A stretch of 28,975 nt of DNA, taken from positions 1 through 28,975 of the IMG/VR virus record IMGVR_UViG_3300021519_000047. One strand, given 5' to 3'. A program made the translations under genes and the position numbers. Positions 1-28,975 of this stretch are shown here, piece after piece. Numbering within the stretch: position 1 is the first letter of the stretch; each line of letters begins with the position of its first letter. The notes beneath the pieces were generated by a model that ran no database searches, was not told the DNA's origin, and saw only the letters and a list, made by a program, of their open reading frames with translations. This stretch comes from a virus.

Positions 1-90
1 TTTGTTGATATTAATATGTTGCATCAAACTATTGTTAATACTATCATACAACTATATTATACAATGTGTAGGTATTTAACCCAAATTGCG

Positions 91-109
91 AAATAATAGT
101 GTATTATTT
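91..109. other. AT-only inverted repeat downstream of the leftward gene
   Basis: Perfect 8-base arms (AAATAATA and TATTATTT) are separated by GTG. The repeat lies 17 bases beyond the stop codon of the leftward gene at 126-605. It could be a weak transcription end or a protein site. The stem has no G-C pair, so a strong intrinsic terminator is unlikely. Nothing else is recognisable in bases 1-125. Confidence 0.35.
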
Positions 110-125
110 TGCAGATAGCGGGAGA

Positions 126-605
126 TTACCCTTTAATATCTAAGTTATTCGGGTAACACTTAGGACGATTACCACAAAAAAAGTATTTCGGATTAATCCA
201 GTAAACGACATTAGGATATGCAGCAGTAGGGCAAATTAACTCCATATCCCACAATTCAGTGAGCGCACCCTTTACTGTATTTATGCTTTTAATGCCATTC
301 TTTTGCATATACAGCCCACGATCAAACACAAACCAATCCCGACCCACCTCCAAATGATGGATAATAAACAGAAACAAACATTTACCCGCTGGAGATAGCT
401 TGTAAATCAATTCTTTTGCACCTTCGGCATAATATACCTTAACATACTGTTGCCGTTCAATATGGTAAACCTTTTGCACCTTAACACCATCAGCAGCTAA
501 AATATACTTATGCACATCAGTTACCTCACTAACTGGAATAACTAATTTACCAATAAATATATTCTTCGTTAACTTACTTTCGTCTATTTCAGGTTTGAAT
601 TTCAT
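126..605 (-). CDS. RepL-like winged-helix protein (putative replication or regulatory protein)
   Basis: This 159-residue protein is the only long leftward gene at this end. The C-terminal half reads like a winged helix-turn-helix: a helix around GKCLFLFIIHHL, a recognition-helix segment SINTVKGALTELWDMELI, then a wing and the ending YWINPKYFFCGNR. That ending resembles the 'INP-x-FF-x-G(D/N)R' signature of plasmid RepL-type replication proteins and related phage regulators. The family link is from memory and only partial. I chose the ATG at 605; a TTG at 609-611 would add two residues. It is divergent from the late genes across a 346-base control region, the usual place for a replication or regulatory gene. 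It could instead be a transcription factor for the late promoters; the sequence alone does not decide. Confidence 0.72.
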   Translation of the reverse strand: MKFKPEIDESKLTKNIFIGKLVIPVSEVTDVHKYILAADGVKVQKVYHIERQQYVKVYYAEGAKELIYKLSPAGKCLFLFIIHHLEVGRDWFVFDRGLYMQKNGIKSINTVKGALTELWDMELICPTAAYPNVVYWINPKYFFCGNRPKCYPNNLDIKG

Positions 606-678
606 TGACAAAGGAATGAATTACTAAGGTACGTTAAAATAATGACACCACCAAAAACCCACCAAATGCAAGCTAGTA

Positions 679-791
679 AAGCAATACAGCCGATTTTAAC
701 ACAAACTTTATAACGTCCTATACTACTAATGACGTTACAAAAAAATGTACAAAATCAGCTACAAATCAATACAGGCAAGCAATACAGCCGA
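679..791. repeat. 15-base direct repeat pair in the divergent region
   Basis: AAGCAATACAGCCGA occurs at 679-693 and again at 777-791. A degenerate third copy (ATCAATACAGGCAA) lies just before the second, at about 765-778. No coding sequence was found across 606-951. The region otherwise holds an inverted repeat (711-737) and the terS control site. The repeats could be iterons for the adjacent RepL-like protein or operator copies; both are inferences. Confidence 0.5.
711..737. repeat. Inverted repeat TAACGTC-N13-GACGTTA
   Basis: The 7-base arms TAACGTC (711-717) and GACGTTA (731-737) are perfect inverted copies with a 13-base spacer. The arm centres are 20 bases apart, about two helical turns, which suits a dimeric DNA-binding protein. 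The site lies between the two copies of the 15-base direct repeat. Its function is unknown. Confidence 0.4.
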
Positions 792-873
792 AAAACAGAC
801 TTAAAATAAATTGACGGCTACAATACAAAAACCCCACCACAAAAAAACATTTGGTTATATCATTTACATAAAA

Positions 874-927
874 TTAGACCAACCTAATAAATTTATTTTG
901 CCATATCAACATAATTTACTACATTTG
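874..927 (+). promoter_or_regulatory. Late control site A: TTAG-N6-CTAA operator plus Bacteroidetes promoter, for terS
   Basis: TTAG (874-877), six bases, CTAA (884-887), nine bases, then TTTG (897-900), 19 bases and TACATTTG (920-927). The last two elements match the Bacteroidetes -33/-7 pattern TTTG-N19/20-TAnnTTTG. Transcription would start about 20 bases before the terS ATG at 952. The same layout recurs before the portal, capsid and fibre-region genes. Confidence 0.8.
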
Positions 928-951
928 TATCTAATAAAAATATAATATCCA

Positions 952-1425
952 ATGGCTACCGAATATAGTGAGGAAATTGTAGATAAGATATTTAGCGAAC
1001 TTGCAAATACTACAAAGGGACTAGCTAAGATATGCAAGGAAAATAATATTTCTGCACCTAAGTTTAGAGAATGGATTGTAGCAGATAAAGAAACGGGGAA
1101 TAAATACGCCCATGCCCGAAGTTTACAGATTGAAAACATGGAAGAACAGGTAATGGCATTAGGGGATGAATTAGCGTTAGCGATGGCGGGCAAGGCTATA
1201 GACTCTGATACTGGCGACACTGTCATTATTGATGCTCAAATGGCATCTGCTCACGTTTCTTTGTGTCGGGTTCGTATTGATTCGTTAAAATGGATTTTGT
1301 CTAAACTTGCACCTAAGAAGTACGGTGATAAGTTAGACGTTACATCAGACAATAAGCCGGTTAATGTGGCGTTGAGTGTTGCAGATGCTAAGGCGATAAG
1401 CGATAAGCTGAATAGTGAGGTGTAG
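952..1425 (+). CDS. terS: Terminase small subunit
   Basis: This 157-residue protein recognises phage DNA for packaging with the large subunit encoded downstream. The N-terminus (about residues 5-50) is a helix-turn-helix-like segment in which the residues GLAKICKENNISAPKF, followed by a tryptophan, resemble the DNA-binding domain of phage small terminases. The middle is helical. The C-terminal motif KWILSKLAPKKYGDK (about residues 118-132) is the hallmark 'W-x-x-(S/A)-K-L-x-P-K-x-Y-G' of many small terminases. Length is normal for the family. The ATG at 952 sits about 20 bases from the predicted transcription start of control site A. Unusually, about 1.6 kb of small genes separates it from terL. 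Confidence 0.88.
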   Translation: MATEYSEEIVDKIFSELANTTKGLAKICKENNISAPKFREWIVADKETGNKYAHARSLQIENMEEQVMALGDELALAMAGKAIDSDTGDTVIIDAQMASAHVSLCRVRIDSLKWILSKLAPKKYGDKLDVTSDNKPVNVALSVADAKAISDKLNSEV

Positions 1426-1431
1426 TAATAG

Positions 1432-1447
1432 TGTTCCATGTGGAACA
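1432..1447. promoter_or_regulatory. parS-like 16-base palindrome
   Basis: TGTTCCATGTGGAACA has perfect 7-base arms around TG. It differs by one base (T for C at position 8) from TGTTCCACGTGGAACA, a palindromic variant of the bacterial chromosomal parS site bound by ParB. Against the general consensus TGTTNCACGTGAAACA it has two differences. It starts 7 bases after the terS stop codon. It may bind host ParB or an unrelated regulator; no ParA or ParB gene is in the window. Confidence 0.5.
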
Positions 1448-1478
1448 TATTGTATATATCATTAACAATCAACACTTT

Positions 1479-1637
1479 ATGAGTTACTTTGTAACGTACA
1501 CAGACCCTGCATTTAAAGGATTCAAGCCACAGCAGGACTATATTAGCCTGTTTCTTGCCGGATGCCTGGCAGATGAACCGATTAACGGCATAATGCAGGT
1601 GCATAACATACTACTTTACCAACACAGCAACAACTAA
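1479..1637 (+). CDS. Small hypothetical protein
   Basis: 52 residues from the ATG at 1479. The reading frame opens at a GTG at 1431, but that longer version would begin inside the parS-like palindrome and encode its arms, so I prefer the ATG. The protein begins MSYFVTYTDPAFKGFKPQQD and has no motif I recognise. It is followed after 12 bases by another small gene on the same strand. It lies in the accessory block between the two terminase subunits. Coding status is likely but not certain. Confidence 0.5.
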   Translation: MSYFVTYTDPAFKGFKPQQDYISLFLAGCLADEPINGIMQVHNILLYQHSNN

Positions 1638-1649
1638 ATACCACAACAT

Positions 1650-1805
1650 ATGTACCAAGTAGCAGACAGCACACATAACGGGCATGAGCAGGAGATTAAA
1701 GAGCCTGAACAGACCAACCCGACACCAATCACTGCCATAGATTACACCTTACGGGACGGGATACCCGTTATCGCAGACCCAATGAGTATTATAGATGGGG
1801 AATAA
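1650..1805 (+). CDS. Small acidic hypothetical protein
   Basis: 51 residues from the ATG at 1650, beginning MYQVADSTHNGHEQEIKEPE and ending in TAA at 1803-1805. The chain is hydrophilic and acidic, with a proline-rich middle and the ending DPMSIIDGE. I do not recognise a family. Its compact spacing behind the previous small gene (12 bases) and sensible composition support translation. Confidence 0.5.
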   Translation: MYQVADSTHNGHEQEIKEPEQTNPTPITAIDYTLRDGIPVIADPMSIIDGE

Positions 1806-1821
1806 AGGCACTTTTAAGGCG

Positions 1822-1856
1822 ATTGTAGGCTATTGTATACGTTTGACCTACATTTG
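1822..1856 (+). promoter_or_regulatory. Possible Bacteroidetes promoter with two overlapping-region -7 boxes
   Basis: Two matches to the -7 box TAnnTTTG lie 11 bases apart: TACGTTTG (1838-1845) and TACATTTG (1849-1856). The nearest upstream -33-like element is ATTG at 1822-1825, 23 bases before the second box, at the long end of the allowed spacing. The TTAG-N6-CTAA operator is absent. A transcript from here would carry a long leader before the gene at 2016, so the small accessory genes may be expressed separately from the late operon. Confidence 0.4.
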
Positions 1857-2015
1857 CACTCATGCAGGCACATTTGAACACCTACACCCCGTTTATTAGC
1901 ATGATACGAGTATTGACCCCCATACACCCCCTTTTATTTACGACATGCGGGTATATCCTCCCTTCCCCAAGTTCGACTAATTTCAGGATGTTAACTTTCA
2001 TTAAGACAATTTGCT

Positions 2016-2186
2016 ATGTATAAAATAAAGGTGGGTGATTTAGTGAGGTTAAGGGTTGGCAAGCGTGAATGTGTTGTTAGTTGTGTTGAGGGTGAAGTTA
2101 TTACGGTGTTGTGGTGTAGTCTGAAGGGTGAGGTTATAGAGAGGCAGTATTTGGCGGGTAGTTTGGTGGTTGTGAAGGCGTGTTAG
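2016..2186 (+). CDS. YodC/DUF2158-like small protein
   Basis: 56 residues. The pattern K-V-G-D-L-V-R-L-(6 to 10 residues)-V-V-x-V-E-G-x-x-I-T-V-L-W, followed by a charged strand and an LAGSLVVV ending, matches the small beta-barrel proteins of the YodC/DUF2158 type ('FKVGDVVxLKSGGPxMTV...CxWF...L'). Their function is not established. The gene's strong use of GTG, GGT and TTG codons resembles the next small gene but not the structural genes, suggesting an accessory origin. Start at the ATG in 2016-2018; it is too short to be found by long-frame searches. Confidence 0.65.
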   Translation: MYKIKVGDLVRLRVGKRECVVSCVEGEVITVLWCSLKGEVIERQYLAGSLVVVKAC

Positions 2187-2240
2187 TGTAACAAAAACGT
2201 AAGTATGGTAATAACTTCTGTAACATGCAAAATTAAGTTT

Positions 2241-2345
2241 ATGCGGATTATTAAGAGGATTGCGATGTGGTTTGGTGGCGGGTCTGTTGTTGTGTTTCGG
2301 CGTGAACGGGTTTATGGTAGTGAATATTCGGGGGAGTATATGTAA
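2241..2345 (+). CDS. Possible very small basic protein
   Basis: 34 codons from ATG to TAA, encoding a basic chain (MRIIKRIAMWFGGGSVVVF, then RRERVYGSEYSGEYM). It shares the G/T-rich composition of the YodC-like gene upstream, which hints that the two arrived together. No family is recognised. The shortness makes chance a real alternative. Confidence 0.3.
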   Translation: MRIIKRIAMWFGGGSVVVFRRERVYGSEYSGEYM

Positions 2346-2379
2346 CTTTGGGTATTATTAACCACTAAAAGCGCATAGC

Positions 2380-2754
2380 ATGGAAAGACAGGAGGGTTAC
2401 TACTGGGTTACATTACCTAACAATGAAACAAGGATAGCAGAATATATTAAATATTCAACAGGTAATGGCTATTTCCAACTTACAGGCATAGAGGATAGTT
2501 ATAGCGATGCAGACTTTATCTCTATCAACCCAACCCGCATACCTTCGCCCGATGAGGTTGATAAACATAGGATAATCAAAAACGATACTACTGCATGTGT
2601 TGGCTATGCACCATATGAGATTGAAGAAATATTCACGCTCGAAACTGGTATTGAAATATTTGCGTGTTACAACAGGTCGGGAGATGAGACAGTATATGTA
2701 GGTGTTAAGAATCAGGAATATACGCCACCTTTGAAAGTTCACCAAATGGACTAA
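2380..2754 (+). CDS. Hypothetical protein with a YYWV small beta domain
   Basis: 124 residues. The N-terminus (EGYYWVTLPNNETRIAEYI, then a short strand and an acidic turn) resembles small beta-sheet proteins common in phages ('EGYYWVK...W..A.Y'), whose role is unknown. The C-terminal half has no recognised motif. It lies in the accessory block before terL, with an AT-rich gap of 48 bases to the next gene. Confidence 0.65.
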   Translation: MERQEGYYWVTLPNNETRIAEYIKYSTGNGYFQLTGIEDSYSDADFISINPTRIPSPDEVDKHRIIKNDTTACVGYAPYEIEEIFTLETGIEIFACYNRSGDETVYVGVKNQEYTPPLKVHQMD

Positions 2755-2802
2755 TAAAAAAAATTTTCAAAAAATTTCACAAGTTTTAGAACTGTTTAGA
2801 TT

Positions 2803-3045
2803 ATGAACATTTTTGAGGAAAAGGTATTTAAGGCTTATACTAAATTAAGTCAATCTCTACTTCATAGTAGCATATTGCAAGGCACTAGTAATTTTGTTCA
2901 TGATAATACTAAAGGGACTTTTAAAAATAGGCAATCTTTTTACCCGATAAAAGAACCATATAACCCAATTAAACCAAGCGATTTGCCATTGGATAAATTA
3001 CTTGAATTACGTCCTGAATATCGGTATAATTTCAACAAAGAATAA
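2803..3045 (+). CDS. Hypothetical protein upstream of terL
   Basis: 80 residues, ending 5 bases before the terL ATG, so it is probably translationally coupled to terL. The first half is helical (about residues 1-25). The second half is proline-rich and ends with LDKLLELRPEYRYNF. No family recognised. The position immediately before the large terminase suggests a packaging accessory role, but nothing in the sequence proves it. Confidence 0.65.
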   Translation: MNIFEEKVFKAYTKLSQSLLHSSILQGTSNFVHDNTKGTFKNRQSFYPIKEPYNPIKPSDLPLDKLLELRPEYRYNFNKE

Positions 3046-3050
3046 AGTTA

Positions 3051-4511
3051 ATGGCTGAACCAACAAAAGAATATATTGAGCAGTTGTACATGAAGAAGGC
3101 TTTATGTATGACTGATTTTCTGTACTTTACTAGGTATTTTTTTCATGCTAGGTTTAAACCTGCGAAGTTTGTTGTTGGCGAACATCATAAAATCATATCT
3201 GATGCCTTGAATAAGGTATTGCGTGGGGAGATAACAAGGTTAATAATTAACATCGCCCCTCGATTCGGAAAAACCGAGATGGCTGTTGTAAATTTTATTG
3301 CGGCGGGTATTGCTATTAATCCTGCGGCAAAATTCATTCACCTTTCGTATTCTGATGATTTGGCGTTGTTGAATAGTGATTATGCTAAAGAAATCACACA
3401 ATTGCCTGAATATCAGGAGTTGTTTCCCGAAGTGCAGATAAGGAAAAATCGTGATAGCAAGAAGATTTGGAACACTACTAAGGGGGGCGGTCTTTATGCT
3501 ACTTCTGCGGGTGGTCAGGTAACGGGGTTCGGTGCGGGTCTTGTTGGGTCTGCAACTGCTGATGAAGATAAAGAAATGAAGTCCTTTTTTGCCGAAAGCG
3601 GGGATTTATTTGGCGGTGCGTTGATTATTGACGACCCGATAAAGCCTGATGATGCCGATAATGAAAAAGAGAGGGAACGTGTAAATAATCGGTGGGAAAG
3701 TACCATTAAAAACCGTATAAATAACCGCAAAACGCCTATTGTTATCATTATGCAAAGACTGCATGAACGGGATTTATGCGGGTATTTGCTTGAAGATAAT
3801 AAGGAAAATTGGACAGTCGTATCGCTACCTTGCATAAAGGAAGATGGTACAGCCTTATGGGCTTTCAAGCATACATTAGCCGAACTTGAAACAATGCGTG
3901 AATCAAACCAAATAGTTTTTGACCGTCAGTACATGCAAAGACCTATGCCGATTGAAGGGCGTTTGTACAAGACGTTCAAGACTTACGATGTCTTACCACC
4001 CGATTGCGGTATAGTGAAATGTGTTATTGATACAGCAGATACGGGTAAGGACTACCTATGTTCTATTGTGTACATGCCTACTATTGCGGGGTATTATGTG
4101 TTGGATATTTACTACACCCCGCAGGGAATGGAAACAACAGAAGGGGAAACGGCAAAACAGCTTACTAAATACGAAGTCAACTTAGCTAGGATTGAAAGTA
4201 ATAACGGTGGCAGGGGATTTGCCCGTAATGTGGAACGTATTTGTCGTGAAATGGGTAATACAAGTACGGCTATTGAGTGGTTTCACCAACGGGATAATAA
4301 GGACGTGAGGATATTTACTAAGGCGGCTGATGTGCAAAATATGATTTACTACCCTGCTAATTGGGAAAAAATGTTCCCGAAGTTCGCTAGGGATGTGCAG
4401 GGTTATATGGCGGCTGGCGGTAATTCGCATGATGACGCTTGCGATTGTTTGACCTTAATTGTCGAGAATGAAGAAAACTTAGGATGGGACATGATTAGTG
4501 TAGAAAGGTAA
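3051..4511 (+). CDS. terL: Terminase large subunit
   Basis: The 486-residue packaging motor and headful or end-cutting nuclease. The ATPase domain has Walker A at residues 69-75 (APRFGKT) and Walker B LIIDDP at 191-196. A serine/aspartate-containing strand HLSYSDD lies at 97-103, as in this terminase family. The C-terminal RNase H-fold nuclease has its acidic residues at D327 (VIDTADTGKD), E382 (RIESNNGG) and D461/D462 (HDDACD). Both enzymatic domains therefore look intact. Relative to the usual 'G-x-G...GGALIIDDP' spacing there is an added acidic stretch of about 20 residues (169-188) just before Walker B. The domain order fits the TIGR01630-type putative large terminases. It acts with the small subunit (952-1425) and the portal (4591-6327). 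Confidence 0.95.
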   Translation: MAEPTKEYIEQLYMKKALCMTDFLYFTRYFFHARFKPAKFVVGEHHKIISDALNKVLRGEITRLIINIAPRFGKTEMAVVNFIAAGIAINPAAKFIHLSYSDDLALLNSDYAKEITQLPEYQELFPEVQIRKNRDSKKIWNTTKGGGLYATSAGGQVTGFGAGLVGSATADEDKEMKSFFAESGDLFGGALIIDDPIKPDDADNEKERERVNNRWESTIKNRINNRKTPIVIIMQRLHERDLCGYLLEDNKENWTVVSLPCIKEDGTALWAFKHTLAELETMRESNQIVFDRQYMQRPMPIEGRLYKTFKTYDVLPPDCGIVKCVIDTADTGKDYLCSIVYMPTIAGYYVLDIYYTPQGMETTEGETAKQLTKYEVNLARIESNNGGRGFARNVERICREMGNTSTAIEWFHQRDNKDVRIFTKAADVQNMIYYPANWEKMFPKFARDVQGYMAAGGNSHDDACDCLTLIVENEENLGWDMISVER

Positions 4512-4526
4512 GTCTAAAAATAAAAG

Positions 4527-4581
4527 TTAGACACGCCTAATAAAAAATATTTGGTTTATACAAATAACAATATTAGTTTTG
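4527..4581 (+). promoter_or_regulatory. Late control site B: TTAG-N6-CTAA operator plus Bacteroidetes promoter, for portal
   Basis: TTAG (4527-4530), six bases, CTAA (4537-4540), nine bases, TTTG (4550-4553), 20 bases and TAGTTTTG (4574-4581). The portal ATG at 4591 is only nine bases after the -7 box, so this mRNA would be almost leaderless. That is consistent with a host that does not depend on Shine-Dalgarno sequences. Confidence 0.8.
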
Positions 4582-4590
4582 TGAAATAGT

Positions 4591-6327
4591 ATGATACTGC
4601 CATTACAGGAACAAGCGGATAAAAGCCTTAGTATTACGTCTATCCTTCGGGACAGACCTAATAAACTGTATGTTCAGGAAATACAGAAGTATGATGCCCA
4701 TTGTACTATGCACATGACGGGCAAAGGACTTGATAAGGCTATTACTAAGTTCGATTACTATGAGGATTCCCGATTGCTCAAATTGAGGCAGTTATATTCC
4801 CCTTCTAACGAAGATTTCTATTCACGACTACATAGACCAATTGACAAGATATTTACGGCTAAAGGCGGTTCTACCAACTATAATATTGATGGTGAAAAGA
4901 AACAACAGCTAAAGAATATTTTATCAAACGTCAAAGACCATTATTCTATCCGCAAGTGGATTGAAACGTACTTTATGCCAGCTTATTGGTATGACCCGAT
5001 GGGTATTATAATGATGGAGGTAGGCGATGCTGAAACATACCCTACTTACAAATGCGTTCAGACGGTTTACGATATGCCAAAGCCTCATGGTCGTATGTTT
5101 GAGTATCTTGTATTCAAGACCGATAGGAAGGTGGGTAACGGTGATGGCACAGCGGTTGGTTCTGCCCCTACTATGCAGAACTTTCAGGATGTAAATAAGT
5201 CCTTAGATACAGGGCAAAGCGGTTACTATCGTGTTATTGATGATGCCTACGATTATCTTATTCTATGGAATAACGGTCAGGCAACAATAATTCAAGATGA
5301 AACATACCCTAACTACTTCGGCTACGTTCCTGCGGTAACAGCATCTAACATTTGGGATAATGTGCGTGAATTTTACGTTTCCCCCGATAACAATACTTTG
5401 GGTATAGCAGACCAACATTTGCGCAGTCGTTCAGTGTTGGTTATGTTTGAATTGCATCATGGTTTCCCGTTGAATTGGATGTATGTAGGCAAGTGTCCTA
5501 CTTGTCAGGGAATGGGTAAACGTCAGGGTGCAGATTGTCCTAGTTGTAACGGTAGTGGTAAAGACAGTAAGAAAGATGTTTCAAAACTTATGCTATTGCC
5601 ATACCCCGTTAATAAGGATATGCCAGTGGTTACAGTACCGGGCGGAACGGTGGAAACAGCTATTGATAGTTGGCAGGAAATGAAATCTACGGTTGACCGC
5701 CAGTATCGTGAGGCTCACTATTGTACATGGGGTACGCACCAATTAGAAGATAGTAGCCAAGAAACTGCAACAGGCAGGTTTATAGACGTTCAGCCAGTTA
5801 ATGACAGGCTATGTAAATATTCAGATGCCTGCGAGTGGATTGAAAAGTGGATTACAAATAGAATCGGGGAGTTCAATTTCCCTAATGATTATAAAGGTTG
5901 TGAAATCAACTATGGTAGGCGTTTCCTTATTGAATCTCCCGATGAGATATGGAATAAGTTGCAGTTAGCTATTGCCAATGGCAAGACTAATTACAGTTCG
6001 CTGAAAAATATTTACATGCAGTGGGTGGATAGCGAGTATAGCGGTGATGAAGTTACGAGGCTACGGCTAGTAATGGAGTTCCGTTTAGACCCTGCACCAT
6101 TTATGAGCATTGAACAGGCGCAAATAGCATTTGTTGAGCCGAAACAGTATGCCGCAAAGCTATTTTACAGTCAGTGGCTTGAATCGTTGCCCGAAAATTG
6201 GTTTATGACGTATAGTTATGAAAGGTTGATTATTATGCGTGATGCGTATGCTGATAGTAAAATAGGCGAGATTGACCCGAAACGACTTGCACCACCTGAA
6301 CCAAAACAACAAACTCAATTAAACTAA
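4591..6327 (+). CDS. Portal protein with a DnaJ-like zinc motif
   Basis: 578 residues. This would form the ring at the capsid vertex through which DNA passes and on which the terminase docks. The identification rests on position directly after terL, length, and overall features: an N-terminal arm, a large mixed core, and a C-terminal helical region with a PAPFMSIEQAQ-like segment. Unusually, residues 302-309 and 316-323 are two consecutive CxxCxGxG motifs (CPTCQGMG and CPSCNGSG), the zinc-binding repeat of DnaJ/Hsp40. They probably bind one zinc ion. The motif lies between a hydrophobic strand (FPLNWMYVG) and a segment ending LMLLPYPV, so it is inserted into the core rather than appended. Six bases separate this gene from the ferritin-like gene. 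Confidence 0.82.
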   Translation: MILPLQEQADKSLSITSILRDRPNKLYVQEIQKYDAHCTMHMTGKGLDKAITKFDYYEDSRLLKLRQLYSPSNEDFYSRLHRPIDKIFTAKGGSTNYNIDGEKKQQLKNILSNVKDHYSIRKWIETYFMPAYWYDPMGIIMMEVGDAETYPTYKCVQTVYDMPKPHGRMFEYLVFKTDRKVGNGDGTAVGSAPTMQNFQDVNKSLDTGQSGYYRVIDDAYDYLILWNNGQATIIQDETYPNYFGYVPAVTASNIWDNVREFYVSPDNNTLGIADQHLRSRSVLVMFELHHGFPLNWMYVGKCPTCQGMGKRQGADCPSCNGSGKDSKKDVSKLMLLPYPVNKDMPVVTVPGGTVETAIDSWQEMKSTVDRQYREAHYCTWGTHQLEDSSQETATGRFIDVQPVNDRLCKYSDACEWIEKWITNRIGEFNFPNDYKGCEINYGRRFLIESPDEIWNKLQLAIANGKTNYSSLKNIYMQWVDSEYSGDEVTRLRLVMEFRLDPAPFMSIEQAQIAFVEPKQYAAKLFYSQWLESLPENWFMTYSYERLIIMRDAYADSKIGEIDPKRLAPPEPKQQTQLN

Positions 6328-6332
6328 GTTAT

Positions 6333-6815
6333 ATGGAAATGCAGACTTTGCCAAGTGAGGTAATAAAGTTGATTAATGAAAGGATTTATAACGAATTGTA
6401 TGCACAACGTTATTACCTTGCTGCGTCTAATTTTTGTAAACTTAATGGCTTTGACGTTGCTGCTGAATTTTACTTAGCCGAATCTGTTGATGAAGGCGTA
6501 CACGCTAAGATATTACAAGACCATTTAGTAGGGTGGAATACAATGCCCGAACTTCCCACAATCAACACCCCCGAAATCGGTAGCACACTCAATGAAGTTA
6601 CCGAAGGTGCGTATCAAATGGAATACGATTTACTTAAACTATATGAGGAAACAATGGATGCGGTTGAAGATTACACAGCCTGCGAAGTATTTTTTATACA
6701 GTTCATTAATATCCAAAATCAATCTGTTATTGAGTATGCTGATAAGCTGAAAAAGTTAGAAGGCATTACGGATATATTCCAGTTACGCATGATGGAAAAA
6801 AAGGTGTTCAAATAA
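6333..6815 (+). CDS. Ferritin-like di-iron protein
   Basis: 160 residues, the length of bacterial ferritin (FtnA). Aligned by eye with E. coli FtnA, helix A matches (LINERIYNELYAQ) and carries E21 in the place of ligand E17. Helix B carries D53, E54 and H57 for E49, E50 and H53 (VDEGVH against EEMTH). Helix C carries E97 for E94 (YQMEYD). The loop after helix B keeps the PxINT motif (LPTINTP). Helix D is altered: the region of ligands Q127 and E130 reads IQNQSVIE, so site B may be incomplete and the third (C) site appears lost. Expected activity would be ferrous iron oxidation or storage, but cage formation is untested. It lies 5 bases after the portal stop, inside the head operon, so it is probably a virion or assembly component. 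Confidence 0.8.
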   Translation: MEMQTLPSEVIKLINERIYNELYAQRYYLAASNFCKLNGFDVAAEFYLAESVDEGVHAKILQDHLVGWNTMPELPTINTPEIGSTLNEVTEGAYQMEYDLLKLYEETMDAVEDYTACEVFFIQFINIQNQSVIEYADKLKKLEGITDIFQLRMMEKKVFK

Positions 6816-6817
6816 CT

Positions 6818-6958
6818 ATGCCAAAGTCTAAGGTTATTGCCGATAAAGCCGTTTTAATAGCGGCTTACAATAAACTATTTGCCAAATGGACTAATGCAAA
6901 AGGGGCAAAGAAAGCTGAATTATGGTTAGAACTTGAAAAACTTAACGAAAAAATCTAA
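6818..6958 (+). CDS. Small helical hypothetical protein
   Basis: 46 residues from the ATG at 6818, two bases after the ferritin-like gene. The chain MPKSKVIADKAVLIAAYNKL continues as a lysine- and alanine-rich helix and ends LWLELEKLNEKI. It is probably a single amphipathic helix or helical hairpin. Tight spacing on both sides supports it as a true operon member. No family recognised. Confidence 0.65.
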   Translation: MPKSKVIADKAVLIAAYNKLFAKWTNAKGAKKAELWLELEKLNEKI

Positions 6959-6964
6959 AACTAT

Positions 6965-7384
6965 ATGAAAAGAAGTTCATTACTAATGGCAGAAACTCGT
7001 TTACGTGGCGAACATAATATTATATATGATGAAACCTATGTAAAACACGCTAATCGGTTAGAAGCAAAATTAGACCAAATAGAATTATCTGCTAATCTTA
7101 TGGATGCAGATAATGATTTATTTCTAAAATTAGTGCCTATTATGTCAGATATGATGGTGATGTATTTTAGGGAATACAGGCTTAAGGAAACAGGGAAACA
7201 CAGCTTTATTGTACCTAACTTAAATAAAAATGCAGTTGGCGAATTTGATACTTACTTAGGTGGGTTTGGGTTTATAACTTTTTCTGGTATGCCTTTCTTG
7301 ATTCATGCCCACAAGGTTTTATTTGATGGAAATCAAAAGAATATATACAATATAAATGTTTCACTATTATTTATACAACAATAA
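6965..7384 (+). CDS. Hypothetical head-region protein
   Basis: 139 residues. The first 80 are helical and charged (ETYVKHANRLEAKLDQIELS); the rest is beta-rich with a glycine stretch (YLGGFGFITFSGMPFLIHAH). No motif is recognised. It sits between the ferritin-like and scaffold-like genes, where head completion proteins are usual. It starts 6 bases after the previous gene. Confidence 0.65.
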   Translation: MKRSSLLMAETRLRGEHNIIYDETYVKHANRLEAKLDQIELSANLMDADNDLFLKLVPIMSDMMVMYFREYRLKETGKHSFIVPNLNKNAVGEFDTYLGGFGFITFSGMPFLIHAHKVLFDGNQKNIYNINVSLLFIQQ

Positions 7385-7399
7385 AAACCACAAACATAA

Positions 7400-7855
7400 A
7401 TGCAGGATTACAAACAGCTATTAAATCAGAAAATTGATGCCGCTTTAAGTGAGCAAAAGTTCGACAAGTCATTGATACATGACAATTTTCAAACGTGGTT
7501 GTATAAGGCACTGCAACACCAAACGGAATACACTTTGAAATGTGCATGGTCAACGTTTGAGGCTTTGATTAACAAGTCTTGTTATGACTTTAATTTGCTC
7601 GAAATGTGCAACGCCTTAAATGCGATTGAATACACAACGGCTATTCAGTTTGATTACAGCTTAGTGATGTACGTTGAAATTAAGAACGTCATTAAAGGCA
7701 TGGCAACCAAGTGGGAAGAAGAAGTAGCACCGATTAAGCTAAAGGCAAATGAGGAAGTACAGGCTATTTATGAGGAAGATTTGAAAAAGGCAAATGCCAA
7801 AAATAAGTTACTCGGTCAACAACCATTACCAAAAAAACAGATTTTTAAAGCGTAA
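7400..7855 (+). CDS. Hypothetical helical head-region protein
   Basis: 151 residues, almost entirely alpha-helical by inspection. The C-terminal part is a charged helix (KLKANEEVQAIYEEDLKKAN) ending with LPKKQIFKA. An A-rich leader (AAAACCACAAACATAA) precedes the ATG, as expected for Bacteroidetes translation. No recognised family; a head assembly role is inferred only from position. Confidence 0.65.
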   Translation: MQDYKQLLNQKIDAALSEQKFDKSLIHDNFQTWLYKALQHQTEYTLKCAWSTFEALINKSCYDFNLLEMCNALNAIEYTTAIQFDYSLVMYVEIKNVIKGMATKWEEEVAPIKLKANEEVQAIYEEDLKKANAKNKLLGQQPLPKKQIFKA

Positions 7856-7867
7856 AAACCAATAATT

Positions 7868-8302
7868 ATGGCTGGATTAACAAAAGAACAAAGAAGGGCA
7901 AAAGAAATTGCATTGGGTGTAATTTCTGAAAATGATGGACAATCAGTAGATACGGCGGTTGCCGAAACACCAACCCCAAAACCTACAATGTCAGCTAAGA
8001 AACTTGATTTGGGGGAAAACAAACAATATACCCGCTATTCGGTATTTGTAACCCCGCACATGCAGACTTTCAGAGGTTTGCAAATGTTTGACCGTTACGA
8101 AATAGTTTTACAACAAAAGTTGCTCACTAATATTCGGATTGAGCCAAAGAGAGCAAAACAATTAAATACAAAGGTTCACGATACTAAGCAATATTTAGTA
8201 GAGGACGGGCAAAGAATCCCTATTAAAATGATACGCAGACTTCGTGAGGATGGGGATACCGAAATTGATGGCGGTTTTGTTGACACGTTTATTTACGAAT
8301 AA
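7868..8302 (+). CDS. Hypothetical basic head-region protein
   Basis: 144 residues. A helical, basic start (LTKEQRRAKEIALG) leads to a proline- and threonine-rich linker (about residues 31-41). A mixed domain rich in arginine and lysine follows (RIEPKRAKQLNTKVHDTKQY), and the protein ends EIDGGFVDTFIYE. Basic charge is compatible with DNA or scaffold contact inside the head. No family recognised. Confidence 0.62.
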   Translation: MAGLTKEQRRAKEIALGVISENDGQSVDTAVAETPTPKPTMSAKKLDLGENKQYTRYSVFVTPHMQTFRGLQMFDRYEIVLQQKLLTNIRIEPKRAKQLNTKVHDTKQYLVEDGQRIPIKMIRRLREDGDTEIDGGFVDTFIYE

Positions 8303-8322
8303 TCTTTAAAAACATAAAATTT

Positions 8323-9132
8323 ATGGCTTTAAGCAAATCAAGTATTGAAAAAATGGCTAAACTATTGGGTATCAACATAAAAGATGCCTTAGAAGCCAAA
8401 ACGGATGTTGACGTGGATATACCCGAAGTAAAGGTATTTACCATTGATGGATTAGCTAAGTTTGAAAGTGAAAAGGTAGAGGTTGGGCGTAAAGCGGGGA
8501 TTGAAGTAGCGGTTAAGACCTACAAAAAGGATAACGGTTTGGAGTTTCCGGGCAAAGACATATCAGACCTCGTACAGTATTTTGAGAGTAAAAGCGATGT
8601 TGACGGCAAGGTAAAAAAGTTGCAGGAAAACATTGTTACACTTACCAAAGAGAAGGAACAGGTTGAAGGTAAATTGTCCAAAGTTGAACTGCTTACCACT
8701 ATACACAATGCCATACCTGCCGAATACAACGGTATGAATAAGAAGGAATTACAGGCACTTGCGGAGGCTAACGGGTTCGAGTTTAAGAAGGAAAACGGCA
8801 AACTTATTGCCTATCGGAACGGTGAAAAGGTAGTTGAGGAAATGACGCAAAAAGAAGTTGACGCTAAAACGGCTTTAACTAACTTCTTTGAGGACGAAAA
8901 AGGGTTTAAGGTAGGCGCACAAACAACAGACCCCGTACCACCTAAAGGTCGTGGCGGTCAAAATGACCCCGCTAAAGGTGGTAATGTAACGTCTGCAAAG
9001 CGTTCTGAAATAGAAAAGGCATGGACTGATGCCAATAGCGGTAAAAGCATTAACGGCGAAGAATATGCCACTCACTTTGCCACAAAAGTAAAAGAATTGA
9101 AAGAGGCGGGTCAAGCCGTCATAATGGATTAG
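8323..9132 (+). CDS. Putative capsid scaffolding protein
   Basis: 269 residues. It lies immediately before the major capsid gene and has scaffold-like features. It is charged and helical, with a coiled coil at about residues 93-124 (GKVKKLQENIVTLTKEKEQV), a disordered Pro/Gly linker at about 202-222, and a short helical, charged C-terminal segment (about 227-265) such as scaffolds use to contact the capsid shell. No serine protease motif was seen, so it seems to be a scaffold without a fused maturation protease. It is followed by a terminator, which separates its expression from that of the capsid gene. The call is by position and composition, not by sequence family. Confidence 0.65.
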   Translation: MALSKSSIEKMAKLLGINIKDALEAKTDVDVDIPEVKVFTIDGLAKFESEKVEVGRKAGIEVAVKTYKKDNGLEFPGKDISDLVQYFESKSDVDGKVKKLQENIVTLTKEKEQVEGKLSKVELLTTIHNAIPAEYNGMNKKELQALAEANGFEFKKENGKLIAYRNGEKVVEEMTQKEVDAKTALTNFFEDEKGFKVGAQTTDPVPPKGRGGQNDPAKGGNVTSAKRSEIEKAWTDANSGKSINGEEYATHFATKVKELKEAGQAVIMD

Positions 9133-9164
9133 GATTTTCATGTGGTTTTAATGGTGTAAATAAT

Positions 9165-9194
9165 GGGCTGGATTGTTCTCAATCTGGCTTTTTT
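9165..9194 (+). terminator. Intrinsic terminator between scaffold and capsid genes
   Basis: An 11-base stem (GGGCTGGATTG with CAATCTGGCTT, several G-T pairs) closes a TTCT loop and runs into a T-rich tail. It ends ten bases before late control site C, so the capsid gene has its own transcription unit. Confidence 0.62.
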
Positions 9195-9203
9195 ATTTAA
9201 AAA

Positions 9204-9257
9204 TTAGTCTTGCCTAATAAAATAAATTTGGTGAATCAAAAACTTTTACTAATTTTA
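9204..9257 (+). promoter_or_regulatory. Late control site C: TTAG-N6-CTAA operator plus Bacteroidetes promoter, for major capsid
   Basis: TTAG (9204-9207), six bases, CTAA (9214-9217), nine bases, TTTG (9227-9230), 19 bases and TAATTTTA (9250-9257), one base from TAnnTTTG. The capsid ATG lies about 100 bases further on. This is the only site of the four with a long leader. Confidence 0.75.
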
Positions 9258-9297
9258 CCTACAATTAGCAAATAGTTCTATTTCTAATGTCCCATCT

Positions 9298-9312
9298 GCT
9301 CATGTTTTGAGC
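9298..9312 (+). other. Hairpin in the capsid mRNA leader
   Basis: GCTCA (9298-9302), a TGTTT loop and TGAGC (9308-9312) form a short perfect hairpin, followed after AACG by six T. It lies in the roughly 97-base leader between control site C and the capsid ATG. It may stabilise the abundant capsid mRNA or act as a weak attenuator; no known riboswitch pattern was recognised. Confidence 0.4.
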
Positions 9313-9359
9313 AACGTTTTTTCCTACGGTTGTTGGAGTTAACTTTTAACTTCAAAAAA

Positions 9360-10418
9360 ATGGCAAATTTTACAGCTTCTAACCTAGTCGCAGCACAGAC
9401 TACACTAGCGGAGCAATTCACAAAACCCGAAATGCGTGAAAAGGTATTACCTACCGTTGCATTGGGTATCAAAAACAAAAACATTCTTGTAAAAGGAGCA
9501 GAAAACCTCCGCACAAGGGAAGATAGGGCAGTTTATGGCTACATGATGAAACGTCAGAGCCGCACTCCTGCATCTCAACGTTCTGCAACACATACCGGAC
9601 CTAGCGGTGATTCAATCCAACAGACGTTCACATGGGTTACTTATGCTGATTCATTCCAGATTTCACTGAAAGAAATGGATAATAACATTTTCACTTTCAA
9701 TGAGGCAATGGCACAGAATATTAAAAACTGTATTCTGAATATCCATGCGCAGATTGAAACTGATAACATTGCTGCTTTGCTTGCCGCAAAGAATCAGATA
9801 GTGAAAACTACTACTCCCGTTGGTACGCAGGTTACATGGAATGCGGCAAACTTCGTACATGAAATTTCAAATGCTGGATATGGTAAACAGTTCACACAGC
9901 TTGCAAAAGCCGTAATGACAGCCAACTACTATAACAGCGGTGTATTTGATGCAGTGTTTGACCTTGCAACCTACAACAACGCACAGTATTGGATGTCGCA
10001 GGGTGCAGGTAACGCCGTAAATACAGCGTTCCAGTTTACAGGCATGGAAATTGCACCATCGGTTGAACTTTCTGATGCAAACTACCCAACGGGCGTTGCG
10101 CTTGTAATGCAACCCGGTACTTTCGCAAACATACAGTGGATTCCAAAACAGAACAGGGAAGGACATGGCGATTATATGTCTTACCTCGGTGGTTACGGTT
10201 CTATTGTTGACCCGATTACAAACCCCGGCGGTATCTATTCAGGTGGACTTGTTTTTGCCGTACATGGTTACGCATTACGTCAGGACACTTCGGCTACCAA
10301 CGGTGTTGCACAGGATGATATGATGCAGTTTGAGATTTCAGTGGATAACGCATTTGCTTTATCTCCTTTCTCTACTGCTAACGAAAGTGTTGTTTACGAA
10401 TTTGGCTTAGTTCCTTAA
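9360..10418 (+). CDS. Major capsid protein
   Basis: 352 residues from the ATG at 9360, which follows the A-rich leader CTTCAAAAAA. A TTG 30 bases upstream would extend the frame but is less likely. The call rests on position after terS, terL, portal and scaffold, on a dedicated promoter and leader, and on the sequence style. That comprises an N-terminal arm, a charged loop with RTREDRAVYGYMMKRQSR, a central helix, and an extended glycine-rich loop near the C-terminus (DYMSYLGGYGSIVDPITNPG) before the final beta strands. This is compatible with an HK97-type fold, but the fold needs a structure prediction. No pro-domain cleavage site is evident. Confidence 0.78.
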   Translation: MANFTASNLVAAQTTLAEQFTKPEMREKVLPTVALGIKNKNILVKGAENLRTREDRAVYGYMMKRQSRTPASQRSATHTGPSGDSIQQTFTWVTYADSFQISLKEMDNNIFTFNEAMAQNIKNCILNIHAQIETDNIAALLAAKNQIVKTTTPVGTQVTWNAANFVHEISNAGYGKQFTQLAKAVMTANYYNSGVFDAVFDLATYNNAQYWMSQGAGNAVNTAFQFTGMEIAPSVELSDANYPTGVALVMQPGTFANIQWIPKQNREGHGDYMSYLGGYGSIVDPITNPGGIYSGGLVFAVHGYALRQDTSATNGVAQDDMMQFEISVDNAFALSPFSTANESVVYEFGLVP

Positions 10419-10450
10419 TTGCTAACCTTTTAAAAACAAAAACATACAAA

Positions 10451-10888
10451 ATGAAAAAGTTTATAGCAATTATGGCATTAATAGCCATCGGATTCGGCGC
10501 AGAGGCGCAAACGGTTTGGACAAACTTGATTGGTTCAGCAACTAAAACTAAGTTGTCAGGTATTGACACTTCGTACATCAGTTGGACTAACTCTTTACCG
10601 TTCTACTCAACCTTTAACATTAAAACTGTGCAGGTTGCAGATAGCTTTAGTGGTGTGGCAACTTTGCAGGCAAGTTTTGACGGTTGGACATGGCAAACTC
10701 TTACGGGTGAAACTACCGTATGTACGTCATGCCTCGGTGCGTCTAAGACTTATACTTTGCAAAGAGGCACTACCATTAATACATGGAATATAGGTCTTAC
10801 TACCTTTCCTAAGTACAGGATTAAGATTTATAGTACAAGGACTACCGATACAACAAATGTTTACGGTTATCAAGAATTAGGCAAGTAA
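10451..10888 (+). CDS. Signal-peptide protein after the capsid gene
   Basis: 145 residues. The first 19 form a clear type I signal peptide: MKK, a hydrophobic core (FIAIMALIAIGFGAEA) and the cleavage motif A17-E18-A19 before Q20. The mature domain is beta-rich, serine/threonine-rich and short, with two cysteines in VCTSCLG. It has the look of a small decoration or beta-sandwich protein, but I do not recognise it. A signal peptide is unexpected in the middle of a head operon, because virion proteins are assembled in the cytoplasm. It ends 2 bases before the next gene, so co-expression is certain to be tight. Confidence 0.72.
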   Translation: MKKFIAIMALIAIGFGAEAQTVWTNLIGSATKTKLSGIDTSYISWTNSLPFYSTFNIKTVQVADSFSGVATLQASFDGWTWQTLTGETTVCTSCLGASKTYTLQRGTTINTWNIGLTTFPKYRIKIYSTRTTDTTNVYGYQELGK

Positions 10889-10890
10889 CA

Positions 10891-12261
10891 ATGTCAACTC
10901 CAATCACAGGCAATTATGGATTCCTAGCTGTTGCGAAAACCGCACAGCTAGGCAATTCTATTGCGGGTGGTGTATGGACTTCATCTGATACGTCAGTAGC
11001 AACGGTAGGGGCGGGAACGGGAATTTTGACAGGTGTGGCGGCAGGGAATGTGGTTATAACTTATACGGCGGGATTAAACGTATCTACGTTGCCTATACAG
11101 ATTGTGCCGCTTTCTTATACGAATGGCTTTGATATTTCAAGAGTATTGCCAGTTCTTATAGGTCGCAAGGGATGGAAACAACCCACAACAACAACCTTTC
11201 CTTTTACGCTCAATACCGTTAATACTTCATGCCTATCAGGTCGTTATTACCAACGTGATAACCCCGCTTGCAGCCCCGATAAACTATGGTCAGCACAGGA
11301 AGACCAAAGCATAACCCAAGACAACTTCAATGCACTGCTAACAGATATGCAGGTAGGTGTTGTAATGGATGGGTTAGCGTCTGTTTTCCGTCAGCCATCT
11401 TTGGTTGAGCAACCTTTGATAATCTTTGAAAAATCGTTCAGAACTTCATACAGACCGATAACTAATGCCGCTAAGTTTTGTGGTTGGCAGTTGCAGGTAG
11501 CTGATGGGAACTATACGGCAAAGATTGACAGTATTTCGTTTACCGCTACTGTTCCATGTACTGTTACAATTTATATGTTCAATGACTTGCGTTCAGCACC
11601 GATTTGGCAGCAGGATTTAACCGTTACGGTTGCGAATGACCAAACAATCTACAACCTTGAAAATCTGTATATGTCAAGACTTGACGATACGCATAAAGGG
11701 GGAGTGTTTTTCTTTGGTTATTTCCAAAACCAATTGGAAGCACAGGGAGCAAAGGCAGTTGACGTTTACTTGAATTGGTTTGCAGACCCGAATATGTTTG
11801 CTTATCAGGCATTTGAGGCAACAAGCGATATGGCTACTTTGACCTTTCGCAGAGACCAATATTTCAGCAATTACAGAACTTACGGTTTAGGTGTGGAGAT
11901 TTCTACATGGTGGGATTTTACCAACACTATTATCCGAAATGCACATGAATTTGATAACCTTATGGGTTTGATGATGTCGGCAAAGTGCATAGAGGAAATA
12001 ACCAATAGTCCACGTTCTAATGCCGATATGCGGGTTACGCAAGACCAATTGGCGGGAATGTACGAAACGTTGAATGGTATGCGGTATGAAAAGCCACATG
12101 GCGGGGTAGCGGTTGATTACAGAATGGGATTAAAGAATAAAATAGAATTGGAAGTTAGGCGTATTCAAGATACTTTCTTAGCTACGCCTGATGTTATCCA
12201 TTCAGTACCTCCCGTAAATGGTACAGGGGTTAAAATCCCGACATGGGGACACATGATGTAA
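10891..12261 (+). CDS. Large structural protein with an N-terminal Ig-like (BIG2) domain
   Basis: 456 residues. Residues about 10-72 match the bacterial Ig-like group 2 pattern (WTSSDTSVATVGAGTGILTG, then VAAGNVVITYT). The remaining roughly 380 residues begin FDISRVLPVLIGRKGWKQP and are mixed alpha/beta. They end in a helical region (about 365-445) that includes MRVTQDQLAGMYETLNGMRY. I do not recognise this larger part. Position between the capsid and the tail genes suggests a head-fibre, neck or tail structural protein; the Ig-like domain suggests surface exposure and weak adhesion to the cell surface. It ends 3 bases before the next gene. Confidence 0.65.
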   Translation: MSTPITGNYGFLAVAKTAQLGNSIAGGVWTSSDTSVATVGAGTGILTGVAAGNVVITYTAGLNVSTLPIQIVPLSYTNGFDISRVLPVLIGRKGWKQPTTTTFPFTLNTVNTSCLSGRYYQRDNPACSPDKLWSAQEDQSITQDNFNALLTDMQVGVVMDGLASVFRQPSLVEQPLIIFEKSFRTSYRPITNAAKFCGWQLQVADGNYTAKIDSISFTATVPCTVTIYMFNDLRSAPIWQQDLTVTVANDQTIYNLENLYMSRLDDTHKGGVFFFGYFQNQLEAQGAKAVDVYLNWFADPNMFAYQAFEATSDMATLTFRRDQYFSNYRTYGLGVEISTWWDFTNTIIRNAHEFDNLMGLMMSAKCIEEITNSPRSNADMRVTQDQLAGMYETLNGMRYEKPHGGVAVDYRMGLKNKIELEVRRIQDTFLATPDVIHSVPPVNGTGVKIPTWGHMM

Positions 12262-12264
12262 GTA

Positions 12265-13212
12265 ATGGCTAATGTAACACTACCATACCCGTATGAGATA
12301 GATTGGTGGGTGCAAACTCTCCAAACAAGAGTATGGGAACAGGTAATAAAAAGAGTGTGGGGGTGTAACGATAGCAATTACAACAGTTACGGAAGGGCAT
12401 ACAGGAATAGAGTAACAAGAGGTGAGGGTGGGAGTAAAGGTTACATACCTGAATTTTATAACCCTAATACTAGGAACTATGATGCAGGTTTCGGCAAAAA
12501 TGTAATGGGTGGAATGTTCTTTGACGACAGGGTAGCGGGATTATCATACTTCGGTTTGGTTGACCCGATAAAGCGGATGGAAACAGGCTATCACATGGCT
12601 AAATTCCAATGGTTGTTTTTTGTTAATCTAAGCAAGATAACACCTGCGGGAATTAGTAGTGCAAGTAACCAACGTCTTGATGAAGTTTGTGTAAATGATA
12701 TACGCAACTTCTTACAGTGGAATGGTTGCGGTTTTACCGTAACAGGGATTGTAAAAGACGTTGATACGGTACTTGAAAGGTATAGCGGTCAATCTAAAAT
12801 AGAAAGTTTGTCAGACGATATGCACCCGAAGTTTTGTTTCCGAATTGACATGGAACTTATCTACGACCCAAACCAACATACTGCGCAACCGATTAAACAA
12901 CTTTTACCAATGCAGATTTCACCTGTATTCTATATAAAAACAATACCGAATTTAGCGAATGTTATTTCGGTAGGCAACGGAAGATACATTTATGCCGAGT
13001 ATGGAGAAGGTAACACATTTACCCCTCTTTACACAGATACAAATTTATCTTTCTTAGCAGGGAAAAATGTTACAGTACCGTTCTTTAAAAATGATGCACC
13101 AATAACATTACCTAACTACAATGTAGGCACAGGAACATGGACAGTAGCGGGCGCACCATTTGGGTTTAATGACGGGGATTATATTACAATGGAGATTACA
13201 AATTATGTTTAA
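12265..13212 (+). CDS. Hypothetical structural protein (neck or tail region)
   Basis: 315 residues, aromatic-rich at the start (YPYEIDWWVQTLQTRVWEQV). The middle has IDMELIYDPNQHTAQPIKQL and the C-terminal third is beta-rich (TLPNYNVGTGTWTVAG). The protein is probably soluble and structural. No family recognised. Three bases separate it from the Ig-domain protein, so the two probably act together. A head-tail connector or tail completion role is a positional guess. Confidence 0.6.
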   Translation: MANVTLPYPYEIDWWVQTLQTRVWEQVIKRVWGCNDSNYNSYGRAYRNRVTRGEGGSKGYIPEFYNPNTRNYDAGFGKNVMGGMFFDDRVAGLSYFGLVDPIKRMETGYHMAKFQWLFFVNLSKITPAGISSASNQRLDEVCVNDIRNFLQWNGCGFTVTGIVKDVDTVLERYSGQSKIESLSDDMHPKFCFRIDMELIYDPNQHTAQPIKQLLPMQISPVFYIKTIPNLANVISVGNGRYIYAEYGEGNTFTPLYTDTNLSFLAGKNVTVPFFKNDAPITLPNYNVGTGTWTVAGAPFGFNDGDYITMEITNYV

Positions 13213-13244
13213 CCTTTTTCAATAACAAATAAAATACAGTAGCT

Positions 13245-14276
13245 ATGGACAGCAATGTAAATTTAAACAGTCAAAGCATTATCAGCCAAACAGGTTTGAT
13301 AGGCACATTCCCTGAATTGGGAGTATTTAAAACCATCGTGCTTGTTCCAAAAGGTACGATTATCCCATTGGCGCAGATGGTGGATAATGCCACATTTGCT
13401 ACCTATGTAAACGCTAAATTCATCAACGATACCTACACTTCACAGTGGTTCGGGTTGACAAAGTTGGATGAATTTAAAGACGAAACAGCGGGCGATGAAA
13501 CATGGGATACGGGTATCTACAAAACAAACGTGTACAGCCACCCGAAAATATTTGGTTTCTTGTATCTGCAATCAATGGGTAACTTCATTGAAATTACAGG
13601 GTTCAAAAATGCACAGACCAAATACGATATGTTCATCATTGACGATTTGGGTAACTGGCATGGTACTTTAGACCAAACAGGTCTGAATGGTTTGCAAGCC
13701 TATGACATGATGCAGTTTTGGGTTGGTAATCCAATGCCTCGTACTACAAAGACAGGTTTACAGTTTCCTATCAGGGTTTCACTTGCTTTGCAGAAAGAAA
13801 CAGCCGATTGGTTTAAGGTGTATCAGGCGAATTACAGTGCCGATAATATCACGATGTTGCAGAACGCTACACTTACTGATGTTTCGAGCATTATCGTTCC
13901 CGCAGCACCAACTACGACTATCAGCTTTGTAATGAAGTCAGGACAGGATAGCTACGATTTGGTTCGTGCTTATGGTTCTACGATTATTGCTTTGGGCGCA
14001 CCCGGTTTAGCATTGTTTACCTGCACAAACCTTACTGTTGGTGGTACTGCAATCGGCGCAAACCCAACAAGTATGACAACGGGTAGTAGCGTTGTAGCAG
14101 GAGAAACATACTATTGGATTAAAGCGGTATTATCAGCACCACCTACGGCGGGTAACATTGTAAGGATTTCCCTTGCCGCACCTTCGGTTGTAAATGCTTT
14201 GATACCTAACTTCAATTGTGTTTCACCGTCAATCAACAACGTAAACGGGGCAAATTGTGCTATCCATACATTCTAA
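13245..14276 (+). CDS. Putative tail tube or major tail structural protein
   Basis: 343 residues, beta-rich, without cysteine-rich or membrane segments. Its N-terminal two thirds look like a structural domain (LGVFKTIVLVPKGTIIPLAQ). The last third (about 225-320) is Thr/Gly/Ala-rich and could be a separate Ig-like or decoration domain. It is the last gene before a strong terminator, as expected for an abundant structural protein. The tail-tube call is inference from position; I recognise no family motif. Confidence 0.5.
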   Translation: MDSNVNLNSQSIISQTGLIGTFPELGVFKTIVLVPKGTIIPLAQMVDNATFATYVNAKFINDTYTSQWFGLTKLDEFKDETAGDETWDTGIYKTNVYSHPKIFGFLYLQSMGNFIEITGFKNAQTKYDMFIIDDLGNWHGTLDQTGLNGLQAYDMMQFWVGNPMPRTTKTGLQFPIRVSLALQKETADWFKVYQANYSADNITMLQNATLTDVSSIIVPAAPTTTISFVMKSGQDSYDLVRAYGSTIIALGAPGLALFTCTNLTVGGTAIGANPTSMTTGSSVVAGETYYWIKAVLSAPPTAGNIVRISLAAPSVVNALIPNFNCVSPSINNVNGANCAIHTF

Positions 14277-14283
14277 TAACAAG

Positions 14284-14315
14284 AGTAGCGAGAGCCGTAA
14301 CTTTCGCTACTTTTT
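14284..14315 (+). terminator. Strong intrinsic terminator
   Basis: An 11-base stem (AGTAGCGAGAG with CTTTCGCTACT, one G-T pair) closes a CCGTAA loop and is followed by TTTT. It ends the transcription unit that starts at the capsid promoter. No operator-type promoter was found downstream before 14328, so the tail genes depend on read-through or on a promoter I did not recognise. Confidence 0.82.
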
Positions 14316-14327
14316 AAACTAATTTTT

Positions 14328-14534
14328 ATGATGCAAATTATTATTTCAGACGAGTATGTAAAGTCTGTATCATTGGAAGATTTCAAGGCGCATTTTGCCG
14401 ATAATGGTTACGATTGGAGTGATACGGATATAGCAGGTTATTGGAAGAAGTTTAACCCAACAGTAAAGGCTAAATCCGCACCTGAACATGACAGCGACAC
14501 AACTAAAGGAGAAACTCATAAGCATAAGAAGTAA
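14328..14534 (+). CDS. Small hypothetical protein
   Basis: 68 residues from the first of two adjacent ATG codons (14328 or 14331). The N-terminal 45 residues could be a small folded domain with a tryptophan-containing helix (WSDTDIAGYWKKFNP). The tail is charged and histidine- and lysine-rich (GETHKHKK). Its last 47 bases overlap the start of the next gene in another frame. No family recognised. Confidence 0.6.
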   Translation: MMQIIISDEYVKSVSLEDFKAHFADNGYDWSDTDIAGYWKKFNPTVKAKSAPEHDSDTTKGETHKHKK

Positions 14535-14928
14535 CGTTGTTACTCTTGCGGGTGAGGCTATGCTTGAAAACAAAGAGCAGATAGTTGGACTTGTCATTAA
14601 TCAGCAACAGGAACAACATGTAGATAGCTATACTCAACCATTGAGGGCATATTCTACACCATACTACAATTACAAGCGATTGTCGGGTAAGTCAGGTGAA
14701 ACGGACTTTGACGATACGGGACACATGCACAGCACAATGGATTTAACCATTGAAGGCGAACAGTATATTATTGATAGTCCTTCGCAGACCAATCAAGGTA
14801 TGTTAAAGAGTGCATTTTTGAGAGAGTGGCAAGGTTCGCCCGTCATGGATTTGACAGAGGACAATAAAGGTGTAGCGTGGAACATTATTGCACCTACGTT
14901 GGTTGCAAAGATGCGTGAAGCGATTTAG
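14488..14928 (+). CDS. Putative tail completion or head-tail joining protein
   Basis: 146 residues from an ATG inside the previous gene. An N-terminal helix is followed by a beta-rich region with YTQPLRAYSTPYYNYKRLSG and DDTGHMHSTMDLTIEGEQYI, ending in a helix (APTLVAKMREAI). Size and position before the tape-measure region fit the tail completion proteins of siphoviruses, although I cannot assign the family. The 47-base overlap with the upstream gene is longer than usual and may reflect coupled translation. Confidence 0.58.
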   Translation: MTATQLKEKLISIRSNVVTLAGEAMLENKEQIVGLVINQQQEQHVDSYTQPLRAYSTPYYNYKRLSGKSGETDFDDTGHMHSTMDLTIEGEQYIIDSPSQTNQGMLKSAFLREWQGSPVMDLTEDNKGVAWNIIAPTLVAKMREAI

Positions 14929-14955
14929 TCTAATACAATTCCCACATAATATACA

Positions 14956-15873
14956 ATGAATTTCAAAAAGCCAATATCAGAACGGGCGCAAGCAATAATT
15001 ATGTTATGCCTGATAGCTTTTCTCTTATTAGGTTCGGTTGTATTGTGGATAATTTACCATACATGGTATGCAGGTCTGATACATTGGGTTGTACTTTATT
15101 TTATGGAGTGGGGCGCAAGGGCAAAACAAGACGATTTAAAGCCTCCCGTTTTCTACACCTTGTATAAGTATGCCAAACGTAAATTAATCAAGCCACAGCC
15201 TATTGTAGTGCCTGAAACGCCTATAATTGAGGAACAACCTACGGAAACTGCATTTATCCCAAAAGTTACAAGTATCGCTAAATGGATGGTTGCTGAAATG
15301 ATAGATTGTACCATTTATGGCAATTACAGTTCAATAGGCGAAGGAATGCCCGAACAAATACAGACGGCTTTGCAAATGTTGCTATCTCAATACTATGAGA
15401 ACTGCAATAATGAGTACATGAAATCGTATGTGCATCTGAAAGGGCAGATAATGGCAATTGAGGCGCAATGGGAATTGGTAAATGTTTTGGCTACGTTGAT
15501 GCACGAAAGATACTCACCCGCAGGTGCGGCAGTGTTCAAAAACCTTTATCCATTCGGGCAATACAATTGCACATTCGCTAAAGATACATTTGAAAACGAC
15601 TGGAAACGTGTTTGTGCGGGTGAAATCAGGAACAAACGTAACCATGAGGCATTGACTAAGGAACTTTCCGAAATGGAGAAGGAACAAGCCAAAAGCGACA
15701 AACTTACTCCCGAAAACAGGCATAAGAATCTGATTAACCGATTGATGGATATTAACAAGACCGAGGGCGTTAGGTACGACATAAATACCATGACGGTACT
15801 TGAATTGGCAATAGCAGAAAACAGGTTGAATCAGCATATCAAGAATTTGCAGGAACAGATAGCGAAAAAATAA
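14956..15873 (+). CDS. Membrane-anchored protein before the tape measure; possible tail assembly chaperone
   Basis: 305 residues. A transmembrane helix spans about residues 13-35 (IIMLCLIAFLLLGSVVLWII) and a second hydrophobic stretch about 38-50. A proline-rich linker (about 75-95) leads to a helical soluble domain (about 100-305) with paired segments and a charged coiled-coil-like end (LTKELSEMEKEQAKSDKL). Tail assembly chaperones normally occupy this position immediately before the tape measure, often with a programmed frameshift. No suitable slippery heptamer in the right frame was found at its end. A membrane anchor is unusual for a chaperone, so a different role is possible. It ends 3 bases before the next ATG. 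Confidence 0.5.
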   Translation: MNFKKPISERAQAIIMLCLIAFLLLGSVVLWIIYHTWYAGLIHWVVLYFMEWGARAKQDDLKPPVFYTLYKYAKRKLIKPQPIVVPETPIIEEQPTETAFIPKVTSIAKWMVAEMIDCTIYGNYSSIGEGMPEQIQTALQMLLSQYYENCNNEYMKSYVHLKGQIMAIEAQWELVNVLATLMHERYSPAGAAVFKNLYPFGQYNCTFAKDTFENDWKRVCAGEIRNKRNHEALTKELSEMEKEQAKSDKLTPENRHKNLINRLMDINKTEGVRYDINTMTVLELAIAENRLNQHIKNLQEQIAKK

Positions 15874-15876
15874 GTA

Positions 15877-18800
15877 ATGGCAGAGATTTTAGAGATACTC
15901 GACAAAGGGCAGATACTTACCGATATAGATGCGGTTATAGTTGAGATTGCTAAATTAGAAGAAGCCATTACGAAAGCTAGTAACAAACTACTTACTGTTA
16001 AGGTTGAACTATACGGGGCAGAATCGTTGCAAGATGTTTTGGAGGGAACAAATGCCATTCGTAAAGCAATGGTTGATTTGGGTATTGTACAAAAACAAAA
16101 CGCTGATTTAGTTGCAAACCTGAATGAGAATTATGGAATGTTGGGTAAGTCTTTCGACCAAGCGTTAGAAGATTATGCACAACTAAAAATACAGCTTACC
16201 GTTTTAAATGATAAAATCGCACAGCAGAACGCATTGCTTTTAAAAGGCGGTGTAGATGCTGAAAAAGCGGCGGCGGCACTTGAACCATTAATACAACAGC
16301 AACGTAAATTAGGAATTGAGGTTACTAATGCCAACAACATTATCAATAAATCCATTGATGAAAGATTAGCAAAAGAGCAGGCGGCGGCAGAAAAATCAAG
16401 GATTGCTGAAATAGATAAAACTAATGCCTTAAAGGTAGAGGGCGAAAAACGCATTGCGGCAATAAATAAAGAACAACAGCAAAAAGAAAAAGCATATCAG
16501 CAAGAGGAATTAAGGGAAATAAAAAGAGTTCAACAGGCAACCACTGCGGCACAAAAGATTGTAGATGCAAATTCAGCTATTTACAATTCTGTTTCAGGGC
16601 TTCGTGCAAAAATGGTTGAATTGCAGTTAGCGGGTGAGGGTTTAAGCCAAGAGTATTTGATATTGGCTGAAAGGGCAAATGCCTTAACCGTAGCAAATCA
16701 AAAGGTTAATAATGCAGTTGCTAATCCCGCAGGTCTTGGGGCACACATTCAATCCACTAAAAGCGGCGGTGCGACTGAAACTACGGCTGAATTAAGTGCA
16801 GAAGATGCCGCACTTGCTCGTATTAATGCCCGTATTGAACAATCCGTAGCGGAAGAAAATGCGTTGGCAGATGCTAAGTATAAGGATTTAGCAGTAACGG
16901 AACAATTAAATACTGCAAATGTTAATAGTAATAGAATAGCGAAAAGTAGCGGAGCACAAATACAAATCTTGCAGTCAAATCTTGCAGGGTTACAATCCGA
17001 ACAGGCAAAACATAAGCAAGGTACGGCAGTTTGGAAACAATATGAAACGGCAATCGTTAATACCAAAGGGCAGTTACAAAAATTAGGTGTTGAAACAGCG
17101 AATGTTGCTCCAAAGGTTGAAAAGACCGCAGAGGCATTTAAGGTTATGGGTGTAAATGTTGAATCAATGATGGCTCGTATGATTTTGCGCATGGTTGCAT
17201 TTCAACTTTTGTTTACTCCTATTGTTGCTGGTTTAACATCTGTTTATGAATGGGTAACTAAATTAGATGAAGCTACCCAAAAATCATTGGATAGACTTAA
17301 AGATTATTTCAGTGATTTTGATGCTTTGCAAAATAAATATAAAAATTCAGGTGCGATAACAAGTGCTAAAATACAAATAGACCAAGAAAACGCAGAAAGG
17401 TTACTTTCTCAAATGATGGACAAAACAAACTTCTCATTCGAAGAAAGATTTAATAAATATAATGAATTACAATCGGCTTATCCAAAAATATTTGACAACA
17501 TGGATAAGGAGAATTTTAAAATGAATGAAGGTAATGAAAGAATGAAATTGCAAGTAAAAAATGCAAATGAATACATATCAGTTCTTAAAAATCTTGAAGA
17601 CCAAAAGGAGAAAAACATAGAGGCTACAACCTTGCAAAATACTGTAAGTGAAAAAATTACAGAACAAGAAAATAAAATAGTTGCGGCAATTAAAAGTAGA
17701 ATTGCGGCTAATAGTGATATGGATGCGCAGGACAAGCTATTTTATAATAGACCTGAAACTATGGGGCAACTTAGAAAAATGGATAACAAGCAATTGTTAA
17801 ACTATTCTATGGGTCTTACAAGTGAAACTGATAAAACGGCAACACATGGTAAATCTGATTTAGAAGACCAAATTCGTATAATGAATACATTAAAAAAGCA
17901 ATTTAATGAATTAACGGATGCAGAAGTAGATGCGGCGGTAAAACAAGATGAACTTGAAAGAAAGAAAACTCATTTAGAGGGTAAAACTAAAGACGGTAAA
18001 CCCAAGAAGGACAACGCCAAAGGTCTTGAAGCGGAGTTAGCGGCAGAAAAGGAACATTTTAAAATACGTCAGGAGTTAGACCAAAAAGAGTATGACGAAA
18101 GTCGTAAAACATTTACCGAACAGCAAATATTTGATGAACGTAAAAAAGAGGCGGCATTAGAACATGCTACCGAAATGCTATCTATCATTGAAAAGTATCA
18201 TGGTAAGGTAGGCGAAAGTGAGGCGAGATATACTGCAAGAAAAGCGCAGGTTACAGCAGACCAATTTGCAATAGATAACGCCGCAAATGAGGATGAAAAA
18301 AAGATAGCAAAAGAAATTCAGGACAGGCATATTAAAGCGGGCGAGGATATTGATAAGCTGATTAAAAAACTTTCAGATGAAAGGGATAAGATTAGGGATA
18401 TTGATAGAGAGATTGAAGAAATAAACGCCGCCGCACTTGCACATAAGCAAAGGGCAAACGGTATCAGTCCTTATTTAGAGGCATTGGGTTACGATGCTGA
18501 TTTTCAGGAAAATATGGATGCTTTTGACCGTCAGATAAAAGCGGCGGAGGGTAAACGTGCTGATTTATACGATAAATTAAGTACGGCTATATCTAGCGGT
18601 AAGGGTACGGAAGTAGGTGCAGTTCAGGGTGAAATTGCAGGTTCAAATAAAGACATTGCACAATTAGAAGCTGATAAACAAAAAGCCATTGACGATAAAA
18701 AGATTCAGGCTAAAAAGGAGTCGGCAGAAAAAGCAATTGAACTTGCTAAAACAACGTGGGATGCCATAAAGCAAATTCAGGAACAACAGTTCGCATGGGA

Positions 18801-19548
18801 ACAAAGGCAGTTGGATATTAAAATGGAACAGGTGCGTTTGGAGGCAGAACAAAAGATGCAAGCCATTGACGCTACGGCAGGTTTTCAAATTGATAAAGAC
18901 AATCAGAAAGCAAAAGTAGCGGCGCAAACTGCATCAGAAGAAAAGGACATTCAGGCTAAATCAAACGCATTAAAATTACGTCAGGCAAGGTTTGAGAAAG
19001 AGAGTGCAGAATTAACAATTATTGTCAATACGTCAAGTGCTATTATAAAGACTATTCAGGCTTATGCAAGCATACCGGGCGGCATGGCTATTGCGGCTCC
19101 CATCATTGCGTTAGAGGCGGCTATCGGTGCGGCTCAATATGCAGTAGCGGCAAGTCAACCATTACCACAGTTTGAGGATGGGGGCGTTACGGCTACCTCA
19201 CACTTCATTGCGGCAGAGGGGAATAAACCCGAATTGATTATTGCGCCGTCAGGCGATGTTTCGATTGCGAGTAAGGAAGGTGTTTATACTGCGCCTATTG
19301 GCTCAACAGTAAAGAACGCAAGCGATACTGAAAAACTACTGAAATACGCTATAAACGGTATTGGTATAAATGGTATGTCGATGGGTATGCTTATGGAACA
19401 GCGTACCAAGCAAATGACTGATAAACGCATAGTTGAAGAATTACAAGACGTTAAAGCTGAAATTATCCGTTCAGCTTATATCGGTAGGGTTATAAATAAC
19501 AACGTAGTGATAAAGGGTAACGATTTACAAAGACCAACTAGGAACTAA
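15877..19548 (+). CDS. Tape measure protein
   Basis: 1223 residues, the longest protein in the window. The N-terminal 430 residues are long alanine- and glutamine-rich coiled coils. A hydrophobic segment occupies about residues 435-460 (MILRMVAFQLLFTPIVAGLT). More coiled coil follows to about 1040. A second hydrophobic, glycine- and alanine-rich segment at about 1059-1093 (IPGGMAIAAPIIALEAAIGA) precedes a C-terminal domain with FEDGGVTATSHFIAAEGNKP. That ending is typical of tape measures in Bacteroidetes phages and prophages. At about 0.15 nm per residue the tail would be near 180 nm. Such proteins set tail length and help DNA enter the cell. The stop is 1 base before the next ATG. Confidence 0.92.
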   Translation: MAEILEILDKGQILTDIDAVIVEIAKLEEAITKASNKLLTVKVELYGAESLQDVLEGTNAIRKAMVDLGIVQKQNADLVANLNENYGMLGKSFDQALEDYAQLKIQLTVLNDKIAQQNALLLKGGVDAEKAAAALEPLIQQQRKLGIEVTNANNIINKSIDERLAKEQAAAEKSRIAEIDKTNALKVEGEKRIAAINKEQQQKEKAYQQEELREIKRVQQATTAAQKIVDANSAIYNSVSGLRAKMVELQLAGEGLSQEYLILAERANALTVANQKVNNAVANPAGLGAHIQSTKSGGATETTAELSAEDAALARINARIEQSVAEENALADAKYKDLAVTEQLNTANVNSNRIAKSSGAQIQILQSNLAGLQSEQAKHKQGTAVWKQYETAIVNTKGQLQKLGVETANVAPKVEKTAEAFKVMGVNVESMMARMILRMVAFQLLFTPIVAGLTSVYEWVTKLDEATQKSLDRLKDYFSDFDALQNKYKNSGAITSAKIQIDQENAERLLSQMMDKTNFSFEERFNKYNELQSAYPKIFDNMDKENFKMNEGNERMKLQVKNANEYISVLKNLEDQKEKNIEATTLQNTVSEKITEQENKIVAAIKSRIAANSDMDAQDKLFYNRPETMGQLRKMDNKQLLNYSMGLTSETDKTATHGKSDLEDQIRIMNTLKKQFNELTDAEVDAAVKQDELERKKTHLEGKTKDGKPKKDNAKGLEAELAAEKEHFKIRQELDQKEYDESRKTFTEQQIFDERKKEAALEHATEMLSIIEKYHGKVGESEARYTARKAQVTADQFAIDNAANEDEKKIAKEIQDRHIKAGEDIDKLIKKLSDERDKIRDIDREIEEINAAALAHKQRANGISPYLEALGYDADFQENMDAFDRQIKAAEGKRADLYDKLSTAISSGKGTEVGAVQGEIAGSNKDIAQLEADKQKAIDDKKIQAKKESAEKAIELAKTTWDAIKQIQEQQFAWEQRQLDIKMEQVRLEAEQKMQAIDATAGFQIDKDNQKAKVAAQTASEEKDIQAKSNALKLRQARFEKESAELTIIVNTSSAIIKTIQAYASIPGGMAIAAPIIALEAAIGAAQYAVAASQPLPQFEDGGVTATSHFIAAEGNKPELIIAPSGDVSIASKEGVYTAPIGSTVKNASDTEKLLKYAINGIGINGMSMGMLMEQRTKQMTDKRIVEELQDVKAEIIRSAYIGRVINNNVVIKGNDLQRPTRN

Positions 19549-19549
19549 T

Positions 19550-22246
19550 ATGGCATTTGACGGGCAGTTAAAAATGAGTATTCAAGATAAGGCAGGTAAT
19601 TACTACTTTGCTTCGCAGGATAGTAGCGGGGTATGGAGCGTAGGTACTTCGCCTTCATTACTATACATAAATACTTTGCCTGATGGTTGGAACGAAACGC
19701 AGATAACCTATGAGCGTGATGGTTCTTACATGGGTATTTTCCGTTCGCAAACTAATTCACCGTATAAATTCAGCAAAGACGCAAGGGCAATAATTACGGA
19801 AATACGCAAAGTTCAAGGCATACAGGGTTACGGGTTACTTAGCATCTACTTATTCAATACGTCAACATTTGTTTATGATACGTTCTATCAGTCTGAATTA
19901 GATTTCAAGACTTACAAAAACAACATGCAAACATGGATTTGTGAGATAGGAACATTAGATAGTAAGGGAGTTAGAGATTTACACGCTTACGGCGACCAAA
20001 TGTTTAACTTTCCAATTTGGCAAAAAGATAGTTCAGGCGGGTGGATTCCATACTATAATAACATTTGGGTAGTTGACGATGGTGTTAAGTTGCTGTATAA
20101 TGCCACATACATAAGTTCAGCAAGCAAAGACAACCCATTAGATTATCGTGCCAATACTTACACAAGTGGGTTAGGTATGTTAGGGTTTAATTTAGGTAGA
20201 TGGTCAACGCCTTATGGTTCATTCCACACATTGCCAAACCTTACAGAGTTTAACATTGTTCAAAATAATGGCACTACAACTTACATTGGTAATGATATTC
20301 TTTCAAATCTTTTAAGGCAAGGGAATCAAGGTTGCGGATTGCACCCAGTTAATGAAAGTATATTTAATTCAATAAACGATAGTCAGCCCTACACTAAAAA
20401 TAATTACAGCCTTAAAAACGCTTGTGTAGTACCACCTTCTACATTTGAATTACAGGTAGCGGTTAGCGGTAATTTTGACCCATTAGCGACTATTGCAGGT
20501 ACTCCATATACAGGAATATCGGTAGCGACAGACGGAACGGGAGGCGCACCAAATACAGGTAGATTCATTGCATTTGTGCTATTTGAAATCAACAATCAAA
20601 ACTTACCACAAGTTGATGGTTTTGGCAACTATTTATATCAGACAGTATTGAAATACCCGTTGCCCGATGTCGTAGACCATTATTTTCCACCATTCGGCGG
20701 TGCATTTGACAACTATTCTACTCCTGTTACCATCACAATAAATCAGGACAAGGTTTATACATTTGGCATTATCTTAGACAGTATTTGGGGTCAGGCGGCG
20801 GCTAATAGTGCAGGGTTTGTTTTGCAGTCTTTGCAGTTTTCCATATTTTCAAATTATGATTACGGAGAACTAACCGTTACTCACCCTACACCACATGGCA
20901 TACCTGCACCACAATTAAACCCAACAGTTTACGCCGCTTATCGTGGACATCAGTTATTTGAACTTGCAACACAATATTTAGCAAGTAGAACAAGTAACGA
21001 TTACGGTTTTCCCATTGTTCCACCAAATGATTACACTTTTGCAAGCACCTATTTATCAGACTCATCATATCCATTAGTGGGTGATGGCAGACCATATCAA
21101 ACGGCTATTACTTCGGAATACTGCATACATGATTTGCAGGGTCAGTCGTACATATCATTATCATTTAATCAGATTTTCGACTTTTATAAAAAAGTTTGGG
21201 GATGTGGATTGTCTGTAATCGGAGATAATTTTGTAGTGGAAAATCTACGTTATTTCTTTGACAATACAACAATGATTTTGGACTTAGGTTATGATGTTGC
21301 CGAGTTTGAAATAATGCAGGAAGTTGACGGGGTGGGTGCAAATTTAAGGCTAGGTTATAGCAAGGCAGATACTAATACCGATTTTGGTGTAGATAGCTTT
21401 ATTACCGACTTGTATTTTAATACACCTGCGTCAAATGTACCTACCGTAATGGATTACATGGAATCGGGAATTACCTGCGACCAATACCAAAAGGAAAAAG
21501 CGAGGGCGCAAAGAGTTAATCAGCCAGTAGGCACAGCATTTGACCCCGCAAACCCATCAAGTAACAATAGGGCATTTGCGGTTTACATCGCTGAATCAAC
21601 AGCACCGTTTGTTTTACCTAATCCACCTGATTATCCTTTTCAGCCTTACGACCCGTCAAACACTCCCGTTGCAGTTGTCCCGTATCAGATTGAAATGTAT
21701 AACGGCAGTATCTTACCTTATGCGCAGGCATCAGACCCAACGGCGGCAACAGCACCTTATATAAATGGTCTTTACTACCCAGATACAGCGCAGAATGTAA
21801 AACTTAGTCCCGCAAGGGCGTTACAACGTGATACAGGTGCGTTAATCCATTCGGTATTGGATAATATGGATAGTGATAGTTTAGCGTTCAGGGCAACAGG
21901 AATAATGCAGAAAACGAATGAGGTTTTGGACTTGACAGGTATTGAAACTAATTTGGTTACAGGCGGCAGTGGTACAGTTACAAAAGAAATGTCGGATAAA
22001 GTTATCGGAGATTTACCAGCGCAGTTATTCAAGCCAATAACGGTTAAAGTGAAAAGTAAGTACCCTATCAATATGTACACTATTTTGAACACAAACCCGA
22101 ATGGCTATGTGCGTTTCTTTTGGGCGAAAGAAGGCGGGTTTGGTTATGATGAATACAGGTTCTTTATAACAAAGGCTATTCAGGCGGCGGGCAATGGCAT
22201 GGCTACCGAGTTTTACGGAAAACTAACGCCTGATATGGTTATTTAA
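19550..22246 (+). CDS. Large tail protein after the tape measure (tail tip or baseplate hub)
   Basis: 898 residues, mostly beta-structured. It begins MAFDGQLKMSIQDKAGNYYF and contains many aromatic and asparagine-rich strands, with a middle region around GQAAANSAGFVLQSLQFSIF. The C-terminal end has KPITVKVKSKYPINMYTILN and a domain ending GMATEFYGKLTPDMVI. Proteins in this position form the tail tip, including distal tail and hub proteins. Size and order support that role, but no catalytic or family motif is recognised, so the exact part is unknown. Its last 8 bases overlap the stop end of the leftward lipoprotein gene. Confidence 0.6.
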   Translation: MAFDGQLKMSIQDKAGNYYFASQDSSGVWSVGTSPSLLYINTLPDGWNETQITYERDGSYMGIFRSQTNSPYKFSKDARAIITEIRKVQGIQGYGLLSIYLFNTSTFVYDTFYQSELDFKTYKNNMQTWICEIGTLDSKGVRDLHAYGDQMFNFPIWQKDSSGGWIPYYNNIWVVDDGVKLLYNATYISSASKDNPLDYRANTYTSGLGMLGFNLGRWSTPYGSFHTLPNLTEFNIVQNNGTTTYIGNDILSNLLRQGNQGCGLHPVNESIFNSINDSQPYTKNNYSLKNACVVPPSTFELQVAVSGNFDPLATIAGTPYTGISVATDGTGGAPNTGRFIAFVLFEINNQNLPQVDGFGNYLYQTVLKYPLPDVVDHYFPPFGGAFDNYSTPVTITINQDKVYTFGIILDSIWGQAAANSAGFVLQSLQFSIFSNYDYGELTVTHPTPHGIPAPQLNPTVYAAYRGHQLFELATQYLASRTSNDYGFPIVPPNDYTFASTYLSDSSYPLVGDGRPYQTAITSEYCIHDLQGQSYISLSFNQIFDFYKKVWGCGLSVIGDNFVVENLRYFFDNTTMILDLGYDVAEFEIMQEVDGVGANLRLGYSKADTNTDFGVDSFITDLYFNTPASNVPTVMDYMESGITCDQYQKEKARAQRVNQPVGTAFDPANPSSNNRAFAVYIAESTAPFVLPNPPDYPFQPYDPSNTPVAVVPYQIEMYNGSILPYAQASDPTAATAPYINGLYYPDTAQNVKLSPARALQRDTGALIHSVLDNMDSDSLAFRATGIMQKTNEVLDLTGIETNLVTGGSGTVTKEMSDKVIGDLPAQLFKPITVKVKSKYPINMYTILNTNPNGYVRFFWAKEGGFGYDEYRFFITKAIQAAGNGMATEFYGKLTPDMVI

Positions 22247-22457
22247 CAAAGGTGCAAACTGGATGCGTGTATGGGTGGTGAATTTGGTAGGAATCTATTT
22301 GTGATTGATAAAGGTTACAAATAGTATCAGACCCTAAAGAGGTGGCATAATTTGGGTTGTAATAAATGCAGTACCAACAACCAAAAGTATTAGGAGTTTC
22401 TGATTTATTTTTGTTGCACCCGATAGATAAAACGAGTAAAAGCAGTAGATATTTCAT
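22239..22457 (-). CDS. Small lipoprotein on the opposite strand (moron-like)
   Basis: 72 residues from the ATG at 22455-22457. It has a lipoprotein signal peptide: MKYLLLLLVLSIG and then C14, a lipobox of the L-S-I-G-C kind common in Bacteroidetes. The mature part is short, hydrophilic and cysteine-containing (FGCWYC and later single cysteines), so disulfides are likely in the periplasm or at the cell surface. It lies tail-to-tail with the large tail gene and head-to-head with the next tail gene, filling an otherwise unexplained 248-base gap. A degenerate leftward -7 box (TACTATTG, complement of 22471-22478) lies just upstream. Lone inverted genes in late phage blocks are often morons expressed in lysogens. 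Superinfection exclusion by membrane lipoproteins is known in other phages, but here it is only an inference. Confidence 0.62.
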   Translation of the reverse strand: MKYLLLLLVLSIGCNKNKSETPNTFGCWYCIYYNPNYATSLGSDTICNLYQSQIDSYQIHHPYTHPVCTFVK

Positions 22458-22494
22458 AGTTGAATTTTCACAATAGTACGAATAAATTTTAAAC

Positions 22495-23580
22495 ATGAAC
22501 GCAATTACAATCAAGTCGGCTTTAAATTCGGTGTATTTTGGCGACCCAACAGGAATACCGATATTAGGGCAAGCACCTTTTGGACGGCAAATACAGCGTT
22601 GGCAAGACGATAGTAGCTATGTGCAAAAGTTTCAGTTTTCCGATGCCATAACGTTGCAGTTCCATATCCAATATGATGCGGGGGCGGCTTTACCCGCTTT
22701 GTACATTTGCGACAGATACGACCCACATACGGGTAAATTTCACGTTGTAGGCGCACCTGCTGATAATAGCTTAGTTGGTGGTACTTATGACTTCAATACC
22801 GTTTATGGTTCAGGAGCAGGTTTATATTGCAAGGGAACGCAAGTTATATCGGGGAACAACTACTACAATCCATTTGACGGAACAACAACGCCTCTATTAA
22901 CCGTTACCTACTCATTTTCCTGCAACGATATAGGATTATCTACAAAGGGAACATATTATTTTCTATTTGTCAATCAAAGTTTACACCCAACAGTAAATAA
23001 CTACTTATGGAGTGAGCCTGTTTATTTTACCGATATTCTGCCATATACCATATTGATTAATAGCCAGTATAATAGCAATAAATCGGGGAATATCAACACA
23101 TATATTGCGTTGTGGAATACTGATGATGGTATATTGATAAATCATTATTACCCAACTTTTAATGTGCGGGTTGAGGGATATTTGATACCTGAAAATCCAA
23201 AAGGGATAAATGTGGGCTACTTGCAACAGGCTTACGACCAACAGCAGATTATGGCTTTGTTCAAGCGAATGAAAAAGCTATGTATCGGTGAAATATCGCA
23301 GGGAATACCCGATTATTTGCTCGAAACGGTTACTTCGGCTATAATAGCGGATAGCTTTTGGATAGACAAGCCAAATAATAGTTTTATCATTTTCAACCCA
23401 TCCGCACAAACTTCACTAACTGATATATGGAAATTAAAGCGCAATGATGCATATGCTTTGGTTACGGGGTCGTGTATTTTGATGCAACGTTATGACGGTC
23501 AAAACGCCATTGTAACGCCTACACCTGCAACGCCTTATGCAAGGGTTTATGATGCAGTTTACGATGCAACCTACTCATAA
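22495..23580 (+). CDS. Hypothetical tail structural protein
   Basis: 361 residues from the ATG at 22495. It is beta-rich with many aromatic residues and asparagines (YLQQAYDQQQIMALFKRM is its clearest helix). The last third ends with TPTPATPYARVYDAVYDATY. No signal peptide, no catalytic motif, no recognised family. Between the tail-tip protein and the fibre-region genes it is probably a baseplate or tail-tip component. It is the last gene before control site D. Confidence 0.6.
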   Translation: MNAITIKSALNSVYFGDPTGIPILGQAPFGRQIQRWQDDSSYVQKFQFSDAITLQFHIQYDAGAALPALYICDRYDPHTGKFHVVGAPADNSLVGGTYDFNTVYGSGAGLYCKGTQVISGNNYYNPFDGTTTPLLTVTYSFSCNDIGLSTKGTYYFLFVNQSLHPTVNNYLWSEPVYFTDILPYTILINSQYNSNKSGNINTYIALWNTDDGILINHYYPTFNVRVEGYLIPENPKGINVGYLQQAYDQQQIMALFKRMKKLCIGEISQGIPDYLLETVTSAIIADSFWIDKPNNSFIIFNPSAQTSLTDIWKLKRNDAYALVTGSCILMQRYDGQNAIVTPTPATPYARVYDAVYDATYS

Positions 23581-23633
23581 TTAGGCGCACCTAAAAATAA
23601 AACTTAGGAATAACTAATTTTTAATTATTTTTG
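23581..23633 (+). promoter_or_regulatory. Late control site D: tandem TTAG-N6-CTAA operators plus promoter, for the fibre region
   Basis: TTAG (23581-23584), six bases, CTAA (23591-23594), then nine bases. TTAG (23604-23607) occupies the -33 position with one base different from TTTG; 18 bases later is TATTTTTG (23626-23633). A second TTAG-N6-CTAA (23604-23617) overlaps the -33 element, 23 bases after the first, about two helical turns. The gene starts at 23655. Confidence 0.68.
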
Positions 23634-23654
23634 TTCATCTTTTAATATAGTATT

Positions 23655-24692
23655 ATGGGAGCATTTCAAACACAGGTACTTGTTGATAAATCGTTAGCGC
23701 ATAGTAACGTAACGTTGAAAACAGCACCTAATTCAATCAGTCCAACAGATACGGGCGGTTCGCTTGAAAACCTTGCGGATTTGTTTGTAAGCCTCGGATG
23801 GGATGGCGACATGGCAACGCTTATCTATACATTGTTCAATCTTCGTATAGGTGCAACGGGTGGCGCAAATTCAGTTGTAGAAACGAATAAGGTAGCGGTA
23901 AAGCAGATTTCGACTGTTATTGCTCAATTGTTAAATCATACGAGTTCAGGCGAATTACATTTAAAAGACGGTACGAGTGCGTTTTATACAAAGTTTTTGG
24001 GTGTACCTTTTACGGGTAGCCTCACTGCAGACCGTACTCTTTCCCCACCTGATGAAAGCGGAACAATCGTAACGCATGTAACAAAAGATACGATTGAGGT
24101 CAATAACGGCACAGGGTACATAACGCAGGTTAAGGTAGGGCAATGTTCCGTACAGGATGCAACAAATAACCTTGCGCAATTGCTAAATAGTGGCACACCT
24201 TCACTTGTTCTTTATGATATTGCAGTAACAGGTTTTAATTGGCGGGTACAGATGCCTGCGGGTATGTTGAATAGCCGTACAATAACACCTCTTGACGCAA
24301 CTGGTAGCAATCCTGTAATAGTTCAATCGGGTCGTTTAACGGGTCGGACTGCGGCGGTTGCGTCTATTTGTGCTGAAAGTGTACCCGTTGACCGTTCTTA
24401 TAGGATTGAGTGCAATTTATTGATAACCGTTGCGGGAACAAACGCCTTTAAAGTAGCGGTTGATTTTACGGACGAGGGTGGAAATGCTCGGACAATGGTA
24501 ATAACATTAAACAACCTTTCAGGAACTCCTGTTAATACTACCGCTTTTGCAGACGGTACAATACCATACGCAGGTATGTCAACCCAAATAAGGGCAGGCG
24601 GATTATCAATAATCACAGTAAAAACAATGGGTACGTTCACAGGTTGTACCTACAACGTAGAAGCTAAAATTATTCAATTATCAAACACATAA
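23655..24692 (+). CDS. Hypothetical tail-tip or fibre-associated protein
   Basis: 345 residues. The N-terminus contains a short helical region (LENLADLFVSLGWDGDMATL), and the rest is beta-rich with many Gly/Thr turns (GRLTGRTAAVASICAESVPV and similar). It has no signal peptide or enzyme motif. It is the first gene of the fibre transcription unit and lies one base before the long fibre gene, so it may be an adaptor or co-fibre. No family recognised. Confidence 0.58.
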   Translation: MGAFQTQVLVDKSLAHSNVTLKTAPNSISPTDTGGSLENLADLFVSLGWDGDMATLIYTLFNLRIGATGGANSVVETNKVAVKQISTVIAQLLNHTSSGELHLKDGTSAFYTKFLGVPFTGSLTADRTLSPPDESGTIVTHVTKDTIEVNNGTGYITQVKVGQCSVQDATNNLAQLLNSGTPSLVLYDIAVTGFNWRVQMPAGMLNSRTITPLDATGSNPVIVQSGRLTGRTAAVASICAESVPVDRSYRIECNLLITVAGTNAFKVAVDFTDEGGNARTMVITLNNLSGTPVNTTAFADGTIPYAGMSTQIRAGGLSIITVKTMGTFTGCTYNVEAKIIQLSNT

Positions 24693-24693
24693 T

Positions 24694-27600
24694 ATGGGTA
24701 AGTATATAAAAATACTGATTGCAATTATATTTACTGCATTTTCCGCTAATGGGCAGGTGATAGTGAATAACGGCAATACAAATGAACTAATAAGGCACAA
24801 CGGGGGTTATACTACATTGCGGTATTTTACTCCCCCTATGTCGTACAATCCGTATTCTGCTTATTCTAAATTCGGAATGATTTGGTTTGATAGTTCAGCT
24901 ACACAGCGTTTATGGTATTTTGACGGGTACAGGCAAAGACAAGTATCAGATAAAAGCTATGTTGATAGTGTAGTATTGGCTATCGGTACAGGAACAGTTT
25001 TAAGTGTAACAGGCGGTACTAATATATCAGTAACGGGTACACCAACAGTTAACCCGATTATAAACCTTAGTGGGAATATTCCTGTTACTAATTTAAACGG
25101 TGGTACTTCTGCATCGGCTACAACTTATTGGCGTGGTGATGGTGTATGGTCAACTCCCGCAGGTGCAGGTACGGTTACTTCGGTTGCAAGCGGTTGGGGA
25201 ACTAATTTCAGCACTATTACGGGTGCGGGAACGGTGGTGGCTGATAGTTACGCAGTGGCATCACGAAACAGGCTACAAAAGAATGTGGATAGCTTAGACG
25301 TACTTATAGCGGGTAAACAACCGTCTTTAGGTTATACGCCTGAAAACGTGGCAAATAAGGCTACGACATTTGGAACTTTGAATAATACTTTGTACCCTAC
25401 AACTGCGGCGGTGAACACATGGGGTAATACTAACTTTCAGCCTATTGGTAGTTATTGGACTTATGCAGATACGGTTAACGGAGTAAGCACAAGGTCATGG
25501 AGGCAAAAAGGCGTAGATTCTATTACTACAAAATTTTATCCTAATACTAATCCTAATGGTTACATATCTTCTTATATTGTTGATAGCAATACGTTTTCTA
25601 CTCGGAACTGGAGACAGAAACTAGGCGATAGTTTAAATATAAGTATAGCCACAAAATTAAAGATTACTGATACTGCAAGTAAATGGCTTAATCCTACTTT
25701 AGCTTCTCAAACATATCAGGCAATTGGGGATTACCCAACTAAAACTTATCTTCATAGCGTAGACGATAGTTCATCTGTATTAAAAGTATCTAAAATAGAT
25801 AGCAATACGTTGGGTGGATACGTCAGCTACTATTACGCATCGACAACATTTGGTAGTTCTGGTAAAGCAGAGTACTTTTTTACAGATACAGCAAGTTCAA
25901 TATCTACATATAAGGTTGCGGCTAATCCATACGTTGTTGGCCCAGAGGCTTACGTTACAGATGCCTCTCCTGCTACTTCTAATATTATACAATCTTGGGC
26001 AACTATAGTTAATCTTCCTAACTTAACATATATACCTGCTGGAATATGGGGAGTACATTTTCACGCATACAAAACTGGAGGAACAAAAACAGTTGCAATC
26101 TATTGCAATATATATAAACGTAATCTGGCTGGAACAGAAACTCTTTTAGGTACAACATCTTTATCTATACCATTAACTGCCATCGAAGTAGATATGCCAG
26201 AAATGCAGATTTATATAGACCAAACGATTTTACTTGCAACAGATAGGATTGTAGTTAAACTTGTTGAAAGCATAACTGGTGGAGGCTCTTCCCCATCGTC
26301 TATTACTGTAGGATATGGAAATAATACTAGCGCGAGAATAAGCATTCCAGCTCAATCTGTAGTAGTTAATAATTTTGTACCTTATTCTGGAGCGACATCG
26401 TTACTAGATTTAGGCAGTTATGGATTAAAAACAACTGGCGATATAGGATTAACTGGAGCTAGAGTAGCAAATATATATACTACTAATATGGCAGTAACAA
26501 ATACGATTACTGGTAGTGTAAATGGAACATCTGCTAATATTACTGGAAATCTTGCTATAGGTAATTTAAATAGTGGAACGAGCGCATCTTCTTCTACATT
26601 TTGGAGAGGAGATGGCACATGGTCTACTCCTACTGGCACAGGAACTGTAACAAACGTGATAGGAGGTACTAATATTGCGATTACTGGTACGTCAACAATT
26701 CAACCAACGGTAAATATTACAGGCACAATAGCAGTTGCAAATGGTGGAACGGGTACAACTGCGACAACCTCAGTAAATACTACTCCGATTACTTATGGGT
26801 CGGATAATACGGTAACGGCAAGCGCAAATACACTTACTACAACTTCTCTTAATCCTACTGTTGTAAATAGTTCTCTAACTAAAGTTGGAACAATAGCAAC
26901 TGGTGTATGGAATGGAACAGCAATTGCAGATGCTTATATATCATCAGGAACTAACTGGAATACGGCATACACCAATAGGATAACCAGCCTAACAACAACA
27001 GGGAGTAGTGGTGCATCTACACTAAGTAGCAATACATTGAATATCCCAACATATACGTTAAGTGGGTTGGGTGGATTATCTACAACTACATCTGTAAATG
27101 CAACTGCATTATCGTCAGGGGCGAATGTTACAGTAACTGCATCAGCTAATACATTAACTACTACTACCTTGAACCCAACCGTTGTTACATCCTCATTGAC
27201 AAGTGTAGGAACGATAGGAACAGGAACGTGGCAAGGTACGGTAGTTAATCCTACATATGGCGGAACAGGCGTTAATAACGGCAGTAATACCATCACAGTA
27301 GCGGGTAATTTAGTTCATGCAGGAGCGTTTGCGTGTACTGTAAATGCAACAGCATCTACTAACGTAACATTACCTACTTCGGGTACTTTATATGGAACTG
27401 CATCAGGTAGTATTACTTCTTCGCAGTTACAAACATCATTGAGTGATGAAACAGGAACAGGGTTAATCGTCGGCAACAACAAACCGACATTCTTAGGAAC
27501 GATTCAAACTATATCAACTGTTTCTGCACAGGCTTTTGATGGTAGTTTAGGTAATATGTTTACTAGAACATTAGCCGCATCTGAAACATTTACACAATCT

Positions 27601-27807
27601 AACTTTAGTACGGGTCAAAACTTTATCGTTAGAGTTAAGCAAGGTAGCGGAACGACTTATACTGTTACATGGTGGAGTGGGGTAACATGGATAACTTCGG
27701 GGGCAACTGCACCTGTTCAAACAACAGTTACAAACGGATTTACTACATATGGATTTACCTGCACAGGTTCAAATACATTTGACGGTTATCTTATAGCAAC
27801 GCAATAA
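24694..27807 (+). CDS. Long repetitive tail fibre with a signal peptide and mosaic modules
   Basis: 1037 residues. A signal peptide (MGKYIKILIAIIFTAFSANG, cleavage before Q21) starts the protein. The rest is Gly/Thr/Ser-rich fibre sequence with repeated units. WRGDG(V/T)WSTP appears twice (residues about 146-155 and 639-648), and a longer repeat covers 26770-26930 and 27091-27240. A middle module (about 25860-26400) begins YFFTDTASSISTYK and contains PAGIWGVHFHAYKTGGTKTV and VPYSGATSLLDLGS, a pattern I recall in other mosaic phage fibres. In that module arginine is often AGA and glycine GGA, unlike the first third, which suggests later acquisition. The C-terminal 80 residues are a different, tryptophan-containing beta domain, probably the receptor-binding tip. 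Confidence 0.78.
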   Translation: MGKYIKILIAIIFTAFSANGQVIVNNGNTNELIRHNGGYTTLRYFTPPMSYNPYSAYSKFGMIWFDSSATQRLWYFDGYRQRQVSDKSYVDSVVLAIGTGTVLSVTGGTNISVTGTPTVNPIINLSGNIPVTNLNGGTSASATTYWRGDGVWSTPAGAGTVTSVASGWGTNFSTITGAGTVVADSYAVASRNRLQKNVDSLDVLIAGKQPSLGYTPENVANKATTFGTLNNTLYPTTAAVNTWGNTNFQPIGSYWTYADTVNGVSTRSWRQKGVDSITTKFYPNTNPNGYISSYIVDSNTFSTRNWRQKLGDSLNISIATKLKITDTASKWLNPTLASQTYQAIGDYPTKTYLHSVDDSSSVLKVSKIDSNTLGGYVSYYYASTTFGSSGKAEYFFTDTASSISTYKVAANPYVVGPEAYVTDASPATSNIIQSWATIVNLPNLTYIPAGIWGVHFHAYKTGGTKTVAIYCNIYKRNLAGTETLLGTTSLSIPLTAIEVDMPEMQIYIDQTILLATDRIVVKLVESITGGGSSPSSITVGYGNNTSARISIPAQSVVVNNFVPYSGATSLLDLGSYGLKTTGDIGLTGARVANIYTTNMAVTNTITGSVNGTSANITGNLAIGNLNSGTSASSSTFWRGDGTWSTPTGTGTVTNVIGGTNIAITGTSTIQPTVNITGTIAVANGGTGTTATTSVNTTPITYGSDNTVTASANTLTTTSLNPTVVNSSLTKVGTIATGVWNGTAIADAYISSGTNWNTAYTNRITSLTTTGSSGASTLSSNTLNIPTYTLSGLGGLSTTTSVNATALSSGANVTVTASANTLTTTTLNPTVVTSSLTSVGTIGTGTWQGTVVNPTYGGTGVNNGSNTITVAGNLVHAGAFACTVNATASTNVTLPTSGTLYGTASGSITSSQLQTSLSDETGTGLIVGNNKPTFLGTIQTISTVSAQAFDGSLGNMFTRTLAASETFTQSNFSTGQNFIVRVKQGSGTTYTVTWWSGVTWITSGATAPVQTTVTNGFTTYGFTCTGSNTFDGYLIATQ
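26770..27240 (+). repeat. Two-copy internal repeat of the fibre gene
   Basis: Bases 26770-26930 and 27091-27240 encode the same pattern twice: SVN(T/A)T, then TVTASANTLTTT(S/T)LNPTVV, then SSLT-x-VGTI-x-TG-x-W-x-GT. The copies are diverged at the DNA level, so they are old or under diversifying change. They probably build repeated shaft segments. Confidence 0.75.
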
Positions 27808-27808
27808 C

Positions 27809-28027
27809 ATGAAAACATATCTAATATCCACTTACGAAATCTTAGTTAGTTTCGGATTAACTCCTTTAGAAACTATCTACAGAGATATGACAGGAGCAGT
27901 AATATATGCTGCTCTTGGAACAGTGCCACATATTGGAACGCTACGGTATATTACTGTATATCAAGCGATGCCTTCAAACGGAATCCTTTTATTTCAATCT
28001 AATTTAAACGCTACAGATTTAGCATGA
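27809..28027 (+). CDS. Small protein between fibre and secreted protein
   Basis: 72 residues, one base after the fibre gene. It is mixed hydrophobic (TYEILVSFGLTPLETIYRDM) with no clear membrane helix. Its stop overlaps the next start codon in an ATGA junction (28024-28027), a sign of coupled translation. It may be a fibre chaperone by position, but no family is recognised. Confidence 0.6.
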   Translation: MKTYLISTYEILVSFGLTPLETIYRDMTGAVIYAALGTVPHIGTLRYITVYQAMPSNGILLFQSNLNATDLA

Positions 28028-28752
28028 AAAAGTTTCTATTCTTTTTATTGCTCGTGCCGTATTTATCTTTTGGTGCGATAGCAATTGTAGCAAGTAATAA
28101 TACACAATTTGCTGCTCCAGCTTCGGCTACATCGGCATCTATGACAACAACAGGCTCTACGTTGATTGTTATTATGTGTACATATCGTACCGCTTCTAGT
28201 TATCCTACAATAACCGATAGTAAATCAAATACGTGGACTAGGATAAATAACTATGATGGCGGGAGTGGTTTTACTGCGGGTGTAGTTGCTTACTATTGTA
28301 GTAATCCTACTGTTGGAACTGGACATACGTTTACTGAAACAGGGGCGCAATATGGGGGAATGTCTGTATTTGCTTGTTCTGGTACAAGAACAGCATCTAC
28401 TCCATTAGACCAACAGAACGGGCAATATATAGCAACATTAGGAACAACAGCTACCCCAGGCAGCATTACCCCATCTGCTAATAACTGTATAGTATTTACA
28501 GGAGTAATGAATTTCAACGGTTCTGCACCAACTATGCCATCTGGATATACTGCTGGATTTACATGGACAACTGCAACAGCTTACGCTGGAGGTGCGGGTT
28601 ATCAGATACAAACCACTGCAACTGCTACTAATCCATCGTGGGCAAACATGAACTCAGGGTCGAATGGTGCGGTGAATGTGGTATCATTTTTTGAACCTGC
28701 TGCTGCTGCTGCGCCACCAAAGGGAGGTTTTTTTTACAATATGCTTAATTGA
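28024..28752 (+). CDS. Secreted beta-rich protein downstream of the fibre
   Basis: 242 residues. A signal peptide (MKKFLFFLLLVPYLSFG, with AIA beyond it) precedes a beta-sandwich-like chain rich in Ser, Thr and Gly. The segment STLIVIMCTYRTASSYPTIT, followed by DSKSNTWTRI, is a pattern I recall in surface proteins and phage fibre-associated proteins of uncertain function. The end is an alanine run, then APPKGGFFYNMLN. Location after the fibre suggests a second adhesin, decoration or fibre accessory. A weak hairpin overlaps the stop codon. Confidence 0.68.
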   Translation: MKKFLFFLLLVPYLSFGAIAIVASNNTQFAAPASATSASMTTTGSTLIVIMCTYRTASSYPTITDSKSNTWTRINNYDGGSGFTAGVVAYYCSNPTVGTGHTFTETGAQYGGMSVFACSGTRTASTPLDQQNGQYIATLGTTATPGSITPSANNCIVFTGVMNFNGSAPTMPSGYTAGFTWTTATAYAGGAGYQIQTTATATNPSWANMNSGSNGAVNVVSFFEPAAAAAPPKGGFFYNMLN

Positions 28753-28770
28753 ATAAAAATTCAATCATTT
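28748..28770 (+). terminator. Weak possible terminator at the end of the fibre unit
   Basis: ATTGAAT (28748-28754), a four-A loop and ATTCAAT (28759-28765) form a hairpin followed by CATTTTAATTT. The stem is AT-rich, so termination would be inefficient. The hairpin includes the stop codon of the preceding gene. Confidence 0.35.
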
Positions 28771-28840
28771 TAATTTAGTATTTTTGGTGGCGTTTTCCAT
28801 TGCGTTTGTAGTAATTATTAATATTATAAAATAGATATTT

Positions 28841-28975
28841 TTGAATCAGTTTTTAACAGTTTTAATTTCCGCTTGTTGTTCTTTAGGGTCTTGCGTAATG
28901 ACATGGATTATTACAGTTGCAGTAATGAAACAAAGGGTGAATGAAATTGAACAAAAAATAGTTAAAATGGCTATT
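28841..28975 (+). CDS. Partial small membrane protein at the window edge
   Basis: The frame is open from 28841 to the end of the window (45 codons). From a TTG at 28841 it encodes a hydrophobic segment (QFLTVLISACCSLGSC, then VMTWIITVAVM) and then a charged helix (KQRVNEIEQKIVKM). From the ATG at 28898 the protein would lack half of the membrane segment. One membrane helix followed by a coiled coil is typical of small phage membrane proteins near the lysis genes, but holin identity cannot be claimed from this fragment. The 88 bases before it contain a TATTTTTG box (28779-28786) with no matching -33. Confidence 0.45.
   Translation, partial: MNQFLTVLISACCSLGSCVMTWIITVAVMKQRVNEIEQKIVKMAI

What the first reader, a model, noticed from the sequence alone, without database searches (positions are those of the whole stretch)
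22239..22457. Inverted lipoprotein gene inserted in the tail operon
A 72-residue protein with a clear lipoprotein signal and several cysteines lies alone on the minus strand in the 248-base gap between two tail genes. No rightward gene occupies this gap. This is the classical arrangement of a moron. Phage lipoproteins of this kind can block superinfection or change the host surface. I do not recognise the mature part as a known family.
Basis: partly seen in the sequence, partly recalled or inferred. Interest (0 to 1): 0.62.

Follow-up and report, generated by a model that had tools for sequence, protein, structure and literature searches.

The report
Phage lipoprotein paired with tail gene
A small reverse-strand gene in this uncultured Bacteroidota phage encodes a membrane-anchored lipoprotein; every examined close relative has such a gene in the same place, and its working part was swapped together with the neighbouring tail gene, which suggests that it blocks the phage's own receptor on infected cells as T5 Llp does in E. 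coli.

Summary
A 72-aa lipoprotein (MKYLLLLLVLSIG|C...) is encoded leftward at 22239-22457, tail-to-tail with the 898-aa tail gene that follows the tape-measure gene. It is the only lipoprotein-like ORF in the window. Seven distinct junctions of this phage group, found by tail-gene homology in viral contigs and MAGs, all carry a leftward lipoprotein gene here (39-164 aa). Five of them form one divergent family of about 150 aa. Five of seven also have an exact Bacteroidota -7 element upstream, four a full promoter.

The closest full relative (L003; near-identical fragment L002) is 97-99% identical in several upstream proteins and 90% in the two proteins to the right. Between them lies a replaced block holding the tape-measure tail end, the whole 898-aa tail gene (36% identity) and the mature part of the lipoprotein (unrelated). 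The signal peptide plus promoter region (60 bp) is 100% identical. Tail gene and mature lipoprotein therefore changed together, as in T5 versus BF23.

Best reading: an Llp/Cor/Rtp45-like receptor-blocking superinfection-exclusion lipoprotein, here in uncultured Bacteroidota phages. Receptor blocking is inferred, not shown. The mature sequence has no known relative, and structure predictions were too poor to use.

The parts
22239..22457 (-). Lipoprotein gene, 72 aa (stop codon included)
   Evidence: translation; leftward lipoprotein ORF at the same junction in six other loci
22419..22457 (-). Signal peptide, codons 1-13 (MKYLLLLLVLSIG); Cys14 at 22416-22418 is the predicted lipidated residue
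   Evidence: read from the sequence; rule-based scan; no signal-peptide program was available
22242..22418 (-). Mature part, 59 aa with four cysteines besides the lipidated one; no known relative
22427..22486 (-). 60-bp block 100% identical to L003: 29 bases upstream of the start plus codons 1-10
   Evidence: blastn, alignment
22471..22478 (-). TACTATTG, promoter-like -7 element one fixed base off the Bacteroidota consensus TAnnTTTG
   Evidence: exact elements in five relatives at comparable distance
19550..22246 (+). 898-aa tail gene directly after the tape-measure gene; probable hub or tail-tip protein, exchanged together with the mature lipoprotein
   Evidence: PHROG virion structural protein E 4e-15; 36% identity to L003 between well conserved flanks
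19456..22426 (.). Block without DNA similarity to L003 apart from one 42-bp match (20260-20301)
22495..23580 (+). 361-aa gene to the right, 90% identical to L003; homologues (26-29%) at the same place in L021, L023, L024

Best explanation
The gene makes a small lipoprotein that is exported and lipidated at Cys14, probably ending in the outer membrane. There its short mature part would bind the same host surface protein that the phage's tail tip uses, and stop further virions from attaching to or entering the infected cell and its debris. It would be a receptor-blocking superinfection-exclusion lipoprotein working like T5 Llp, Cor and Rtp45. Its working part is matched to, and inherited with, the adjacent 898-aa tail gene. 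Shown here: the ORF and lipobox, synteny in seven junctions, promoters in relatives, and joint replacement with the tail gene in one close pair. Inferred: outer-membrane location, receptor binding, blocking, and the host-recognition role of the 898-aa protein.
For: Lipoprotein ORF at the same place and orientation in 7 of 7 junctions. Promoters of Bacteroidota type upstream in relatives: 4 of 7 full, 0 of 2000 shuffled sets as many. Window versus L003: flanks 90-99% at protein level (the probable major tail protein 84%), but the tail gene 36% and the mature lipoprotein unrelated, with the joint inside the signal peptide. The same pattern is published for T5 versus BF23, whose receptor-binding proteins are only distantly related and whose Llp proteins have no homology yet each blocks its own receptor (PMC4728585). 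T5 llp lies on the opposite strand next to oad and its mature part has 62 residues. Coliphage exclusion lipoproteins sit directly downstream of the tail-tip gene (PMC9586334; PMC8594841), and structures show how Llp and Rtp45 block receptors.
Against: No sequence similarity to T5 Llp or to any known protein. The 898-aa protein is not proven to bind a receptor, and its predicted model is too poor to use. The coupling rests on one pair of close phages. The tape-measure middle and the fibre C-terminus also differ in that pair, so other tail parts could set specificity. Relatives carry unrelated, longer mature parts. The window has only an imperfect promoter match.
Confidence: 0.55

Rival explanations
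1. An ordinary moron: a lipoprotein that changes the host surface or the lysogen's fitness in a way unrelated to the phage's own receptor. The junction is merely a tolerated landing site at the end of a transcription block.
For: Gene on the opposite strand with own promoter in relatives; further small leftward genes of varied kind share the junction in L003, L021 and L024; mature parts differ widely.
Against: Always a lipoprotein next to this tail gene in seven junctions, and the mature part changed together with that gene; a free landing site should sometimes be empty or hold other genes only.
Confidence: 0.25
2. An outer-membrane spanin used at lysis: a small lipoprotein that joins an inner-membrane partner to disrupt the outer membrane.
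For: Small size; the L003 allele gives a non-significant hit to an Rz-like spanin family (E 0.14); small membrane proteins are encoded nearby in L003 and L024.
Against: Five relatives have mature parts of 128-148 aa, unlike short outer spanins; no partner gene at the junction of the window; linkage to a tail gene is not expected for a lysis protein.
Confidence: 0.08
3. A structural or assembly role: the lipoprotein ends up in the virion tip or helps the tail protein.
For: Joint exchange with the tail gene would also fit a physical partner.
Against: A lipoprotein signal sends the product out of the cytoplasm where tails are assembled; opposite strand and own promoters in relatives argue for separate timing.
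Confidence: 0.05
4. The window and L003 ORFs are remnants of a longer lipoprotein gene and no longer functional.
For: They are much shorter than the about 150-aa family and show no significant match to its profile (55 of 500 shuffles score as well as the window protein, 7 of 500 for L003). The L003 ORF runs into the end of the tail gene.
Against: The promoter and signal-peptide block is 60/60 identical where flanking aligned DNA is 82-94% identical. A lipobox is kept in both alleles although the sequence there differs (SIGC, CGAC). Four extra cysteines in the window allele suggest a disulfide-stabilised small domain.
Confidence: 0.07

Closest known systems
Llp of phage T5 and its BF23 counterpart
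   Same: Small lipoprotein (62-aa mature part in T5, 59 here), gene on the opposite strand adjacent to a tail gene; lipoprotein and tail-gene alleles replaced together between close phages.
   Different: No sequence similarity to T5 Llp; llp is head-to-head with oad while here the two genes are tail-to-tail; the receptor and the exclusion activity are unknown here; Bacteroidota and not enterobacterial phages.
Cor and Rtp45 lipoproteins of T1-like and other small siphophages
   Same: Exclusion lipoproteins recognised by their place directly downstream of the tail-tip gene, with alleles matching the receptor (PMC9586334, PMC12685063, PMC8594841).
   Different: Not compared by sequence here; the tail gene is not shown to be a gpJ homologue; leftward orientation here.
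Prophage morons in general
   Same: Autonomous gene on the opposite strand inside a structural gene cluster, with its own promoter in relatives.
   Different: Present in all close relatives examined and genetically coupled to the neighbouring tail gene.

Membership tests
Receptor-blocking superinfection-exclusion lipoproteins (Llp/Cor/Rtp45 kind) | Lipoprotein signal peptide with lipobox cysteine | tested here: met
   lipobox in all seven junctions
Receptor-blocking superinfection-exclusion lipoproteins (Llp/Cor/Rtp45 kind) | Gene adjacent to the tail-tip or receptor-binding gene | tested here: inconclusive
   Adjacent to the gene after the tape measure in seven junctions, but that gene's receptor binding is not shown; model too poor
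Receptor-blocking superinfection-exclusion lipoproteins (Llp/Cor/Rtp45 kind) | Alleles matched to the receptor-binding gene | tested here: met
   One phage pair: mature part and tail gene replaced together; not tested in more pairs
Receptor-blocking superinfection-exclusion lipoproteins (Llp/Cor/Rtp45 kind) | Sequence homology to Llp | tested here: not met
   No alignment with T5 Llp; PMC4728585 says that BF23 Llp also lacks homology to T5 Llp, so this does not define the functional class
Receptor-blocking superinfection-exclusion lipoproteins (Llp/Cor/Rtp45 kind) | Blocks phage adsorption by binding the receptor | not testable with these tools
   needs expression in a host
Moron | Autonomous transcription unit | tested here: inconclusive
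   Full promoters in four relatives, only a near match in the window; no terminator found by the scan
Moron | Present in some and absent from other close relatives | tested here: not met
   Present in all seven junctions
Outer spanin | Paired with an inner-membrane spanin gene in a lysis cassette | tested here: inconclusive
   No partner recognised next to it; only a non-significant hit for the L003 allele; no lysis cassette was searched for elsewhere

The most novel reading that the evidence does not exclude
Uncultured Bacteroidota phages carry a dedicated tail-protein/lipoprotein exclusion module in which a constant promoter and signal peptide serve as a fixed joint onto which different receptor-specific mature domains are recombined together with the matching tail gene. 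It would have arisen independently of the coliphage Llp/Cor proteins and uses a family of about 150-aa lipoproteins plus short variants.
Probability: 0.35. Interest if true: 0.65.

Novelty: new variant of a known kind. Interest (0 to 1): 0.47.

Why it matters
Receptor-blocking lipoproteins are well characterised in E. coli phages. My two searches of the open literature held here found no description of one in phages of Bacteroidota. If right, the position next to the post-tape-measure gene gives a simple rule for finding such proteins in uncultured phages, and the paired alleles could help identify the receptors of phages that cannot be grown.

Tried and rejected
Direct sequence relatives of the 72-aa protein: none in phages, viral contigs, Pfam, PHROGs or PDB, nor convincingly in 395 Bacteroidota-phylum genomes (the best genome hits were E about 0.004 over 35-47 residues, one with stops inside). 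Similarity to T5 Llp: none. AlphaFold of the 898-aa gene (9 sequences, mean pLDDT 49.6) and of the long lipoprotein family (5 sequences, mean pLDDT 43.0) were too poor; the Foldseek list for the first is treated as meaningless. The longer in-frame starts at 22514 (TTG) and 22496 (ATG) were rejected because the shared block and the lipoprotein signal fit the ATG at 22457. A scan with the right-hand gene alignment found no new junctions. Tail-gene searches of isolated phages gave only one weak partial hit. The sigma-70 and terminator scans were uninformative.

Full report
What is there. The window is an IMG/VR virus record of 28,975 bases. Its recognised genes are rightward: terminase, portal, virion structural proteins, a 1223-aa gene (15877-19548) that by size and position is the probable tape measure (inference), then an 898-aa gene (19550-22246) matching a PHROG family of virion structural proteins (E 4e-15), then a 361-aa gene at 22495. 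Between the last two lies a leftward ORF of 72 codons, 22239-22457, whose product starts MKYLLLLLVLSIGC, a clear lipoprotein signal with the lipidated cysteine at 14, followed by 58 residues with four more cysteines. It overlaps the stop end of the 898-aa gene by 8 bases. By a simple rule applied to every ATG in the window it is the only lipoprotein-like ORF, and random sequence gives 0.53 such ORFs per 29 kb.

The same junction in relatives. Homology of the flanking tail genes, not of the lipoprotein, was used to find other copies of the junction. Viral contigs gave L002/L003 (a near-identical pair at this junction, counted once), L007 and L008. Metagenome-assembled genomes gave L021, L023 and L024, two of them named Bacteroidetes and L023 Methylococcaceae, which I take to be a binning error. 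Every one has a leftward lipoprotein ORF at the end of the 898-aa homologue: L003 9123-9242, 39 aa; L007 10634-11083, 149 aa; L008 2535-2990, 151 aa; L021 8628-9095, 155 aa; L023 8649-9143, 164 aa; L024 4246-4680, 144 aa. L005 and L022 end before the junction. The five long ones are one divergent family: each mature part scores 17-34 bits against a profile of the other four, while the best of 500 shuffles scores below 10. The short window and L003 proteins do not join it by sequence.

Own promoters. The Bacteroidota promoter (TTG, 17-23 bases, TAnnTTTG; the consensus is my own knowledge, and one search lists papers that mention it) lies within 100 bases upstream of the leftward gene or gene pair in four of seven junctions, and the -7 element alone in a fifth. 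In 2000 shuffled sets none reached four full promoters (mean 0.13). The window and L003 have TACTATTG, one fixed base off, at the matching place; no full promoter was found there. In L021 and L024 a second small leftward ORF lies upstream of the lipoprotein gene, and L003 also has one further upstream.

Coupled replacement. The window and L003 are close relatives: 97% (12265-13209), 99% (14488-14925) and 97% (14956-15870) protein identity upstream, 84% in a probable major tail protein (13245-14276) whose first half is nearly identical, and 90%, 90% and 98% (N-terminal 277 residues) in the three proteins to the right. Strong DNA similarity stops at window position 19455, near the end of the probable tape-measure gene. 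Apart from one 42-bp match it resumes at 22427, inside codon 11 of the lipoprotein gene, with 60 bases of perfect identity that cover codons 1-10 and the promoter region; the flanking aligned DNA is 82-94% identical. What differs is therefore the end of the tape measure, the whole 898-aa gene (36% identity), and the mature part of the lipoprotein with the last codons of its signal peptide. Both alleles keep a lipobox cysteine (SIGC, CGAC) although the sequence there differs. The middle of the tape-measure gene is also divergent, so the replaced region may be part of a wider mosaic.

Reading. T5 llp is adjacent to the receptor-binding gene oad, on the opposite strand, and its product has a 62-aa mature part. 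BF23, a close relative of T5, has a distantly related receptor-binding protein and a lipoprotein without homology to that of T5, which blocks its own receptor (PMC4728585). Structures show T5 Llp and Rtp45 bound to the periplasmic side of the receptor, altering outer loops so that the tail protein cannot bind; coliphage exclusion proteins are recognised by their place directly downstream of the tail-tip gene (PMC9586334, PMC12685063, PMC8594841). Position, size, orientation and joint allele exchange here fit that model. I therefore commit to a receptor-blocking exclusion lipoprotein at 0.55. It would work like Llp; membership by homology fails, and the receptor-blocking step is untested.

Limits. 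The coupling argument rests on one phage pair. The 898-aa protein could be a baseplate hub without receptor contact; the predicted model is too weak to tell. The L003 protein is so short that it may be a remnant. A very distant hub-like gene in another genome (L036) has a gene on its own strand next to it and no lipoprotein, so the association is with this phage group and not universal. The host is inferred to be Bacteroidota from two MAG names and the promoter type; no isolate of this group was found among the phage records.

Noticed in passing
window 24694-27807; L003 12203; L008 3077; L021 11579 ORF; L023 10464; L024 8038: The fibre-like protein at the end of the tail cluster starts with what looks like a Sec signal peptide in all six members seen (for example MGKYIKILIAIIFTAFSANGQ, MRPILFALLFICFVAPVMAQ). 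This is odd for a virion protein assembled in the cytoplasm.
   Followed up: partly
L003 9275-9935: About 650 extra bases between the lipoprotein promoter block and the right-hand tail gene, flanked by inverted repeats (9291-9324 with 9887-9920, 88% complementary; 9374-9388 with 9872-9886, 100%), with a leftward 60-aa ORF and a terminator-like hairpin. It is absent from the window.
   Followed up: partly
window 13245-14276: Probable major tail protein: against L003 the first 205 or so residues are nearly identical, while the C-terminal third differs at many positions, suggesting a variable surface domain.
   Followed up: no
window 14956-15873: A 305-aa protein with hydrophobic, membrane-like segments near its N-terminus is encoded directly before the probable tape-measure gene and is 97% conserved in L003.
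   Followed up: no
L024 4683-4907 and 5012-5197; L021 9164-9391: Additional small leftward ORFs (a 74-aa membrane protein, a 61-aa secreted Gly/His-rich peptide, a 75-aa protein) lie in the same junction upstream of the lipoprotein gene, so the junction holds a small leftward gene island in some relatives.
   Followed up: no
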